Source of the DNA: Psychrilyobacter piezotolerans | Lineage (GTDB): Bacteria; Fusobacteriota; Fusobacteriia; Fusobacteriales; Fusobacteriaceae | NCBI RefSeq assembly: GCF_003391055.1 | Contig: NZ_QUAJ01000015.1 | Location: 1-64,000 of the forward strand | Length of the DNA: 64,000 bases | Direction: 5' to 3' | Shown: positions 1-64,000 of the stretch, one piece after another | Numbering within the stretch: the first letter of the stretch is position 1 | Layout of the letters: each line of letters begins with the position of its first letter | Position numbers and translations under genes: made by a program | The notes under the pieces: model-generated | The model's database searches: none | Told to the model about the DNA's origin: nothing | The model's input: only the letters and a program-made list of their open reading frames with translations

Positions 1-24
1 TTTGCTATTTTGGTTAAACTTCAT
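1..24 (-). CDS. Start of an unidentified gene, cut by the window edge
   Basis: Only eight codons are visible (MKFNQNSK). A ggaggt ribosome binding site lies 7 bases upstream on the minus strand (positions 31-36), which makes the ATG credible. The rest lies outside the window and no function can be given. The gene is divergent from the reverse rubrerythrin gene. Confidence 0.5.
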
Positions 25-258
25 GTGGATACCTCCGTAAAATATTAGGGTTTAGTCGTCTTAATTTTACATCGAGGTATCTTTTTTTTTCAACCATTTA
101 CTTTTTTATTATACAGGAATGCTCCTTTCTGTTAAATATTTAATCTCTATTACCAAATCAAAGGTAATTAAAAAATAATCATATTCACTACTATACTTAA
201 TATGATTATTTATGTATAAATCCTTTTAAAAAAAATTCATTAGGTATAAAAAAAATCC

Positions 259-287
259 TTGACTTTCAATTTAAAAACTGTTATCAT
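259..287 (+). promoter_or_regulatory. Sigma-70 type promoter of the rubrerythrin-rubredoxin operon
   Basis: TTGACT at 259-264 and TATCAT at 282-287 are separated by 17 bases. The -10 region sits in an imperfect inverted repeat (ttatcatt / ttttgtaatca) that might bind a PerR or Fur type regulator, but the match is too weak to name one. The rest of 25-343 is AT-rich with no gene. Confidence 0.5.
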
Positions 288-343
288 TATTTTGTAATCA
301 ATACAAAAATGAAACGAAAATCAAATAAAGGGAGTGAATTAGA

Positions 344-895
344 ATGGCTAAAATGAGATGTACAGTATGTGGGGAAATATTAGATGCAAGTTTTGAGGTC
401 TGTCCAGTATGTAAGGCAGGGAAAGACAAATTCGTAGCTTATGATGAGAATGCTACTGAAGAGTGGGCAACTGAACATAAATTAGGAGAAGGTTTAGCTT
501 GCGGGGATGCAGAGATCATCGAAGGTTTAAAAGCTAACTTTGCAGGAGAATGTACAGAAGTAGGGATGTACTTGGCAATGTCAAGAGTAGCAGACAGAGA
601 GGGATATCCGGAAGTAGCTGAAGCTTACAAGAGAATTGCATTTGAAGAGGCAGAACATGCAGCTAAATTTGCTGAATTGTTAGGAGAAGTGGTAACAGAT
701 TCATCGGAAGAAAACTTAAGATTAAGAGTAGCAGCTGAATATGGAGCTACATCTGGTAAATTCGAATTAGCTAAGAGAGCTAAACAATTAGGATTCGATG
801 CAATCCACGATACAGTGCACGAGATGGCTAAAGATGAAGCCAGACACGGAAAAGCATTCAAAGGTTTATTAGAGAGACATTTTGAAGGGAAATAA
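344..895 (+). CDS. Reverse rubrerythrin (NADH peroxidase type)
   Basis: A 183-residue cytoplasmic non-haem diiron protein that reduces hydrogen peroxide and protects anaerobes from oxygen. The domain order is reversed relative to classic rubrerythrin: a rubredoxin-like Fe(Cys)4 site comes first (C6, C9, C20, C23), followed by a ferritin-like four-helix domain holding Glu/His diiron ligands (EEAEHAAKF and DEARHGKAF). This order is known from the clostridial reverse rubrerythrins. The start has a gggag site 9 bases upstream. The rubredoxin gene follows after 28 bases and is a likely electron donor, so the two probably form one operon. Confidence 0.93.
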
Positions 896-923
896 TTAAA
901 TTACTATAAAAGAGGTGGAAGAT

Positions 924-1085
924 ATGAAAAAATATGTTTGTGAAGTATGTGGATATGTTTATGATCCAGAAGTTGGAGATGTAGATAACGGAATTGAAGC
1001 TGGTACTAAGTTTGAAGACCTGCCTGAAGACTGGGTTTGCCCGCCATGCAGCATGGGTAAAGATGTATTTGCTGAAGAAAACTAA
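924..1085 (+). CDS. Rubredoxin
   Basis: A 53-residue one-electron carrier with a single Fe(Cys)4 centre: CEVCG at C6 and C9, and CPPCS at C39 and C42. The length and the Tyr/Trp core residues (YVYDP, DWVCP) are standard for rubredoxin. Ser follows the last Cys where Gly is usual (CPxCG), a small deviation. It starts at ATG behind agaggtgg. It lies directly after reverse rubrerythrin and probably passes electrons from a rubredoxin reductase outside the window to it. A strong hairpin follows the stop codon. Confidence 0.95.
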
Positions 1086-1088
1086 AAT

Positions 1089-1132
1089 AAAAGACCTCCC
1101 GACTGCTATTACAGCTGGGAGGTCTTTTATTT
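1089..1132 (+). terminator. Bidirectional rho-independent terminator
   Basis: A 12-bp stem (aaaagacctccc with gggaggtctttt) and a T-rich tail. It ends the rubredoxin transcript and, on the other strand, the metallophosphoesterase transcript. A near copy, including the loop text attacagct, stands at 3341-3390. Confidence 0.9.
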
Positions 1133-1137
1133 TTATA

Positions 1138-3129
1138 TTATCTTTTTGTTATTGTACCATTTTTAATATCCAAGGTGAAATTTTCACTTGGAAGATCTGT
1201 AGAAAATTTTAGCATGATAGAAAAAATGCCATTAAACCTTTTTTTGAAAACATTTGATATACTATTTTCCCCAGAAATTTTATTATCTGCATAAACAAGT
1301 TTGATGTCAGTATCTGAAAGAACTTTAGATAGAAGTTTATATTGCTCAATTCTCTCAGGAGAGATCTCTTTTAAAGCCAGGGAATCTGCATTTCTTAGTT
1401 TATAAAAATCAGTTATAAGGTCAAATCCACTCCAGTTTTCATAGTCTTCCAAAGATTCATCTTTATTTAATAGATTTTTAGCTTTATCTTCTGCATTCAC
1501 CCATTCAGGGGTATTTTTAAAATCAATGTTATTCCATTGATCGAGACTTATTTCTGTCTCTAATTGTGAAAGGATAAGCATCTCTTTTCCATTGAGTTTA
1601 AAAATCATTTCTTTGATATCTTCAGGCCATTCCTTTGGTAGGAAACGAAGCCTGACTAATTCTTTAATGTGCCACTGATTAAATTCATAATAATTTTTAG
1701 AAGTTAAGATATCTTTATTCCAAATATTATCATACCCTATTTTATCTAAATGATCATATTCTGTCTGGTAATGCTCAAATAATTCATCAAATCTAGGAAC
1801 TTCATCTAACATTATGGTATCCACATCTATTGTATTTTTATCCTTAACAGTAAGAACTTTATAAGCGGGAATATAGGCTGAAAGAGAAGGACTTTGAATG
1901 TTAAAAATAAATTCATTGTCAGAATATTTTTTCATTCCAGTATCATTAAAGTGCATATGTCCTGCGACATTTACTTTAATTCCTATTTCAGCTAAAATTT
2001 GAGAGGTGGTTTCTTTTGGATTTCTTTTTAATTGAAAATTTCCAATACCAAATATATCCTCAATCTCCTCAGCTGCATCATTATAAAAATCTACTGCCGG
2101 AAAATGTCCTGTTGTTATGAGTACCTTATTATTGTCTTCAGCTCTTTTAGCTACATCTTTCATCCAAGTAATTAAATGACTTTTGTGGGTTATTACTGCA
2201 TTAAATCCAGCATTACCAGATCCATTAAAATTAGAACCATTTTCAGGATTATTATCTACAGGAGTTTCCTTTGGGATATAGACATTGGAATCAACTACTA
2301 AAAGCCAGACCCCTTCTGTAGGTTCCAATAAATATGAACCATCTGGAACTAAGTATTCTTTTCCTGCCAGATTCTCTTCGGATCCACGTGGACTTATAGG
2401 ATAACTTCTTTTAGACAGATTCGATTCCTTTACTGCTTTTTCAAAGGAATAGTTATCTTCATTATAAGTTGAAAAAGGAGTTTCCCAGTAGATCATCTGT
2501 TCCTGGGGATAAAGGCCATATTTCCCCACTTCGTTAAAAAGCCCTTCATACCCCATAAACTTAACTTCATCTGAAATAATAGGAGGATTGGATAAATTAT
2601 CTTTCTTATACATACCATTACTGCTGATTGGTTGTTTTTTTCCGTTGTTTCCTAAATAATCCTTTTTTCCTCCTGGAATTTCAAAAGGTCTTGCTGGATC
2701 ATGGTTTCCAAAGGTAATTAAAAATTCCATTCCATATTTTTTTGAATAATCATCCAAGATTTTTTTGAATCCTCTTACATTGATAGGCTGGCCATCATCT
2801 GAAAAATCCCCCGGGAAAACAACATATTTAATCCCTTTATTTTTAATATCATCCAAAGCTGCGATAAATGCAAAATAATTTTCATTAAATAATCTGGTAG
2901 AATTAAGTTGTGACTCCATAGTTCTTATAGTTGCAGATTTCTCAGTAGTTTTACTATAAATCCCTTTAAAACTACCATCTTGAAACTCAGCGTAAACATC
3001 ATGGAAATGGACATCTGGCATAAATGCGATTTTTACTTCTGAACTTTTTTTATTCACAAGGTTAGGGTCTTTAGTTTTACAACCTACTAAGGTTAAAAAT
3101 AGGCAAAATAAGATAAAAATTTTTTTCAT
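1138..3129 (-). CDS. Metallophosphoesterase lipoprotein
   Basis: A 663-residue calcineurin-like phosphoesterase anchored outside the inner membrane. The N-terminus is a lipoprotein signal with lipobox LVGC (C17). The metal-binding motifs follow in family order: DVH (D39, H41), GDFSDDG, GNHDPAR, a GHFP histidine and AGHMHFND. The substrate is not evident; relatives act on phosphodiesters or nucleotides. About 220 residues after the catalytic core have no motif I recognise. The ATG has a ggagga site 8 bases upstream. The gene stands alone between two near-identical terminators. Confidence 0.85.
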   Translation of the reverse strand: MKKIFILFCLFLTLVGCKTKDPNLVNKKSSEVKIAFMPDVHFHDVYAEFQDGSFKGIYSKTTEKSATIRTMESQLNSTRLFNENYFAFIAALDDIKNKGIKYVVFPGDFSDDGQPINVRGFKKILDDYSKKYGMEFLITFGNHDPARPFEIPGGKKDYLGNNGKKQPISSNGMYKKDNLSNPPIISDEVKFMGYEGLFNEVGKYGLYPQEQMIYWETPFSTYNEDNYSFEKAVKESNLSKRSYPISPRGSEENLAGKEYLVPDGSYLLEPTEGVWLLVVDSNVYIPKETPVDNNPENGSNFNGSGNAGFNAVITHKSHLITWMKDVAKRAEDNNKVLITTGHFPAVDFYNDAAEEIEDIFGIGNFQLKRNPKETTSQILAEIGIKVNVAGHMHFNDTGMKKYSDNEFIFNIQSPSLSAYIPAYKVLTVKDKNTIDVDTIMLDEVPRFDELFEHYQTEYDHLDKIGYDNIWNKDILTSKNYYEFNQWHIKELVRLRFLPKEWPEDIKEMIFKLNGKEMLILSQLETEISLDQWNNIDFKNTPEWVNAEDKAKNLLNKDESLEDYENWSGFDLITDFYKLRNADSLALKEISPERIEQYKLLSKVLSDTDIKLVYADNKISGENSISNVFKKRFNGIFSIMLKFSTDLPSENFTLDIKNGTITKR

Positions 3130-3340
3130 TGTTAATTTCCTCCATTTTAAGTTTTATGTTTTCAAAACAAGATTTTAATCCCTTTCTAGCTACAGGCAAT
3201 ACATTCATTTATCATTAATTCTACAGATCATTTTCCCTCCTTTTTTCTTTTGATAAATATACAAAATGTATATACCGACAACTTAAAATTAATCCTTTAT
3301 TTGCTTAAAATTTCCTTTTATTCCTTAAGTGAAATATAAA

Positions 3341-3390
3341 AATAAAGACCTCCCCACTGTACGACTATTACAGCTGGGAGGTCTTTTATT
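3341..3390 (-). terminator. Terminator of the ruvC-transglycosylase operon
   Basis: An 11-bp stem (aaagacctccc with gggaggtcttt) with a T-rich tail on the minus strand (the a/t run at 3333-3343). Stem and part of the loop repeat those of the terminator at 1089-1132. The rest of 3130-3432 shows no gene. Confidence 0.85.
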
Positions 3391-3432
3391 TTTGACTTTA
3401 TTATTATTTTAATTTTAGTTGGATAGGAAGTG

Positions 3433-3927
3433 TTATTTAAAATATAATCTTATCCTATAAAAAAATTTTGCTATCTTATATTTTATAAGGTAGTTTTTCG
3501 TTTCTTTGAATTTTTTCCATGACCCGTCCTCTAATCTGGAGGGACCTGCATTGTAGGCCACCAGGACTTTTTTTACGTCACCGTCATACCTGTCCATAAG
3601 ATAGTGGAGGTAAAGGGTGCCAATTTCAATATTATATACAGGATCCAGTAACATCTTTTTAGAATACGGAAGGTTATGAGATTTTGCCATCCACTCTCCT
3701 GTAGAAGGCATGATCTGCATAAGACCGACGGCTCCTTTATGGGAAACTACATGTTCCCTGAAGTTGCTCTCGATCTTAATGACTGAATAGATAACCTCTC
3801 TGTCTATCTCGTATTTTTTAGATATTTTATCGATTTCTCCATAATATTTTAAAGGAAAGAATGAAATAACTCCTATTGTCCCTGTAAATATAAGAAAAAT
3901 TAATATATAGATATAGATTCGTTTCAT
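3433..3927 (-). CDS. Lytic transglycosylase, SLT domain, membrane-anchored
   Basis: A 164-residue peptidoglycan lytic enzyme of the soluble lytic transglycosylase (Slt70 C-domain) family. A single N-terminal membrane segment (YIYILIFLIFTGTIGVISFF) places it outside the inner membrane. The catalytic Glu is in IKIESNF, followed by GAVGLMQIMPST and AYNAGP, all family hallmarks. I chose the ATG at 3927 because cggagag lies 4 bases upstream; a longer frame would overlap trmL and has no binding site. It is the last gene of the ruvC-kinase-trmL operon, 1 base after the trmL stop. Confidence 0.9.
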   Translation of the reverse strand: MKRIYIYILIFLIFTGTIGVISFFPLKYYGEIDKISKKYEIDREVIYSVIKIESNFREHVVSHKGAVGLMQIMPSTGEWMAKSHNLPYSKKMLLDPVYNIEIGTLYLHYLMDRYDGDVKKVLVAYNAGPSRLEDGSWKKFKETKNYLIKYKIAKFFYRIRLYFK

Positions 3928-3928
3928 A

Positions 3929-4387
3929 TTACTCTCCGAAATTAAAATCATTCTGCCTTAAAGATTCATATAAAACAATAGCTGCGGAATTTGAAAGATT
4001 CAGCGATCTCCCCATTTTAATCATAGGAATAGTGATACAGGTTTCTTGATTTTTTTCCAGGATTTCAACGGGAACTCCTCTGGATTCAGGACCGAATACA
4101 ATAAAGTCATTTTCTTTATATGTAACATCTGAATATCTTTGGGTAGTCTTAGTTGTAGCAAAATAAAACTTAGATTCAGGATGAGCAGCCATCAGTTCAT
4201 CTAAACTATCCCATTCGTGCAGGTCGATATGCTGCCAGTAATCCAAACCCGCTCTCTTGATTTGTTTTTCATCCAGGGAGAATCCAAAGGGTTTGATAAG
4301 GTGCAGTGATGTATTTGTAAGGACACAACTCCTACCTATATTTCCTGTGTTGTATGGTATTTCAGGTTCCATTAAAACTATATTCAT
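3929..4387 (-). CDS. trmL: tRNA (cytidine/uridine-34 2'-O)-methyltransferase
   Basis: A 152-residue SPOUT methyltransferase that 2'-O-methylates the wobble base of certain leucine tRNAs using S-adenosylmethionine. The sequence has the N-terminal NIVLMEPEIPYNTGNIGR, the FGPESRGVP loop and the C-terminal knot region IPMIKMGRSLNLSNSAAI typical of TrmL/YibK. The length is standard. It sits 4 bases after the histidine kinase gene and is likely co-transcribed from ruvC. Confidence 0.92.
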   Translation of the reverse strand: MNIVLMEPEIPYNTGNIGRSCVLTNTSLHLIKPFGFSLDEKQIKRAGLDYWQHIDLHEWDSLDELMAAHPESKFYFATTKTTQRYSDVTYKENDFIVFGPESRGVPVEILEKNQETCITIPMIKMGRSLNLSNSAAIVLYESLRQNDFNFGE

Positions 4388-4391
4388 AAAT

Positions 4392-5618
4392 TTACTCCTC
4401 TTTTAGTATTATTTTTGTCCATTTTGAATATTCTGATTTTATGGAAAACTTAAAGCCTAATTTGGTAAAAACCTCTTTGGCTATAGTAAGACCTAAGCCG
4501 GTTCCATAAATTTTAGAGGAATAAAAAGGAATGGTAACCTCTTCTATCCTGTGTTTTTGTATCCCAACTCCATTATCTTTTATACTGATCTTGTTTTTAT
4601 TGTTTGCTGAAAGGGTGATGGTAATAAAACGCTCATTCTTATTATAGTCACAGTTTTCAATGGAATTTTTAAAGAGATGGTAGAAAGCTGTGATGACCTT
4701 TTCCCTGTTAAATGTAATCTCCATATCATTCTCTATAATCATATAGGTTTTGATATTGGATTTCTTCAAATGCAGGTTTAACTTTTGAATAACTTCCCTG
4801 ATAAGAGAGGAAAGGTAAAAAGTAGTTGATTTATTTTTAACATTTTCATCTTCGCTGGAATACTCACCGATATCTTCACAAAGTTTGACAACCTTATCGG
4901 ATTCTTTGAGAATATAATCTAAATAAAGCTCGATTTTTTTAGGATCGTGTAACTTCTTCTTAGCCAAAGATGCGAAACCAACAATAGAAGAAATAGGAGT
5001 TCTTAGTTCGTGGATGATGGAGTTTGCAAAGGAGCCAACAGTTTTTAATCTGATATCTTCTGCCTCAAAATCTTCTAATTCCCGGGTGTGTATATAGAGG
5101 GAAAAATTATATTTAAACAACTCTAAAATGTGCATCTCCTGTACACTGAGTTCGTAGGGTGTCTTAGCTTGTCTATCTAAGATAAAACATCCATAATATG
5201 TATTTTCGTAGTTTATAGGAATGATGGTAAAATGCTTAAATCTATTTAGCAGCCCGTAATTCTCGTGGAAATCAAGCCCGGTTAGATTTGTTTGTATCTC
5301 TGTATTATTCAGTATTTTTTCTATGGGAGTTCCATAAAAATTGATCTCCCTTTCAAGATTAGTCGAGATAAACTCTACTTCATCTTTCTTTAATTTTTTC
5401 AGATCAAAATATGAATTCAGGTGTTTCAGATTTCTATTCCATCTGTCGTATTTAAAAAAATATCCTTCCGAGTAGCCCAGATCTAACTTTTCAATTAAAT
5501 TTAAGAGGATAAAAAATACAACTTTTTCAGTATTTTTCTCCTTATGAATTGTAGAAGCTATAGTTTCTAAGGAATTTAAATAGGAAACCATAGATGAGTT
5601 TTCCAAGTTTTTAAACAT
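4392..5618 (-). CDS. Cytoplasmic sensor histidine kinase with GAF-like sensor
   Basis: A 408-residue protein without clear membrane segments. Residues 1-175 look like a GAF-type sensor. A HisKA domain follows with the phosphorylatable His in SIIHELRTPISS (about residue 203), then an HATPase_c domain with the N box (FYHLFKNSIEN), G1 box (IKDNGVGI) and G2 box (GTGLGLTIAKEV). No response regulator is adjacent, so the partner and signal are unknown. I prefer the ATG at 5618 over a TTG at 5627 because aagga is 9 bases upstream. It follows ruvC by 5 bases. Confidence 0.85.
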   Translation of the reverse strand: MFKNLENSSMVSYLNSLETIASTIHKEKNTEKVVFFILLNLIEKLDLGYSEGYFFKYDRWNRNLKHLNSYFDLKKLKKDEVEFISTNLEREINFYGTPIEKILNNTEIQTNLTGLDFHENYGLLNRFKHFTIIPINYENTYYGCFILDRQAKTPYELSVQEMHILELFKYNFSLYIHTRELEDFEAEDIRLKTVGSFANSIIHELRTPISSIVGFASLAKKKLHDPKKIELYLDYILKESDKVVKLCEDIGEYSSEDENVKNKSTTFYLSSLIREVIQKLNLHLKKSNIKTYMIIENDMEITFNREKVITAFYHLFKNSIENCDYNKNERFITITLSANNKNKISIKDNGVGIQKHRIEEVTIPFYSSKIYGTGLGLTIAKEVFTKLGFKFSIKSEYSKWTKIILKEE

Positions 5619-5623
5619 AAAAA

Positions 5624-6199
5624 TCAATCCTTTTTGTTTAATAGATTTCGATAATCTGATGCACTTATTTTACCGTTTTTAATGCCGGGTATCTTAGAAA
5701 GATTAGGCTTAGAGGCCATTATATACCCGCTATTCAAGGAATTTATATGGGTTATGGCAATAGCCAGAGCATCGGCGGCATCATCTGGCTGGGGGATTTT
5801 AGAAAGTCCTAAAATTCTTTGAACCATCAATTGAACCTGCTTTTTTTCAGCCCGGCCGTATCCCGTTATTCCCATCTTTATCTGCAGCGGGGTAAATGAT
5901 ACCTGGGGGATATTATTTTTTTCTCCACAGAGGACTATGACACCCCTGGCCTGCCCCACAGAGATAACGGTTTTAGCATTTTTAAAATAAAAAAGATCCT
6001 CAACAGCCATGTGGGTAGGAGAATATTTTTTTAATATATCATCTAATTCGTTATAGATGGCAGAAATCCTTTTTTCCATGGGAAGATCTTTGGAGGTGTA
6101 TATGCAGCCATAATCCACTACCCTATACTTACTTCCAGTATAGTCTATAATTCCAAAACCGACAATTGCCGTTCCGGGATCTATTCCAATTACTCTCAT
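5624..6199 (-). CDS. ruvC: Holliday junction resolvase RuvC
   Basis: A 191-residue endonuclease that resolves four-way DNA junctions with RuvAB. The acidic active-site residues are in family positions: D7 (IGIDPG), E67 (AVEDLFY), D140 and D143 (PDDAADALA). FKNAKTVISVGQARG is also typical. The length is slightly above the usual 170-180 because of a C-terminal extension. It is the first gene of a four-gene minus-strand operon and is divergent from the sigma factor gene; ruvA and ruvB are not adjacent. Confidence 0.95.
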   Translation of the reverse strand: MRVIGIDPGTAIVGFGIIDYTGSKYRVVDYGCIYTSKDLPMEKRISAIYNELDDILKKYSPTHMAVEDLFYFKNAKTVISVGQARGVIVLCGEKNNIPQVSFTPLQIKMGITGYGRAEKKQVQLMVQRILGLSKIPQPDDAADALAIAITHINSLNSGYIMASKPNLSKIPGIKNGKISASDYRNLLNKKD

Positions 6200-6388
6200 C
6201 CTTACTCCTCATATTTATAAATTAGATTATAGAGCTAAAGGCATATTAAAGTGCCTATATTTTTATATTTATTTTTGTATATTAAATCTTATCATAAATT
6301 ATAATAAAATTCTATAAATATAAAAGGAAGTTTCCATAACAAATAGTATACTGTTGACACAGGTAAAAATACATAAAAGGAGGTAAAA

Positions 6389-7183
6389 ATGAACATTTCG
6401 AACTATTTAAAAGAAATAGGACACTACCCCCTCCTGAGTAGAGAAGAAGAAATTGAGATATCTAAACATATATTAGAGGGGGATACGGATGCACAAGATC
6501 GATTGATAACAGCTAATTTGAGATTAGTTGTGAGCATAGCTAAAAAATACACTAAATTAGGAGTCCCCATTCAAGATTTGATTCAAGAGGGAAATATAGG
6601 ATTGATGAAAGCTGTTGAAAAATTTGATTATACCATGGGAAAAAAATTTTCCACCTATGCTACTTTTTGGATAAAACAAAGTATTTTGAGATATATATCC
6701 TCCAATAAGGGGGTTATCAGATATCCGGTATATATATATGATAATTTGGCTAAGATAAAAAAATATATGGCAAAATATAAATCAAAATATGGGTGTGAAC
6801 CCACCCTGGAGGAGATTGCAGTACAAACAGAATTAAAGGTAAAGGATATTAAAAGATATCTGAAATTAAATGATGTGACCTTTAATTCTTTGGATGATTC
6901 CTATGGAGAAACCGGGGATCTGCACAGTATGATTGCAGATAAAAATGGTCATATAGAGGAAAACTTAATCCTTGAAAGCGATAAGGAAAAACTATTAAAA
7001 ACTTTGGACATCTTAGGAGCTAAAGAAAGAGAGATAATAATACATAGGTTTGGTTTGCTGGACAATGAAATTTTAACTTTGGATATACTGGGAAAAAAAA
7101 TGAATTTGACCAGGGAAAGGATAAGACAGTTACAGATCCGGGCATTGAATAAATTAAAAATATATTTACAATACCATAATTAG
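6389..7183 (+). CDS. Sigma-70 family RNA polymerase sigma factor
   Basis: A 264-residue factor built like a group 2/3 sigma: region 1.2 ([16 protein letters not shown]), region 2 ([47 protein letters not shown]), a region 3 helix pair, and region 4 ending in an HTH ([17 protein letters not shown]). It lacks region 1.1 and is too short for the housekeeping RpoD, so it is an alternative factor; its regulon cannot be read here. RBS aaggagg lies 6 bases before ATG. The PhoH gene follows closely. Confidence 0.9.
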
Positions 7184-7194
7184 GGGTGATTTCT

Positions 7195-8505
7195 ATGAGA
7201 AAGATATATATACTGGATACAAATGTACTTATTCATGATCCTAAGGCTATGACAAACTTTGAAGATAATGATGTAGTTTTACCTATCTATGTGATTGAGG
7301 AGATAGATAAGTTAAAAAAAGAAAGCGGGAATAGAGGTGCTTCAGCAAGGATAGCAGCCAGGTTTATAGATGATCTTCGGTCCAAGGGATGTCTGGCTAA
7401 TGGGGTAGAGATGGAAAAGGGGATATTTTTCAGGGTGGAAACCAAGGGTGATACTACAGAGCTGCCGAATTCTTTAAGGAGAGATACGGTAGATAACAGG
7501 ATCCTGGCAATAGCACTGTATATCAAAAATAAAGATAAGGATAAAAAAGTAGTATTGGTCTCAAAAGATATCAATATGAGAATAAAAGCAGATGCCATGG
7601 AAATACCCGTAGAGGACTACAGGAGTGACAAGATGGATCTGGAAGAACTGTATACTGGAAATATGGAGGTAGAAGTAGAGGCAGAACTTATTAAAAAATA
7701 TGAGAAATCCGGAAGAATTAAATATGCAGAGATTATGCAGGAAGAGCCTCCGGCAAACTGTTTCGTAACTATGAAATACAAGGAGAAAACTCTATTCGGC
7801 AGGTACAATGAGAAGACAAAACGGATAGAGAGAATGAGCTATGGAGATGTCAGTGTATGGGGAGTTCGGGGTAGAAATGAGGAACAAAATTTTGCATTGG
7901 ATCTTTTGATGGATGAAGACATCAAGGTGGTAACCTTAGTTGGAAAAGCAGGAACCGGGAAAACTTTGTTAGCGGTAGCTTCGGGATTGGAATTAGTTGT
8001 TGAGAGAAGTAAATACAAGAAATTATTTATAGCGAGACCGATAATTTCAATGGGAAAGGACCTGGGATACCTTCCGGGAAGTGAGAAAGAAAAATTAAGA
8101 CCCTGGATGCAGCCTATTTTTGATAATATAGATTTTTTAGCTGCTGTCAAGGAAGACAAAGCAGGAGAAAAGGTAATAGCAGGATTAGAAGCTTTGGGAT
8201 TATTAAAGATAGAAGCACTGTCCTATATAAGGGGTAGGAGTATTCCGGCAGGATTTTTAATCATAGATGAGGCACAGAATTTAACGCCCCACGAGATAAA
8301 AACCATAGTTACAAGGGCAGGAGAAGATACAAAGATAGTATTTACAGGTGATCCGTATCAAATAGATAACCCGTATCTCGATACAGAGAGTAACGGACTC
8401 ACTTATTTAGCTGAAAGGTTTAGAGGTGTGGGTATATCAGGACATATTATATTGAAAAAAGGTGAAAGATCAGAGTTAGCCGAATTGGCAGCTACATTAT
8501 TATAG
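7195..8505 (+). CDS. PIN domain-PhoH ATPase fusion (PhoH2/YlaK-like)
   Basis: A 436-residue protein. The N-terminal PIN nuclease domain begins KIYILDTNVLIHDP and includes further acidic residues (RDTVDNRILAIA). The C-terminal PhoH P-loop ATPase has Walker A GKAGTGKT and Walker B FLIIDEAQN. PIN-PhoH proteins are known to unwind and cleave RNA. I chose the ATG at 7195, which has aggggtg 6 bases upstream; a GTG at 7186 would lie inside that site. It starts 11 bases after the sigma factor stop, so the two are probably co-expressed. Confidence 0.9.
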   Translation: MRKIYILDTNVLIHDPKAMTNFEDNDVVLPIYVIEEIDKLKKESGNRGASARIAARFIDDLRSKGCLANGVEMEKGIFFRVETKGDTTELPNSLRRDTVDNRILAIALYIKNKDKDKKVVLVSKDINMRIKADAMEIPVEDYRSDKMDLEELYTGNMEVEVEAELIKKYEKSGRIKYAEIMQEEPPANCFVTMKYKEKTLFGRYNEKTKRIERMSYGDVSVWGVRGRNEEQNFALDLLMDEDIKVVTLVGKAGTGKTLLAVASGLELVVERSKYKKLFIARPIISMGKDLGYLPGSEKEKLRPWMQPIFDNIDFLAAVKEDKAGEKVIAGLEALGLLKIEALSYIRGRSIPAGFLIIDEAQNLTPHEIKTIVTRAGEDTKIVFTGDPYQIDNPYLDTESNGLTYLAERFRGVGISGHIILKKGERSELAELAATLL

Positions 8506-8512
8506 CCCCCTA

Positions 8513-8547
8513 AATCTCCTCCATTATCCATGGAGGAGATTTTTTTT
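8513..8547 (+). terminator. Rho-independent terminator after phoH-like gene
   Basis: An 11-bp stem (aatctcctcca with tggaggagatt), loop ttatcca, then a run of eight T. Between this and 8686 there is only AT-rich DNA with fragments of the dispersed repeat family (ccactaatatcgctaattg). Confidence 0.9.
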
Positions 8548-8686
8548 CTGCCATGAATCATATTTTGAAACCACTAATATCGCTAATTGTCACGAATGAA
8601 ACCTTGTTTAGACATAGATTAAATGATCTCGTATTAAAGACGAAAACTTTAGAACTTTTTTGACCTTAATTTTCAATTTTCAATTT

Positions 8687-9523
8687 TTATTTATACTTAT
8701 ATTCCCCTTTTGCTATAAATTCACTGGGACCAGTCATATAGACTTCATCTTTGACTTCTATAATCAGGTCGCCTAAAGTCAGATGAACAATAACTTTAGA
8801 ACTCAGGTATCCAAGGAGTTCTCCCATGACTACACTGGCACATGATCCTGTGCCACAGGCTAAGGTATGCCCTGCCCCTCGTTCCCAGGTATCCACAAGA
8901 ATCTCATCAACATCTAAAATTTGGACAAAATTTACATTGGTTTTTTGTGGAAAAAGCGGGTGGTTTTCAATGGTTTTTCCAACTTCTACCAGATCGATGT
9001 TTTCTAAATTATCTACAAAAATCACAGCATGGGGGACACCCATAAGAAGAGCTGAAACCTTATAAACTTTTCCATCAACGACAATCTCTTCATTAATAAA
9101 TTTTTCTTTAGAAGTGCTCATAGGAATAGACACGGGGTCTAAAAGTGGTTTTCCCATATCAACTTTTACATTGAACTTCTCATCAGGAGAGATATCAAGA
9201 CTGAGTAATCCAGCCAGAGTCTCTACCTTGTAGGTAGTTCCGTCTAAAATTTTATTGTTATAGATATAGTTAGAAAAACACCTGATACCATTCCCGCACA
9301 TAGATACGATACTTCCATCAGAATTAATAAATATCATTTGACACCGATCTTCTTTTTCAACTAAAACCATCATCCCATCGGCACCGATTCCAGTGTGTCT
9401 GTCACATACTTTTACAGCCAGATCAGGGAAATTTTCCTCTTTTATATTGTTTGCCATTAAATCTTTATAGTTAAAGATTATAAAATCATTTCCTAAACCA
9501 TGGTATTTTTCAAATTGTATCAT
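8687..9523 (-). CDS. dapF: Diaminopimelate epimerase
   Basis: A 278-residue cofactor-independent epimerase that converts LL- to meso-diaminopimelate, the last step before cell wall use or lysine. Both catalytic cysteines are in family motifs: SMCGNGIRCF and LACGTGSCASVV. Length is standard. It lies 280 bases downstream of the lysC-led operon on the same strand, with a GC-rich hairpin between, so it may be partly or wholly transcribed separately. RBS ggaga precedes the ATG. Confidence 0.95.
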   Translation of the reverse strand: MIQFEKYHGLGNDFIIFNYKDLMANNIKEENFPDLAVKVCDRHTGIGADGMMVLVEKEDRCQMIFINSDGSIVSMCGNGIRCFSNYIYNNKILDGTTYKVETLAGLLSLDISPDEKFNVKVDMGKPLLDPVSIPMSTSKEKFINEEIVVDGKVYKVSALLMGVPHAVIFVDNLENIDLVEVGKTIENHPLFPQKTNVNFVQILDVDEILVDTWERGAGHTLACGTGSCASVVMGELLGYLSSKVIVHLTLGDLIIEVKDEVYMTGPSEFIAKGEYKYK

Positions 9524-9642
9524 ATGACATTCTCCTTTTTTCTTGATAATGTTATCTTATAGTTTAATTATAGTATGAGAGAACATAATATTCAACTAAA
9601 TAACTGAACTTTCGCGATGGTGCACGCCTTTAAAATTCTGGA

Positions 9643-9667
9643 GTTTGCCCGCCTCCGGCGGGCAAAC
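9643..9667. repeat. Isolated GC-rich perfect hairpin between dapF and the lysine operon
   Basis: An 11-bp perfect stem, gtttgcccgcc with ggcgggcaaac, and a 3-base loop, in DNA that is otherwise very AT-rich. There is no T-run on either side, so it is not a standard terminator. It may be a pause or mRNA-processing hairpin, or a short dispersed palindrome. Nothing else is seen in 9524-9803. Confidence 0.6.
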
Positions 9668-9803
9668 AGCTCTCTATTTTCTTTAAAATCAAAAAAATAT
9701 TAAATTTTATATAAAATTTTTAAAAAAATTAAAACATAACCTCAATATTCACAGGGCTTTAACTAGCGCGAAACAATAGTAAATAATATTTTATATCCAT
9801 GGC

Positions 9804-10952
9804 TTAATTTGATCTATATTTTTCCATATAATCTTCTATCTTATCCAGGGCTGTTTTTAAAATTTCTACAGGTTTGGTACAGGAAATTCTGAAATATCCC
9901 TCTACCCCAAAGGCTATTCCAGGAACTACAGCCACATGTTTGTTTTCAAGTAAGTCTAAGGCAAAATCCAAAGATGAAGTCAGATTAAAATTACCCAAAG
10001 AGCCGAAGATATAAAATGATCCTTTTGGCCGGAGGGTGACTATACCCATAGAGTTTAACCTGTTATATACATACTCACACCTTTTTTTATATTCTTTTGT
10101 ATAGGAAGACATATCTGAACATTTAGACAGTGCGATGTATCCGCCGTATTCTGAAACTATTGAAGGTGCGGTAATGGTATATTGATGAACCTTTATCAGC
10201 TGGTCTTTAAGTTTTTTAGAGGTTAAAATATACCCTAAACGCCAGCCGGTCATAGAATGGGATTTTGAAAACCCGTTGATTAATATTATTTTTTCTTTAA
10301 GAAAGTCATATTTTCCTACGGAAATAAAGTCATCATCAAAAACAATCTCGCTGTATATTTCATCGGAGATAATATAGATATCTTTATCCCTTAAGAAGTT
10401 CATAATTTCATCTAAGTTTTTTTTAGATAAAATCATTCCCGACGGATTGTTGGGATAATTTAAGATAAGTGCCTTAGTCTTAGGGGTAAGGTGTTTTTTT
10501 AAAGTCTCCACTGTAAGCTGTAATTCATCGGTCGTGGTATCGATAAATACTGATACCCCCCCATTCAAATCTATATTGGGAAGGTATCCGGGGTAAAAAG
10601 GCAGGGGAATCAGGACTTCATCCCCTTCATTTAAGATAGCTCTCAGAGTGGTAGAGATAGCCTCAGTAGCACCTGCTGTGACAATAACCTCATCTATTTT
10701 GTAGGATGAACCATATTTAGTATTATAAAAATTTACTATCTCTTCCCTTATTTCCAGAGACCCTCCTAACATAGGGTATCCCATCCTATTATTTTTCATA
10801 TAAAGGGTAGTTTCTTCTACTATTTCACAGGGGATAGGCAGATCAGGTTCTCCAACAGTGAGGTTGATAACGTCTTTATATTCCCTGCTCTTTATAGATA
10901 TTTGCCTGATAAGGGAGATCTCTTTATTTATTACTTTAGGATTTATATTCAT
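9804..10952 (-). CDS. Class I aminotransferase, probable N-acetyl-LL-diaminopimelate aminotransferase
   Basis: A 382-residue pyridoxal-phosphate enzyme. The PLP lysine is in INGFSKSHSMTGWRLGY, the Asn/Pro motif is LNYPNNPSG, and the C-terminal Arg is in FRISCTKP. By sequence alone it is a general class I enzyme; its place directly after dapH argues for the N-acetyl-2-amino-6-ketopimelate transamination step (PatA-type) of the acetylase branch. I chose the ATG at 10952 with ggagg 5 bases upstream; a TTG at 10964 overlaps that site. It is the last gene of the riboswitch-led operon. Confidence 0.87.
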   Translation of the reverse strand: MNINPKVINKEISLIRQISIKSREYKDVINLTVGEPDLPIPCEIVEETTLYMKNNRMGYPMLGGSLEIREEIVNFYNTKYGSSYKIDEVIVTAGATEAISTTLRAILNEGDEVLIPLPFYPGYLPNIDLNGGVSVFIDTTTDELQLTVETLKKHLTPKTKALILNYPNNPSGMILSKKNLDEIMNFLRDKDIYIISDEIYSEIVFDDDFISVGKYDFLKEKIILINGFSKSHSMTGWRLGYILTSKKLKDQLIKVHQYTITAPSIVSEYGGYIALSKCSDMSSYTKEYKKRCEYVYNRLNSMGIVTLRPKGSFYIFGSLGNFNLTSSLDFALDLLENKHVAVVPGIAFGVEGYFRISCTKPVEILKTALDKIEDYMEKYRSN

Positions 10953-10977
10953 GCTGACCTCCAATTAATCTTTAACA

Positions 10978-11691
10978 TTACTTTATAACTCTTAAATCTT
11001 CCATAATTTCAGTCTTGCCAGCAGTCTTTTCATCCTTATCTTTGATTATTCTGGCCGGGTTTCCAGCTACCACAACACCAGCAGGTACGTTTTTTATAAC
11101 GATAGCTCCGGCAGCCACAACAGCTCCCTTACCGACCCTGACACCTTCCAGGATTACTGCATTAGCACCTATAACCACATCATCTTCTATGACAACAGGA
11201 TCAGCACTAGGCGGTTCGATTACACCAGCCAAAACAGCCCCTGCACCGATATGACAATTTTTACCTACAGTGGCTCTGCCTCCCATGACTACATTTAAAT
11301 CTATCATGGTACCGGAACCTATTTTAGAGCCGATATTTATAACAGCCCCCATCATGATAACAGCATTGTCTCCAATCTCTACCATATCTCTGATGATAGC
11401 TCCAGGTTCGATTCTGGCGTGGATATTTTTGGTATCCAACATTGGAATGGCTGAGTTTCTCCGGTCACTCTCTATATGGGAATCGGAGATTAAATGTGCG
11501 TTGGCGGTTAAAATTTCATTGACTTCGTCCCACTCTCCAAAGATTGTCTTACTGTTTTTGCATCCAAAGACTTTGCAGTTTAAGAAATCTATCCCTTCTA
11601 AATCTCCGTTAAGATAGACTTTCACAGGGGTTGATTTGGTAGAATTTTTAATATATTGAATTATTTCATGGGCGTTATTTAATTTAGTCAT
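10978..11691 (-). CDS. dapH: Tetrahydrodipicolinate N-acetyltransferase
   Basis: A 237-residue enzyme that acetylates tetrahydrodipicolinate with acetyl-CoA, committing the pathway to the acetylase branch. An N-terminal alpha/beta domain of about 90 residues precedes a left-handed beta helix of hexapeptide repeats (from about [20 protein letters not shown] to [16 protein letters not shown]). The N-terminal domain sets DapH apart from the succinylating DapD. It lies between dapB and the aminotransferase, in pathway order. Confidence 0.93.
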
Positions 11692-11748
11692 AAGATGTTC
11701 TCCTTTTAAAATATATTTTTTATAGTCTATGAACTGTCACGTTGCTTT

Positions 11749-12486
11749 TTAGTTGAAAATATCCTTCATTGTGTAGAATCCTGGATTTTGATTATAAAGC
11801 CAGGTTGCTCCCTTGAGGGCTCCATTAACAAAGATCATCTTAGAATGGGCCTCATGCTTTATCTCTATCACTTCATCCTCCCCGGCAAAGATCACGGAGT
11901 GTTCCCCCACTATACTTCCCCCACGGACTACATGGACTCCGATCTCCTCCTTCTTTCTTGGAGCAATTCCTTCCCGGCCGTAAATTAATTCCCTTTTAGA
12001 ACTTAGGGTATTATTTATTTTTGTAAGGAGTGATTGTGCTGTCCCGCTGGGGGCATCGATTTTTTTATTGTGATGTTTTTCAATCAATTCAATATCCCAG
12101 TCTTCCAATGAAGAAACCAGGGTCTCTAATAATTCTGTAATCAGATTTATTCCAAGGGAGGTATTGGTTGCCTTGAGTATAGGAACCACCTGGGATGCCT
12201 TCTTTATTTTTTCCAGTTCTTCCCCGCTGTGTCCTGTGGTAGCAATCAGTGTGGGAATGTTATGAGCTGTGATCCATGGAAGAATTTTTTCCGAGTTGCT
12301 GTAATGGGAAAAATCTATCAGAACATCGGGAACAACAGAAAGATTTTCTAAAGTTTCTACGATCCTGTGGTCTTTTCCCGATGAAAAAGCATCGATTATC
12401 CCGGTTAAATTTAAGTTTTTGCTTTTATCGATGGTGTCACAGAGAAGCTTACCCATCTGTCCCCATCCGTATACTGCTATATTCAA
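11749..12486 (-). CDS. dapB: 4-hydroxy-tetrahydrodipicolinate reductase
   Basis: A 245-residue NAD(P)H-dependent reductase acting on the DapA product. The N-terminal nucleotide-binding loop is YGWGQMGKLL and the substrate/catalytic motif is EKHHNKKIDAPSGTA, with GREG and VRGGSIVGEH further on. It is a little shorter than the E. coli enzyme (273), as in Firmicutes and Thermotoga relatives. It follows dapA by 14 bases with its own aaggaggc site. Confidence 0.93.
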   Translation of the reverse strand: MNIAVYGWGQMGKLLCDTIDKSKNLNLTGIIDAFSSGKDHRIVETLENLSVVPDVLIDFSHYSNSEKILPWITAHNIPTLIATTGHSGEELEKIKKASQVVPILKATNTSLGINLITELLETLVSSLEDWDIELIEKHHNKKIDAPSGTAQSLLTKINNTLSSKRELIYGREGIAPRKKEEIGVHVVRGGSIVGEHSVIFAGEDEVIEIKHEAHSKMIFVNGALKGATWLYNQNPGFYTMKDIFN

Positions 12487-12500
12487 AATACTGCCTCCTT

Positions 12501-13382
12501 TTAGATTAGATTTAATTTTCCCATCTCTATTTTTAAAAGCTCAAGAGATTCGGAACTCATTTCCCATAGGGGCTGCCTTACTCCTCCAACCTTTAAATTC
12601 ATGAGATTCATAGCAGACTTCACAGGTATTGGGTTGGTCTCTATAAACAAAGAATTTACAAAAGCATTCAGAGAAAGCTGTAAATCTCTAGATTTAGTAA
12701 GATCTCCCTCCAGGTAAGACATCACAAGGTTATGAGTTTCCAGAGGCATGACATTTGCCAGGACAGAGATAACCCCTACACCTCCCAGGGAAAGAACAGG
12801 AACTATGATGTCGTCATTACCTGAGTAGATAGAAAAATCATTTTCACAGACTCTGGCTATCTCAGCTAAGTAGGAGATATCTCCGCTGGCTTCCTTGATC
12901 CCGACTATATTTTTATGGGCGCTCAATTCAACAACTACATCAACGGGAATATTCATTCCGGTTCTTCCTGGAACATTGTATAAGATAATAGGGATATTTA
13001 CCCTGTCAGCAATGGCTGTATAATGATTGATCAATCCCTGTCTGTTGGTTTTATTGTAATAGGGAGTCACGATGAGGAGACCATCGGCTCCGGCTCTTTC
13101 ACATTCAAGGCCTAATTTGATTCCGTGCCGGGTATCGTTGCTGCCGCTTCCTGCTATTACAGGAATCCTTCCCCTGACTATCTCAACACTTCTTCCGACT
13201 AATTCTATATGTTCTTCATCTGTAAGGGTAGATGCTTCACCGGTGGTGCCTGCTATTATCAGGGCATCGGTTTTATTTTCTATATGCCACTCTATGAGTT
13301 CTTCTAATTTAGTGTAATTGATACTCATATCCTCGTTGAAGGGAGTGATAAGAGCTACCCCGGATCCTTTAAAAATTCCCAT
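12501..13382 (-). CDS. dapA: 4-hydroxy-tetrahydrodipicolinate synthase
   Basis: A 293-residue TIM-barrel aldolase that condenses aspartate semialdehyde with pyruvate. Family features are visible: AGTTGEASTL, the catalytic Tyr in LYNVPGRTG, and the Schiff-base Lys in GIKEASGD, with YSGNDDIIVP near the C-terminus. Standard length. A ggagg site precedes the ATG. It is third in the operon after lysC and asd. Confidence 0.96.
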   Translation of the reverse strand: MGIFKGSGVALITPFNEDMSINYTKLEELIEWHIENKTDALIIAGTTGEASTLTDEEHIELVGRSVEIVRGRIPVIAGSGSNDTRHGIKLGLECERAGADGLLIVTPYYNKTNRQGLINHYTAIADRVNIPIILYNVPGRTGMNIPVDVVVELSAHKNIVGIKEASGDISYLAEIARVCENDFSIYSGNDDIIVPVLSLGGVGVISVLANVMPLETHNLVMSYLEGDLTKSRDLQLSLNAFVNSLFIETNPIPVKSAMNLMNLKVGGVRQPLWEMSSESLELLKIEMGKLNLI

Positions 13383-13404
13383 AATTCCTCCTGTTTAAAA
13401 AATA

Positions 13405-14391
13405 TTATTTTTTTATCAATAATTCAGCGATTTGCACGGTATTTGTGGCAGCTCCTTTTCTGATGTTATCGGCTACTACCCATAGATTTATTCCATTTTT
13501 CACACTGTAGTCCCTTCTGATTCTGCCTACAAATACTTCATCAAACCCGCTGGCATTTATAGGCATTGGATAGATATTGTTTTTTACATCATCCTGCAGG
13601 ACAATACCTTCTTTATTTTTAAGTGCTTCTTTTAACTCACTTAGATCGAACTCTTTTTCAAACTCTAAGTTAACCGATACAGAATGACCGTTTTCCACGG
13701 GAACTCTGACACAGGTAGAAGTAATTGCCAACTCCGGTTTATTTAAAATTTTTCTGGTTTCATCGATCATCTTCAACTCTTCCTTAGTGTATCCGCTTTC
13801 TGTAAAGTCATCTATATGGGGAAGGCAGTTGAAGGCTATGGGGTAGGGGTAATTTGAAGGTTCTTTTCCTTCTATCCCATTTTTTAGATCTTCAACTCCG
13901 GCTACTCCGGATCCGGATACAGCCTGATAGGTAGAATAGATAACTCTTTTTATCCCATAGAGATCATCCAATACCTTTAGAGGAACCGCCACCTGGATGG
14001 TGGAACAATTAGGGTTAGCGATGAGTAAATTATCCTTTATTGCTTCCGGATTCACTTCCGGTACCACTAAGGGAACAGCCGGATCCATCCTCCATGCACT
14101 GCTGTTATCTATAACTGTAATCCCACAAGAAACAGCCACGGGAGCCATTTCTCTGCTCAGATCCCCTCCGGCAGAAAATAAAGCTATGTCTATCTTCTTA
14201 GAAAAAGATTCTGGTTTAAGTTCCTCTACTATATATGTTTTATTTTTAAAATTAATTTTTGTTCCACAGGATCTGGATGAGGCTAAAAGGTAGAGGTTAT
14301 CTATGGGAAAATTTCTTTCCTCCAATACCTTGAGAAAGGTTCTTCCGACCATTCCGGTAGCTCCTACAATGGCAATGTTATATTTTTTCAT
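13405..14391 (-). CDS. asd: Aspartate-semialdehyde dehydrogenase
   Basis: A 328-residue NADPH enzyme reducing aspartyl phosphate. The nucleotide loop is GATGMVGRTF, the catalytic Cys lies in NPNCSTIQ, and VENGHSVSV holds the conserved His of the family. The FENPIA-like region reads YPIAFNCLPHID, as in Gram-positive and fusobacterial types. It lies 23 bases after lysC and shares its riboswitch. Confidence 0.95.
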   Translation of the reverse strand: MKKYNIAIVGATGMVGRTFLKVLEERNFPIDNLYLLASSRSCGTKINFKNKTYIVEELKPESFSKKIDIALFSAGGDLSREMAPVAVSCGITVIDNSSAWRMDPAVPLVVPEVNPEAIKDNLLIANPNCSTIQVAVPLKVLDDLYGIKRVIYSTYQAVSGSGVAGVEDLKNGIEGKEPSNYPYPIAFNCLPHIDDFTESGYTKEELKMIDETRKILNKPELAITSTCVRVPVENGHSVSVNLEFEKEFDLSELKEALKNKEGIVLQDDVKNNIYPMPINASGFDEVFVGRIRRDYSVKNGINLWVVADNIRKGAATNTVQIAELLIKK

Positions 14392-14414
14392 GATCTCCTC
14401 CTAAATTGGTGTTT

Positions 14415-15617
14415 TTATAAATCAAATTCTCTGGCTAACATCTCAGTGGCAGTCTTTTTATGATCCTTAGAGATTGTACATGAAATACTGATCTCAGAAG
14501 TAGTTATATGATAAAAAGGAATTTTATTTTCAGCCAGAGTATTAAACACCTTGGCTGCCACACCGGAATGACTTACCATTCCAATTCCAACCAATGAAAT
14601 CATGATTAAGTCAGATTTTATTTCTATGGAAATTTCCTCGAATTTATTTTTTAATTCCTCGATGGCTTTCTTTAAAAGTGATTCTTCCCTTTTAAAACAG
14701 CTAAAGGAAAGATCTAAGGTTCCTGCAGTAGTAATGTTTTGGCTGATCATATCGATATTTAACTCAAATTTACCCAAGGTGTTAAAAATACCTGCTACCA
14801 AGCTCTCTGAATAGGGAAGGTGCTGGATATTTACCATAAAAATATCCTCATTTAAGGTGATACCGGTAATGGGTTTATCCTCCATAATCTCATCTTGATT
14901 TAATATAAGGGTACCGTCATGATCCCTCAAACTTTCTCCCACATAGATGGGAACGTTATATTTTTTTCCCAGCTCTACAGCCCTTGTTTCCATGATACCG
15001 GCTCCTAAATTTGCCATCTCCATCATCTCCTCGTATGATATATATTTTATTTTTTTTGCATCGGAATATACTCTGGGATCGATGCTGTAAATTCCATCCA
15101 CATCGGTGTAAATTTCACACCGTGCACCTAAACTGGCAGCCAGGGCTACAGCACTGGTATCCGATCCTCCTCTGCCCAGGGTAGTGATATCCCCTTTTTG
15201 GTTCATCCCCTGAAATCCGGCCACAATGACTACTTTTCCGCGATTCAAATGGGAAATTATTATTTTAGGATCGACACTCTTAATCCTGCTTTTAGTGTGA
15301 TGACCTATGGTGGTTATTCCTGCCTGGGATCCTGTAAGAGAGATGGATTTTTTCCCCAACTCATTTAAGGCCATGGATAACAGGGCAACAGTTTGCTGCT
15401 CACCGGTAGCCATAAGGCTGTCCAATTCCCTTATATTTGGTGTTTCAGAAATTTTTTTAGCCATCTCAATCAGTTTATTGGTGGTTTTCCCCATGGCAGA
15501 GGCAACTACAACAATCTGCTCCCCTGCATCACTTAATTTTGAGATGTGGGAGGCTATATTTTTTATCTTATCTAAGTCAGCCAGTGAACTTCCTCCATAT
15601 TTGTGTACAACGATCAT
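14415..15617 (-). CDS. lysC: Aspartate kinase
   Basis: A 400-residue kinase that phosphorylates aspartate, the first step of the lysine/threonine/methionine family. The N-terminal kinase domain begins VHKYGGSSLAD and contains TTLGRGGSDTSAVALA; two C-terminal ACT domains (about residues 265-400) suggest allosteric control by an amino acid. It is the first gene behind the lysine riboswitch and terminator, so lysine should repress it at the transcript level. RBS aggagg precedes the ATG. Confidence 0.95.
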   Translation of the reverse strand: MIVVHKYGGSSLADLDKIKNIASHISKLSDAGEQIVVVASAMGKTTNKLIEMAKKISETPNIRELDSLMATGEQQTVALLSMALNELGKKSISLTGSQAGITTIGHHTKSRIKSVDPKIIISHLNRGKVVIVAGFQGMNQKGDITTLGRGGSDTSAVALAASLGARCEIYTDVDGIYSIDPRVYSDAKKIKYISYEEMMEMANLGAGIMETRAVELGKKYNVPIYVGESLRDHDGTLILNQDEIMEDKPITGITLNEDIFMVNIQHLPYSESLVAGIFNTLGKFELNIDMISQNITTAGTLDLSFSCFKREESLLKKAIEELKNKFEEISIEIKSDLIMISLVGIGMVSHSGVAAKVFNTLAENKIPFYHITTSEISISCTISKDHKKTATEMLAREFDL

Positions 15618-15632
15618 ATTTTATTTCCTCCT

Positions 15633-15670
15633 AAAAAAAAACTCTCCAGTAGTGGGAACTACTGAAGAGT
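15633..15670 (-). terminator. Riboswitch expression platform terminator
   Basis: On the minus strand a 13-bp stem (actcttcagtagt with actactggagagt, one mismatch) is followed by eight T. It stands between the lysine aptamer and lysC and should form when lysine is bound. Confidence 0.9.
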
Positions 15671-15720
15671 AAAAATTACATCCATATCAAAAAACAAGAT
15701 AAAAGATTAATCTATGACTT

Positions 15721-15889
15721 CAAATAGCACCCCATTACCTGATTATGATAATGACAGTTATATGGATCTTATCCATATCCCCAGCATAAATTCTTGCAAA
15801 ATCCACACTTCGGCAATTACACCTTTCAAAACAGATCCTAAAATGCCTTCTCCCTGTTTTTACTATTTGTACTCGCAACCTCTATTTTT
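15721..15889 (-). promoter_or_regulatory. Lysine riboswitch (L box) aptamer
   Basis: Reading the minus strand, P1 is closed by aaaatag near 15887 and ctatttg near 15721. Between them, in L-box order, are agaggttgcgag, agta, aaaggtgtaattgccgaag, gctgg, actgtca and ggggtgct. About 170 nt is the normal aptamer size. With the terminator at 15633-15670 it forms a standard OFF switch for lysC-asd-dapA-dapB-dapH-aminotransferase. Confidence 0.92.
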
Positions 15890-16041
15890 ATTATTTGAAG
15901 TAAGTATATACTAAATGCAAAACAAAATAAAATATAGATAATGTATATGTTATGTATACTATATATATATTAAATTTTTAAATACATGTAGTATATGTAT
16001 AACATAAATAATATATATTTTTAAATAACAAAAAAATGAGG

Positions 16042-16063
16042 TTTACTCTTATTTAAGAGTAAA
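16042..16063. repeat. Hairpin in the divergent lysC/deacetylase promoter region
   Basis: tttactctt and aagagtaaa pair over 9 bp with a 4-base loop, 44 bases before the deacetylase start. A longer imperfect inverted repeat (around gtatatgttatgtatacta and tagtatatgtataacata, 15943-16008) lies further upstream. Possibly an operator or a hairpin guarding the riboswitch from antisense transcripts; no known site is recognised. Confidence 0.45.
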
Positions 16064-16106
16064 ATATTAAAAAATAATATAAATAATTTGTTTTTAAGGA
16101 GGAAGA

Positions 16107-17249
16107 GTGGAAAAAATAACAGAAAATATGAAGAAATACAGGAGAAATTTGCATGAAATCCCGGAATTGGGATATATGGAAAAAAAGACCCAAACTTACC
16201 TGCTCCAAGAGATAAAAAAGATGGGGTATGAGCCCGAGATAATTTGCGGAACCGGAATCTATGTCTATCTGGATGGAAATTCCAAGGAAACCTATGGGTT
16301 CAGGACGGATATGGATGCTTTAACTATTTTAGAAGAAACGGGAGTTTCTTATGAGTCTAAACACACGGGACTCATGCATGCCTGCGGGCATGACGGTCAT
16401 ATGGCAACCCTATTGGGGTTTATGGATTATTTAAGGGGGAAAAAATTAAAGAAAAATATCTTAATAATTTTTCAGCCTGCCGAGGAAGGACCGGGAGGAG
16501 CCAAAGATATTGTAACTAGTGGAATTTTAGAAAAATATAATGTTGTGGGGATCTTCGGACTTCATCTCTTTCCTAAGCTGGAGGAAGGAATAATCGGCTG
16601 CAGAGCAGGGGGATTTATGGCCAAGGCAGCCGAGATCAATATAGTTATCAGAGGAAAGAGCGGTCATGGGGGACAGCCTCATTTGGGAGTGGATTCCATC
16701 CAGGCAGCCGGGAAGATGCTGGAAGGGTTTAATCTGATTACCTCAAAATTTATAGCTCCCTTTGATCCCAGTATAATAGCCATAGGGAAAATAGAGGGGG
16801 GAACCATAAGGAATATCATTCCGGAAGTTACCCGGATGGAGGGGACTATCAGGGCTTTTTCTACAGAGACCTTTAATTTTATCGTAAATAAAATAAGGGA
16901 TATAGCCCGTGGGATGGAACTCAGTTATGGGGTAGAAATAGAGATAGATCTGGCCGAAGGATATCCCCCTGTCATAAATGACAGGGAATATTATGATGTT
17001 CTGGAAGACGTTGTCAGAGGGGAAGAAAAGCTGAAATTTCAAGAGATAGATCCGGAGATGCTGGCAGAGGATTTCGGATTTTATCAGGAGGTAAGCAGGG
17101 GACTTTTTTTCTTTGTGGGAACCAAAAATGAGGACCTTGGTTATGTAGAATCCCTGCATAATTCCAAATTTAATTTTGACGAGAAAGTATTGGAAAACGG
17201 GCTCAGGGTATACAGGGGTATCTGTAAGAAATTAGGGATCTTGGATTAA
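16107..17249 (+). CDS. M20D peptidase-like amidohydrolase, probable N-acetyl-diaminopimelate deacetylase
   Basis: A 380-residue metal-dependent hydrolase. Typical M20D features are LHEIPELGY at the N-terminus, GFRTDMDAL, MHACGHDGHMA (metal His/Asp), FQPAEEGPGGA and the dimerisation domain with GKSGHGGQPH. Family members also cleave hippurate or N-acyl amino acids; the deacetylase role is inferred from its position next to a lysine operon that has dapH and an aminotransferase but no other deacetylase. The start is GTG, with aaggagg 4 bases upstream. It is outside the riboswitch transcript. Confidence 0.87.
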   Translation: MEKITENMKKYRRNLHEIPELGYMEKKTQTYLLQEIKKMGYEPEIICGTGIYVYLDGNSKETYGFRTDMDALTILEETGVSYESKHTGLMHACGHDGHMATLLGFMDYLRGKKLKKNILIIFQPAEEGPGGAKDIVTSGILEKYNVVGIFGLHLFPKLEEGIIGCRAGGFMAKAAEINIVIRGKSGHGGQPHLGVDSIQAAGKMLEGFNLITSKFIAPFDPSIIAIGKIEGGTIRNIIPEVTRMEGTIRAFSTETFNFIVNKIRDIARGMELSYGVEIEIDLAEGYPPVINDREYYDVLEDVVRGEEKLKFQEIDPEMLAEDFGFYQEVSRGLFFFVGTKNEDLGYVESLHNSKFNFDEKVLENGLRVYRGICKKLGILD

Positions 17250-17270
17250 AAAAATTACTATTAAAATAAA

Positions 17271-17300
17271 AAAAGCTGAGACGAGTCTCAGCTTTTTATT
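17271..17300. terminator. Bidirectional terminator between deacetylase and ABC-F genes
   Basis: An 11-bp stem, aaaagctgaga with tctcagctttt, loop cgag, flanked by A and T runs on both sides. It serves both convergent genes. Confidence 0.92.
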
Positions 17301-18920
17301 TTAATTATACATCTCTGCAAGTCTGGCTTCTACACCTTCGTCTTTGATATATTCATCAAATTCCATCAACTTATCGACGATTCCGTTAGGAGTTATCTCG
17401 ATAATTCTATTGGATACAGTCTGGATGAACTCATGGTCATGAGCAGCAAATATGATAGTTCCATTAAATTTGATCAACGCTTTATTGAGTGAAGTGATAG
17501 ATTCAAGATCTAAATGGTCTGTAGGGTTGTCGAATAAGTAAACGTTAGCTCCTGTCATCATTGTTTTAGATAACATACATCTTACTTTTTCCCCTCCAGA
17601 AAGAACACTAGGTTTCTTCTGAGAATCTTCACCGGCAAATAACATTCTTCCTAAGAATCCTCTGATGAAACTCTCATGGGGATCAGGTGAGTATGGTCTT
17701 AACCAGTCGATAAGGTCGGTTCCACTGTCTGCTTTAAAGTATTCCGAGTTATCTCTAGGCATATAACCTAGAGAAGTTGTTACTCCCCAAGTGATGCTAC
17801 CTGAATCAGGTTCTATCTCTCCAGCCAGGATCTTGATAAGTGTTGTTTTAACGATATCGTTTTTAGCTAAGAGTACTACCTTATCTCCGGTGTTGACAGT
17901 AAATGAGATATTGTCTAATACCTTTACCCCGTCGATAGTTTTAGTTACATTTTCAATCTTTAACATGTTGTTCCCGGCATCTCTTTCAGATTTGAATTCG
18001 ATGAATGGATATTTTCTGTTTGAAACCTGCATATCTTCAAACTTTAAGTTGTCCAGCATCTTTTTTCTTGCTGTTGCCTGGTTTGACTTTGAAGCATTGG
18101 CACTGAACCTGGCGATGAAGGTCTGTAATTCTTCTCTTTTTTGCTCTAATTTTTTATTTTTATTTCTCATTAATTCTAATACAACCTGACTTGATTCGTA
18201 CCAGAAATCATAGTTTCCTACGAACATCTTAACTTTACCGTAGTCGATATCAGCAATATGAGTACATACCTTATTTAAGAAATGTCTGTCATGTGATACT
18301 ACGATAACAGTGGCGTCAAAGTTTAATAGGAAATTCTCCAACCAGTTGATAGCATGGATATCCAGACCATTTGTAGGTTCGTCTAATAGAAGTACATCTG
18401 GTTCACCAAATAACGCCTGTGCTAAAAGGATCTTAACCCTTTGAGGTTCTGTAAGTTCATTCATCACTCTATAGTGAATTGAAGGATCTACTCCTAATCC
18501 TGTAAGTAATTTTTCAGCATTAGTTTCAGCAGACCAACCGTCTAATTCCTCTATTCTATCAGTTAAATCTCCAGCTCTCGCATAGTCTTCATCTGTAGCA
18601 TCAGGTTTTGCATAAAGGTCCTCTTGTTCTTTTCTTATAGCATATAGTTCTTTATGTCCCATCATTACTACATTTAAAGCTACTTCATCAGCATGAGCGA
18701 AATGGTCTTGTTGTAGGAAAGATAATCTTTCTCTATGACCTAAGATAACCTCTCCCTCACTAGCATCGATTTGACCAGCCAGGATCTTTAAGAATGTAGA
18801 TTTTCCGGCACCGTTAGCTCCAATAAGTCCGTAACAGTTACCAGGTGTAAACTTGATGTTTACATCATCGAATAATTTTTTTCCAGGGAACATAAGCCCT
18901 AAACCACTAGTTGATATCAT
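17301..18920 (-). CDS. ABC-F family ATPase (YbiT/YkpA-like) with one degenerate ATP site
   Basis: A 539-residue soluble protein with two ABC ATPase domains and no membrane segments; ABC-F proteins act on ribosomes as translation factors. Domain 1 has Walker A GANGAGKST and Walker B VLLLDEPTNGLD, but its signature reads LTEPQR instead of LSGGQ. Domain 2 has a canonical signature LSGGEKVR, but its Walker A is AKNDIVKTT and the Walker B glutamate is Asn (LFDNPTDHLD). All three deviations fall in the same composite site. It is monocistronic, with aggttaac before the ATG. Confidence 0.9.
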   Translation of the reverse strand: MISTSGLGLMFPGKKLFDDVNIKFTPGNCYGLIGANGAGKSTFLKILAGQIDASEGEVILGHRERLSFLQQDHFAHADEVALNVVMMGHKELYAIRKEQEDLYAKPDATDEDYARAGDLTDRIEELDGWSAETNAEKLLTGLGVDPSIHYRVMNELTEPQRVKILLAQALFGEPDVLLLDEPTNGLDIHAINWLENFLLNFDATVIVVSHDRHFLNKVCTHIADIDYGKVKMFVGNYDFWYESSQVVLELMRNKNKKLEQKREELQTFIARFSANASKSNQATARKKMLDNLKFEDMQVSNRKYPFIEFKSERDAGNNMLKIENVTKTIDGVKVLDNISFTVNTGDKVVLLAKNDIVKTTLIKILAGEIEPDSGSITWGVTTSLGYMPRDNSEYFKADSGTDLIDWLRPYSPDPHESFIRGFLGRMLFAGEDSQKKPSVLSGGEKVRCMLSKTMMTGANVYLFDNPTDHLDLESITSLNKALIKFNGTIIFAAHDHEFIQTVSNRIIEITPNGIVDKLMEFDEYIKDEGVEARLAEMYN

Positions 18921-19232
18921 TTGTTAACCTCCAAAATTTTATAAGCTCAACAGATAATTATGGTTAAATATCTGTATCCAGTTATAAAAAATAATTTTTT
19001 TATTCGTAACATTATATCATATTTTTCAAGTATTTAGTATATACTATTAGTAGTAAGTCTATTTGTGTAATTTGCGACAAAAGGCTGAAAACTGGGCTAC
19101 CAATAAACACCAATAAAAAATCTAAGAAAATAATATTTCTGCGAAATAACTATAAAAGTTTTATGTAACTGAGTAGAAGAATTAAAAAATTAAAAATTAG
19201 AGTTAAATCCATAGAAATAGGAGTGATGATAT
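18921..19232. other. Intergenic, with a decayed dispersed repeat
   Basis: No gene is seen. Positions about 19051-19125 hold text of the dispersed intergenic repeat family (tttgtgtaatttgcgacaaa and ctaccaataaacaccaat), also found at 30.3, 31.1, 32.6 and 37.4 kb. Confidence 0.55.
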
Positions 19233-20312
19233 ATGTTAGCAGCATTTATAATGGCAGGAGGATCTGGGGAAAGATTTTGGCCCCTGTCAACTAAGGAAAG
19301 ACCTAAACAGTTGTTGAAATTAATAGATGAAGATAGAAGTTTAATCAGGATGACAGTAGACCGTATACTGCCAATCATACCAGCAGATAAAATATTTATA
19401 GGGACAAATGCTGTCCAGGCAGAAGCTATCAGGATGGAGCTGCCGGATCTGCCATATGAAAATATAATTGTGGAACCGGCATTCAAGGATACCGCTGCAG
19501 CTATTGGATACGGAGCAGTTAAGATAAAGGAAAAATTAAAGGATGAAAAGATTACCATGGTGGTCCTGGCTTCCGATCATATAATAAAAAATGAGGATAA
19601 CTTCAGAAAAAGAATATTAGGAGCCGGTGAGGTAGCGGAGGAAACAAATTCCATCATCACATTGGGAATAAAGCCCAATAAACCCGAAACGGGGTATGGA
19701 TATATAGAGGTAAAAGAGGCGTACATAGGGGAGCCCAGTAAGGTAATAAGATTTTGGGAAAAACCAAATCTAGAGAGGGCAGAGGAGTATGTTGAAGCCG
19801 GAAACTACCTTTGGAACAGCGGGATGTTTGTCATGGGAATCGATATGATTATGGGGTCCTTTGAAAAATATATGCCGAAGCATTCGAAAATTTTTAATGC
19901 AATAGCGAAATTAAAGGAGAAAAATTTAGAAGGGGAAGCTGAATCAGAGGAGCTTAAAACTTTATTTGAGAAGTTTCAAAAGATATCTATCGACTTCGGG
20001 ATTATGGAAAAAGCTAAGAATATCAAAGTGATCCCTGTGGATTTCGGGTGGAACGACGTGGGAAGCTACCCTGCCCTGGATGAGGTGCTGGAACACAATG
20101 AAAACGGGACTGTGAACAGAGCCAACGAACTCATTGAGATCGGGAGTAAGAATAATATAATAATAGGGACGAAAAAAATAGTAGCTACAATAGGACTGGA
20201 AGACCTGGTGGTAGTAGAAACTAAAGATGCCCTCCTGGTGTGTAAAAAAGAGAGAGCCCAGGATATAAAGAAGGTGTTGAAGGAGATAGCGGAGAGGGAG
20301 AAGGTTAATTAA
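19233..20312 (+). CDS. manC: Mannose-1-phosphate guanylyltransferase
   Basis: A 359-residue nucleotidyltransferase that makes GDP-mannose from mannose-1-phosphate and GTP for surface glycans. The pyrophosphorylase signature is IMAGGSGERFWPLST followed by ERPKQLLKL; ASDHII, KPETGYGYIEV and RFWEKP are typical. It lacks the C-terminal phosphomannose isomerase domain of bifunctional enzymes. It stands alone; RBS aggagtg precedes the ATG. Confidence 0.92.
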   Translation: MLAAFIMAGGSGERFWPLSTKERPKQLLKLIDEDRSLIRMTVDRILPIIPADKIFIGTNAVQAEAIRMELPDLPYENIIVEPAFKDTAAAIGYGAVKIKEKLKDEKITMVVLASDHIIKNEDNFRKRILGAGEVAEETNSIITLGIKPNKPETGYGYIEVKEAYIGEPSKVIRFWEKPNLERAEEYVEAGNYLWNSGMFVMGIDMIMGSFEKYMPKHSKIFNAIAKLKEKNLEGEAESEELKTLFEKFQKISIDFGIMEKAKNIKVIPVDFGWNDVGSYPALDEVLEHNENGTVNRANELIEIGSKNNIIIGTKKIVATIGLEDLVVVETKDALLVCKKERAQDIKKVLKEIAEREKVN

Positions 20313-20404
20313 CTCCTCCTTCTTATGGAGGTCGAGACCTCTTCCCTTTTACGGTTTCACGGGGTTACGAGTATTAGAAAATTCTTATAGTAAAAAAGAA
20401 TTTT
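20313..20404 (+). repeat. Hairpin-bearing intergenic repeat, copy A
   Basis: Directly after manC: an aactcct start, small GC hairpins (gaggtc/gacctc), then ttcacggggttacgagtattag and a hairpin of aaaattctt with aagaatttt. A second copy at 32461-32536 keeps the layout and the acgagta-tag text but has a different stem sequence. Positions 20405-20739 hold no gene, only repeat fragments such as taccacaaattttcactaatg. Confidence 0.5.
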
Positions 20405-20739
20405 TTAAATGTAACATTAGGAGAAACCAAAGTATAGAAGAATGTTTTTACCACAAATTTTCACTAATGATACAAATTTTATTATTAAAATATTAAATGT
20501 TTAAGGTTTTAAATTGATATTATAAAAATTATGTAAATGGAATATGAAAATAAAATTTATAAAAATATTCGACGACTTACTAAAAAGATTGCTTCGATTC
20601 GATTTTTTATAATTTTTTAGATTATGAAATAATAATTTTTATATAATCTTGAACTTTGGTTACTTTTTTTCAAGAGAAAGTAACAGAAAGATTTATTAAA
20701 ATTAAGTGTAGATGAGTATATCATATAAAAAAAAGAAAG

Positions 20740-20955
20740 TTCTAAAGATTCCATCTTTAATACGGGTTCATTTCTTTTTATGAGAAAAAGAAACGAACCA
20801 AAGAAAAGCTCACACTTTCTAAAAAATGTTTATTTGAGTAAGTCAGAGGTTATTTTAGTCTTTTTCCAGCTACCGTCCTCGTTACACTGCGGAACCTAAC
20901 TTGTATGACGACTTAGTAGGATGATTTCTGTGTAGTTGGAAAACATTTAGAAAGT
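20740..20955 (+). repeat. Large structured intergenic repeat, copy 1
   Basis: It begins ttctaaagattccatctttaa, continues tttctttttatgag and aaagaaaagctcacact, and has a core agctaccgtcctcg / actgcggaacctaacttg. Outer arms (20813-20830 and 20938-20955, ctttctaaaaaatgtt with aacatttagaaag) and inner arms (taagtc at 20839, gactta at 20910) are complementary, so the unit can fold into a long nested hairpin. It matches the inverted copy at 22164-22370 closely. Confidence 0.7.
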
Positions 20956-21028
20956 GGGGCAGGGAAAAGAAAGAATAATCTATATAAAAAATATTATGAC
21001 TACAAGTTCATCAACAGGGGGATAAAGA

Positions 21029-21838
21029 ATGAGTGAAAAAAATATAATAGATAAAACTGAGATGCCTGTCACAAAAAAATCTATATCTGAAGATTTGAAG
21101 AATTTGGGGATAGAAAAAGGTGATATATTATTAGTTCATTCTTCTCTCTCTAGTTTAGGATGGATATGCGGAGGGGCACAAACTGTAATAATGTCTCTGC
21201 TAGATGCCGTAGGAGAAGAAGGAAGCGTGGTAATGCCAACTCACAGTGGAGATTGGAGTGATCCTGTTGAATGGGGAAACCCGTCTGTACCTGAAAAATG
21301 GCATAAAATAATCTATGATAATATGCCGGCTTATGATCCCGATCTCACTCCTACAAGGGGAATGGGAGGGATTCCGGAACTATTTAGGACTTTTCCTAAT
21401 GTTATACGGTCAAGTCATCCCCAAGGGTCATTTTGTGCCAGTGGAAAATTTAAGGAAAAGATTGCAGGAAATCATCCACTGACTCCTCAATTTGGAATGG
21501 GATCACCCTTAGGAGCCCTATATAATTTAGATAAAACCAAGGTTTTATTGCTGGGAGTGGGTTATGATTCCTGCACCAGCTTTCATCTGGGAGAAACTCT
21601 TATAGGAAATAAAGTAAATATAAGTAGAACGGGATCAGCAATTTATGAAAAAGGTAAAAGAACCTGGAAATGGTTTGAGGATTATGAATATAATTCAGAT
21701 GATTTTTCGAAACTTGGGAAAGCATTTGAAGGTAGGCATAAAGTAACAAAAAAAACTGTAGGAAATGCAGAATGCAGGTTATTTTCTTTAAGGGAAGCAG
21801 TGGATTTTTCTAAAGAATGGCTGTTAAAAAATAGGTAA
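21029..21838 (+). CDS. AAC(3)-family N-acetyltransferase
   Basis: A 269-residue member of the antibiotic N-acetyltransferase fold that includes aminoglycoside 3-N-acetyltransferases and YokD. Visible family motifs: GDILLVHSSLSSLGW, VVMPTHSGDWSDP, RGMGGIPELFR, SSHPQGSFCA and LLLGVGYDSCTSFHLGE. Many chromosomal members are not proven resistance enzymes, so the natural substrate is open. RBS cagggggat precedes the ATG. It stands alone and is enclosed by structured repeats, one before (20740-20955) and two after (21876-22110 and 22164-22370), which may mean it arrived as a cassette. Confidence 0.88.
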   Translation: MSEKNIIDKTEMPVTKKSISEDLKNLGIEKGDILLVHSSLSSLGWICGGAQTVIMSLLDAVGEEGSVVMPTHSGDWSDPVEWGNPSVPEKWHKIIYDNMPAYDPDLTPTRGMGGIPELFRTFPNVIRSSHPQGSFCASGKFKEKIAGNHPLTPQFGMGSPLGALYNLDKTKVLLLGVGYDSCTSFHLGETLIGNKVNISRTGSAIYEKGKRTWKWFEDYEYNSDDFSKLGKAFEGRHKVTKKTVGNAECRLFSLREAVDFSKEWLLKNR

Positions 21839-21875
21839 GGAAACAGAATAACCTAAGTTACTGCTTGTAAAAAAG

Positions 21876-22110
21876 ACCTAAGGATTCCATCCTTAACTGT
21901 GTTCATAATAAAAGCTTATTTCACTCCTAAAGGAGCGAGATACTTTTTCTCTACAGCAAGAAATAAGTATCCAAAAAGTGCCGGAAGTTTCTAATTGCCT
22001 TAGTGAGTTAGTCCAGGGATTCCCGTTTCTTATTGGGATGCCTGACGGGCATGGTGGGTAGGACGAAACTCGTTAGATATTTACTGTGAAGTCGGACGAC
22101 TACAAACTTC
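21876..22110 (+). repeat. Large structured intergenic repeat, copy 2 (divergent)
   Basis: It shares the leading end with copy 1 (cctaaggattccatccttaactgtgttcat) and the outer complementary arms (gaagttt at 21984, aaacttc at 22104), but the central part differs and carries other GC-rich stems (gattcccgtttcttattggga, cctgacgggcatgg). It is probably a related but distinct member of the family. Confidence 0.5.
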
Positions 22111-22163
22111 AGAGTTATAAATAATAAAGACACTTAAAAATTATTTTCTCTTGGTTTTTTTTT

Positions 22164-22370
22164 AACTTTGAAAGTGATATTACTTTGTACTTTCATATAT
22201 ACTAGAGCGTTCAACAAATTAAGTTCCGCAGTTAAGCGAGGACTGTAGCTTTCAAAGCTCGTATATTAATATTTTACTTAGGAACAATTTTCAAAGTTTG
22301 AGCTTTTCTTTCCTCTGTTTCTTTTACTCACTAAAAGAAATAGAGCCAGTTAAGGGTGGAACCCTTAGAA
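22164..22370 (-). repeat. Large structured intergenic repeat, copy 3 (inverted)
   Basis: Read on the minus strand it gives ttctaagggttccacccttaa, tttcttttagtgagtaaaag, ggaaagaaaagctcaaactt and the core agctacagtcctcg / actgcggaacttaatttg, matching copy 1 over most of its length. The outer arms (aactttgaaa / tttcaaagtt) and inner arms (tatatactagagc / gctcgtatatta) pair, but with sequences different from those of copy 1. The remainder up to 22447 holds no gene. Confidence 0.7.
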
Positions 22371-22447
22371 TTTATTAGTGTAGTTCTTTGGTGATAAAAA
22401 ATTAAATATAAATTTATGTATAGTACGTATACCAACGGGAGGGAAAA

Positions 22448-23422
22448 ATGGTAGAAGAAGTTTATAAAAATATTTGGCGGATAGAAGTACCGCTTCCTAA
22501 AAGTCCTTTAAAATTTTTAAATGCTTATGTTATTGTAGGGGGTAAAAAAAATCTTCTTATAGATACCGGATTTAATCGTCAGGAATGTAAGGCTGCTCTT
22601 TCCAAAGGTCTGGAGAAAATAGGGGTCTCCATGGATCGGACCGATATCTTTATCACTCATCTTCACAGCGACCATTCCGGCTTGGTATCGGATTTTATAA
22701 AAAAAGGAAGAAAGGTTTACTGCAGCAAAAAAGATGCCCTGGATATAAATCTTCTCCGGGATTTTAACAGATGGAAAAATAATTTTACGGGAGCTGAAAA
22801 GCTTGGATTTCCGGAAGACCTGGATGAATATTTTGACAGACATCCCGGGTTTAAGTTCAACAATACCCATGATGTAGAGTTTTCCTATGTGGAAGACGGA
22901 GAAATAATCCAGATAGGGGAATATTCTCTTCAGTGTGTATCTACTCCTGGGCACACCCAGGGAATAATGTGTCTCTATGAAAAAAATCATAGACTACTGT
23001 TTTCCGGAGATCATATTTTAGAGAGAATAACTCCCAATATATCGGTATGGTCCCTGGAAAATGATGCTCTGGCAGATTATATAAATAGTTTAAGAAAAAT
23101 CAAAAAATTAAATGTAGACAAGGTTTTTCCTTCCCATAGAAACCTCTTTGATTATTGCCACCAAAGGATCGATGAATTAATCGATCATCACCATGAAAGG
23201 CTTATAGAGGTAAAAGAAATTCTAGTCAGAAAAAGTTTACAATCTCCATATGAGGTAGCTTCTCAAATGAAGTGGGATATTAAATTTTCAAACTGGGATG
23301 ATCTTCCCCATGTTCAAAGGTGGTTTGCCACTGGAGAAGCTATGGCGCATTTAGTTTACCTCTATAATTTAAGAAAAGTTTCTCTTTCCGACAATAAATA
23401 CTATGAATTTTCTAATTTTTAA
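22448..23422 (+). CDS. Metallo-beta-lactamase fold hydrolase
   Basis: A 324-residue soluble protein of the MBL superfamily. The metal motif is ITHLHSDHSGL (HxHxDH), with a later His in STPGHTQG, an Asp in LLFSGDHIL and a His in VFPSHRNLFD. A C-terminal helical region of about 100 residues follows, as in the LACTB2/winged-helix type members. The substrate, probably a thioester or phosphodiester, cannot be told. RBS gggaggg precedes the ATG. Isolated gene. Confidence 0.88.
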   Translation: MVEEVYKNIWRIEVPLPKSPLKFLNAYVIVGGKKNLLIDTGFNRQECKAALSKGLEKIGVSMDRTDIFITHLHSDHSGLVSDFIKKGRKVYCSKKDALDINLLRDFNRWKNNFTGAEKLGFPEDLDEYFDRHPGFKFNNTHDVEFSYVEDGEIIQIGEYSLQCVSTPGHTQGIMCLYEKNHRLLFSGDHILERITPNISVWSLENDALADYINSLRKIKKLNVDKVFPSHRNLFDYCHQRIDELIDHHHERLIEVKEILVRKSLQSPYEVASQMKWDIKFSNWDDLPHVQRWFATGEAMAHLVYLYNLRKVSLSDNKYYEFSNF

Positions 23423-23540
23423 TCTTTATTTATTGAGGGAATGGAAATAAATTGTTGAGCATTTAAAAAATAATGTTAAAAAAATTTATAAGTAAAGTAC
23501 AAAAATGAAAGTTGATCAAATTGAAAAAGGAGACAAAAAT

Positions 23541-24134
23541 ATGAAAATACTGTGGTACGATACGGAAACAACTGGATTAACAGAAAACAGTGCTATGTTT
23601 CAGATATCTGGAGTGATAGAGATAGATGGTGAAGTAAAGGAGGAGTTTGATATCTTCTGTAAACCCCATGTGGGAGCAGATATATCGGAACAGGCCTTGG
23701 AAGTAACAGGAATAAGTCGTGAACAGTTAGATAGTTTTCCACCTCCTAAAAAAGCCTATGAGGAGTTAGTAGAAATTTTTTCAAAATATATCGATAAATT
23801 CGACAGAGAGGATAAATTTATCATTGCAGGGCAGAATGTAAAATTTGATATCGATGTACTGAACAGGTTTTTCAAGAGAAACAATGATAATTATCTGGGA
23901 AGTTTTCTTAATTATAAGCAGGTATTTGATACCCTCAGTGTATATACGGCATTGGAGATAGCAGATGTAGTACCTAAACTGGAGAATCATAAGTTGGAAA
24001 CTATATGTAAAATCATGGGAGTAGAACTGAGTAATGCCCACAATAGTCTGGCCGATATAAAAGCTACCAAAGAGGTAGGGGATAAACTGCTGCAGGGGCT
24101 TAGGAGGATAAAAAAACAGAAGATTAAACTTTAA
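23541..24134 (+). CDS. DnaQ-like 3'-5' exonuclease (DEDDh)
   Basis: A 197-residue exonuclease fold. Motif Exo I is WYDTETTGL, Exo II lies in GQNVKFDIDVLNRF, and Exo III is HNSLADIKAT (His and Asp of DEDDh). It may be a proofreading-type subunit, an RNase T-like enzyme or a stand-alone repair nuclease. I chose the ATG at 23541 with aaaggaga 8 bases upstream; an ATG 36 bases earlier has no binding site. Downstream, 24169-24254 contains a non-started fragment ending in nearly the same residues (KKKIKL), perhaps a gene remnant. Confidence 0.88.
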   Translation: MKILWYDTETTGLTENSAMFQISGVIEIDGEVKEEFDIFCKPHVGADISEQALEVTGISREQLDSFPPPKKAYEELVEIFSKYIDKFDREDKFIIAGQNVKFDIDVLNRFFKRNNDNYLGSFLNYKQVFDTLSVYTALEIADVVPKLENHKLETICKIMGVELSNAHNSLADIKATKEVGDKLLQGLRRIKKQKIKL

Positions 24135-24256
24135 AAAATAGAAGTTTATACATTGAATATTTTAACGGGCTTAATAATTTACAATCATGAAGTCGTAGAG
24201 GTAAAGGTTGGAGGGACTGGTTTAAATATTGAAAAGAAAAAGATTAAATTGTAAAA

Positions 24257-24286
24257 AAAATCTATCCCTGTTAAGGGATAGATTTT
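24257..24286 (-). terminator. Terminator of the secreted-protein gene
   Basis: A 12-bp stem, aaaatctatccc with gggatagatttt. The run of eight A at 24253-24260 is the T tail on the minus strand. It may also stop plus-strand transcripts. Confidence 0.85.
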
Positions 24287-24299
24287 AATTATGAGGGAC

Positions 24300-24896
24300 C
24301 TAAGGCAAAGATTTTAATTTTTCGTAATCGATTGCACTTGCGTAATCTTTTAATTCTTTCTTGGTTATTTCCTGTCCTTCAACTAATACTAAAAATCTAT
24401 CAGCAACAATGATTTCGAGTTTACCTTTTTTACTGTAGGGGTCGAATTTTACAATAGCTTTCTCACGTTTAATTCTTTCGAGTTTTCCACCATCAGATGT
24501 AGTAAGCATCGGATTACTATATATGGCCATCATATTTTGTATAAGCTGGGAATCGGTGATAATCTGGACAGTAATGGAACTGGATTTGTTATTATATTGA
24601 CGTTTAGTCGTAATAGCACCACCGAACAAAGATGCATTCGTTGTCTGAGAAGCTGTAGTCCATCCACTCAAAGGTTTCGGAAGAAAAGGTTCCAGCCCTT
24701 CTGCCACCTCTTGTTGAATCAATTGGGATGCATAGTTAAGACTTTCGACAGAATATTTATATTCGCCGGCTTTATAATATTTATACGCCTCCTTCATAGA
24801 ATCTTCAATATCGTTGGCATATGCAGGGACAGAAAATATCATCAATATGATGAACAGTCCATTCATTTTCAGATTTTTAATGTTCAAATTAAACAT
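24300..24896 (-). CDS. Secreted protein of unknown function
   Basis: A 198-residue protein that I do not recognise. It starts at the ATG at 24896 behind a strong ggaggt; a longer reading frame has no binding site. A signal peptide (NGLFIILMIFSVPAYA, cut before NDIED) sends it to the periplasm. The mature part opens with a short TPR-like helical stretch (YKYYKAGEYKYSVESLNYASQL), then a beta-rich part (ITVQIITDSQLIQ, GKLEIIVADRFLVLVEG). The pattern suggests a structural or binding protein, not an enzyme. It stands alone. Confidence 0.75.
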   Translation of the reverse strand: MFNLNIKNLKMNGLFIILMIFSVPAYANDIEDSMKEAYKYYKAGEYKYSVESLNYASQLIQQEVAEGLEPFLPKPLSGWTTASQTTNASLFGGAITTKRQYNNKSSSITVQIITDSQLIQNMMAIYSNPMLTTSDGGKLERIKREKAIVKFDPYSKKGKLEIIVADRFLVLVEGQEITKKELKDYASAIDYEKLKSLP

Positions 24897-24989
24897 ACAG
24901 ACCTCCTTTTTATAGGTTAAATTGATAACAATTTTAATGCGGTAAACCATATAACAAAACGACATAAACTGAACAAAATAAATATTCAC

Positions 24990-25551
24990 TATTAATATAT
25001 AAAGAAAAGTAAAAAATCCTTTTTTTATTAATGATAAATTTTATATGATTTTGAATCACGATTATGATTGCCGTGAACAGAGTGGAAAGGCTATGGTTAT
25101 AGATTTTATTTTATTATTCCATATTTTTAAATGGAGGAATTGAGAGAGTTTTTGTAAATATATTAAAATAACCTGACTATCCTACTGGCTGAAAAAATAT
25201 TCAGAATGAAAGCAGGGTAATGTTTTCCTCCATGCTATAGACATGGCTGCAATTAATCCCCCCATGGCAGATAAACTTGCAGGGATAAATGCTTTGACTA
25301 TGGAAATATCTGGGGTAAAATTAAGAGAGGATAAAATCGAGATAATAAACAACCTGTAGTAGATTATGATAAATATGTCAAAAAAAGGAGTTTCTCGCAG
25401 GTAGCTGGATTGAAATAATAAAGTTTTTATTATGGCGGGAAAAAATACAAGATGTTATGATACGTGCCTTGAATGAAATTTAATAAATAATTCTTATGAA
25501 ACTGTAGAAAAATACGAAGAATTATCGATGCTTATAAAGGAGGAGATTCTT
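24990..25551. other. Long intergenic stretch with decayed coding-like text
   Basis: No intact gene. Around 25230-25363 on the plus strand one frame reads without stops (AIDMAAINPPMADKLAGINA and onward) but has no start signal, and other frames nearby are broken. This looks like a gene remnant; I cannot name the family. Confidence 0.4.
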
Positions 25552-26568
25552 ATGATGGTAACAGTATTAATGCCTGTATATAATGCAGGTGAATTTTTAA
25601 GGGAAGCAATGGATAGTATTTTAAATCAAACTTATGAGGAATTTGAGTTTTTGATAATAAATGACGGGTCTACAGATTCAAGTGTAAATATAATTGAGTC
25701 CTATGAAGATGAAAGGATAAAATTAGTTCATAACACCGAGAATATGGGACTTATAAAGACTCTGAATAAAGGGATAGAGATAGCTCGTGGGAAATATATT
25801 GTCAGGATGGATGCCGATGATATAGCAGAAACAAATAGGATAGAAACACAAGTAAATTTTATGGAAAGTAATGATGATGTTGCAGTGGCAGGATCCAATG
25901 GGGTAATATTTTTATCCGATAAACCTATGATAAAAAAACCAACAGATTTTCCTATAAGATACACTGAAATCAGGTGCAGACTCCTCTTTGAAAGCCCCAT
26001 AATGCATCCAGCTGTAATAATGAGAAAAAATGTGTTATTAGAAAATAATTATAGGTATAGGGATGAATATAAGGATACGGAAGATTATGGATTGTGGGTG
26101 GAGATAGCAAAGGATCATAAGATCGTAAATATTCCTAAAAAATTATTGAGATACAGGATAGTTTCCAGCAGTATGACCAATCAGGCACTAAAAAAGATGA
26201 GTGACAGGATAAGGGTAATGAAAAAAATATATATTCTGGGACTGGATTATTTAGGGGTTGAATATAGTGAAGATGAACTGGATATCCATGCAGAGATAGC
26301 TCTCTCTTCTACTTTAAAACACTTTCAGTATACTAAAAGAAGTGTTGAAAAATGGCTGCATAAATTAATAGCTGCAAACAATTTTATCGGAAGATATAAG
26401 TCAGAAATTTTTAATAGAGAGATAGCGGAACAGTATTTTAACGTCTGTGTATACAATGGAACCTATGTAGATTATAAGAATAGTAAATTTGCTAACTATA
26501 ATCCTAAGAGTTTCTTTACGTATATGAAGTTAAAGAGTGCTGTCAGGATAAAACAGATGGTAAGGTAA
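25552..26568 (+). CDS. Family 2 glycosyltransferase
   Basis: A 338-residue GT-A enzyme that would transfer a sugar from a nucleotide donor to a surface glycan. The N-terminal domain has VTVLMPVYNAGEFL, LIINDGSTDSS, the metal-binding VRMDADD and a later EDYGLWVEIA region. The C-terminal 120 residues are helical and not conserved in any family I know. Starts at ATG 25552 with aaaggagga 7 bases upstream. It is 20 bases before the HxlR gene and may be co-transcribed. Confidence 0.9.
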   Translation: MMVTVLMPVYNAGEFLREAMDSILNQTYEEFEFLIINDGSTDSSVNIIESYEDERIKLVHNTENMGLIKTLNKGIEIARGKYIVRMDADDIAETNRIETQVNFMESNDDVAVAGSNGVIFLSDKPMIKKPTDFPIRYTEIRCRLLFESPIMHPAVIMRKNVLLENNYRYRDEYKDTEDYGLWVEIAKDHKIVNIPKKLLRYRIVSSSMTNQALKKMSDRIRVMKKIYILGLDYLGVEYSEDELDIHAEIALSSTLKHFQYTKRSVEKWLHKLIAANNFIGRYKSEIFNREIAEQYFNVCVYNGTYVDYKNSKFANYNPKSFFTYMKLKSAVRIKQMVR

Positions 26569-26588
26569 AAAAATAAGAGGAGTGCAGT

Positions 26589-26933
26589 ATGCCGGAAGAT
26601 AGACTAAATAAGATAAGTTGTAGTAATTATAAGTGTGAGATTGAGTTAACTCTTGAAATAATAAGCGGGAAATGGAAAGCACTTATTTTATGGAATTTGG
26701 GGAACTATGGAACCATAAGGTTCAATGAATTTAAAAGACGTATTCCAGGGATAACTCAAAAGATGCTGACTCAGCAGCTGAGAGATCTTGAAAATAATAA
26801 GCTGGTAAGCAGAAAGGTATACCCGCAAGTTCCTCCCATGGTGGAATACTCATTGACAGAGTTAGGAGAAAGACTTATGCCAATCTTAGAAGAGATGGAT
26901 AAGTGGGGAAAAGACTATATGAGTTTAAGATAA
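26589..26933 (+). CDS. HxlR-family transcriptional regulator
   Basis: A 114-residue winged-helix regulator. Family text is plain: [56 protein letters not shown]. Cys residues near the N-terminus ([10 protein letters not shown]) are where HxlR proteins often sense thiol or aldehyde stress. The target is unknown; neighbours are a glycosyltransferase and a convergent YczE-like gene. Confidence 0.92.
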
Positions 26934-26967
26934 AAAAAGCTCTCAATTATAATTGAGAGCTTTTTTT
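26932..26967. terminator. Bidirectional terminator
   Basis: A stem of about 17 bp, aaaaaaagctctcaatt with aattgagagcttttttt, between the convergent HxlR and YczE-like genes. Confidence 0.93.
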
Positions 26968-26980
26968 ATTGATTTTTTAT

Positions 26981-27634
26981 CTACTTAAAGATGTATTTTT
27001 TTAGTAAGACTGTCTCATTTTTTATGTCACGGTGAATTACAGATTTCACGTCGAAATTAAACATTTTAAAGACCAACTGTATGATACTTCCCGTGAAAAG
27101 AGCTGTAATAACTGTGCCCATCCCTGCATATCCGCCGAGAAAATAGCCCATCCCTAAGACACATATCTCGATGGTATTTCTAACGCCTCTCACTGAAAAA
27201 TTAGTCTTTTTAGTGAGAGCGACCATCAGGGCATCTCTAGGACCACAGCCGAGACCGGCGGAGATATAGAGGTAACACCCCACACTGAATACAAACAACC
27301 CGATGAACATCATGGGGATTCCCATGTAGAAACTTTTACTCAGGGGAACTATATTCATATATAATATCAGATCCAGAAAGGTACCGAAAAATAAGATGTT
27401 TAATACCGTTCCGCTGCCTATTTTTTCCCCCAGAAAAACATCCAGTGTTATAACAATAATTCCGATAAGGATACTGGCCTGGCCCATGGTAATATTTCCG
27501 ACTTTAGAGATCCCCTGGTGGAGTACATCCCAGGGAGAAAATCCTAAGTTGGATTTTATGATTATAACTACCCCCAAAGAGCAGACAAAAAAACCTAAAA
27601 ATAATTTTAAGTATCTGAGTATTTCATTTTTCAT
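26981..27634 (-). CDS. YczE/YitT-like integral membrane protein
   Basis: A 217-residue protein with five to six membrane segments. It shows the YczE pattern: LGVVIIIKSNLGFSPWDVLHQGIS near the start and LGCGPRDALMVALTKKT in the middle, two related halves. The function of the family is not established. RBS gaggaagg precedes the ATG. Single gene; the preceding 27635-27795 holds only AT-rich promoter-type DNA. Confidence 0.85.
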   Translation of the reverse strand: MKNEILRYLKLFLGFFVCSLGVVIIIKSNLGFSPWDVLHQGISKVGNITMGQASILIGIIVITLDVFLGEKIGSGTVLNILFFGTFLDLILYMNIVPLSKSFYMGIPMMFIGLFVFSVGCYLYISAGLGCGPRDALMVALTKKTNFSVRGVRNTIEICVLGMGYFLGGYAGMGTVITALFTGSIIQLVFKMFNFDVKSVIHRDIKNETVLLKKYIFK

Positions 27635-27795
27635 GACCTTCCTCCTCTGCTAAAATTCTATGCTTTATATTTTTTTACTCCTAGTATAACCTTTTTCATA
27701 GATTGTTCCTAATTAAATATTTTATGCAGTCAAAGTTATCTTGCTGTAGGAGTTATAAGGTAGTTTAACTTTAGTTTTTATTAAGTTAAACAAAG

Positions 27796-27825
27796 AAAAA
27801 AAGCTGGCTGAATAGCCAGCTTTTT
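27796..27825 (-). terminator. Terminator of the alcohol dehydrogenase gene
   Basis: A 12-bp or longer stem, aaaaagctggct with agccagcttttt, loop gaat; A and T runs on both sides let it work in both directions. Confidence 0.9.
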
Positions 27826-27836
27826 CTATAAAATTT

Positions 27837-29009
27837 TTAGAAATTTACTTTTTCACCGTAATAAACAGCTTTGAATAAGTCCTTCATCTCTTCTACAGAG
27901 ATATCTCTTGGGTTTGTACCTGTACATGGATCCGCTACCGATGTTCTTGCAATCTCATCTAAGTTTGCCAGGAAGAACTCTTCTTCTACCCCGAATTCTT
28001 TCAATGAATGGGGCATATTCATTTGTTCCCTCAATTCTTTAACTAAGTTTACCAATGATTCCACTAACTCAGTTTCGTTATTCCCGGCCAGTCCTATTGT
28101 TTTGGCTGCATGGGCATATTGTGTTTTTCCAACCTTATCTTTTGAATTGAACTCAATTGCATATGAAAGGTAGATTGCATTGGCTAATCCATGGGCAATA
28201 TTTAAAACTTTTCCTGTCTTATGAGCCATTGAATGAACTATTCCAAGGATTGCATTTGAGAATGCCATTCCTGCTAAGTTTTGTGCAATATGCATATCTT
28301 TTCTTGCACAATCTTCGCCGTTATAAGAGTTTATTAAAGTATCTGAGATCATCTGGATAGATTTCATTGCCAGTGCATCTGTAAATGGATTTCTTGCCTT
28401 TGAAACATAGGCTTCCAGTGCATGAGTCAATGCATCCATTCCTGTATTGGCAACTAATTCCTTAGGCATTGTCTGTACTAAGTTCGTATCTACAATGGCT
28501 ACATCCGGAGTGATGTTGTAGTCTGCAATTGGATATTTGATATTAGTCTCATTGTCTGTGATTACAGAAAATGATGTTACTTCTGTAGCTGTACCACTTG
28601 TTGTAGGAACTGCTATGAATTTAGCCTTATTTCTCAGTTCCGGTAAGTTAAATGGTTTTGCAGCTTCTTCAAATGTGAATGCCGGGTGTTCATAGAAGAT
28701 CCACATAGCTTTGGCAGCATCTATGGGTGATCCTCCACCTATTCCTATTATTACATCTGGCTGGAATTTATTCATTGCTTCTACACCTTTCATAACAGTA
28801 GCTACCGAAGGGTCATTTTCTACTCCTATGAATAATTCACTCTCTATCCCGGCTGTTTTTAAATATTGGGCAGCTCTGGGTACCGTTCCATCTTTAATTA
28901 ATCTCTCTGATCCTATAACGATAAAAGCCTTAGTTCCTTTAATTGTGTTTAAATGTGAGAGTGATTCTTCTCCGAAATATAAATCTCTTGGTATTGTAAA
29001 TCTTTGCAT
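27837..29009 (-). CDS. Iron-containing alcohol dehydrogenase
   Basis: A 390-residue group III dehydrogenase, NAD(P)-dependent. The nucleotide motif is IGIGGGSPIDAAKA. The metal ligands lie in GMDALTHALEAY (Asp and His) and HSMAHKTGKVLNIAHGLAN (two His). This is the type used in fermentative reduction of aldehydes to ethanol, butanol or propanediol; the substrate cannot be read. A strong aggagg site precedes the ATG. Monocistronic. Confidence 0.93.
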   Translation of the reverse strand: MQRFTIPRDLYFGEESLSHLNTIKGTKAFIVIGSERLIKDGTVPRAAQYLKTAGIESELFIGVENDPSVATVMKGVEAMNKFQPDVIIGIGGGSPIDAAKAMWIFYEHPAFTFEEAAKPFNLPELRNKAKFIAVPTTSGTATEVTSFSVITDNETNIKYPIADYNITPDVAIVDTNLVQTMPKELVANTGMDALTHALEAYVSKARNPFTDALAMKSIQMISDTLINSYNGEDCARKDMHIAQNLAGMAFSNAILGIVHSMAHKTGKVLNIAHGLANAIYLSYAIEFNSKDKVGKTQYAHAAKTIGLAGNNETELVESLVNLVKELREQMNMPHSLKEFGVEEEFFLANLDEIARTSVADPCTGTNPRDISVEEMKDLFKAVYYGEKVNF

Positions 29010-29204
29010 TTTTGTTTCCTCCTAAAATTCTTTAATATTTTTTACATGGGATTAGTATATATTAAAATTTTTAGAAAAAAAAGAAGGCACTTTTTAGTGG
29101 TATAGTTACCAAAAGGTAGGAATTGAAGGATTAAAAGGCTTTAGACAGGCAAAAAAAATAATTTATTTTTCAGCAGCCAAAATATAAGGCAAAAGTTTGT
29201 CAGA

Positions 29205-29233
29205 TTGAAAAAAAGTATATTATCTGATATAAT
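29205..29233 (+). promoter_or_regulatory. Promoter of hslO
   Basis: TTGAAA at 29205-29210 and TATAAT at 29228-29233 with a 17-base spacer, 90 bases before the hslO start. The remainder of 29010-29323 shows no gene. Confidence 0.75.
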
Positions 29234-29323
29234 TACCTTTAGAAAATTAAAAATGAAGGCTGATAAATCATCTGTGAAAAGGAAAAAAATGATTTAATAG
29301 TGGTTTAATAAAAGGAGATAAAA

Positions 29324-30202
29324 ATGGGGAAATTATTAAGAGGTTCAAGTAAAAATGCAAGATTTTTTATAGTTGATACAAAGGATATAGTACAGGAAGC
29401 ATTGGATATCCACAAATGCAGTCCTACTGCAATCAAAGCTTTTGGAAGATTATTGACAGGATCAGTTATGATGGGTGCAACTCTGAAGGGAGATGACTTA
29501 TTAACCATAAGAACGAATACAGATGGTTTATTAAATCAAATGTTAGTTACCAATGATGCCAAGGGGAATGTAAAAGGTTACCTGAGTAATCCAGAAGTTG
29601 ATTTAGAGTTAAAAGATGGGGAAATACCCAAGGTTGGAGATTTAGTTGGGAGAGGGACGTTAACTGTGATAAAAGATATGGGGTTGAAAGAACCCTATGT
29701 AGGAGTATCACAAATGGTTAATGGTGAAATAGGAGAAGATATAGCTTATTATTACTATACATCGGAACAGACACCGTCGGTAGTGGTGTTAGGAGTATCA
29801 TTAGGTCCTGATATGAGGGTAAAAAATGCCGGGGGATATATGATTCAATTGTTACCGGATGCCAGCGATAACTTTATTACAAAGTTGGAAGCTAAGATAA
29901 AAGCCATGAGACCAATGACTGAATTATTAGCAGGCGGTATGAGCTTAAAGAGGATAGCAAAATTAATTTATGAAGATATGGATTCGGAAAATGATTTAGC
30001 ATTGATTGAAGATTATAATATCTACGAAGAAAAGAAAATCTCTTATGAGTGTAATTGTAATAAAGACAAGTTTTACAAGGGGTTAATTACAATAAGAAGG
30101 GAAGAGTTAGAGGAAATATTTACAGAAAAACCTGAATTAGAGGTAGAGTGTCATTTCTGCAGGAAAAAATATTCATTCACAAAAGATGAATTATTAGGAT
30201 AG
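29324..30202 (+). CDS. hslO: Hsp33 redox-regulated chaperone
   Basis: A 292-residue holdase chaperone that switches on under oxidative stress. The C-terminal zinc switch is intact: ECNC (C243, C245) and CHFC (C276, C279). The N-terminal domain has the family text LTGSVMMGATLKGDDLLTI and SLGPDMRVKNAGGYMIQLLP. It is preceded by aaaggaga and its own promoter, and followed by a terminator. Fits with the peroxide-defence genes at the start of the window. Confidence 0.95.
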   Translation: MGKLLRGSSKNARFFIVDTKDIVQEALDIHKCSPTAIKAFGRLLTGSVMMGATLKGDDLLTIRTNTDGLLNQMLVTNDAKGNVKGYLSNPEVDLELKDGEIPKVGDLVGRGTLTVIKDMGLKEPYVGVSQMVNGEIGEDIAYYYYTSEQTPSVVVLGVSLGPDMRVKNAGGYMIQLLPDASDNFITKLEAKIKAMRPMTELLAGGMSLKRIAKLIYEDMDSENDLALIEDYNIYEEKKISYECNCNKDKFYKGLITIRREELEEIFTEKPELEVECHFCRKKYSFTKDELLG

Positions 30203-30208
30203 ATTTTA

Positions 30209-30236
30209 AGACTACTAAATTTAGTAGTCTTTTCTT
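30209..30236 (+). terminator. Terminator after hslO
   Basis: A 12-bp palindrome, aagactactaaa with tttagtagtctt, followed by ttctttata. Positions 30274-30332 carry another fragment of the dispersed repeat (aatctgtgcaatctgcggcaaa). Confidence 0.8.
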
Positions 30237-30372
30237 TATATGATATAATAAATTAAAGTGAAAATAAATAATTTTTCGGCGTAGATTAGATTAATTGATA
30301 ATTAAAAATCTGTGCAATCTGCGGCAAAGAAAGATTTCTGGTAAAAAAATAGCTTAGAATTTGGAGGTAAAG

Positions 30373-31128
30373 ATGAAATTAGCGGATACACACTGTCATA
30401 TAGACAGTGATAGATATGATGAGGATAGGGAGAATATCTTAAAAGAGATAGAAGGAAATTTAGAATTTGCAGTGAATATCGGTTATGATTTAGATTCTTC
30501 TAAAAGATCTATAGAATTGGCAGATAGACATGATTTTATGTATGCCGTGGTAGGAGTTCATCCCACAGATATAAAGGGATATAACGATGAATTAGAAGAT
30601 CAATTGGAGGAGTTAGCCGGTCATCCCAAGGTAGTAGCCATAGGTGAGATAGGGCTGGATTACCATTGGATGAAGGATGAAAAAGAGGAGCAGAAAACAG
30701 TATTTAGAAGACAGCTGGAGCTGGCTAAAAGAGTAAATAAACCCGTAGTTATCCATACAAGGGATGCTACCCATGATACTCTGGAGATTTTGAAAGAATA
30801 TCCTGAAATAAAGGGAATAGTTCATTGCTATCCGGGTTCTTATGAAAGTGCAGTGGAGATTATGGATAATTATTATTTTGGAGTGGGAGGAGTGATTACC
30901 TTTAAGAATGCCAGAAAACTTGTAGAAGCTGTATCAAAGATACCTTTGGACAGGCTGGTAATAGAAACTGATTCTCCATATTTGACTCCTACACCATTCA
31001 GAGGGAAGAGAAATCATCCTATCTATGTGGAACATATAGCCAGAAAGATAGCTGAGATAAAGGAAATTTCCTATGAGGAAGTAGTGAGAGTCACTACGGA
31101 AAATGCCAAAAAAATTTATGGGATATAA
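30373..31128 (+). CDS. tatD: TatD-family metal-dependent deoxyribonuclease
   Basis: A 251-residue TIM-barrel hydrolase. Metal ligands are in DTHCHID at the N-terminus, AIGEIGLDYHW, VIHTRDA, IVHCYPG and ETDSPYLTP, all in order. It is known as a 3'-5' DNase and D-tyrosyl-tRNA related YcfH/TatD group; the exact role is not separable by sequence. The ATG at 30373 has ggagg 5 bases upstream; a TTG at 30361 has none. Confidence 0.92.
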   Translation: MKLADTHCHIDSDRYDEDRENILKEIEGNLEFAVNIGYDLDSSKRSIELADRHDFMYAVVGVHPTDIKGYNDELEDQLEELAGHPKVVAIGEIGLDYHWMKDEKEEQKTVFRRQLELAKRVNKPVVIHTRDATHDTLEILKEYPEIKGIVHCYPGSYESAVEIMDNYYFGVGGVITFKNARKLVEAVSKIPLDRLVIETDSPYLTPTPFRGKRNHPIYVEHIARKIAEIKEISYEEVVRVTTENAKKIYGI

Positions 31129-31180
31129 ATTTATTTTTACCACGAATTAACCTAATAGCACGAATTAAAGAGGTGAAACT

Positions 31181-31557
31181 ATGAAAGATATAATTTTTAA
31201 AGATGAAAGTTATAAAATAATAGGAGCTTGTTTTAATGTCTATAATATATTAGGCAGTGGTTTTTTGGAGGCAGTTTATCAGGAAAGTTTAGAAATAGAA
31301 TTAAATATTGAAAAAATACCATTCATGGCAAAAAAAGAATTATGTATAAATTATAAAGAATATTAGCTTGTACAAAAATATATTCCAGACATTATTTGTT
31401 ATGAAAAAATAATTTTAGAATTAAAAGCAGTAAAAAAATATCGAATGAACATAAAGCACAGTTATTTAATTATTTAAAGGCTACAGGATATAAATTAGGT
31501 ATATTAGTTAATTTTGGGAACTATCCTAAATTAGAATATTATAGAATTGTACTCTAA
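31181..31557 (+). pseudogene. Broken GxxExxY-family gene
   Basis: The reading starts MKDIIFKDESYKIIGACFNV with the family text LGSGFLEAVYQESLEIEL. An in-frame TAG follows KEY at 31364-31366, after which the same frame continues QKYIPDIICYEKIILELKAV; a one-base shift in the A-run near 31430 is then needed to read EHKAQLFNYLKATGYKLG and NFGNYPKLEYYRIVL. Two lesions in an otherwise well-conserved gene make it a pseudogene. GxxExxY proteins are a PD-(D/E)XK-like family of uncertain role. Dispersed repeat text (accacgaattaacctaatag) precedes it. Confidence 0.85.
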
Positions 31558-31609
31558 AAATTCGTATAATAAGTGTTATTTGTGGTGAAGAGAAAAGGAG
31601 TAAAAAATT

Positions 31610-32443
31610 ATGAGTATATTAAAGTGTCCTGTATGTCAGGGTGAGTTAAATAGGATTGAAAAAAGTTACAGGTGCAAAAATAATCATACCTTTGATATGG
31701 GAAAACAGGGGTATGTAAACCTGCATATGTCCAATGAGAAAAGGAGTAAAAATCCCGGGGATGATAAGGAGATGATAGTCTCAAGGAAAAACTTTTTGGA
31801 GAAGGGTTATTATAAAAAAATATCAGAAACTTTGAATGAAAGTATAAAAAAGGAGATAGGAAGTAAAAGCGGTATAAATATCTTAGACATAGGATGTGGA
31901 GAGGGGTATTATACCAATCTTTTGAGGGACAGTCTGGAGGAGGGAAATCCAGGTTCCCATATTGTAGGAATAGATATATCCAAAGATGGGATTATCCATG
32001 CTGCCAGAACTTACAAGGGGATTGAATGGATAGTAGCGAGCGGATCAAATCTTCCCATTGCCAGCGAATCACTGGATTATGTGATCTGTATGTTCAGTTA
32101 TATAGATCCTGCAGAGTATAAAAGGGTGTTGAAAAAAGGCGGGAAGTTAATAACTGTCAGTACAGGAGAATACCATCTGGTGGAGATTAAAGAGGTGGTT
32201 TACGATAAGCTGAAGATGGATTACTACAGACCCACCCAGGATATAACGGAGGGATACAGCCATAAAGAACTGATAAATGTCAGATATGAAACTGAATTAA
32301 AAGATGGCAAAGATATAAAAAGTTTATTTGATATGACTCCCTACAGGTGGAAAAGCCCCAAGGACGGGGTGGAAAGACTTTTTAATTTATCGGAATTGAA
32401 GATAACAGTAGATGTAAATATAGATATTTTTGAAAAAAATTAA
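31610..32443 (+). CDS. RlmA-like 23S rRNA (guanine-N1)-methyltransferase
   Basis: A 277-residue S-adenosylmethionine methyltransferase. The N-terminal zinc ribbon is CPVCQGEL and CKNNHTFDMGKQGYVNLH, then the typical DDKEMIVSRKNFLEKGYY linker and the Rossmann motif ILDIGCGEGYYTNLL. RlmA enzymes methylate G745 or G748 of 23S rRNA; which base applies is not clear. RBS aaaggag precedes the ATG. Downstream is a repeat-filled gap. Confidence 0.9.
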   Translation: MSILKCPVCQGELNRIEKSYRCKNNHTFDMGKQGYVNLHMSNEKRSKNPGDDKEMIVSRKNFLEKGYYKKISETLNESIKKEIGSKSGINILDIGCGEGYYTNLLRDSLEEGNPGSHIVGIDISKDGIIHAARTYKGIEWIVASGSNLPIASESLDYVICMFSYIDPAEYKRVLKKGGKLITVSTGEYHLVEIKEVVYDKLKMDYYRPTQDITEGYSHKELINVRYETELKDGKDIKSLFDMTPYRWKSPKDGVERLFNLSELKITVDVNIDIFEKN

Positions 32444-32460
32444 AAATTTGAAACGTGAAT

Positions 32461-32536
32461 CTAACTCCTTTTGTCCTGTGGGACATCTTCCGCGATTCAC
32501 GAGTACTAGAAATTTATTTTACTAAAAATAAATTTT
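32461..32536 (+). repeat. Hairpin-bearing intergenic repeat, copy B
   Basis: It parallels copy A after manC: aactcct start, small GC hairpin (gtcctgtgggac), then ttcacgagtactag and a hairpin aaatttatttt / aaaaataaattt. The stem sequence differs from copy A yet still pairs. The following 32600-32728 contains three fragments of the other dispersed repeat (gattacgcaaattagcacag, ccactaatggacaccaatt, gtgtagattggtggcaaaa). Confidence 0.5.
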
Positions 32537-32750
32537 ACGATGTGATAAAAGGAAGAACTTATATGGGGGAAATTGAGATTAGAGATGGTTTGAAATTACA
32601 ATCTCAATATTCCTGTAGATTACGCAAATTAGCACAGATTAAAATTATAAAAAAAAACTTAGCCACTAATGGACACCAATTATCACTAATAAAATTGAAG
32701 AGGATTTGTGTAGATTGGTGGCAAAATAATCAGAATTAAGGGAGAATGCC

Positions 32751-33113
32751 GTGATTATAGGATTAGGAACGGACATAGTGGAAATTTCCAGGATAAAAAA
32801 AGCTATCGAAAGAACTTCTACTTTTTTAGAAAAGGTATATACGAAAAAAGAAATAGAATATATCTCGCAGAAAAAAAATCCATACCCCAGTTATGCAGGG
32901 AGATTTGCAGCCAAGGAGGCTATCTCAAAAGCCTTTGGAACTGGTGTCAGGGAATTCGGTCTGCTGGACATAGAGATACTAAATGATGATTTAGGGAAAC
33001 CCGTAGTTTATCTGTCGGATAAACTGAGTGAAAGATATAATGGGAGATTAAATTTAAGCATCTCTCATTCCAAGGAGTATGCAACTGCAACTGCTATTTT
33101 AGAGGGGCAGTAA
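32751..33113 (+). CDS. acpS: Holo-[acyl-carrier-protein] synthase
   Basis: A 120-residue phosphopantetheinyl transferase that activates acyl carrier protein using CoA. Family motifs: GLGTDIVEISRI (Mg-binding Asp), FAAKEAISKAFGTG (Glu, Lys) and LNLSISHSKEYATA. It starts at GTG with aagggaga upstream. The two FMN-binding protein genes follow after 63 bases on the same strand. Confidence 0.94.
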   Translation: MIIGLGTDIVEISRIKKAIERTSTFLEKVYTKKEIEYISQKKNPYPSYAGRFAAKEAISKAFGTGVREFGLLDIEILNDDLGKPVVYLSDKLSERYNGRLNLSISHSKEYATATAILEGQ

Positions 33114-33176
33114 GGGGAAAATGGGTGGATTTGAGGAATGGTTTTATTGTGGTAAAGGATAAAATAGGAGGAAGCT

Positions 33177-33641
33177 ATGAAGAAAATAATTTTATATCTA
33201 ATTATGGCAACAAGTATTTTAGGAGCACAATTGGTGGATGGGTATTATGTAGTACAGGAAGCCGAATATTATGCAGACGGATATGCATCGATTACCAGTA
33301 TCAAGGTAAAAAATGGTGAAATAGTAAAGGTAACGGCAGACCTGATAGATAGAAAAGGAAAGTTAGTCAGTAAGAATAAAAAGTATAACAAACAAATGCG
33401 GGCTGTAACAGGAACGGATATGAAAGAATTTTCGGTAAAAGTACCTAAAGATTTTATGGACTCATTGGAAGAAAGAAATAGGGCGGGAGGATCATCCATG
33501 GAAAATGTTGATTTTCAATTACCTTATATAGATACTCTGGCAGGTGCTACTAGTGCCAGTAAAAAATTTAAAAAGATGATGAAATTTTTGGTGGAAAAGG
33601 CAGAGTCTGGAGAAACAGGGGAATACAAGATTAAATTATAG
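33177..33641 (+). CDS. Secreted FMN-binding domain protein 1
   Basis: A 154-residue exported protein: signal peptide MKKIILYLIMATSILGA, then a single FMN-binding domain of the RnfG/NqrC C-terminal type. The ApbE flavinylation motif is D119-TLAGAT with acceptor T125 followed by SAS. ApbE attaches FMN covalently to this Thr outside the cytoplasm; apbE itself is not in the window. It is followed after 14 bases by a paralogue with the same start and end text, a tandem duplication. Likely an extracytosolic electron carrier for the Rnf-like proteins downstream. Confidence 0.85.
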   Translation: MKKIILYLIMATSILGAQLVDGYYVVQEAEYYADGYASITSIKVKNGEIVKVTADLIDRKGKLVSKNKKYNKQMRAVTGTDMKEFSVKVPKDFMDSLEERNRAGGSSMENVDFQLPYIDTLAGATSASKKFKKMMKFLVEKAESGETGEYKIKL

Positions 33642-33655
33642 AAACAGGGGGAACT

Positions 33656-34093
33656 ATGAAGAAAATAATTTTATACCTGGTTATGGGAACGACTATCCTA
33701 GGGGCACAATTGGTGGACGGATATTATTCTGTTCAGGGAGAAAAATATCATTATGGATGGTTATCAACTGCCAGTATCACAGTAGAAGACGGTGAGATAG
33801 TAGAAATTACCACCAATAAGGTGAATAAAGAGGGAGATTTAGTAACAGAGGATGCGGAATATAACAAAAAAATGCTGGCTAAATCAGGAGTTACTTTTAA
33901 AGAATTTTCAGTGGAAGGACCTAAAAACCTTATGGCAGTATTGAAGGGGAACAGGGATACGGCATTTCATCTGCCGGAGATAGATATTGTAGCAGGAGCT
34001 ACAAGTTCCAGTAAAAAATTTAAAAAGATGATGGAATTTTTGGTGGAGAAGGCAGAATCTGGAGAGGCAGGAAAGTACAGGATGAAACTATAG
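33656..34093 (+). CDS. Secreted FMN-binding domain protein 2
   Basis: A 145-residue paralogue of the preceding gene, sharing MKKIILYL at the start, LGAQLVDGYY at the mature end and SSKKFKKMM with LVEKAESGE near the C-terminus. The flavinylation motif is D110-IVAGAT (T116) followed by SSS. The centre is shortened by about nine residues. RBS agggggaa precedes the ATG. rnfC begins 15 bases later, so both belong to the Rnf-like operon. Confidence 0.85.
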   Translation: MKKIILYLVMGTTILGAQLVDGYYSVQGEKYHYGWLSTASITVEDGEIVEITTNKVNKEGDLVTEDAEYNKKMLAKSGVTFKEFSVEGPKNLMAVLKGNRDTAFHLPEIDIVAGATSSSKKFKKMMEFLVEKAESGEAGKYRMKL

Positions 34094-34108
34094 ATTTAGG
34101 GGGGAGCC

Positions 34109-35389
34109 ATGTTTTTTAAACCTATATTTTTTAGAGGGGGAATCCACCCTGGAGAGAAAGAAATAACTTCTGAAAAAAAAATTGAAAAGATGCCGGAGGT
34201 GGGGACCTACAGAGTAACTACCCTTCAGCATATAGGTGTCCCTGCTGCTGTCATGGTCAAGGTAGGGGATCACGTAAAAAAATATCAAAAGATAGGAAAG
34301 GCTCAGGTAAAATTTTCTGCTTTTATTCACTCTCCCTGTTCCGGGAAAATTACCCAGATAAAAAAAATTAATATAAGGGGACGGGAAGCAGAAGAGATAA
34401 CTATAGAAAATGATTTTTCAGGGGAAGAATTTGAAAGAAAGGGTCTTCGAAATTTTACTCCTGAAAAACTCCAGGAATTAGTGGATGATCTGGGGATAGT
34501 AGGTCTCGGAGGAGCTACCTTTCCTACCCATATTAAACTGGAAGGAAAGTTGAAAACCATCATAATAAATGGTGTTGAATGTGAGCCCTATTTAAACGCT
34601 GATAATAGAGTAATGATCGAGAGTACGTATGAAATATTAGATGGAATAGAAATTCTTATGACGACATTTGACATGGAAGAAGGGATAATAGGGATAGAGG
34701 AAAATAAAGTTGTGGCCATTGAAAAAATGGAACAGGCTGTCAAAGGATATTCCAGGATCAGGGTACAAAAATTACCCACCATATATCCCCAGGGGGCAGA
34801 AAAACAGCTTATAAAAGCTTTATTGAAAAAGGAGATAAAATCTTTTCCCATGGAGATAGAGGCTGTCACTTTAAATGTTGGTACTATTTTGGCTATCTAC
34901 AGGGGAGTAACCTATGGAACTCCAATAGTCGAACGTATAGTCACAGTATCCGGGGAAGGGATAGAAAACCCTAAAAACCTATCTATTCCCATAGGAACTC
35001 CGGTAAAAGATGTTTTAAATTATGTAGGAGTTAAGGAAGATATAGTGGATAAAATCATAGCCTGCGGGCCTATGATGGGCCGAGAGATAGGAGAAACAGA
35101 GGTCACTTCCAAGGGAATGAACGGTATTTTGGCCTTAGGAAAGGAAAAATTTCCTCCTAAATTACCTTGTATAAGGTGCGGAAGGTGTGTAGACGTATGC
35201 CCCATGGGGCTTCTCCCCTTGGAATATGACAGGCTGGCAAAAAAAGGGAAGTATCATCAGATGGAAAAAGAATTTTCCCTGTCTTCCTGTATAAAATGCG
35301 GCAATTGTGAATATATATGTCCCAGCCAGGTTCCTCTGATGGAGGCTATATTTTTAGGACTGGAAAAGGGAAGGGATAGAGATGACTAA
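34109..35389 (+). CDS. rnfC: RnfC-like NADH-side electron-transfer subunit
   Basis: A 426-residue peripheral subunit that in Rnf complexes oxidises or reduces NAD and holds FMN and iron-sulfur clusters. Visible: the N-terminal FRGGIHPGEKE, the barrel-sandwich part (VKVGDHVKKYQKIGKAQ), the NADH/FMN part (GLGGATFPTHIKL, INGVECEPYLNADNRVM) and two [4Fe-4S] motifs with C354, C357, C360, C364 and C394, C397, C400, C404. Length is near that of compact RnfC proteins. Its last 8 bases overlap the next gene, implying coupled translation. Confidence 0.92.
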   Translation: MFFKPIFFRGGIHPGEKEITSEKKIEKMPEVGTYRVTTLQHIGVPAAVMVKVGDHVKKYQKIGKAQVKFSAFIHSPCSGKITQIKKINIRGREAEEITIENDFSGEEFERKGLRNFTPEKLQELVDDLGIVGLGGATFPTHIKLEGKLKTIIINGVECEPYLNADNRVMIESTYEILDGIEILMTTFDMEEGIIGIEENKVVAIEKMEQAVKGYSRIRVQKLPTIYPQGAEKQLIKALLKKEIKSFPMEIEAVTLNVGTILAIYRGVTYGTPIVERIVTVSGEGIENPKNLSIPIGTPVKDVLNYVGVKEDIVDKIIACGPMMGREIGETEVTSKGMNGILALGKEKFPPKLPCIRCGRCVDVCPMGLLPLEYDRLAKKGKYHQMEKEFSLSSCIKCGNCEYICPSQVPLMEAIFLGLEKGRDRDD

Positions 35390-36902
35390 GACAGCTCCTT
35401 ATATTAGTTCAAAGAACACAACTCAAAATCTCATGAGAGAAGTGGGGATAGCCCTCCTTCCATGTATGGCAGTGAGTATCTATTTTTATGGAACAGCAGC
35501 GGTAAAGATCCTGTTAAGTACGGTAATATTTTCATTTTTTACTGAAATTTTTTGGCAAAATATAAAAAAAGAGAGGACTCACGATGGCAGCGGGATAATA
35601 GCCGGGCTGATCCTGGCCCTCTCTCTGCCGTCCACAACTCCATTTTATGTAGCAGGAATAGGAGGGGTTATAGCCATTTCAAGTAAACATATCTTGGGAG
35701 GGCTGGGGAAAAATTTATTTAATCCGGCAATCCTGGGAAGGTTATTTTTAATGATAGTATTTCCCATGTACCTCTATCAGGTAAATAACTTTGATGGAAC
35801 TGCCGGGGTGTCCCTCTACCCTATTATAAAATATGGGGGGCTCTCTGAAATCATAGGTGACCTGGGAGAACCTTTATTTTACAGGAATTTAATCCTGGGA
35901 AACAGGCTGGGAAGTATCGGAGAAAGCTCTATAATTGCAGTTTTTTTAGGGTATGTTTATCTGGTCTGTAAAAAATCCATAAAGTGGGAGGGACCTGTAA
36001 TCTTATTGGGAACAATATATGTATTGAACAGTTTTGTGTCTCCTAATCCATTTTTAAATATGATCATAGGGGGCGGATTATTTGCTTCGGTATTTATAGT
36101 TACCGATCCGGTTACCAGCCCCTATACAAGGCTGGGATATGGTTTTTATCTGGTATTGATGGGAATCTTTATTTTCGGGATAACGGAATTTACCAGTCAG
36201 CCCACAGGGATAACCATGGGGATATTAGGAGCAAATTTAATGGTTCCCATAATCAATAGATATACTCCAAACAGGGTTTTTGCCAAATCCTATCCCTATC
36301 TTAAACTTGTAAAATTGATTTTAATCAGCAGTTTATTTATAATGGGAGGATTTTATCTAGTCACCTATAAAAATAAAGAGATTATTCCCAAGGGGATAAA
36401 TTATACAAATTTAAGAAAATATTTCGGAAGTGATGTGGAATTTGAGGACAAAATAATTGAGGATGGATTTATCTATTATCCCTTAAAAAGAGATGAAATG
36501 GATATAGGAACTTATGTTGTGGGAGACTCCAAGGGATACGGAAAAGAAAGGATAGGTTTTGATCTGGCTGTAGATACAGAACATAAGATAAAAGGGCTGA
36601 CAATAACTCATGAAAAGGAAACGTGGAGATTGGGAGACCAGATCTCTTCTTCCTGCTGGCAGAATCAGTGGATAGGAAGGGACAGCAGTTATAAGTTCAA
36701 TAAAGAAGTTGATGGTTTTTTAGGGGCTACATATACCTCTAAAAATCTGCACAGGACCTTTAAAAAAATCCTGCAAACTCATGAAAGACTCTTTGGTAAA
36801 GGTTATTCCGACATAGATGGAAGTGGAGGGGCTACCGATACATACACAGATGGAACCGGAGGAGCCACAGATATAGACGGAACCGGCGGGGCTACAGATT
36901 AA
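35382..36902 (+). CDS. RnfD-RnfG fusion protein with triple flavinylation-like tail
   Basis: A 506-residue fusion. Residues 1 to about 310 are RnfD-like with around nine membrane segments (LGGLGKNLFNPAILGR is the family core); the usual TGAT flavin site reads DGTAGVSL, so Ser would be the acceptor. After one more segment (about 311-332) comes an RnfG-like FMN-binding domain with D444-GFLGAT and acceptor T450. Residues 477-506 are three near-identical units DG(S/T)GGATD (at 479, 490 and 499), each like an ApbE site. Fusion of the two subunits and the tail are both unusual. Confidence 0.88.
   Translation: MTKTAPYISSKNTTQNLMREVGIALLPCMAVSIYFYGTAAVKILLSTVIFSFFTEIFWQNIKKERTHDGSGIIAGLILALSLPSTTPFYVAGIGGVIAISSKHILGGLGKNLFNPAILGRLFLMIVFPMYLYQVNNFDGTAGVSLYPIIKYGGLSEIIGDLGEPLFYRNLILGNRLGSIGESSIIAVFLGYVYLVCKKSIKWEGPVILLGTIYVLNSFVSPNPFLNMIIGGGLFASVFIVTDPVTSPYTRLGYGFYLVLMGIFIFGITEFTSQPTGITMGILGANLMVPIINRYTPNRVFAKSYPYLKLVKLILISSLFIMGGFYLVTYKNKEIIPKGINYTNLRKYFGSDVEFEDKIIEDGFIYYPLKRDEMDIGTYVVGDSKGYGKERIGFDLAVDTEHKIKGLTITHEKETWRLGDQISSSCWQNQWIGRDSSYKFNKEVDGFLGATYTSKNLHRTFKKILQTHERLFGKGYSDIDGSGGATDTYTDGTGGATDIDGTGGATD
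36810..36899 (+). repeat. Three tandem DG(S/T)GGATD codon repeats
   Basis: Units lie at 36816-36839, 36849-36872 and 36876-36899. They encode nearly the same eight residues but use different synonymous codons (gga ggg gct acc gat; gga gga gcc aca gat; ggc ggg gct aca gat). The protein text is kept while the DNA has drifted, which suggests selection on the residues. Confidence 0.85.
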
Positions 36903-36916
36903 GAAAAGGAGAAAAT

Positions 36917-37369
36917 ATGGATATATATGAAGAGATCGAAAAAATTATAGAAAATTTAGAGGATAAAAATAATGAATTGGAAGTGTTGGAATTCATTCAA
37001 AATTCAGAGGGCTGTATATCTAAAGATATGATAAAATTTGTTGCAGAGAAGATGGATAAATTTGATTTTTCTATTGAGAATACAATTAAATTCTATCCCC
37101 ACCTGAAGACCGAGGGGAAACAAATTATAGAGGTGAAGGTCTGCACCCATACAGCTTGTAAAAACAATGGAAGCGGGAAGATACTGGAGGAAGCTAAAAA
37201 GCTTTTAGGGGTAGAAGTAGATGAAATAACTCCTGACGGGAAATACAGATTGATGACCCAGAGATGTTTCGGTCAGTGCGGGAAGGGACCCAATGTGAAG
37301 ATAGGCAGTGAGATCTATAATAAGATGACCCCTGAGATCCTGGGCAATTTACTAATAGAAAAAAATTAA
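36917..37369 (+). CDS. NuoE-like thioredoxin-fold [2Fe-2S] protein
   Basis: A 150-residue soluble protein with a three-helix N-terminal part and a thioredoxin-like [2Fe-2S] domain. The four ligands have the NuoE spacing: C76-x4-C81 and C117-x3-C121. Such proteins pass electrons from flavin-NADH modules (NuoF, HydB) or act as small carriers; no NuoF is nearby. It follows the RnfDG fusion by 14 bases and probably serves the same route. RBS aaaggaga precedes the ATG. Confidence 0.88.
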   Translation: MDIYEEIEKIIENLEDKNNELEVLEFIQNSEGCISKDMIKFVAEKMDKFDFSIENTIKFYPHLKTEGKQIIEVKVCTHTACKNNGSGKILEEAKKLLGVEVDEITPDGKYRLMTQRCFGQCGKGPNVKIGSEIYNKMTPEILGNLLIEKN

Positions 37370-37429
37370 CCACGAATTACACTAATGGACATAAATAAAA
37401 GAATTTGTCGATAATAAAAGGAGTATAAG

Positions 37430-37834
37430 ATGTTAATAAAAGATTTAAAGATAGATCAAGTTTTAGAAAACAAGGAGATAGCAGAGACTTTTCTGTGTTC
37501 AAACCAGGGGGGAGTCAGAAAGAGTAAGAAAACTAATACCATAGTTCTGCTGGCTAAATTTAATAACTGCTCGTATAAACACAGAAAGGATGGAGATATC
37601 CTTTATTTTACCGGGATGGGTAAAAAAGGTGATCAGGAGATGAAAAGACAGAATAAATCTATCTTAAATGCCAAAGGGGAGGGGTTTGCCCTTCATCTGT
37701 TAGAATTATATGAAGATAAAAAATATATCTACAAGGGAGAGGTGGAGCTGGTTTCGAGTCCCGTAATAGAGAGACAATTAGATGACAATAAAGAGGAGAG
37801 GGATGTTTTTATCTTTCCCCTAAAGATAAAGTAA
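37430..37834 (+). CDS. Stand-alone SRA-like (ScoMcrA-type) modified-DNA-binding domain
   Basis: A 134-residue protein. It matches the N-terminal domain commonly found ahead of HNH nucleases in modification-dependent restriction enzymes: SNQGGVRKSKKTNTIVLL, then GDILYFTGMGKKGDQ, NKSILNAKGEG, YIYKGEVELVSSP and FIFPLKI. Here there is no nuclease domain and none next door. It could be a truncated restriction gene, a reader of modified DNA, or a decoy. Preceded by dispersed repeat text (accacgaattacactaatgg at 37369-37388) and followed by a terminator. Confidence 0.75.
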   Translation: MLIKDLKIDQVLENKEIAETFLCSNQGGVRKSKKTNTIVLLAKFNNCSYKHRKDGDILYFTGMGKKGDQEMKRQNKSILNAKGEGFALHLLELYEDKKYIYKGEVELVSSPVIERQLDDNKEERDVFIFPLKIK

Positions 37835-37851
37835 TGGTCAAAAAAAAAACT

Positions 37852-37877
37852 AAGGACACTATAAATAGTGTCCTTTT
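37852..37877 (+). terminator. Terminator after the SRA-like gene
   Basis: An 11-bp stem, aaggacactat with atagtgtcctt, then tt. The same aaggacac/gtgtcctttt motif ends the flavin reductase gene at 55398-55424. Confidence 0.8.
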
Positions 37878-37907
37878 AAGATTTTGTTAAAATCTAGGAG
37901 GAAAAGG

Positions 37908-38612
37908 ATGAGAATATTTCACTTTGATAAGCTGGGATCTACCAATGACTATCTGAAGGAAAAAAAGGATAAAAAAGAGTGGGATCTGGTTATAGCAGAC
38001 ATTCAAACTTCCGGGCGGGGAAGGAGGGGAAACCTTTGGGTATCTCCTCCAGGAGCAGGACTGTTCAGCTTCGCCTTGAAGGAAGACCCAAACCTAAGTA
38101 TGGAAGAATACAGCAAACTGCCGCTGATCGCGGGTATCGCCTTATTAAAGGGGTTGAAAACTGTGGTAAAATTAAACTATAAATTTAAATGGACCAACGA
38201 TATCTATTTATGCGACAAAAAATTATCCGGGATCCTGGTAGAAAAAGTAGGAGATTTTTTTATTATAGGAATAGGGATAAATATAAATAATTTAGAATTT
38301 TTAGGAGAATCTAAAAACGGGATCTCTTTAAAAAGTGTAACGGAGGATGAGTATGAGGTCGTAAACACCATAAAAATAATTATGGATTCATTTAAAAAAT
38401 ATTGGAATAGATATCTCAGGGGAGAGTGGAATGAAATTTTATACGAGATAAATGAAAAAAATCACCTTCTGAACAGGGAGATAGAGGTAGAGTTTTTAGG
38501 TAATAAGGTATCCGGCATAGGAAGAAAAATTCTGAAAAATGGTAAATTAGAGGTAGAAACTGTGGATGGAATAAAAGAATTTATGGTAGGAGAGGTCCAT
38601 ATTAAATTATAG
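37908..38612 (+). CDS. birA: Biotin-[acetyl-CoA carboxylase] ligase, catalytic domain only
   Basis: A 234-residue biotin protein ligase. Visible motifs: LGSTNDYLKE, the biotinyl-adenylate loop SGRGRRGNLWVSPPG, KWTNDIYL and KKLSGILVEKVGDFFIIGIG. It lacks the N-terminal HTH of E. coli BirA, so it should not be a repressor. The ATG at 37908 has aggagg 6 bases upstream; a TTG 24 bases earlier has no site. The channel gene follows after 9 bases. Confidence 0.92.
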   Translation: MRIFHFDKLGSTNDYLKEKKDKKEWDLVIADIQTSGRGRRGNLWVSPPGAGLFSFALKEDPNLSMEEYSKLPLIAGIALLKGLKTVVKLNYKFKWTNDIYLCDKKLSGILVEKVGDFFIIGIGININNLEFLGESKNGISLKSVTEDEYEVVNTIKIIMDSFKKYWNRYLRGEWNEILYEINEKNHLLNREIEVEFLGNKVSGIGRKILKNGKLEVETVDGIKEFMVGEVHIKL

Positions 38613-38621
38613 AGGGAGACT

Positions 38622-39521
38622 ATGGTGAGGAAAAAAATGAAAAAAGGACTTATGAATACAGTAATTCTCCTGATTATTTCCATTATTTTGGGAAATACTC
38701 TGAGGATAGATGCAAGTATAGATGAAAACTTGAAAGTTAAAATGTATTATAGTTTGGCTATATTTATGAATTTGATTCCAATAACCTATTTTTTGTTTAA
38801 ATTCAGAGTGGCTAAAAAAAGACCGATATTCTTTATGGGGTTTATCTTCTATTATTTAATAATCCTGCCCATATGGATGAGCTTTGCCTTTGAAGAAGGA
38901 ATGGTGGGGAAGTTAGGTCTAACCAGAGATAGTTTGACATCATTGAAATGGATAATAATATTAAACTTAATATTTTTATTGATCTCTCAGTTATTTATAT
39001 TCAAATATGTATTTGTGGATATTTTATCCGGCAGGAGGAGAGGTAAGAGTAATGATATCGGAATAGTCTTTTTAACCTATATAACACTGGGAATAATTTT
39101 TGGTTTTTTGTATATATTGCTGATAGAAAATAATCCAAATGCCTTAGGGGGTATGATACTGGAAGGTCTGGGAGCAAAAGGCTTATATTTCAGGGGAATG
39201 TATTTTAGTTTTATAACCTTAACCAGTGTAGGTTATGGAGAAATAGTTCCCATATCTCTGGCTGCCCAGGCATTGACAATATTAGAGAGTGTCATGGGTG
39301 TTTTACTCCTGAGTTTTTCCCTGGGGATTGTATTTAGTTCTAATTTGAATATAAAGGAAGAACAGGAAAGAATAGAAAAAGAAAATTTACAGAAAAAGAA
39401 TATAAATGGGGATATCTCCCCGGAAAAATATGAAGAATTGAAAAGAACGTTAATGACGGAGTTTCAGGATAGTTTGGATAGGAATATTGAAAGGTATATG
39501 GAAGAAAAAGATAAAAAATGA
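38622..39521 (+). CDS. Two-pore-loop type potassium channel (Ion_trans_2)
   Basis: A 299-residue membrane protein with about five membrane segments followed by a pore helix and filter TLTSVGYGEIVP, then a last segment (LTILESVMGVLLLSFSLGIVF). The filter SVGYGE is close to the TVGYG of potassium channels. A charged coiled-coil C-terminus (about 240-299) faces the cytoplasm and has no nucleotide-binding or RCK domain. RBS agagggag precedes the ATG. Likely co-transcribed with birA. Confidence 0.85.
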   Translation: MVRKKMKKGLMNTVILLIISIILGNTLRIDASIDENLKVKMYYSLAIFMNLIPITYFLFKFRVAKKRPIFFMGFIFYYLIILPIWMSFAFEEGMVGKLGLTRDSLTSLKWIIILNLIFLLISQLFIFKYVFVDILSGRRRGKSNDIGIVFLTYITLGIIFGFLYILLIENNPNALGGMILEGLGAKGLYFRGMYFSFITLTSVGYGEIVPISLAAQALTILESVMGVLLLSFSLGIVFSSNLNIKEEQERIEKENLQKKNINGDISPEKYEELKRTLMTEFQDSLDRNIERYMEEKDKK

Positions 39522-39542
39522 TGTAAATCTGTGACAAAATAA

Positions 39543-39596
39543 TACCCGTAAAGGGCATCACCAATATACTACCAGTCAGTGGCATCACCAAGACTT
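39543..39596 (+). repeat. Two tandem 27-bp units
   Basis: The units begin tacccgtaaagggcatcacc and taccagtcagtggcatcacc; 19 of 27 positions agree, with an 11-base exact core ggcatcaccaa. They lie in the gap before mnmA. Only two copies; no function is evident. Confidence 0.5.
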
Positions 39597-39682
39597 CTAG
39601 AGATTATTACATAATCTAAGAATCTTGAGATATTAGTATACTTTGTAAACATAGGATATTGCGAAAAAAGGAGAAGAAAAAA

Positions 39683-40726
39683 ATGGAAAAAGTAATCGTC
39701 GGATTAAGCGGGGGAGTGGACTCCTCAGTAACGTCATATATTTTGAAAGAAGAGGGGTATGAGGTAACAGCAGTAACTCTGCAGGTGGATAAAAACTCCC
39801 AGGGAGAGATAGGAGAAGCTAAAAAAGTGGCCGATACATTAGGAATAAAACACATAGTTTTAGATGTGTCGGAAGATTTTGAAAAGATAGTAGTTAAGAA
39901 TTTTTTAGAGGGATATAGCAGCGGCACAACCCCTTCCCCCTGTGTAGTATGCGATGAGAGGATAAAGATGAAGAGTCTGATAGACTATGCAGACTCGGTG
40001 GGAGCAAAATATATAGCCACAGGACATTACTGTAATTTGGAATATTCTCCAGAAATGGATAAATATCTCCTGAAGAATGCAGCAGATATACGTAAAGACC
40101 AGACCTATATGCTGTATAGATTGGATGAGAGCACCCTCAAAAGGATGAAATTTCCCCTGTATAACTTTACTAAAACAGAGGTCAGGGAGATGGCCAAAAA
40201 AATAGGATTGGTAACTCATAATAAGAAAGACAGCCAGGGGATATGTTTTGCCCCAGAGGGGTATAAAAAATACCTGCAGGAGAAATTAAAAGATAAGATA
40301 GAAAAGGGCAACTTTGTAGACGAAGATGGAAACATAATGGGAACTCATGATGGATACCAGCTCTATACCATCGGGCAGAGAAGGGGTTTAAATTTAAAAA
40401 AACCCAGACCCTATTTTATACTGGATATAAGACCTTCTAAAAACGAGATCCTTTTGGGAGACTACGATAAACTTTTTATGAAGGAGGTCGAGCTGATAGA
40501 TTATAAGTTTGTGGTTGAGATAGATAAATTGTTGGAGGTAGAACTCATGGGGAGACCAAGATTCTCCAGTCATGGATCCATGGGAAAGTTAAAAAGAATA
40601 TCCGAACCTGGAAGGGAAGACAGGATATATTTTGAATATGAAGAGAAAAATCCGCAGAATGCCAAGGGGCAGCATATGGTCCTGTATTACGGTAAATACC
40701 TGGTAGGGGGAGGAGTGATAGGGTGA
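39683..40726 (+). CDS. mnmA: tRNA-specific 2-thiouridylase MnmA, three-cysteine variant
   Basis: A 347-residue enzyme that thiolates U34 of Glu/Gln/Lys tRNAs. The PP-loop is GLSGGVDSSVT; tRNA and lid motifs DGYQLYTIGQRRGL are normal. Where classic MnmA reads PDVxC, this one reads P-C-VVC (C87, C90), with the later cysteine in SQGICF (C188). PCxxC plus a distal Cys is also the pattern of [4Fe-4S]-dependent thiolases such as TtcA and TtuA. The ATG at 39683 has aaggag 9 bases upstream. A lipoprotein gene overlaps its end by 4 bases. Confidence 0.88.
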   Translation: MEKVIVGLSGGVDSSVTSYILKEEGYEVTAVTLQVDKNSQGEIGEAKKVADTLGIKHIVLDVSEDFEKIVVKNFLEGYSSGTTPSPCVVCDERIKMKSLIDYADSVGAKYIATGHYCNLEYSPEMDKYLLKNAADIRKDQTYMLYRLDESTLKRMKFPLYNFTKTEVREMAKKIGLVTHNKKDSQGICFAPEGYKKYLQEKLKDKIEKGNFVDEDGNIMGTHDGYQLYTIGQRRGLNLKKPRPYFILDIRPSKNEILLGDYDKLFMKEVELIDYKFVVEIDKLLEVELMGRPRFSSHGSMGKLKRISEPGREDRIYFEYEEKNPQNAKGQHMVLYYGKYLVGGGVIG

Positions 40727-41181
40727 AAAAAATACTTGTGATATTGATGGTTTTAACCTTTATAGGCTGCAGTAAAGTTGATGAAAGAACTGAAAGGTTG
40801 GTTTTTACCGGGCAAATAATTCAGGTTACCATAGACAGTATAGGGGAGTTGGAATTAGGGGACAGTTCGGAAATAACTTTTAAATTATGGGGATATGACC
40901 TATATGCGGCCGATGTCAGCGGGACTCTGTTGAATGAATATACATATAACCTCTCTAAATTACCGGTGACCTATGGGGTCGACTATCAAAAAGAATGGGA
41001 TGAGAAAATAAAACCTGCTGGAAGCGGTAAATACGGATACTATATAACTTTAGAGATGAAAAGCCCAGACGGAAAAGAATATAAGGTAGATTATGAGGCT
41101 ACCGACAAAGATTATTTTGGAACCAGAAAAACCAGGATTGAGGAATTGTCGGGAAAGATCTATATAAAGGAAGTAAAATAA
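40723..41181 (+). CDS. Small lipoprotein of unknown function
   Basis: A 152-residue predicted lipoprotein: MKKILVILMVLTFIGC with lipobox FIGC (C16). It starts at GTG in a GTGA overlap with the mnmA stop, so translation is probably coupled. The mature part is beta-rich (VFTGQIIQVTIDSIGELELG, YGYYITLEMKSPDGKEYKV). I recognise no family. Confidence 0.8.
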   Translation: MKKILVILMVLTFIGCSKVDERTERLVFTGQIIQVTIDSIGELELGDSSEITFKLWGYDLYAADVSGTLLNEYTYNLSKLPVTYGVDYQKEWDEKIKPAGSGKYGYYITLEMKSPDGKEYKVDYEATDKDYFGTRKTRIEELSGKIYIKEVK

Positions 41182-41258
41182 AATATTATTTTAATATCCT
41201 AATTTTATAGGGTATACTGAAAATAGTTATATCATTTAATAAGTGATTAGGAGGAAAG

Positions 41259-41822
41259 ATGGATAAAAGCATTAGAATTACTTTTAGACAAATAATGTTT
41301 ATTTTAATAGTAATATTTGGTTTTATATTTTTTGAAATAACTAATAAAAATACTTCACATTCATTAAATGTCTTTTCAAGTAGAACTCATTCAAAAGGTG
41401 ATATATTAGCAGATAGAATGTCTAAAATTGTAATTTTAACAAAAGTAGGAGCAACAGCTCAAAAAGAATTAGCTAATGAAATAAAAAAATCTGGGAGTTA
41501 TAATTTTTCGTATAATATACTAAAAATAGATGAAGCAATAAGAGAACTTAATGAATTAAAAGTATTTGATGAATTATTACATTACAAAGGTTTAACTTTA
41601 TCTTATTTAAAAGAAATTAATAAATTATTAGAACTCGGAGAAGAAAAATTCAAAGATTATAATAGTGTAACAGTATCTAAATTTAATAATCAAGCAAAAA
41701 TAGTTGAAAAATTGTATGAATTAGATAGAGAAGAACTATTAAAAATTCTCCATAAAAATAATATTGAATATTATGTAAAATCTGATGGTGGAATTAGATT
41801 TACATGGAAAGAATTGAAATAA
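41259..41822 (+). CDS. Unknown membrane-anchored protein, unusually AT-rich
   Basis: A 187-residue protein with one N-terminal membrane segment (IMFILIVIFGFIFFEI) and a helical, Lys/Glu/Leu-rich cytoplasmic or periplasmic part with no motif I recognise. The codons almost all end in A or T and Leu is nearly always tta, whereas flanking genes use ctg, ggg and cct freely. That points to recent transfer or relaxed selection. A clear aggagg site precedes the ATG. Confidence 0.75.
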   Translation: MDKSIRITFRQIMFILIVIFGFIFFEITNKNTSHSLNVFSSRTHSKGDILADRMSKIVILTKVGATAQKELANEIKKSGSYNFSYNILKIDEAIRELNELKVFDELLHYKGLTLSYLKEINKLLELGEEKFKDYNSVTVSKFNNQAKIVEKLYELDREELLKILHKNNIEYYVKSDGGIRFTWKELK

Positions 41823-41874
41823 AATTTATACAAAAGATATCAAAATTAATAATAAGTAATCAGGAGGAGATAAG

Positions 41875-42051
41875 ATGTCGCATAGAATAAAAAAAGATGA
41901 GTGTATTTCATGTGGAGCATGTGAAGATATATGCCCGGTAACTTGTATTTCAGAGGTAGAAGACGGCAAAAGATTGATAGATGAAGATGCGTGTATCGAC
42001 TGTGGAGCATGTGCAGGAGTGTGCCCGGTAGCTTGTATAGATCAAGTATAA
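41875..42051 (+). CDS. 2x[4Fe-4S] ferredoxin
   Basis: A 58-residue clostridial-type ferredoxin. Two CxxCxxCxxxCP motifs are present: CISCGACEDICP and CIDCGACAGVCP. Such ferredoxins are main low-potential carriers in anaerobic fermentation and the partner of Rnf complexes. It has a strong aggagga site and its own terminator. It begins 53 bases after the AT-rich unknown gene. Confidence 0.95.
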   Translation: MSHRIKKDECISCGACEDICPVTCISEVEDGKRLIDEDACIDCGACAGVCPVACIDQV

Positions 42052-42059
42052 GTTTATTG

Positions 42060-42101
42060 GAGGATTAAAATATTCGGTGAATATTTTAATCCTCTTTTTT
42101 T
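42060..42101 (+). terminator. Ferredoxin terminator
   Basis: A 15-bp stem, gaggattaaaatatt with aatattttaatcctc, followed by eight T. Confidence 0.93.
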
Positions 42102-42157
42102 ATAGATGAATAAACTAAAAAAAAATGATATAATAGTAAAAAACCACAGGGGGAATC

Positions 42158-43117
42158 ATGGATATAAAGAAATACGCTCAGGAAATATTTGATGTTGAAA
42201 TAGAGGAATTGAAAAAAGTAAGGGATAAGATAGGAAAAGAAATAGAGAGAACAGCCAGGCTGATCATGGAGTGCAGGGGAAAGGTTGTTGTTACAGGAAT
42301 CGGAAAATCCGGGATAGTAGGAAAAAAAATAGCCGCTACCCTGGCTTCTACAGGAACATTGACAGTATTTATGAACTCAGCTGAAGGTCTTCATGGAGAC
42401 CTTGGGATGGTACACAGAGAAGATGTGGTAATAGCTATCTCAAACTCAGGAAACAGTGATGAAGTGGTATCGATAATCCCATCAATAAAAAAAATAGGTG
42501 CAAAATTAATAGCCATGACTGGAAACAAAAATTCGAAATTAGGAATGGAAGCCAATGAAATACTGGATATAGGTGTTGAAAGGGAAGCCTGTCCTATGAA
42601 TATAGCTCCTACCTGCTCTACTACAGCTACTATGGTTATGGGAGATGCTTTAGCATCGGTACTTATTAAACTCAGAAACTTCAAACCGGAAAACTTTGCT
42701 GTATATCATCCGGGAGGCAGCCTGGGGAGAAGACTGCTCATGAAGGTAAAAGATGTAATGCATAGCGGATCCGACCTTGCAGTTGTAGGAAAAAATACCG
42801 GTATAGATGAGATATTGGTGACTATGACAAAGAAAAAATTAGGAGCTGTCTGTGTATTGGAAGACGGGATGATGACAGGAATAATAACAGAGGGAGATAT
42901 CAGAAGGGCATTGGGAAATAAAGAGGAATTTTTCACCTATAAAGCTAAAGATATCATGATCTCTAAATTTACCTATATTCAAGCTGAAAAGATGGCCGTA
43001 GATGCATTGGAACTAATGGAAAACAGGGATAGCCAGATTTCGGTTTTACCTGTGTTAGAGGGGCAGAAATTAATAGGTATGGTAAGGATCCATGATTTAT
43101 TAAATAGTGTTAATTAA
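42158..43117 (+). CDS. kdsD: Arabinose-5-phosphate isomerase (KdsD/KpsF/GutQ)
   Basis: A 319-residue enzyme making arabinose-5-phosphate for Kdo, so the cell makes lipopolysaccharide. The SIS sugar-isomerase domain (VVVTGIGKSGIVGKKIAATLASTG, ISNSGNSDEV, CPMNIAPTCSTTATM) is followed by two CBS domains (about 205-319; MKVKDVM, TEGDIRRAL). Length and order match the family. RBS caggggga precedes the ATG; no other Kdo gene is adjacent. Confidence 0.94.
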   Translation: MDIKKYAQEIFDVEIEELKKVRDKIGKEIERTARLIMECRGKVVVTGIGKSGIVGKKIAATLASTGTLTVFMNSAEGLHGDLGMVHREDVVIAISNSGNSDEVVSIIPSIKKIGAKLIAMTGNKNSKLGMEANEILDIGVEREACPMNIAPTCSTTATMVMGDALASVLIKLRNFKPENFAVYHPGGSLGRRLLMKVKDVMHSGSDLAVVGKNTGIDEILVTMTKKKLGAVCVLEDGMMTGIITEGDIRRALGNKEEFFTYKAKDIMISKFTYIQAEKMAVDALELMENRDSQISVLPVLEGQKLIGMVRIHDLLNSVN

Positions 43118-43119
43118 TC

Positions 43120-43148
43120 TTGACAAGTTTACTATGATAATATATAAT
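43120..43148 (+). promoter_or_regulatory. Consensus promoter of the DUF1858 selenoprotein gene
   Basis: TTGACA at 43120-43125 and TATAAT at 43143-43148 with a 17-base spacer: a full sigma-70 consensus, beginning 3 bases after the kdsD stop. It argues for strong expression of the small gene that follows. Confidence 0.85.
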
Positions 43149-43193
43149 TCATATATTAAGAGAATATAATATTGATTTATGGGAGGAGTTAAA

Positions 43194-43394
43194 ATGGTAA
43201 ATAAAGATATGAATATATTAGAAGCTGTACAACAGTATCCAGTAATAGTTCAAGTGTTCCAAAGATACGGACTTGGGTGAGTAGGTTGTATGGTAGCCTC
43301 AGGTGAGAGCTTAGGAGAAGGAATCGCGTCACACGGATTAAATGCTGATGTTGTAATCGAAGAGATGAATAAATTAATCGAAGAAACTAAGTAA
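43194..43394 (+). CDS. DUF1858 (hybrid-cluster-associated) redox protein with in-frame UGA, probable selenoprotein
   Basis: A 66-residue protein read through TGA at 43278-43280 (codon 29). The text on both sides belongs to one DUF1858 domain: ILEAVQQYPVIVQVFQRYGLG before, VGCMVASGESLGEG and IASHGLNADVVIEEMN after. Homologues carry CxxC at this point, here U29-V-G-C32, so selenocysteine replaces a redox Cys. A candidate SECIS lies just downstream. Strong gggaggag site, consensus promoter, and terminator at the end show a complete small gene. Ordinary gene callers would split or miss it. Confidence 0.87.
43295..43311 (+). promoter_or_regulatory. Candidate bacterial SECIS hairpin
   Basis: agc-ctc pairs with gag-(a)-gct around an aggt apical loop, with one bulged base. 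The loop begins 20 bases after the UGA, within the window of known bacterial SECIS elements, and has the G/U content expected for SelB binding. Confidence 0.5.
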
Positions 43395-43416
43395 TTTTAT
43401 TAAGTTATTTATATAG

Positions 43417-43448
43417 AAAAGACCTCTGAAATTTCAGAGGTCTTTTTT
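43417..43448. terminator. Bidirectional terminator
   Basis: A 15-bp perfect palindrome, aaaagacctctgaaa with tttcagaggtctttt, between the DUF1858 gene and the convergent TSUP permease gene. Confidence 0.92.
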
Positions 43449-43468
43449 ATATATATACTCTAATTTTA

Positions 43469-44206
43469 TCAGATAATCATATTGCCGGCCATGACCAAGG
43501 ACATAACGATAAAGATAGGCTTTATAAATTTAGCTCCATTTTTTACAGCCATTTTACTACCTAGTTTAGAACCTAAGATCATAAATACTGTAGAGATAAG
43601 CCCGTACCTAAGATCCACTTGTCCATGGTATAAAAAAGTAAGGAGAGCAGCAAAACCAGTGGTTAAATTTAACACCTTGGTATTGGCAGTGGCAGCTGTG
43701 AAATCAAATTTAAAAATTTTGACTAAACCAAACATAAAAAATGTTCCCGTACCGGGGCCAAAGAAGCCGTCGTAAAATCCCAAAATAGAAGTTAAAATCT
43801 TACCTAAAAATTTATTTTTAGGAGTAAACCCGTCAAAGGAATTTATCATCCCTACTTTTTTAGAAATAATAGTGTAGATGGCTACTCCAAAAATCATAAA
43901 AGGGATCAGCACCTTTAAGATATCAGGGGTAATAAATTGCAGGGCACTTACACCAATAACTGCTCCTATAAATGCAAAGGGAATCATAAGCTTGAGTAAT
44001 TTAAAATTTAATTTATTACTCTTAAAAAATTCGTGGCTGCTGACCAGTGTTCCGGCAGAGGCAGCCAGCTTATTTGTACCTAGAGCAAGATGGGGTGGAA
44101 GGCCGACTAAAAGCAGTGTAGGGGTACTGATTAGTCCTCCTCCTCCAGCGATAGAGTCGATAAATCCGGCTATAAACATTCCTAATCCGATCAATAAAAT
44201 TTCCAT
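43469..44206 (-). CDS. TSUP (TauE/SafE) family permease
   Basis: A 245-residue membrane protein with about seven to eight membrane segments. The N-terminal family motif is FIDSIAGGGGLISTPTLLLVGLP; the internal repeat is DGFFGPGTGTFFMFG. Members export sulfite, sulfoacetate or other organosulfur anions; the substrate cannot be read. RBS ggaggaac precedes the ATG. Confidence 0.9.
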   Translation of the reverse strand: MEILLIGLGMFIAGFIDSIAGGGGLISTPTLLLVGLPPHLALGTNKLAASAGTLVSSHEFFKSNKLNFKLLKLMIPFAFIGAVIGVSALQFITPDILKVLIPFMIFGVAIYTIISKKVGMINSFDGFTPKNKFLGKILTSILGFYDGFFGPGTGTFFMFGLVKIFKFDFTAATANTKVLNLTTGFAALLTFLYHGQVDLRYGLISTVFMILGSKLGSKMAVKNGAKFIKPIFIVMSLVMAGNMII

Positions 44207-44698
44207 AGTTCCTCCATAATTTTTAATATAATTAATATTCTATAGGATTCTATCAAAATAATCAATGGCTGATATTTTCAGAAAGGGTATTTTTATCAGA
44301 ACATTCTATTATTAAATTTGCTCAATGCCGAAATGACGCACTTTTTGTCTATAAATATGGTATAATATTTTCCTGTTTTCTGGACTAAAGTTCGTAGTTT
44401 TTCTTATGATATTGTTAAAAAAATAACTTAATAAAAAATAATAGAAAAATAATTTCAATATACGTAAATAAATTGTGAAAAAAGTTGATAATAGATTGAT
44501 AAAAAATGATCAATTGTTGATTTAAGTGAAATTTAAGTGTATATAATTAAAGTACTATATTTATATATATATGTTCTGAATTTAATCTTTTTATTTTGAA
44601 AAAGTTAGAAAAGATCTAAAAAAGAATATCTGTATTTTCAGAGGTTGTTAAAATGAAAAAAATGGAAACGGGAAAATAAAAAAAATAGGGAGTGATTT
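44207..44698. other. Intergenic region upstream of brnQ
   Basis: AT-rich with no recognised gene. ggtataatatt near 44349 offers a -10 element. An eight-codon frame (44653-44679, MKKMETGK) lies just before brnQ behind aggttg; it could be a leader but has no branched-chain amino acid codons, so I do not call it. Confidence 0.4.
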
Positions 44699-46024
44699 AT
44701 GAAAAACAAAGATGTATTTATATTTGGTTTGGCGATATTTGCCATGTTTTTTGGAGCAGGAAATTTAATTTTTCCCCCGGAAATAGGAATGGTATCTGGA
44801 AAAGAGTGGTTAAAAGCGGCTATGGGATTTTTTACAACAGGGATATGTCTGCCTGTCTGTGGTTTATTAGCTTTTAGTCAGGTTGGAGATATAGATAATT
44901 TTGCAGTAAAAGTATCGGAGAAATTTAATAAAGTGTATTTTATGCTTTTAATTACAGCTATAGGACCAATGCTTGGAATTCCAAGGACTGGAGCTACAGT
45001 TTATGAGATGGGAATAGTTCCTAATTTTGGGAATATAAACTCATTGCTGGTATCATCTCTATATTTTCTGGTTGTGCTTATGTTGGTAATAAAACCTACT
45101 AAATTAATAAATATAATAGGTAAATATTTAACGCCGATAATTTTGGCAATATTAGCGGTTATAATAATAAAGGGAGTTTTATTTAAAATAGGAGTAGCAG
45201 GGGAAAAAACCATAGAAGAAAGTGCGTTTTCTTATGGCTTTTTAGGCGGGTATCAGACTATGGATGCCATAAGTTCAGTTCTTTTGGGAACTATAATTAT
45301 CAAAGGTCTCAAGGAAAGCGGGTATGTTGATAAAAAAGTTCAAAGATCTATGATTATGAAATCAGGATTGGTAGCAGGCTTAGGCATGGCTTTAGTATAT
45401 GGAGGATTGTTATATCTGGGATCTATGGTAAATGGAGATGGAAACACATTAAGCAGATCTGCTTTGACTATGCATCTTGCAGTCTCTACTCTGGGTAAAT
45501 TCGGAACGGTGGCTTTGGGACTCTGTGTGACGGTTGCATGTTTGACAACTTCCATAGCCTTGGTTGCTATAACATCTGATTTTTTTTCGGAGCAATTAAA
45601 TGTGTCTTACAAAATTACAGCTATAGTTATTTGTGTGGTATCGGCAATACTGGCAGCCACAGGGGTTGGTTTTATAGTGAAGATAGCTATCCCTATCCTT
45701 ACGTTACTTTATCCTGTGACGATAGTATTGATAACTTTAAATATTTTTAAAGTGAAAGAAAAATTAATTTTTAAAGGCAGTGTATATACAACGTTATTTT
45801 TTAGTATCCTTGAAGTAATAAATAAATATACTGTTTCCCCTGAAATTGAAAATATCTTTAATCGTATACCATTTGGAGAAAATGGGTTTGCCTGGCTGAT
45901 CCCAGCAGTACTCATAACTGTTTTTACAAAACTAACTATAGAGTTCTCTCCTAAATTGGAAATGAAAAAAATAAAAAAATTCTCATTAAATATCAAGAAG
46001 GTTTTAACCTCTATAATAAAATAA
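44699..46024 (+). CDS. brnQ: Branched-chain amino acid transporter (LIVCS family)
   Basis: A 441-residue cation-coupled importer of leucine, isoleucine and valine with about twelve membrane segments. The family start is FIFGLAIFAMFFGAGNLIFPP; GPMLGIPRTGATVYEMG and TMDAISSVLLGTIII are also typical. Length is standard. RBS agggagtg precedes the ATG. Single gene with a terminator. Confidence 0.94.
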   Translation: MKNKDVFIFGLAIFAMFFGAGNLIFPPEIGMVSGKEWLKAAMGFFTTGICLPVCGLLAFSQVGDIDNFAVKVSEKFNKVYFMLLITAIGPMLGIPRTGATVYEMGIVPNFGNINSLLVSSLYFLVVLMLVIKPTKLINIIGKYLTPIILAILAVIIIKGVLFKIGVAGEKTIEESAFSYGFLGGYQTMDAISSVLLGTIIIKGLKESGYVDKKVQRSMIMKSGLVAGLGMALVYGGLLYLGSMVNGDGNTLSRSALTMHLAVSTLGKFGTVALGLCVTVACLTTSIALVAITSDFFSEQLNVSYKITAIVICVVSAILAATGVGFIVKIAIPILTLLYPVTIVLITLNIFKVKEKLIFKGSVYTTLFFSILEVINKYTVSPEIENIFNRIPFGENGFAWLIPAVLITVFTKLTIEFSPKLEMKKIKKFSLNIKKVLTSIIK

Positions 46025-46074
46025 ACTTTAGATAATAGAAAAAATAAAAAATTAAATTTTAAAAATGTTAACAC

Positions 46075-46107
46075 AAAAACCTTTGAATTTTCAGGGGTTT
46101 TTCTTTA
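46075..46107 (+). terminator. brnQ terminator
   Basis: A 13-bp stem with two G-U pairs (aaaaacctttgaa with ttcaggggttttt), then tctttata. Further on, 46143-46165 has a doubled acgttaaatat, possibly a regulatory repeat before the EamA gene. Confidence 0.75.
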
Positions 46108-46304
46108 TATATTTTAGAAGACCCTGGGAGGATAATTCAATAGACGTTAAATATACGTTAAATATACACTCGGTATATATTAAATATATATACTGGATTA
46201 ACATAGTTATAAATTTGAATATAAGGGGAACATAATTATATTGAATGATTCTAGAAGATGTTCTATAATGGTTTGATATGTTAAATTATTAGAGGGGGAT
46301 TAAG

Positions 46305-47201
46305 GTGGAACATAAGGGGTATGGACTTGCATTTTTAGCAGGGGTAACGTGGGGAACTCTTGGGATTATCTCACATTATTTAGGAGAAACAGGGGTTGGA
46401 CCATTTGAAATAGCTTTTTTGAGGCTATTATTTGCTTTTTTATCGATGTTTGTATTTTATTTAGTTACAGACAGAAAAAAGCTGAAAGTAGGAAGAGAAG
46501 GGTTGAAACATTCTATGTTAATAGGGGTAATAACCCAGGGTACCATGAGTTTGGCAATATATAAATGTATATCTATGACATCTACCACAGTTGGGGTAAT
46601 GATGGTGTGTTTAGGACCGCTTTTTACAGCGATATTGTCGAGAATATTTTTTAATGAAAAACTTACTCTCTTCAAGGGGTTAGCCCTGAGTCTGGCATTT
46701 TACGGGGCATTTCTTGTGGTGGCTGGAGGAGACGTATCTGCTCTGCAGGCTAACGGGATTGGTCTTTTGATAGGTTTGATATCGGCACTGGCATACGGAT
46801 TTTTCCCTATACTGACTAAGAGAATACCTGAAAAATGCAATCTCACAGGGATCCTTATGTATAGTTTTTTAGTGGGAGCTGTATACGTATTTTCCATGCT
46901 GGATATGGAAATATTATTGGGAGCACTCAGTTTAAAAATGGTAGGGATATCTGTGATATTGGGAATAGTTCCCACGGTTTTATCCTGTACTTTTTATTCT
47001 TTTGCGTTGAAATTTACTACACCTACAAAGGCTGGAATAATGAGTCTGGTGGAACTTCCAACTGCTGCCATTATAGGGCACTTTTTCCTGGGGGAGTATC
47101 TGTTTGTTGTGAATGTGATAGGAATTATCATATTACTCACAGGAACAGTGGTATCAAAGGTAGAGCTGCCGGAGAAAAAAACAGCTGTTTTAGCTGAATA
47201 A
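46305..47201 (+). CDS. EamA/DMT family transporter
   Basis: A 298-residue drug/metabolite-type permease with ten membrane segments in two EamA repeats (LAFLAGVTWGTLGIISHYLG and GIGLLIGLISALAYGFFPIL). C-terminal text SLVELPTAAIIGHFFLGEYL is typical. The substrate is probably an amino acid or metabolite but is unknown. The start is GTG behind agaggggg. It lies just before the tyrS leader but has its own transcript. Confidence 0.9.
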   Translation: MEHKGYGLAFLAGVTWGTLGIISHYLGETGVGPFEIAFLRLLFAFLSMFVFYLVTDRKKLKVGREGLKHSMLIGVITQGTMSLAIYKCISMTSTTVGVMMVCLGPLFTAILSRIFFNEKLTLFKGLALSLAFYGAFLVVAGGDVSALQANGIGLLIGLISALAYGFFPILTKRIPEKCNLTGILMYSFLVGAVYVFSMLDMEILLGALSLKMVGISVILGIVPTVLSCTFYSFALKFTTPTKAGIMSLVELPTAAIIGHFFLGEYLFVVNVIGIIILLTGTVVSKVELPEKKTAVLAE

Positions 47202-47311
47202 CTTATATTTTTATTCACTTTAAAAATATAAAATTTAACTTAACTGCTTTAAAAAAAAAACTTATTATGTTATAATCAAGTAAATATAGACTAAGAAATT
47301 AGGAGAAAGAT

Positions 47312-47353
47312 ATGAAATTTGAAGACAACCAAACTTATTATTACTATTATTAA
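47312..47353 (+). CDS. Tyrosine-rich leader peptide of tyrS
   Basis: A 13-residue frame, MKFEDNQTYYYYY, ending in five consecutive Tyr codons (tat tat tac tat tat) and TAA. aggaga lies 5 bases before the ATG and TATAAT lies at 47271-47276. It stands 76 bases before a terminator hairpin and 148 bases before tyrS, the arrangement of classic ribosome-mediated attenuation: shortage of Tyr-tRNA would stall the ribosome and allow read-through. No T-box sequence is present. Confidence 0.8.
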   Translation: MKFEDNQTYYYYY

Positions 47354-47407
47354 TTGAGGGACTGTGTAGAGATATTACAGCCCATTTTATAGTATACTAA
47401 TAGGGGT

Positions 47408-47462
47408 TGTATCTGAATTAAACTTTTTAAAGCTTGCAGATATAATCTGTGAGCTTTTTTTT
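47408..47462 (+). terminator. tyrS attenuator: antiterminator and terminator
   Basis: The terminator is aaagcttgcagat (47429-47441) paired with atctgtgagcttt (47445-47457), 13 bp with two G-U pairs, then a T-run. The competing arm ttgtatctg (47407-47415) can pair with cagatataa (47437-47445), which would break the terminator. This is the mutually exclusive pairing needed for attenuation. Confidence 0.75.
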
Positions 47463-47501
47463 ATAAAAAATAAAAATTATGTATATAAAAGGAGATCAAT
47501 T

Positions 47502-48719
47502 ATGGATATCAATGTAGAGGTGCAAAGACAGTTAAATATATTAAAAAGGGGAGTAGAGGAATTAATTTCTGAGAAGGAATTAGAAAAAAAATTAAAGAAA
47601 TCACTGGAGACAAATACCCCGTTAATCGTAAAATTAGGGATAGACCCGACTGGTTCAGACTTACACATAGGTCACGCAGTACCCCTTAGAAAGTTAAAGC
47701 AGTTTCAAGATCTGGGACACAGGGTAAAATTTTTAATCGGAACATTTACAGCCAGGATAGGAGATCCTACAGGAAAATCTGAAACCAGGCCAATGCTGTC
47801 TTCTGAAGATATCACAAAGAATATCCAGACATATTTAGACCAGTTAAAGCTGATCTTAGATATGGAAAAAACAGAGGTTGTGTATAACGGTGACTGGCTG
47901 GAAAAATTAAAATTAGAAGATGTATTGAAATTATTATCTCAATTTACAGTGGCACAGATGATTCAAAGGGATGATTTTTCCAAAAGATTAGCAGCAGGAA
48001 AACCTGTATCACTGGTAGAATTTATGTACCCGATCTTACAGGGATATGACTCCGTAGCAATAGATGCCGATGTAGAATTAGGAGCAACTGAGCAGACATT
48101 TAATTTATTGAGAGGTAGAGATCTGCAGAGAAATGCAGGAACAGAACCGCAAGTATGTATGATGATGCCTATCTTAGAGGGGTTAGACGGAGTAGAAAAG
48201 ATGTCTAAATCACTTAATAACTATATCGGGATAACAGAAGCTCCCAACGATATGTTTGGAAAAGTAATGTCTATCTCAGACGACCTTATGTGGAACTACT
48301 ATGAGGTAGCTACAGATGTTCCCATGGAAGAGGTTGGAAGATTAAAGGCAGGAGTAGCCGATGGCAGTATCCATCCTATGGATTGTAAAAAAAGATTGGG
48401 TGCAGAGATTGTAACTATCTACCACAATGAGGAAGAGGGAAGAAAGGCCTATGACTGGTTTGAAAATGTATTCTCCAAGAGAAATATGGATGTAGACCTC
48501 CCAGAGGTAAAGATAGATGAAGATGAAGTAGGAGCAATCGACCTGTTGGTTAAAAAGTTAAACTTCTTTAAGGGAACTTCTGATGCCAGAAGACTCATCA
48601 CTCAGGGTGGATTTAAGGTAAATGATGTGGCAGTTAAAGATGTAAAAGCAATGATAAAGATAGAGGCTGGAATGATAGTAAGAGCAGGAAAAAAGAAGAT
48701 AGTTAAAATCACTAAATAA
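47502..48719 (+). CDS. tyrS: Tyrosyl-tRNA synthetase
   Basis: A 405-residue class I synthetase charging tRNA-Tyr. Motifs: KLGIDPTGSDLHIGHAVPLR (HIGH), LLQGYD-type region YPILQGYDSVAIDADVELGA, and KMSKSLNNYIGI. A C-terminal S4 RNA-binding domain (about 345-405) ends the protein. RBS aaaggaga precedes the ATG. It is controlled by the tyrosine leader peptide and attenuator just upstream. Confidence 0.97.
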   Translation: MDINVEVQRQLNILKRGVEELISEKELEKKLKKSLETNTPLIVKLGIDPTGSDLHIGHAVPLRKLKQFQDLGHRVKFLIGTFTARIGDPTGKSETRPMLSSEDITKNIQTYLDQLKLILDMEKTEVVYNGDWLEKLKLEDVLKLLSQFTVAQMIQRDDFSKRLAAGKPVSLVEFMYPILQGYDSVAIDADVELGATEQTFNLLRGRDLQRNAGTEPQVCMMMPILEGLDGVEKMSKSLNNYIGITEAPNDMFGKVMSISDDLMWNYYEVATDVPMEEVGRLKAGVADGSIHPMDCKKRLGAEIVTIYHNEEEGRKAYDWFENVFSKRNMDVDLPEVKIDEDEVGAIDLLVKKLNFFKGTSDARRLITQGGFKVNDVAVKDVKAMIKIEAGMIVRAGKKKIVKITK

Positions 48720-48740
48720 GAGCCCCAGGAGGGGAGATGA

Positions 48741-48769
48741 AAAAATCCCTGATTTTCAGGGATTTTTTT
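48741..48769 (+). terminator. tyrS terminator
   Basis: A 12-bp stem, aaaaatccctga with tcagggattttt, then T residues. A and T runs on both sides may also serve the convergent gene. Confidence 0.9.
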
Positions 48770-48788
48770 GATCTCTAGAACTTTCAAC

Positions 48789-49427
48789 TTATATATTTTT
48801 TAATTTTTCAATAAACATATCTATGGGCTGTACCCCTAACAGGTCATCTTTGTCATTGAAAAAAATCCTAGGGACAGAACTTATCCCAAATTCATTGGAA
48901 AGATCACTGTATAGGTTGGTCTGTATCATCTCAGCGTCAATATTTTCATTTAATTGAGCTATTTTAAAAGCTGTCATAACTGCCTTGGGGCAGTGGGGGC
49001 ATTGTAAACTTACAAATACTTTGATATTTATTTTTTTATTGATCTGTTTAATAGCATCTTCTAATTTGCTTTCCAACGGAACTGCCAATCCAGAACTTTC
49101 CAGGATGGCAAATAAAAGTGAATTTATCTCATGCCCGGTGGGAATTCCATAAAATTTAATTCCGGTAGGCTGATCTTCTGCCAAAATGGTAGTTCCCGGA
49201 ACCTTATCAATTCTATATTTTTCAGCTAAATCAGAGTTTTTAATTAAATCATATTCTATAAATTGTATCTTATTATTCAATTGGGCTAACTGCATCATCA
49301 TAGTGACTACCTCATCACACAGAGGTTTCCCACTTTCCACAAAGGTAATAATTTTAATTGGATTTTTTATTTTATTCAGCTCTTCTTTCATATGCTTTAA
49401 AACTTCATTATTGAATATTTCCGGCAT
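48789..49427 (-). CDS. Protein disulfide oxidoreductase, tandem thioredoxin folds
   Basis: A 212-residue cytoplasmic protein of the glutaredoxin-like PDO family, also related to the AhpF N-terminal domain. Two thioredoxin folds are in tandem. The second has the active site LQCPHCPKAV and cis-Pro SVPRIFF; the first has lost its CxxC (ESGKPLCDEV keeps one Cys) but keeps cis-Pro VPGTTIL. This one-active-site form is common. It would reduce or shuffle disulfides or peroxide-enzyme partners. RBS gggaagga precedes the ATG. Confidence 0.87.
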   Translation of the reverse strand: MPEIFNNEVLKHMKEELNKIKNPIKIITFVESGKPLCDEVVTMMMQLAQLNNKIQFIEYDLIKNSDLAEKYRIDKVPGTTILAEDQPTGIKFYGIPTGHEINSLLFAILESSGLAVPLESKLEDAIKQINKKINIKVFVSLQCPHCPKAVMTAFKIAQLNENIDAEMIQTNLYSDLSNEFGISSVPRIFFNDKDDLLGVQPIDMFIEKLKNI

Positions 49428-49600
49428 CTCCTTCCCTCCCTTCTCATCTATCTGAAATATATATATTTCATTTATCGTTCTCTTTCTACTTACTCTCTAA
49501 TTATATATTTACCATAGATGAAAAAATCCTTTAAGAAAATAGAAAAAATATGCTAAACTTTTATCATGGTAGTTCGATTAATAAAAAAAAAGGGGGACAA

Positions 49601-51139
49601 ATGAGGTTAGAAAAGAAAATATATATATATTTAGTAGTTTTGATAACGGTTATACTGCTTATAACGCACTTTATTTTTTTTAAAACCAGAGTTCAGATAG
49701 AAAATGTGAATGAACGGAAAAATCTTGGAAATATAGCTCTGACACTCAGCCGGGATCCGTTTATAATAGAAAATTTATATAAAAAAAATTCCAAAAATAT
49801 ACAGGCTTATACCAATAAAATATGGTCTGAATTAGAGGATGTAGATTTTATAACTGTAGCGGATATGGAGAGCAGGAGATATTCCCATATAGATCCTCAA
49901 TATATAGGTGAAATCTTTAAAGGCGGGGATGAAAAGGCAGTTGTAGAAGAGGGAAAGTCATATTTTTCAATGGCCAGAGGAACCCAGGGAGTGTCTCTCA
50001 GAAAATTTATACCTATAGATTATGAAGGGAAACAGATAGGGTTTATAAGTGTGGGAAAATTCCAGGTAGAGAGAGATAAGTGGAAAAATAATTTTATTTT
50101 TGAGTCAATATTTTTATTTTTTATAATCCTTTCATTTGGAGCTTTTTTATCATATTTTCTGGCTGAGAGTATAAAAAAAGAAATTTTCGGATACGAGCCT
50201 GTGGAAATAGGGAGATTTTATGCTGAAAAAAAAGTGATATTTGACAATATGCACGAGGGAATAGTAACTATAAACAATAAGGGAGAAATCACTAAAACCA
50301 ATATAGCAGCTCAAAATATGCTGACTTCAGAGGATGATGAAATATTCAAACGGTTATTTGAAACAGTGATAAAAACACAATCCGGATTTGACGACAGGGA
50401 GATAATGGTAGAAGGCGGAAAATTATTTGTAAGTGCGATAAAATTAAATAAAACAAAAAAAATCCTGGATGTTATCTTTATCCTGAGGGATGGAGGAGAG
50501 GTAAAAAGGGTGGCCAGGGAGATAACGGGAGTCGGCCAGATAATCAACTCCATGAGAGCCAATGTCCATGAATTTAAGAATAAGATCCATGTAGTTTCCG
50601 GGCTGCTGCAGCTGGAGGAATATGAAAAAGCTAAGGATTATATCCTCTACCTGGAATATGAAGTGGAGAATGAAAAACACAATGTTGTAGGAGTAAAAGA
50701 CCCCATAATAGAAGCCCTTATCCTGGCAAAGATGAGTTTAGCTAAGGAACACAGGATAGATTTTAAGGTAGATGAAAAAGCGAAACTGGATAAAACCCAT
50801 GGTGGGATAGATACCAATGATTTGGTTGTGATAATCGGGAATCTGTTGGAAAATGCAAGGGAAGCCTGTGAAAACAGTGCGGAAAAGAAGATTCAGGTTA
50901 ATTTTTTTGAAGATGAGAGTAAATTGAGGGTAGAGGTTACAGACAGCGGCCGGGGTATAGACACCTATGAGATGGAAAAAATATTTAATATGGGTTATTC
51001 CTCCAAGGGTGAGGGACGCGGGTCCGGACTGGCGCTCATTAAAAATCTTGTGGAGATATATAGAGGCAGTATGAATATTAAGAGCCGGAAAAACAATAAA
51101 ACATTTTGTGTGGAACTCAGTAAGGAGGGGAAGTTATGA
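49601..51139 (+). CDS. CitA/DcuS-type sensor histidine kinase
   Basis: A 512-residue membrane kinase. Membrane segment 1 (about 8-27), a periplasmic PDC sensor domain (about 30-160, TNKIWSELEDVDFITVADME with SHIDPQYIGEIF), segment 2, a PAS domain, then a kinase core with phospho-acceptor VHEFKNKIHVVSGLLQ and ATP motifs LLENAREAC and GRGSGLALIKN. Relatives sense citrate, malate or other C4/C6 acids. The ATG at 49601 has agggggac upstream. Its stop overlaps the regulator gene by 4 bases. Confidence 0.93.
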   Translation: MRLEKKIYIYLVVLITVILLITHFIFFKTRVQIENVNERKNLGNIALTLSRDPFIIENLYKKNSKNIQAYTNKIWSELEDVDFITVADMESRRYSHIDPQYIGEIFKGGDEKAVVEEGKSYFSMARGTQGVSLRKFIPIDYEGKQIGFISVGKFQVERDKWKNNFIFESIFLFFIILSFGAFLSYFLAESIKKEIFGYEPVEIGRFYAEKKVIFDNMHEGIVTINNKGEITKTNIAAQNMLTSEDDEIFKRLFETVIKTQSGFDDREIMVEGGKLFVSAIKLNKTKKILDVIFILRDGGEVKRVAREITGVGQIINSMRANVHEFKNKIHVVSGLLQLEEYEKAKDYILYLEYEVENEKHNVVGVKDPIIEALILAKMSLAKEHRIDFKVDEKAKLDKTHGGIDTNDLVVIIGNLLENAREACENSAEKKIQVNFFEDESKLRVEVTDSGRGIDTYEMEKIFNMGYSSKGEGRGSGLALIKNLVEIYRGSMNIKSRKNNKTFCVELSKEGKL

Positions 51140-51804
51140 TAGATGTAGTTATTATAGAAGATGATCCCATGGTAAGTATGATAACGGAGAAGATAATAAA
51201 TTCTGTAGGAGAATTTCGGGTAGTCAAAACCTTCAAAGAGGGAAAAGAAGCCGTTAAATATCTGGAAAAAAATAAGGTGGAATTAATAATATTGGATATG
51301 TTTTTACCTGATACCAATGGTTTGGTAACTTTAGAAACCATAAGAAAGAAAAAAGTTGGTGCAGAAGTTATTTTTCTGACAGCATCCAATAATACTGCTG
51401 AGATAGAGAGGGCATTTAAATTAGGAGCTATAGACTACCTCATAAAACCCTTTGATTTTAACCGGTTAAAGGATTCTTTGGGGAGATATTTAAATAAAAA
51501 AGCTAATATTTCAGGGAAGGAAGTTTTAAATCAAGGTGAAGTAGATAAATTATTTTTAAGGAATAAAACTAAGGGAAGCAGTGTCAAAGGGATCAGTGAA
51601 AAAACTTTGACGAAAATAATGGAAGTATTATTGCTGGATCCTTCCAAGGAATGGTCCTCCAAGGAAATTTCAGAAATTTTAAATACAAGTACGGTGACAG
51701 TAAAAAAATATCTGGATTATCTGATGGAGTTGGGAAGGGTGGAAAATTCAATATATTACGGCAGTGTAGGCCGACCTGAATATAAGTATAAGGTAATATT
51801 GTAA
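51136..51804 (+). CDS. CitB/DcuR-type response regulator
   Basis: A 222-residue regulator. The receiver has the acidic pocket VVIIEDDPM, phospho-acceptor Asp in LIILDMFLPD and Lys in YLIKPFDF. The C-terminal DNA-binding HTH (KEWSSKEISEILNTSTVTVKKYLDYL) and the GSVGRPEYKY tail are those of the CitB family. ATGA overlap with the kinase gene gives coupled translation. The transporter gene directly downstream is the probable target. Confidence 0.94.
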   Translation: MIDVVIIEDDPMVSMITEKIINSVGEFRVVKTFKEGKEAVKYLEKNKVELIILDMFLPDTNGLVTLETIRKKKVGAEVIFLTASNNTAEIERAFKLGAIDYLIKPFDFNRLKDSLGRYLNKKANISGKEVLNQGEVDKLFLRNKTKGSSVKGISEKTLTKIMEVLLLDPSKEWSSKEISEILNTSTVTVKKYLDYLMELGRVENSIYYGSVGRPEYKYKVIL

Positions 51805-51812
51805 AATCAGAA

Positions 51813-51845
51813 AAAGATTGCTAATTTATTAGCAATCTTTTTTTA
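51813..51845 (+). terminator. Terminator after the two-component system
   Basis: A 12-bp stem, aaagattgctaa with ttagcaatcttt, then seven T. It separates the regulator transcript from the transporter, which needs its own promoter. Confidence 0.9.
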
Positions 51846-51950
51846 ATTTAATAACTCTTTTTTTAATTTTGTTTTATATCTTTATACGGAAATGAGGAAT
51901 ATACTACAGATATAGAAAAAAAAGACAAAAATGAAACAGGAGGAAATAAG

Positions 51951-53252
51951 ATGAAAACAGAAGTTTTATTACAGGGTAAGATAGAGAGTAAATTTAAATT
52001 ATTAGGTCTGGAAATGAAATATTTTATACCTGTGGCACTGATAATAATGGGAGCTGCATTTACAGGAGCACTTCCAAAGGGGATGGAGGGAGTGATTCCT
52101 TTTTTACTGATAACGGGAGTACTGCTCAATGAGATAGGGAACAGAACCCCTATTATAAAGGATTATTTTGGCGGCGGGCCGATAGTAGCAATATTTGCAG
52201 CAGCGGCATTAGTTACATATAATATTTTACCGGAAACGGTGGTTAGTTCTTCAGCGACCTTTATGAAGAGCGGAGGATTTCTAAATTTTTATATAGCGGC
52301 TCTCATAACAGGTAGTATTTTGGGAATGGACACGAAACTACTGATAAAGGCTGGATTAAAATATCTTCCGGTAATAATAGGGGGAGTAGTTGTATCGATC
52401 CTGATGACCGGGGCAGTAGGAGCATTGATGGGCTACGGATTTGTCAATGCAGTATTTTATATAGCTATCCCGATAATGGGTGGTGGAATGGGAGCAGGAG
52501 CAGTACCTTTGGCTCAAATCTTTGGTAAAGCCATGGATCAGGATCCGACGCAGCTTCTGTCTATAATGGTTCCGGCAGTAGCACTGGGTAATGCAGTGGC
52601 TATAGTCTGTGCAGGAATATTAAATAAATTAGGGAAAAAATATAATAAATTTTCTGGTGACGGAAAGTTATTGAAGGGGCAGGATGATGTAGGGATAGAA
52701 GAGGAAAAGGAATTAAAGGTAGATTATCTATCCTTAGGAAAAGGGTTGCTGATAGCCACGACCTTTTATGTATTGGGAAAATTTTTAGGAAGGTATATAC
52801 CGCTGCATCCCTATGCACTTATGATTTTATCGGTAGCTTTTGCCAAATTGACAGGTATTTTAAAGAGAGAACATGAGGAAGCAGCAACCACATGGTTCCA
52901 GTTTGTGATGAAAAATTTTACACTGGCACTCTTGGTAGGGATCGGGATAGCATACACAGATTTAGGAGCAGTAATCAGTGCATTTAGTCTGACTTATTTA
53001 TTACTGGTAATTACAACTATTGTAGGTGCTATGTTAGGTACTGCAATAGTCGGTCGTTTATTGGGATTTTATATGATCGAAGGAATGATAACGGCAGGAT
53101 TATGTATGGCAAATATGGGTGGAACAGGAGATATCGCAGTATTATCAGCTTCTAATAGGATGGAACTGCTGCCATTTTCACAGATATCATCCAGGATTGG
53201 AGGAGCATTTATGCTTATACTGACATCTTTACTTATAAATTTATTTGTTTAA
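51951..53252 (+). CDS. 2-hydroxycarboxylate transporter (2HCT; CitS/MaeN family)
   Basis: A 433-residue symporter or exchanger for citrate, malate or related acids, with about eleven membrane segments. The two reentrant-loop GGxG signatures of the family are visible: MGGGMGAGAVPLAQIF and CMANMGGTGDIAVLSASNRM, the latter with the substrate Arg region. Its position behind a CitA/CitB-type pair says that its substrate induces it. RBS caggagga precedes the ATG. No lyase or decarboxylase gene follows in the window. Confidence 0.93.
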   Translation: MKTEVLLQGKIESKFKLLGLEMKYFIPVALIIMGAAFTGALPKGMEGVIPFLLITGVLLNEIGNRTPIIKDYFGGGPIVAIFAAAALVTYNILPETVVSSSATFMKSGGFLNFYIAALITGSILGMDTKLLIKAGLKYLPVIIGGVVVSILMTGAVGALMGYGFVNAVFYIAIPIMGGGMGAGAVPLAQIFGKAMDQDPTQLLSIMVPAVALGNAVAIVCAGILNKLGKKYNKFSGDGKLLKGQDDVGIEEEKELKVDYLSLGKGLLIATTFYVLGKFLGRYIPLHPYALMILSVAFAKLTGILKREHEEAATTWFQFVMKNFTLALLVGIGIAYTDLGAVISAFSLTYLLLVITTIVGAMLGTAIVGRLLGFYMIEGMITAGLCMANMGGTGDIAVLSASNRMELLPFSQISSRIGGAFMLILTSLLINLFV

Positions 53253-53254
53253 AA

Positions 53255-53279
53255 AAAAGATGCCCCAGGGCATCTTTTT
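53255..53279 (+). terminator. Terminator of the 2HCT gene
   Basis: An 11-bp stem, aaaaagatgcc with gggcatcttttt, loop cca, between convergent genes. Confidence 0.9.
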
Positions 53280-53328
53280 GATTATTTAGGTTAAAAAAAC
53301 TAAAAAAGATAATAGTCCTTCTCAATAA

Positions 53329-54393
53329 TTATTTATCTTCACTATTTAAAGCTTCCTTCTTTATTTCAATATCCCTATTTAACTCTGCTTCCTCTTTCTT
53401 CAGAATAATTAATCTATCCTGAAACATCTTTTCTCTAAATTTATCAGGGGTGGAATTCATTTCTTTTTCAATTTTTTCAATTTCATTTTTGATATCTGTA
53501 AGATGATTAACGTTTTCATGTAATAATTCTGCCATATTGGCCTTTTCAAATACGGTGTCTTCAGGATTTATCTCAGTATCTTGAACCTCATCTTTTAGAG
53601 GTTCCTTGGAAATGAATCTTATATCATTTACAGTTCTCGTATTCATAAAATTTGGAGATACTATTTCTATAGAGTTTCTATGGAGAACTTTTAATATTTG
53701 ATCATTTAATTGTGAGTGAGCTGAAATTAGATATTTAACCTCTGGGAGAAGGCCGTTAACCCTGTAGAGTATTGAAAAATCAGCAAGTTTGAGGATATAA
53801 ACAAAGGGATCTTCCAAACCAGAATTTTTTGCAGCCTCAATAAGTAAAGTTTTTATTCGATCTGATGAAACATCATACCCCAAAGAAACTTCAGAGGAAA
53901 TTATTGTTCCAGAAGAATGGATCACTTTGATAGGTTTTGCTATAAGAAAGATATTTGATATGGTTATAAGGTTTCTGTATTCCGTCTGAATTTCAATATG
54001 AAAAAGTCCTTTTTCCGATATCCTTCCAAAATGATCACCTGTTTTTATAAAGTCCCCAATTTTTAGAGAGCCCATACCTCTAAGCATAATTCCAGCCAAT
54101 ATATTCCCTAAGAGGGTAGTTGAACTCAAAGCGAGAGTCGCACTGAGAAGAATTCCTAAGAAACTAAGAATTTGTCCCTTGAAAGTGTCGCGGACAGGCA
54201 GGACTAATATAACTAGAAATACACAAAAAAAGATCTCAGCGGCTATTATCAATTGGGAAAAAACTCTTATATGTGAATTTTTAACAGCTATTTTTTTTAA
54301 ATATTTATATGTCAAAAACAAAACTATAAATGAAAACACGACAGCCAACAAAGGATATATTAAAATATTAAGATCTATATTAATTTTTTCCAT
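53329..54393 (-). CDS. MscS-family mechanosensitive channel
   Basis: A 354-residue membrane protein. Three N-terminal segments precede the MscS core: pore helix LLSATLALSSTTLLGNILAGIMLR, beta domain GSLKIGDFIKTGDHFGRISEKG and the mixed C-terminal domain. The last 90 residues form a charged coiled coil (EIEKIEKEMNSTPDKF and onward). The ATG at 54393 sits behind a G-rich site (ggggggga). Probably releases solutes on osmotic downshock. Confidence 0.88.
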   Translation of the reverse strand: MEKINIDLNILIYPLLAVVFSFIVLFLTYKYLKKIAVKNSHIRVFSQLIIAAEIFFCVFLVILVLPVRDTFKGQILSFLGILLSATLALSSTTLLGNILAGIMLRGMGSLKIGDFIKTGDHFGRISEKGLFHIEIQTEYRNLITISNIFLIAKPIKVIHSSGTIISSEVSLGYDVSSDRIKTLLIEAAKNSGLEDPFVYILKLADFSILYRVNGLLPEVKYLISAHSQLNDQILKVLHRNSIEIVSPNFMNTRTVNDIRFISKEPLKDEVQDTEINPEDTVFEKANMAELLHENVNHLTDIKNEIEKIEKEMNSTPDKFREKMFQDRLIILKKEEAELNRDIEIKKEALNSEDK

Positions 54394-54636
54394 GAAAATC
54401 CCCCCCAAAAAAATATTATTATTCGATATTTAAATATACCTAAGTTTTACCCTGTTTCCTATATCTAACCAAGTTAGCTTAATACATTTAAGATTAACAG
54501 ATGAACAGCAAAAAAAAATAGAAGAATTAAGAAAAAAACCTCCGATAAAAATATAAAAGTAGTTGTAAGATTTAATCTATTCCTGTTATCATAAATAGTT
54601 ATAAAAGACATAAGGTCATTAATCAGGGGGATCAGC

Positions 54637-54729
54637 ATGTGTCACACCCATCCTATGTTTACAATGCCGATAGGGTCAAATATAAGGTTGGATGCTGCAA
54701 ATAAACAAATAATCCTTTTAAACCATTGA
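54637..54729 (+). CDS. Possible 30-residue peptide rich in His and Met
   Basis: ATG with caggggga 5 bases upstream opens a 30-codon frame beginning MCHTHPMFTMPIG and ending ILLNH. Cys, two His and three Met in the first ten residues could bind a metal, but no family is recognised and the frame could be chance. It lies 34 bases before the flavin reductase gene. The preceding 54480-54560 includes LTDEQQKKIEELRKK, like the start of an IS630-type transposase, perhaps a remnant. Confidence 0.3.
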   Translation: MCHTHPMFTMPIGSNIRLDAANKQIILLNH

Positions 54730-54763
54730 TCTAGAAAAAAATTAAAAATTATTAGGAGGATCT

Positions 54764-55342
54764 ATGAAAGAAAAATGAATTGCAGTCATTGGAAGTCCTA
54801 GAAGAGGTGAAAATACAGATAGACTAACTGATTTTGCCATAGAAGCTTTAAATAATAAAAATATAGAAGTTAAAAAATATTATCTAAACAGCAGAAATAT
54901 TTTTGGATGTAATGCCTGTGAATACTGTATAAAGAATGGTGGCTGTAATATTACAGATGATTTAACAGAGATAATCAATGAAATGAAGGTTTCCGACGGA
55001 TATATCTTTGCTGCACCTTCATATAATTATAATGTAAGTTCACAGATGAAAATATTGATGGACAGGACATTTAGTTTAAATGACTACTCCAATAATACCT
55101 GGAAATCAAGACTGGATTCGGGGAAAAAAGCTTTAATAATAGGAGTCTGCAGAGGAAAGAGTATGGATTCCATGGGATATACTATGGAAGCTATGAGAAA
55201 ACCTATAGATGAATTAGGTGTTAAAATAATTGATGAAATAAAATATTTTGATACAAAACATAACCCTGTTATCGGTAACCGTGATATAAAACAGGAAATG
55301 ATTTTTAGAATTATGAACAATCCAGAATTTAAAAAAGTCTAA
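54764..55342 (+). CDS. NADPH-dependent FMN reductase/iron-sulfur flavoprotein family, interrupted by UGA at codon 5
   Basis: A 192-codon frame opening MKEK, then TGA (54776-54778), then IAVIGSPRRGENTDRLTDFA, the normal flavodoxin-fold start with the FMN phosphate loop. Further motifs are FGCNACEYC and APSYNYNVSSQMKILMDR. A strong aggagga site and the ATG lie before the UGA. Homologues have no Cys at position 5, so a C-to-T nonsense change from CGA (Arg) is the simplest reading; selenocysteine insertion is possible since this genome seems to use it. No good start exists between the UGA and 54983. Confidence 0.7.
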
Positions 55343-55397
55343 AAATTATGGACAAATATCAATGTAAGACGCGGACAAAAATTAAAAAGTATCAAAT

Positions 55398-55424
55398 AAA
55401 AGGACACTAGAAGTGTCCTTTTAA
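55398..55424 (+). terminator. Terminator of the flavin reductase gene
   Basis: aaaaggacac pairs with gtgtcctttt around taga-a. Stem and flanks repeat those at 37852-37877. Confidence 0.8.
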
Positions 55425-55487
55425 GGTTGATTTTATTGATTTTAATTATGGAAGTTGCAAAATAGGTACTACGGAATTTTGTGATTT

Positions 55488-56717
55488 TTATACATCTTCT
55501 TCTAATTTTTCATTTATAGTAATGGGATCACCTGAATTTGTATCATCTAAAAGTATATCTCTAGATATTTCCTCCGTTGTCCCATCGGGATGTTGAATTG
55601 TTAAATTAACCTGATCTTGAGCACTCTTTATTAAATTTACACTCTGTACTACATAGGTTCCATTACTTCCTGTTGTTCCCAGCTCAAAATAAGAAACAGG
55701 CTGTGTTATTTCAAAAGAATATTGATCTGAAAATGATCCTGAGTCCCTATAACTACTCTGTGTTTCTATTAAAACCCCGTTTTCATCAAAGGCAGAAATT
55801 TCTACCTGAGTAGCGTGTGAACTGGTTGCATCAAAATATCCTCCTAATCCATCTAAAGTGAAAATAACCTTATTGATATCTTCCCCGTCTATATCTATTC
55901 TTAGAGTGTCACCTGAACTTAGCCCTGATGAACCATTAGAAGTACCTATTCCAGCTCCAAGATGACTATTTGGACCATTAAATGCTTCTAGATTTCCAGA
56001 TGAAACTGTAGTAGTAATAGTTGTCCCATCAGATTCCAATACTGCTGTATTGCCTGAAATTTTCCCCCAATCACTTAAGCTAACTGTTTCTCCAGTATTT
56101 GTGCCGATATTTATTTGATTTGCATTCCCTGAAACATTACCTTTATATGGAACATATTGTATTTCTGTATCCGATGAATAGACCTCTCCATCTACCATAT
56201 CTTCCCAATGACCATCTTCATTTTTAAATTGCAATTTTCCATAAGATAGATCATCACTACCATTATAAGTTATTTCAGATATGGCAGGTGTTTCTCCGCC
56301 CCATATTTCATATCCTTCATCTTTTGTATATGCTCCATCTGGTAAATTAGCATAGATTTCTCCCTTCTCCCTATTATATATCCAGCCACCGTCATTAGTT
56401 CTAGAATAAGTAACTTTTGAAGTAGCTTCATGACCTTCTCCCTTTCCATCTGTAAATGAAGGAGTAGACTCAATAATATAGGCTTTTAATAAGTCTGTAT
56501 TTGTTTTATCATATAAATTTGGAAACTCTTCTAAGAAAGTTTCGTCTAGAGACAGCCTGGATCTTATTACTCCTAAATTATGTTGTACTTTAGCTACTGT
56601 AGCTTTTCTCATTTCTTTTAATAATTTTGGTGCAACAGTTCCAGTGAGAACACCAATCATAGATATTACAACTAATAATTCAATTATTGTAAATCCTTTT
56701 TTAAAATTTTTTTTCAT
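55488..56717 (-). CDS. Type IV prepilin-like protein with large beta-rich head
   Basis: A 409-residue prepilin. The class III signal KKNFKKG-FTIIELLVVISMIG is intact: cut after G8, with E13 at position +5. Ordinary pilins are 120-180 residues; here a Gly/Ser/Thr/Asp-rich head of more than 300 follows, containing a beta-sandwich-like stretch (LRIDIDGEDINKVIFTLDG, QVEISAFDENGVLIET, YFELGTTGSNGTYVV) like domains of large adhesins. It may be a tip or minor pilin that binds a surface. No pilus assembly genes lie nearby. RBS aggtga precedes the ATG. Confidence 0.8.
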   Translation of the reverse strand: MKKNFKKGFTIIELLVVISMIGVLTGTVAPKLLKEMRKATVAKVQHNLGVIRSRLSLDETFLEEFPNLYDKTNTDLLKAYIIESTPSFTDGKGEGHEATSKVTYSRTNDGGWIYNREKGEIYANLPDGAYTKDEGYEIWGGETPAISEITYNGSDDLSYGKLQFKNEDGHWEDMVDGEVYSSDTEIQYVPYKGNVSGNANQINIGTNTGETVSLSDWGKISGNTAVLESDGTTITTTVSSGNLEAFNGPNSHLGAGIGTSNGSSGLSSGDTLRIDIDGEDINKVIFTLDGLGGYFDATSSHATQVEISAFDENGVLIETQSSYRDSGSFSDQYSFEITQPVSYFELGTTGSNGTYVVQSVNLIKSAQDQVNLTIQHPDGTTEEISRDILLDDTNSGDPITINEKLEEDV

Positions 56718-56932
56718 AAAATCACCTCATTTTCTTTTTTTATATTTCATAAAATCAAAAAAATTAAATTTTCCCAATAGTTTAAGCTATTATTTTAATA
56801 ATATTTTTTATGAAAAAATAACTCTTCAGATCTTCTTCTTTAATTTTATTTATAAATATAGTGTGTATTTTTTTACATTATTTTAACATATTAGTTTAGT
56901 CTTCCCTAATGAAAATTCAATAAATTTAATTT

Positions 56933-57040
56933 TTATTCATCATAAGTTGCAACTTCAATTTCTGAATAACCTAGTCTTACTATTTTATTTTGTTTATTAT
57001 ATTTCGGATTTTTTTTATCCTTAAAACAGTATATTTTGAC
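56933..57040 (-). pseudogene. Possible gene remnant upstream of the prepilin
   Basis: On the minus strand, 35 open codons end in IVRLGYSEIEVATYDE and a stop, with coding-like residue use but no start or binding site. It could be the tail of a lost gene. The rest of 56718-57141 is AT-rich with nothing else visible. Confidence 0.25.
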
Positions 57041-57141
57041 TTAATTCACGAAAGAAAAACCTGTTTAAAAAAATTGAATTTAAAAATAATGTTTTATTTT
57101 TTTTTAAAAAATGATAATCTTTTACAAAGGAGGCTGATAAG

Positions 57142-58140
57142 ATGAAAGTAACTATAAAAGATGTAGCTAAAGATGCAGGAGTATCACCTTCTACGGTATC
57201 CAGGGTAATATCCAATACCTCCAGGATAGGAGAAGCAACTAAAATCCGGGTTCTCAATTCCATTGAAAAATTAGGGTATACCCCCAATATATTGGCCAGA
57301 AGTCTGGTAAATAAGAAGACTAAGATAATAGGTGTGGTTATGCCCCACGAGGCGGATTCACTCTTTTCCAACCCTTTTTATATCCAGGCCATGAAGGGAA
57401 TAAGTATAGCTGCAGAAAAGCATAAATATCATATCATGTATGCCTTTGGGAAAAATAAAGACAACGAGTTGGAAGCCGTGAAAAATTTTATCTCATCCAA
57501 TATAGTGGACGGGATATGCCTACTTACCACAAGAAAAAAAGATGAATGTCTTAAATATTTAGAAAAAAATAAATTCCCGTGCGTAGTTATCGGCCGCCCG
57601 GAAGTGACTGATTCTTCCAATATTCTCTGGGTAGACAACAACAACGAAGAAACTACAAAAGAGATAGTTAAAAGCTTATCTTTAAAGGGTTATAAAAATA
57701 TCGGATATCTCGGGGCCAAAAAAAATTGGACGGTATCCATCAACAGGGAAAAAGGGTTTAAAGAGCAGTGTAAAAAAGAAAAAATAAAATCGGAGATTGT
57801 GTATGAAGGTGAGTTCAGCAGGGAAAACGGCTACAGGGGAGCCGAAAAACTATGTAAAAATAAAGAGTTGACGGCAGTAATATGTACGGATGATTTTCTC
57901 GCCTTTGGTGTCCAGAGATATTTAACGGATAAAAAGATAGGGGGAATAAAGATCATAGGATTTAATAATATCGACCCCCTGGGAAACTTCGGGCCTAAAT
58001 TTTCTTCGGTAGACATAAATGCACTAAAATTGGGGAAGGAAGCCATGAATTTACTGATATCAAAACTTGATGGGAAAAATAAGGAAAATTATAAAATTGT
58101 CAAAGCAAAATTAATAGATATAGAGGAGGAGTTACAATGA
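57142..58140 (+). CDS. LacI-family transcriptional regulator
   Basis: A 332-residue repressor. The HTH is VTIKDVAKDAGVSPSTVSRVIS, the hinge follows (LGYTPNILARSL), and a periplasmic-binding-protein fold senses the sugar ligand (VICTDDFLAFGV, IKIIGFNNIDP). RBS aaaggagg precedes the ATG. Its stop overlaps the ROK kinase start by 4 bases. The palindrome before the glucosidase gene (59224-59241) is the probable operator. Confidence 0.94.
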   Translation: MKVTIKDVAKDAGVSPSTVSRVISNTSRIGEATKIRVLNSIEKLGYTPNILARSLVNKKTKIIGVVMPHEADSLFSNPFYIQAMKGISIAAEKHKYHIMYAFGKNKDNELEAVKNFISSNIVDGICLLTTRKKDECLKYLEKNKFPCVVIGRPEVTDSSNILWVDNNNEETTKEIVKSLSLKGYKNIGYLGAKKNWTVSINREKGFKEQCKKEKIKSEIVYEGEFSRENGYRGAEKLCKNKELTAVICTDDFLAFGVQRYLTDKKIGGIKIIGFNNIDPLGNFGPKFSSVDINALKLGKEAMNLLISKLDGKNKENYKIVKAKLIDIEEELQ

Positions 58141-59084
58141 AATATTATGCAGGGGTAGATTTAGGGGGGACGAATACTAAAATAGGGATTTTGGATGAAA
58201 ATGGTGAAATCTTGATAAAAGAAAGTATAAAGACCCTCTCGGAAAAAGGTATGGAAACAACTTTGAAAAGGATATGGGGAACCATAGAAAGCCTCATGGA
58301 TCAAAAAAAAATAAGCAGGGAAAATATCCATGGAATAGGAATAGGTATTCCAGGGCCTGTAATAAACCAGGAAATCGTAAGTTTTTTTGCAAATTTTGAC
58401 TGGGAAGCAGATGTAAATATCAGCAAGGCAATGGAAAAAATATCAGGAGTACCGACAAAATTAGAAAATGATGTAAACATGATAGCCATAGGAGAGAGTA
58501 AGTTTGGAGCAGGAAAGGGAAGCAGCAGCAGTATTACGGTGGCTCTCGGAACAGGAGTCGGCGGAGGAATAGTCGTAAATTCCAAGTTGATCTCAGGAAT
58601 GAATGGTGCAGGGGGAGAAATCGGCCATATTAAATTAGTTGAAAACGGAAAATTGTGCGGCTGCGGGCAAAAAGGCTGTTTTGAAGCTTATGCATCTGCT
58701 ACCGGGATAATTAGGGAAGCTAAGTCACGTCTGGCTGTAAATAAAAATAATCTTTTATATAAAAGTTTAGAGGGAAATATAGAAAAATTAGAAGCTAAAG
58801 ATGTATTTGATTGTGCCAAGGCCGGGGATGAATTTTCCATGGAAATAGTAAATTATGTGGGGAATTACTTGGGTATGGGAATAGGAAATTTATTAAATGT
58901 AATAAACCCGGAAATAATTATTTTGTCAGGCGGGGTTGCATTGGCAGGGGAGATACTTTTGGATGTAGTCAACGAAAAGTTAAAACAATATGCTATGCCG
59001 GTAACTTTGAGGAACTTAAAAATCAAATTGGGAGAACTTGGAAATGATGCAGGGATTAAAGGCGGGATTGCACTTTTTTTATAA
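58137..59084 (+). CDS. ROK-family sugar kinase (glucokinase type)
   Basis: A 315-residue kinase. The ATP phosphate loop is GVDLGGTNTKIGI; the ROK signature with zinc-binding Cys is IGHIKLVENGKLCGCGQKGCFEAYASA. It would phosphorylate glucose or a related sugar released by the glucosidase. Translation is coupled to the LacI gene (ATGA). A 172-base gap with operators separates it from the glucosidase. Confidence 0.92.
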   Translation: MKYYAGVDLGGTNTKIGILDENGEILIKESIKTLSEKGMETTLKRIWGTIESLMDQKKISRENIHGIGIGIPGPVINQEIVSFFANFDWEADVNISKAMEKISGVPTKLENDVNMIAIGESKFGAGKGSSSSITVALGTGVGGGIVVNSKLISGMNGAGGEIGHIKLVENGKLCGCGQKGCFEAYASATGIIREAKSRLAVNKNNLLYKSLEGNIEKLEAKDVFDCAKAGDEFSMEIVNYVGNYLGMGIGNLLNVINPEIIILSGGVALAGEILLDVVNEKLKQYAMPVTLRNLKIKLGELGNDAGIKGGIALFL

Positions 59085-59130
59085 AATTATACCTCTAAAA
59101 TAGAACTTTATGTATGCTAAAAGACTGTTT

Positions 59131-59142
59131 GGAAACGATTCC
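59131..59142 (+). promoter_or_regulatory. Imperfect LacI-type half operator
   Basis: ggaaacgattcc keeps the central CG and outer GGAA/TTCC symmetry of LacI-family sites. It lies 93 bases upstream of the main palindrome, a spacing that might allow looping. Confidence 0.4.
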
Positions 59143-59223
59143 GCTAGACAAAGATAAAAAAAAATGTTATAACCTTTGTATGAAATATATGTTTGAAACA
59201 GGGTATTTTTATTTTTGTTCATT

Positions 59224-59241
59224 TGCGCAAACGTTTGCGCA
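59224..59241 (+). promoter_or_regulatory. LacI-family operator
   Basis: An 18-bp perfect palindrome, TGCGCAAACGTTTGCGCA, with the CG centre typical of LacI/GalR operators. It ends 15 bases before the glucosidase ATG and overlaps the 5' untranslated region, so the adjacent repressor could block transcription directly. Confidence 0.85.
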
Positions 59242-59256
59242 GATTTAGGAGGAGTT

Positions 59257-60930
59257 ATGGAAAAAAGATGGTGGAAGGAAGCTGTAGGGTATCAGGTATA
59301 CCCGAGAAGTTTTAAAGACTCTACAGGGAATGGAATAGGTGATTTAAGGGGACTTATTTCTAAATTGGATTATTTAAAAGAATTGGGTATAGATATTATC
59401 TGGATATGTCCTATGTATAAATCTCCCAATGATGATAATGGTTACGATATAAGTGATTATAAAGAGATATTAGAAGAATTTGGAACGATGGGAGATTTCG
59501 ACGATCTCTTGAAGGAAATACATAGAAGGGATATGAAGTTAATCATAGATTTAGTGATAAATCATACCAGCGATGAACATGAATGGTTTATAGAATCATC
59601 CTCATCCAAGGATAATCCAAAAAGGGACTGGTATATCTGGCGTGATGGTAAGGGTGAGAAGGAGCCCAATAACTGGGAGAGTATTTTCAGCGGGTCAGCC
59701 TGGGAACATTCTCCTGCTACGGACCAGTATTATCTTCACCTTTTTTCTAAGAAGCAGCCTGATTTAAACTGGGAAAACAAAGAAGTAAGAAATGAAATTT
59801 ACAATATGATAAATTGGTGGCTGGACAAGGGAATAGACGGGTTTAGAGTGGATGCCATAAGTCATATAAAAAAAGAAGAGGGGTTTGAGGATATGCCTAA
59901 TCCAGACGGATTAAAATATGTATCTTCTTTTGATAAACATATGAATCAAAATGGAATCCATAAATATCTGGATGAACTTAAGCAGAAAACATTTGAAAAA
60001 TACGATATCGTAACTGTGGGAGAAGCCAACGGTGTAAGTTCTCACAATAAAAAAGATATTTGTGACTGGGTATGTTCAAAGGATGGAAAGTTCAATATGA
60101 TATTCCAGTTTGAACATCTGGACTTATGGAATACCTGCGGGAATGAAGAGTTTGATGTAAAAAAATATAAGAGCATTTTGTCTAAATGGCAGCATACAGT
60201 GAATGATATCGGGTGGAATGCCCTGTATATAGAAAATCATGATATACCCAGGTCGATTTCGACTCTGGGAGATGATGAAAAATACAGGATAGAATGTGCA
60301 AAGTCATTTGGGGCAATGTATTTTCTGCAGAAAGGGACGCCGTTTATATATCAGGGGCAGGAGATAGGAATGACCAATATTTCTTACCCCAGTATGGATG
60401 ACTACCAGGATGTCAGAACACTGAATGAGTACAGAGAGTTAGCTTTGGAAGGTAAACTCACTGAGGAGGATATAGAAAAATTAAAGAATTCTTCCAGGGA
60501 CAATGCAAGAACACCCATGCAGTGGGACAATAGTGAAAATGGCGGATTCACTACAGGTACACCGTGGTTAAAATTAAATGAAAACAACAGTCATATAAAT
60601 GTAAAAAAAGATTTAGAGGATGAGGACTCCATCTTAAACTTTTATAAGAAGATGATTGATCTAAGAAAGCATTCTAAAGAGATTTTATACGGCGACTACA
60701 GGTGTTTACTTGAATCCGATGAAAATATCTATAGTTATACCAGGGAAAAAGACGGGAAAGGATACATAATCATATGTAATCTGACTGAAAAAACATGTGA
60801 GTTTAAAGAAAAAAACTATACTTTGAATTATGAAAATTTAGTTTTAAATAATTACGGGGTAGAGCCTCATAATGCAATGGATAAATTTTTATTGAAACCA
60901 TATGAGTGCAGGGTTTATAAATTAAAATAA
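59257..60930 (+). CDS. GH13 alpha-glucosidase (oligo-1,6-glucosidase/dextran glucosidase type)
   Basis: A 557-residue cytoplasmic glycoside hydrolase. The start VGYQVYPRSFKDSTGNGIGDL, nucleophile in DGFRVDAISH, acid Glu in TVGEANG and transition-state Asp in ENHDIPR are all in place; QPDLNWENKEVR is typical of the subfamily. It cleaves alpha-1,6 or alpha-1,4 gluco-oligosaccharides, or their 6-phosphates if they enter by the PTS next door. ATG at 59257 with aggagg upstream; the longer frame runs through the operator. Confidence 0.92.
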   Translation: MEKRWWKEAVGYQVYPRSFKDSTGNGIGDLRGLISKLDYLKELGIDIIWICPMYKSPNDDNGYDISDYKEILEEFGTMGDFDDLLKEIHRRDMKLIIDLVINHTSDEHEWFIESSSSKDNPKRDWYIWRDGKGEKEPNNWESIFSGSAWEHSPATDQYYLHLFSKKQPDLNWENKEVRNEIYNMINWWLDKGIDGFRVDAISHIKKEEGFEDMPNPDGLKYVSSFDKHMNQNGIHKYLDELKQKTFEKYDIVTVGEANGVSSHNKKDICDWVCSKDGKFNMIFQFEHLDLWNTCGNEEFDVKKYKSILSKWQHTVNDIGWNALYIENHDIPRSISTLGDDEKYRIECAKSFGAMYFLQKGTPFIYQGQEIGMTNISYPSMDDYQDVRTLNEYRELALEGKLTEEDIEKLKNSSRDNARTPMQWDNSENGGFTTGTPWLKLNENNSHINVKKDLEDEDSILNFYKKMIDLRKHSKEILYGDYRCLLESDENIYSYTREKDGKGYIIICNLTEKTCEFKEKNYTLNYENLVLNNYGVEPHNAMDKFLLKPYECRVYKLK

Positions 60931-60943
60931 GGGGGGCAAAATC

Positions 60944-62590
60944 ATGGGGAAAATAAAATTAGGTTCATTTGATTTTTGGCAAAAATTTGGAAAGTGTTTA
61001 ATGGTAGTTATAGCAGTAATGCCTGCTGCGGGACTTATGATCTCTTTAGGGAAATTAGTGACTACATTTTTAGGTATAGACATGGCTGGAAGGGTAATGG
61101 AAGATATAGGTTGGGGGATCATTGTAAACCTACACATATTATTTGCTGTAGCTATCGGGGGATCTTGGGCTAAGGAAAGAGCAGGAGGAGCATTTGCTGC
61201 TATACTGGCCTTTATCCTGACCAACAGGCTCACAGGAACGATATTTGGTGTAAACAACGGGATGATGTCGGATCCCAATGCTACAATAAATATAATGACA
61301 GGTAAGGAAGTTTTAGTAAGGGATTATTTCACCAGTGTACTGGGATCTCCTGCTTTGAATATGGGAGTATTTATCGGAATTATTTCAGGATTTTTAGGAG
61401 CGGCACTATTCAATAAATTTTATAATTATGATAAACTGCCGCAACCTCTGGCTTTTTTCAATGGAAAAAGATTTGTACCATTTGTAGTTATATTAGGTTC
61501 TGTAGTGATGGCATTTACACTTTCATTGGTATGGCCTTATATACAATGGTCGTTAAACTCATTTGGAAACTGGATAGCCAGCTCCAGGGATACTGCCCCG
61601 GTTATAGCTCCATTTGTATACGGTGCCTTAGAAAGAATATTACTACCATTTGGACTACATCATATGTTGACCATCCCTATGAACTATACGGAATTAGGCG
61701 GGACATATCAGCTGTTAACAGGATCGGAAGCCGGATCTATAATCGCCGGACAAGACCCTATATGGTTAGCCTGGATAACGGATTTAAACAACTTAAAAGC
61801 TGCGGGAGATATGGAAACATACAAGGAATTAATAAGTTCGGTAGTTCCTGCAAGGTTTAAAGCAGGACAGGTAATCCTTTCAACGGCTTCATTATTAGGA
61901 TTCTCATTGGCTATGTACAAGAATGTAGATGAAGAAAAAAAGCCTAAATATAAGATGATATTTTTCTCGGCAGTATTAGCAGTATTTTTAACGGGAGTAA
62001 CCGAGCCCATTGAATTTATGTTTATGTTTATCGCACCTGTATTATATGTAGTTCATGCTATTTTGACAGGATTAGCCTTTGCATTAACAGATTTAATAGA
62101 CCTTAGAATCCAAGCCTTTGGGTTTTTAGAGTTACTCACTAGAACACCGCTTATGATAAGTGCAGGAATAGGAAGAGACTTAATAAACTTCGTAATCAGT
62201 TCCATAGGATTCTTCGGGTTAAACTTCTTCATTGTAAATTTTTTAATCAAAAAATTTGACCTTCCGACACCGGGAAGAAAAGGAAATTATATAGATGATG
62301 AGGCAGAGGAAAAAAACAATGTAAAAGTAAATAAAAATCAAAAAAATGATGCTTTAACAGATACAATCATAGAACTTTTAGGCGGGAAATGTAATATAAG
62401 TGATGTGGATGCCTGTATGACCAGATTACGTATCTCTGTAAAGGATAATTCATTGGTTGAAGATGAATCCAAGTGGAAAAAGGCAGGTGCCATAGGGCTT
62501 ATTGTAAAAGGAAATGGAATACAGGCTATCTATGGTCCCAAAGCTGATAACCTTAAGAATAAAATAATTGATACTTTAAATTTTGCATAA
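60944..62590 (+). CDS. PTS EIICB permease, glucose/maltose (alpha-glucoside) family
   Basis: A 548-residue PTS transporter. Residues 1 to about 440 form the EIIC domain with about ten membrane segments (FGLHHMLTIPMNYTELGGTYQ, TGVTEPIEFMFMFIAP). A charged linker leads to the EIIB domain with phospho-Cys C491 in DACMTRLRI. There is no EIIA domain, so it must use one encoded elsewhere. It imports and phosphorylates the sugar hydrolysed by the GH13 enzyme 13 bases upstream. RBS agggggg precedes the ATG. Confidence 0.93.
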   Translation: MGKIKLGSFDFWQKFGKCLMVVIAVMPAAGLMISLGKLVTTFLGIDMAGRVMEDIGWGIIVNLHILFAVAIGGSWAKERAGGAFAAILAFILTNRLTGTIFGVNNGMMSDPNATINIMTGKEVLVRDYFTSVLGSPALNMGVFIGIISGFLGAALFNKFYNYDKLPQPLAFFNGKRFVPFVVILGSVVMAFTLSLVWPYIQWSLNSFGNWIASSRDTAPVIAPFVYGALERILLPFGLHHMLTIPMNYTELGGTYQLLTGSEAGSIIAGQDPIWLAWITDLNNLKAAGDMETYKELISSVVPARFKAGQVILSTASLLGFSLAMYKNVDEEKKPKYKMIFFSAVLAVFLTGVTEPIEFMFMFIAPVLYVVHAILTGLAFALTDLIDLRIQAFGFLELLTRTPLMISAGIGRDLINFVISSIGFFGLNFFIVNFLIKKFDLPTPGRKGNYIDDEAEEKNNVKVNKNQKNDALTDTIIELLGGKCNISDVDACMTRLRISVKDNSLVEDESKWKKAGAIGLIVKGNGIQAIYGPKADNLKNKIIDTLNFA

Positions 62591-62601
62591 GGGAGATGGA
62601 G

Positions 62602-63387
62602 ATGAAACTTCTCACATTGAATTGCCATTCGTGGCAGGAAGAAAACCAGTTGGAAAAGATAAAATATTTAGCTGAGACAATATATGAGAGAGACTACGAT
62701 GTTGTAGCTCTTCAGGAAGTCAGCCAGCATAGGGAAAGCCAGATAATTTATGGAAATATAAGGGAAGATAATTTTGCCCTCCTCCTGGTAGAAGAATTAA
62801 AAAAACTGGGGACAGCTTATAATTTTATCTGGGATTTTTCCCACTATGGGTATGATATCTACGAGGAAGGGGTAGCCCTTTTAAGTAAACAGCCATTTAC
62901 TGATGTTCAAAGTTTTTACATCTCTCAAAGTGAGGGTATAGAAAACTGGAAGAGCAGGAAAATTATAGGCGGTTCCGTTGAGTTTAAAGGTGAAGCATAT
63001 AGTTTTTACAGCTGCCATACAGGATGGTGGAGTGATGCAGAAGAACCTTTTAGATATCAAGGGGAAAAAATATTGGAAATTTCAAAGAATACAGACAACA
63101 AGGTATTTTTTATGGGAGATTTCAACAACGATGCAAACATAATTGGAGAGGGTTATGAATTTTTAATAAAAAATGGTTTGACGGATACTTTTACAGCAGC
63201 TAAGATAAAAGATGACGGCTGTACTGTACCGGGAGAAATTGCAGGCTGGGAAGATGATATATCTAAAAAAAGACTGGATTTAATTTTAGCCGGAACACCT
63301 GTGGAAGTGTATTCGAGTAATGTTATTTTCAACGGGAAAAACAAAAACATAATTTCGGATCATTTTGGTGTTGAAATAATTTTATAG
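62602..63387 (+). CDS. Endonuclease/exonuclease/phosphatase-fold hydrolase
   Basis: A 261-residue EEP-superfamily enzyme. Motifs: LTLNCHSWQ, VVALQEVSQH (metal Glu), YSCHTGWW, MGDFNNDA and SDHFGVEI (catalytic His). The family hydrolyses nucleic acids, phosphoinositides or other phosphodiesters; its place at the end of a sugar PTS operon, 11 bases after EIICB, hints at a sugar-phosphate or glycan phosphodiester substrate but this is inference. The ATG at 62602 is preferred; one at 62596 abuts the gggag site. Confidence 0.88.
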   Translation: MKLLTLNCHSWQEENQLEKIKYLAETIYERDYDVVALQEVSQHRESQIIYGNIREDNFALLLVEELKKLGTAYNFIWDFSHYGYDIYEEGVALLSKQPFTDVQSFYISQSEGIENWKSRKIIGGSVEFKGEAYSFYSCHTGWWSDAEEPFRYQGEKILEISKNTDNKVFFMGDFNNDANIIGEGYEFLIKNGLTDTFTAAKIKDDGCTVPGEIAGWEDDISKKRLDLILAGTPVEVYSSNVIFNGKNKNIISDHFGVEIIL

Positions 63388-63390
63388 AGA

Positions 63391-63426
63391 AAAAGAATCG
63401 AGAATTAATTCTCGATTCTTTTTTTG
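63391..63426 (+). terminator. Terminator of the alpha-glucoside operon
   Basis: A long palindrome, aaagaatcgagaatt with aattctcgattcttt, then T residues, directly after the stop codon. Confidence 0.93.
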
Positions 63427-63513
63427 ATATGTGCCCTCTGGGAAGGAACAGATATAAAAAAAGAAGAATAGACCCTGCACCATTCTTGGTTTTTCTACAA
63501 AATGAAAACAAAT

Positions 63514-63555
63514 AAAAAAGCCCTCCCTTCTTTCTTCGAAGAAAGAAGGGAGGGC
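63514..63555 (-). terminator. Terminator of the outer-membrane protein gene
   Basis: An 18-bp perfect stem (gccctcccttctttcttc with its complement) with A6 on its left, the T tail on the minus strand. Very stable. Confidence 0.93.
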
Positions 63556-63590
63556 AAATTTAAGTAATGAAATCTTTATTTCAAATTTTT

Positions 63591-64000
63591 TTAAAATTTA
63601 TACTCTACTTCTACAGAGGTATAGTCATCTTGTTCTGAATCTATTATGAAACTTCCCTTGAGATATAGGTTATTAAATAATTCGAGGCTTGCTCCTACCT
63701 CAATTATTCCAACAACGTCTTCACGTTCTTGAGCTTTGCTTAAGGAATAAGAACCATTTATACCCTCCAGGCTTACTTCTTCCCTTACATCTTCTGGGTG
63801 AGCAAAATCATATTTTATACGTGGGTGGGTATAAAGTTTCAGGTTTACTCCGCTAACTAGGGAGAACTTCTTGCTGAGGATTATACCTCCTTCTAACTCA
63901 GTGGAGTATACTGTTTCATCAGATACCTCAGCATTTAATCCTGGAGCTCCACTCTCTTCTATATCTTCGTGGTATCCCATAGCTAGGTTCAAACTGACAT
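63591..64000 (-). CDS. Outer-membrane beta-barrel protein, C-terminal part
   Basis: About 136 residues are visible and the gene runs past the window end. Alternating hydrophobic strands (STELEGGIILSKKFSLVSGVNLKLY is one pair, and LYLKGSFIIDSE) and a C-terminal aromatic residue (SVEVEYKF) mark the end of a barrel inserted by the Bam machinery. In fusobacteria this form is common at the end of autotransporter adhesins and porin-like proteins; which applies here cannot be told. Confidence 0.8.
   Translation of the reverse strand, partial: VSLNLAMGYHEDIEESGAPGLNAEVSDETVYSTELEGGIILSKKFSLVSGVNLKLYTHPRIKYDFAHPEDVREEVSLEGINGSYSLSKAQEREDVVGIIEVGASLELFNNLYLKGSFIIDSEQDDYTSVEVEYKF

Follow-up and report, generated by a model that had tools for sequence, protein, structure and literature searches.

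The window, a 64,000-nucleotide stretch of the Psychrilyobacter piezotolerans genome, encodes an RnfD-RnfG fusion protein whose C-terminal tail carries three short D-G-x-G-G-A-T motifs. Judged from their sequence, these are probably peptide-only ApbE sites, at which attachment of FMN is predicted. Similar tails are kept on fusions of other genera, and we consider below what a tail of this type may do for the membrane complex to which it belongs.

The RnfD-RnfG fusion and its C-terminal tail

The RnfD part of the fusion (PF03116, residues 2 to 300, E value of 1.9e-68) is followed by an FMN_bind domain (PF04205, residues 390 to 464, E value of 5e-8). In profile searches, the fusion matches solved structures of both RnfD (7zc6_D, 9eri_D, and 8ahx_D) and RnfG (7zc6_G, 8ahx_G, and 9eri_G), and a single-sequence AlphaFold model of the fusion has a pLDDT of 40. 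The C-terminal end reads SDIDGSGGATDTYTDGTGGATDIDGTGGATD and includes three DGxGGAT units, each directly followed by D and each written with different codons (for coordinates, see Table 1). Units 2 and 3 are identical over eight residues and have four synonymous differences (GAT/GAC, GGA/GGC, GGA/GGG, and GCC/GCT). The units are spaced unevenly, by 11 and then 9 residues, which shows that the tail is not an exact tandem repeat. Thus, two features named in the preliminary description, three units with synonymously differing codons and a tail located downstream of a genuine FMN-binding domain, are both borne out. The tail is predicted to be extracytosolic, a side that we deduced from RnfG topology.

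Table 1. Positions in the window of the fusion, its putative flavin sites, and the neighboring genes
Feature	Coordinates	Strand	Residues	Remarks
Secreted PplA-like FMN_bind protein 1	33177..33641	+		Site DTLAGAT; NCBIfam PplA, E 1e-18; Pfam FMN_bind, E 0.006, under cut-off; signal peptide by eye
Secreted PplA-like FMN_bind protein 2	33656..34093	+		Site DIVAGAT; Pfam FMN_bind over cut-off; NCBIfam PplA, E 2e-22
RnfC, cytosolic	34109..35389	+		NADH/FMN domain and two 4Fe-4S motifs; TIGR01945, 444.7 bits; Complex1_51K; Fer4
RnfD-RnfG fusion	35382..36902	+	506 aa	ORF
RnfD flavin site position, degenerate (DGTAGVS)	35793..35813	+	138-144	Both congeners identical; Ilyobacter has an intact DGLAGAT
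Core RnfG flavin site (DGFLGAT)	36711..36731	+	444-450	D444, G448, A449, and T450 invariant in alignment A1
C-terminal tail	36792..36899	+	471-506 (36 residues)	Predicted extracytosolic and unstructured, from sequence; without counterpart in stand-alone RnfG
Tail motif 1 (DGSGGAT)	36816..36836	+	479-485	Predicted FMN on Thr485
Tail motif 2 (DGTGGAT)	36849..36869	+	490-496	Predicted FMN on Thr496
Tail motif 3 (DGTGGAT)	36876..36896	+	499-505	Predicted FMN on Thr505, 1 residue before C-terminus
NuoE-like [2Fe-2S] protein	36917..37369	+		Possible RnfC partner; PF01257, E 7.5e-31; same order in two congeners

Three motifs were reached in none of 50,000 shuffles of the window tail residues, which indicates that they are more than a product of chance. 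A DNA-level search of the 3.36-Mb genome for DGxGGA[TS] gives four matches, three of them in the fusion tail and one in cytosolic PurL, while a reversed control pattern has 0 matches in this genome and 3 across all 98 genomes of the phylum that make up our sample of relatives.

Conservation of the tail motif and its fit to the ApbE site

Ten D-G fusions are found among the 98 genomes, and 8 of these 10, in three genera, have a tail with 1 to 3 extra D-x-x-x-G-A-[T/S] motifs (19 motifs in total). Because the number of motifs per tail varies from 1 to 3 across species, the three copies in the window are not special. Two motifs are present in each of the congeners (EIDGTGGATD...DIDGVGGATD in G059 and EIDGNGGATY...DIDGKGGATE in G055), and three DGEGGA[TS] motifs are present in each member of the Ilyobacter group (G042, G043, and G044), where they lie within acidic repeats of ~30 residues. 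A long Lys/Glu-rich linker leads to DGEAGAT 4 residues from the end in G047 and to DGEAGAS 3 residues from the end in G046, which also has a further DSEGGAS. The fusions of G041 and G045 were found to have no tail motif, indicating that the tail is not essential to the fusion. The stand-alone RnfG proteins that we read in the phylum stop shortly beyond the core domain and have no tail; the tail is thus a feature of the fused form.

G042 has an RnfD match on contig C2 (67993-68919), and the plasmid record NC_014633.1 has one on the same strand (68080-68919), which makes it very probable that G042 is Ilyobacter polytropus DSM 2926. There is no further D-G fusion among the matches listed for plasmid records. 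A protein-level scan of the genome contigs gave one distant RnfD only. The tree, which has two changes and in which long branches meet, does not demonstrate a single origin of the D-G fusion.

The linkers of the tails cannot be aligned between genera, while the motif stays. Positions 1, 5, and 6 of the motif are invariant (D, G, and A, respectively, each in 19/19), position 2 is G in 18/19, position 3 varies freely, position 4 is G in 17/19 and A in 2/19, and the acceptor at position 7 is T in 16/19 and S in 3/19. Shuffling each tail separately gives a P value of 1e-4 or below for D-G-x-x-G-A-[S/T]. In the Ilyobacter trio, pN is 0 to 0.02 and pS is 0.18 to 0.48 for the motif codons, compared with a pN of 0.03 to 0.08 and a pS of 0.11 to 0.21 for the linkers; the amino acid constraint in this trio is stronger on the motif than on the linkers. 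In the window's genus, position 3 is where residues differ when the motifs of the two congeners are aligned, although the codons are too few for a rate test. The preliminary description had read selection on the protein from the synonymous codon differences, and the retention of the motif in three genera with diverged linkers, together with an acceptor that changes only between Thr and Ser, supports this. It had also proposed a search for the repeated motif at the C-terminus of homologues in the phylum, which the 8 tailed fusions answer, and had named, among the outcomes that would speak against its reading, a freely changing tail that no relative shares, which is not what we observe.

The published ApbE site is the 7-mer D-x-x-[S/T]-G-A-[S/T], which is sufficient as a tag and is modified best at a terminus; Ser is taken less well than Thr as the acceptor, and an Ala-to-Val change brings modification down to about half (PMC12052999). 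All 19 tail motifs have a Thr/Ser acceptor after G-A and an Asp six residues before the acceptor. The earlier claim that the units fit the shape of an ApbE site holds for these residues; at position 4, the tail motifs have G or A rather than the S/T of the consensus. However, the RnfD flavin sites of the phylum (DD[VMI]GGAT, DGKGGAT, and DGKAGAT) have G or A at this position as well, which indicates that these residues are usual there in this phylum. The published consensus appears to be narrower than the natural range.

Elsewhere in the phylum, DGxGGA[TS] is detected at the DNA level in PurL, which is cytosolic and universal, in a few secreted proteins, and, for some species, in the flavin site of RnfD itself; further matches are in proteins that we take to be PrpF-like. 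A family of small secreted proteins, mostly lipoproteins, has an ApbE-like motif just past the signal peptide, followed by helical-looking sequence (L086, 1603-1932 and 2023-2349; L087, 1546-1875 and 1965-2294; L088, 1447-1776; L077, 3499-3855; and L037, 6157-6702). The motifs in this family are DAQAGAS, DGYGGAS, and DGLGGAS (the last twice in G041), in which D and G-A-S stay and the inner residues change, and the family is possibly a new ApbE substrate. In G041, a gene of this family is divergent from the rnfC-rnfDG operon that encodes one of the tail-less fusions. A large secreted protein of G038 that is autotransporter-like by eye (L078, 3065-7003) has DGKGGAS and DGKAGAS flanking a Lys/Glu-rich linker. 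As a caution, DGKGGAS is also found in a G075 protein of PTS permease type (L079, 1794-3383), within a linker that is presumably cytosolic; this is likely a chance match.

Gene clusters around the fusions

The fusion of the window lies in a cluster with the order PplA-like (two genes), RnfC, RnfDG, and NuoE-like, whereas the clusters of the congeners include three PplA-like FMN proteins. The third one in both congeners is a small protein that has a DTIAGAT site and is encoded upstream of the cluster (L032, 6221-6652; L033, 11044-11475); the window lacks it (positions 33114-33176). Downstream of the cluster, the window and both congeners share an ORF of 134 residues (window positions 37430-37834) without a Pfam or NCBIfam match.

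In G041, G042 to G044, and G046 to G047, RnfC and RnfDG are followed by two small membrane proteins. The second one is a relative of RnfA (hhalign E value of 4e-8 over 171 columns), and the first is probably a relative of RnfE, based on a weak hhalign match (E value of 0.001 over 55 columns). Canonical RnfA and RnfE hold a [2Fe-2S] cluster by means of cysteines (Cys28 and Cys116; Cys28 and Cys111), and these cluster cysteines are lost in the RnfA-like and RnfE-like proteins of g8, g9, and g11. Membrane proteins that have lost these cysteines are encoded at L036, 9965-11000; L037, 9673-10664; L039, 9716-10767; and L040, 5710-6761. RnfA/E-like genes were not found in the clusters of genera g1 and g10, and RnfB was not found in any of the ten fusion clusters in the 5 to 9 kb or so that we read on each side.

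In the Rnf complex, the electron path runs from ferredoxin through RnfB, RnfA/E, the RnfG FMN, the RnfD flavins, and RnfC to NAD, and is U-shaped, with the C, D, and G subunits forming one arm (PMC11889175). By gene content, the fusion clusters look like half an Rnf, in which the NADH-binding RnfC and RnfDG are present and the ferredoxin-side half is missing, a point that the preliminary description does not make. Since only the RnfG-RnfD-RnfC arm is kept, such a complex is likely to move electrons outward from NADH, and RnfA/E is unlikely to pump Na+. Separate from the fusion cluster, the genome of the window encodes a complete RnfCDGEAB cluster on contig C31. An Rnf-like D-G-E-A-B cluster without an adjacent RnfC is located on contig C8 of this genome (L081, 6316-10116, in G000), and its A/E cysteines are kept.

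Proposed electron path and comparison with known systems

From the observed sequence, its conservation, the gene context, and the missing RnfB and RnfA/E cysteines, we infer FMN on the tail, mobility of the tail, the direction of electron flow, and its acceptors, and we consider it probable that the complex exports NADH electrons in one direction only and that its tail, flexible and loaded with FMN, relays them to extracytosolic carriers. After export of the protein, the periplasmic lipoprotein ApbE, for which the genome has one gene with a lipobox, would put FMN on the last Thr/Ser of each D-G-x-G-G-A-T unit. Electrons would pass from NADH to RnfC, perhaps with the help of the NuoE-like protein in the window's genus, and through the membrane by way of the RnfD flavins to the FMN of the RnfG domain. 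The mobile tail FMNs would then transfer the electrons to soluble FMN proteins, for example the two PplA-like neighbors. With one core FMN and up to three tail FMNs, the arm would bring partners away from the membrane within reach. We give about even chances to the reading that this is a natural flavin brush, a peptide-only array of FMN sites on the disordered arm of a half-Rnf exporter that distributes NADH electrons to many extracytosolic partners. A flavin reductase encoded on contig C55 was dropped as a candidate acceptor: it has neither a signal peptide nor a GA[T/S] site.

One alternative is that the tail is flavinylated and its FMNs serve as a local electron store or an oxygen sink rather than as a relay. 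The sequence gives no means of telling relay from store, and no acceptor was found, but FMN_bind partner genes are kept beside the fusion in the congeners, which suggests that electrons are handed over, and we consider storage unlikely. A second alternative, which we consider quite unlikely, is that the tail acts as a decoy or docking site for ApbE, keeping the enzyme near the complex so that the core site is flavinylated faster, and that any tail FMN carries no electrons. This is consistent with the fit of the motif to the ApbE site and with the location of the ApbE gene with the lipobox (lipoprotein-type signal), which is on contig C32, outside the fusion's cluster. However, a decoy does not need a good acceptor, yet Thr or Ser is present in every tail motif, and stand-alone RnfG has the core site without any tail. 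It is very improbable that flavin is not involved and that the Asp/Gly-rich repeats instead bind a cation such as calcium or form an acidic spacer: although the window tail is acidic with DxDG strings and the Ilyobacter linkers are strongly acidic, linker charge is not kept (the g11 linkers are mixed Lys/Glu) while G-A-[T/S] is invariant, and Pfam detects no calcium-binding family in the fusion. Neutral, functionless repeat expansion of a low-complexity end would account for the differences in motif number and spacing between species but is hardly credible, because the residues stay while synonymous codons diverge, the same motif is found in unrelated linkers of other genera, and shuffles fail to reproduce it.

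If the tails do carry FMN, a membrane complex can gain redox cofactors, several together, through peptides of seven residues instead of whole domains. Thr-to-Ala changes would then provide a simple genetic handle on long-range flavin electron transfer, flavinylated proteins would be undercounted in domain-based surveys, and the RnfC-RnfDG half-complex would be a further exit for NADH electrons in fermenting fusobacteria that also keep a normal Rnf pump.

In a literature search confined to main texts outside subscription journals, we came across neither a peptide array on RnfDG nor an RnfC-RnfDG half-complex. The preliminary description knew of no such tail on RnfG; this stands for the peptide array, although both domain-duplicated, multi-flavinylated RnfG and C-terminal flavinylation in FMN_red proteins are known. 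Multi-flavinylated RnfG and other such proteins have been counted by whole FMN_bind domains (Meheust et al. 2021, PMC8238504), of which at least two are required and of which Pfam finds only one in the fusion chain. Multi-flavinylated RnfG resembles the fusion in that the RnfG side of an Rnf cluster has more than one ApbE site, and it has been proposed to supply electrons to further acceptors outside the cytosol (PMC8238504); in the fusion, however, the predicted extra sites are 7-residue peptides without a domain, in a tail that appears to be unstructured. FMN_red proteins are a natural precedent, in that their unstructured C-terminal extension bears one or two ApbE motifs, with flavinylation demonstrated via mutagenesis (PMC10979944, PMC11334425), but they belong to a flavodoxin-type reductase family, and the proposed role of their extension is to return FMN to the flavin pocket of the same protein.

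Compared with the Rnf complex (RnfABCDGE), the cluster of the window shares the RnfC, RnfD, and RnfG parts, while clusters of its type lack RnfB, have RnfA/E that is missing or without Fe-S cysteines, have D and G fused, and have the tail added. Nqr/Rnf-like complexes are one-way routes from NAD(P)H to the outside, as we propose for the fusion complex, and they share with the window an RnfD/NqrB flavin site that is not conserved (PMC8238504, PMC10979944). These complexes, as defined by Meheust et al., have the NAD-binding domain PF00175 fused to RnfD, whereas Pfam detects only PF03116 and PF04205 in the fusion, in which RnfG is fused to RnfD and the cytosolic side is RnfC. A flavin brush would work similarly to the swinging lipoyl arm of 2-oxoacid dehydrogenases, but with a covalent flavin. 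The closing comparison is with the engineered Flavin-tag (Tong et al. 2021), for which, as it is described in PMC12052999, a short terminal ApbE peptide is sufficient for FMN attachment; in that description the tag is artificial and single, whereas the fusion tail is natural and has up to three copies.
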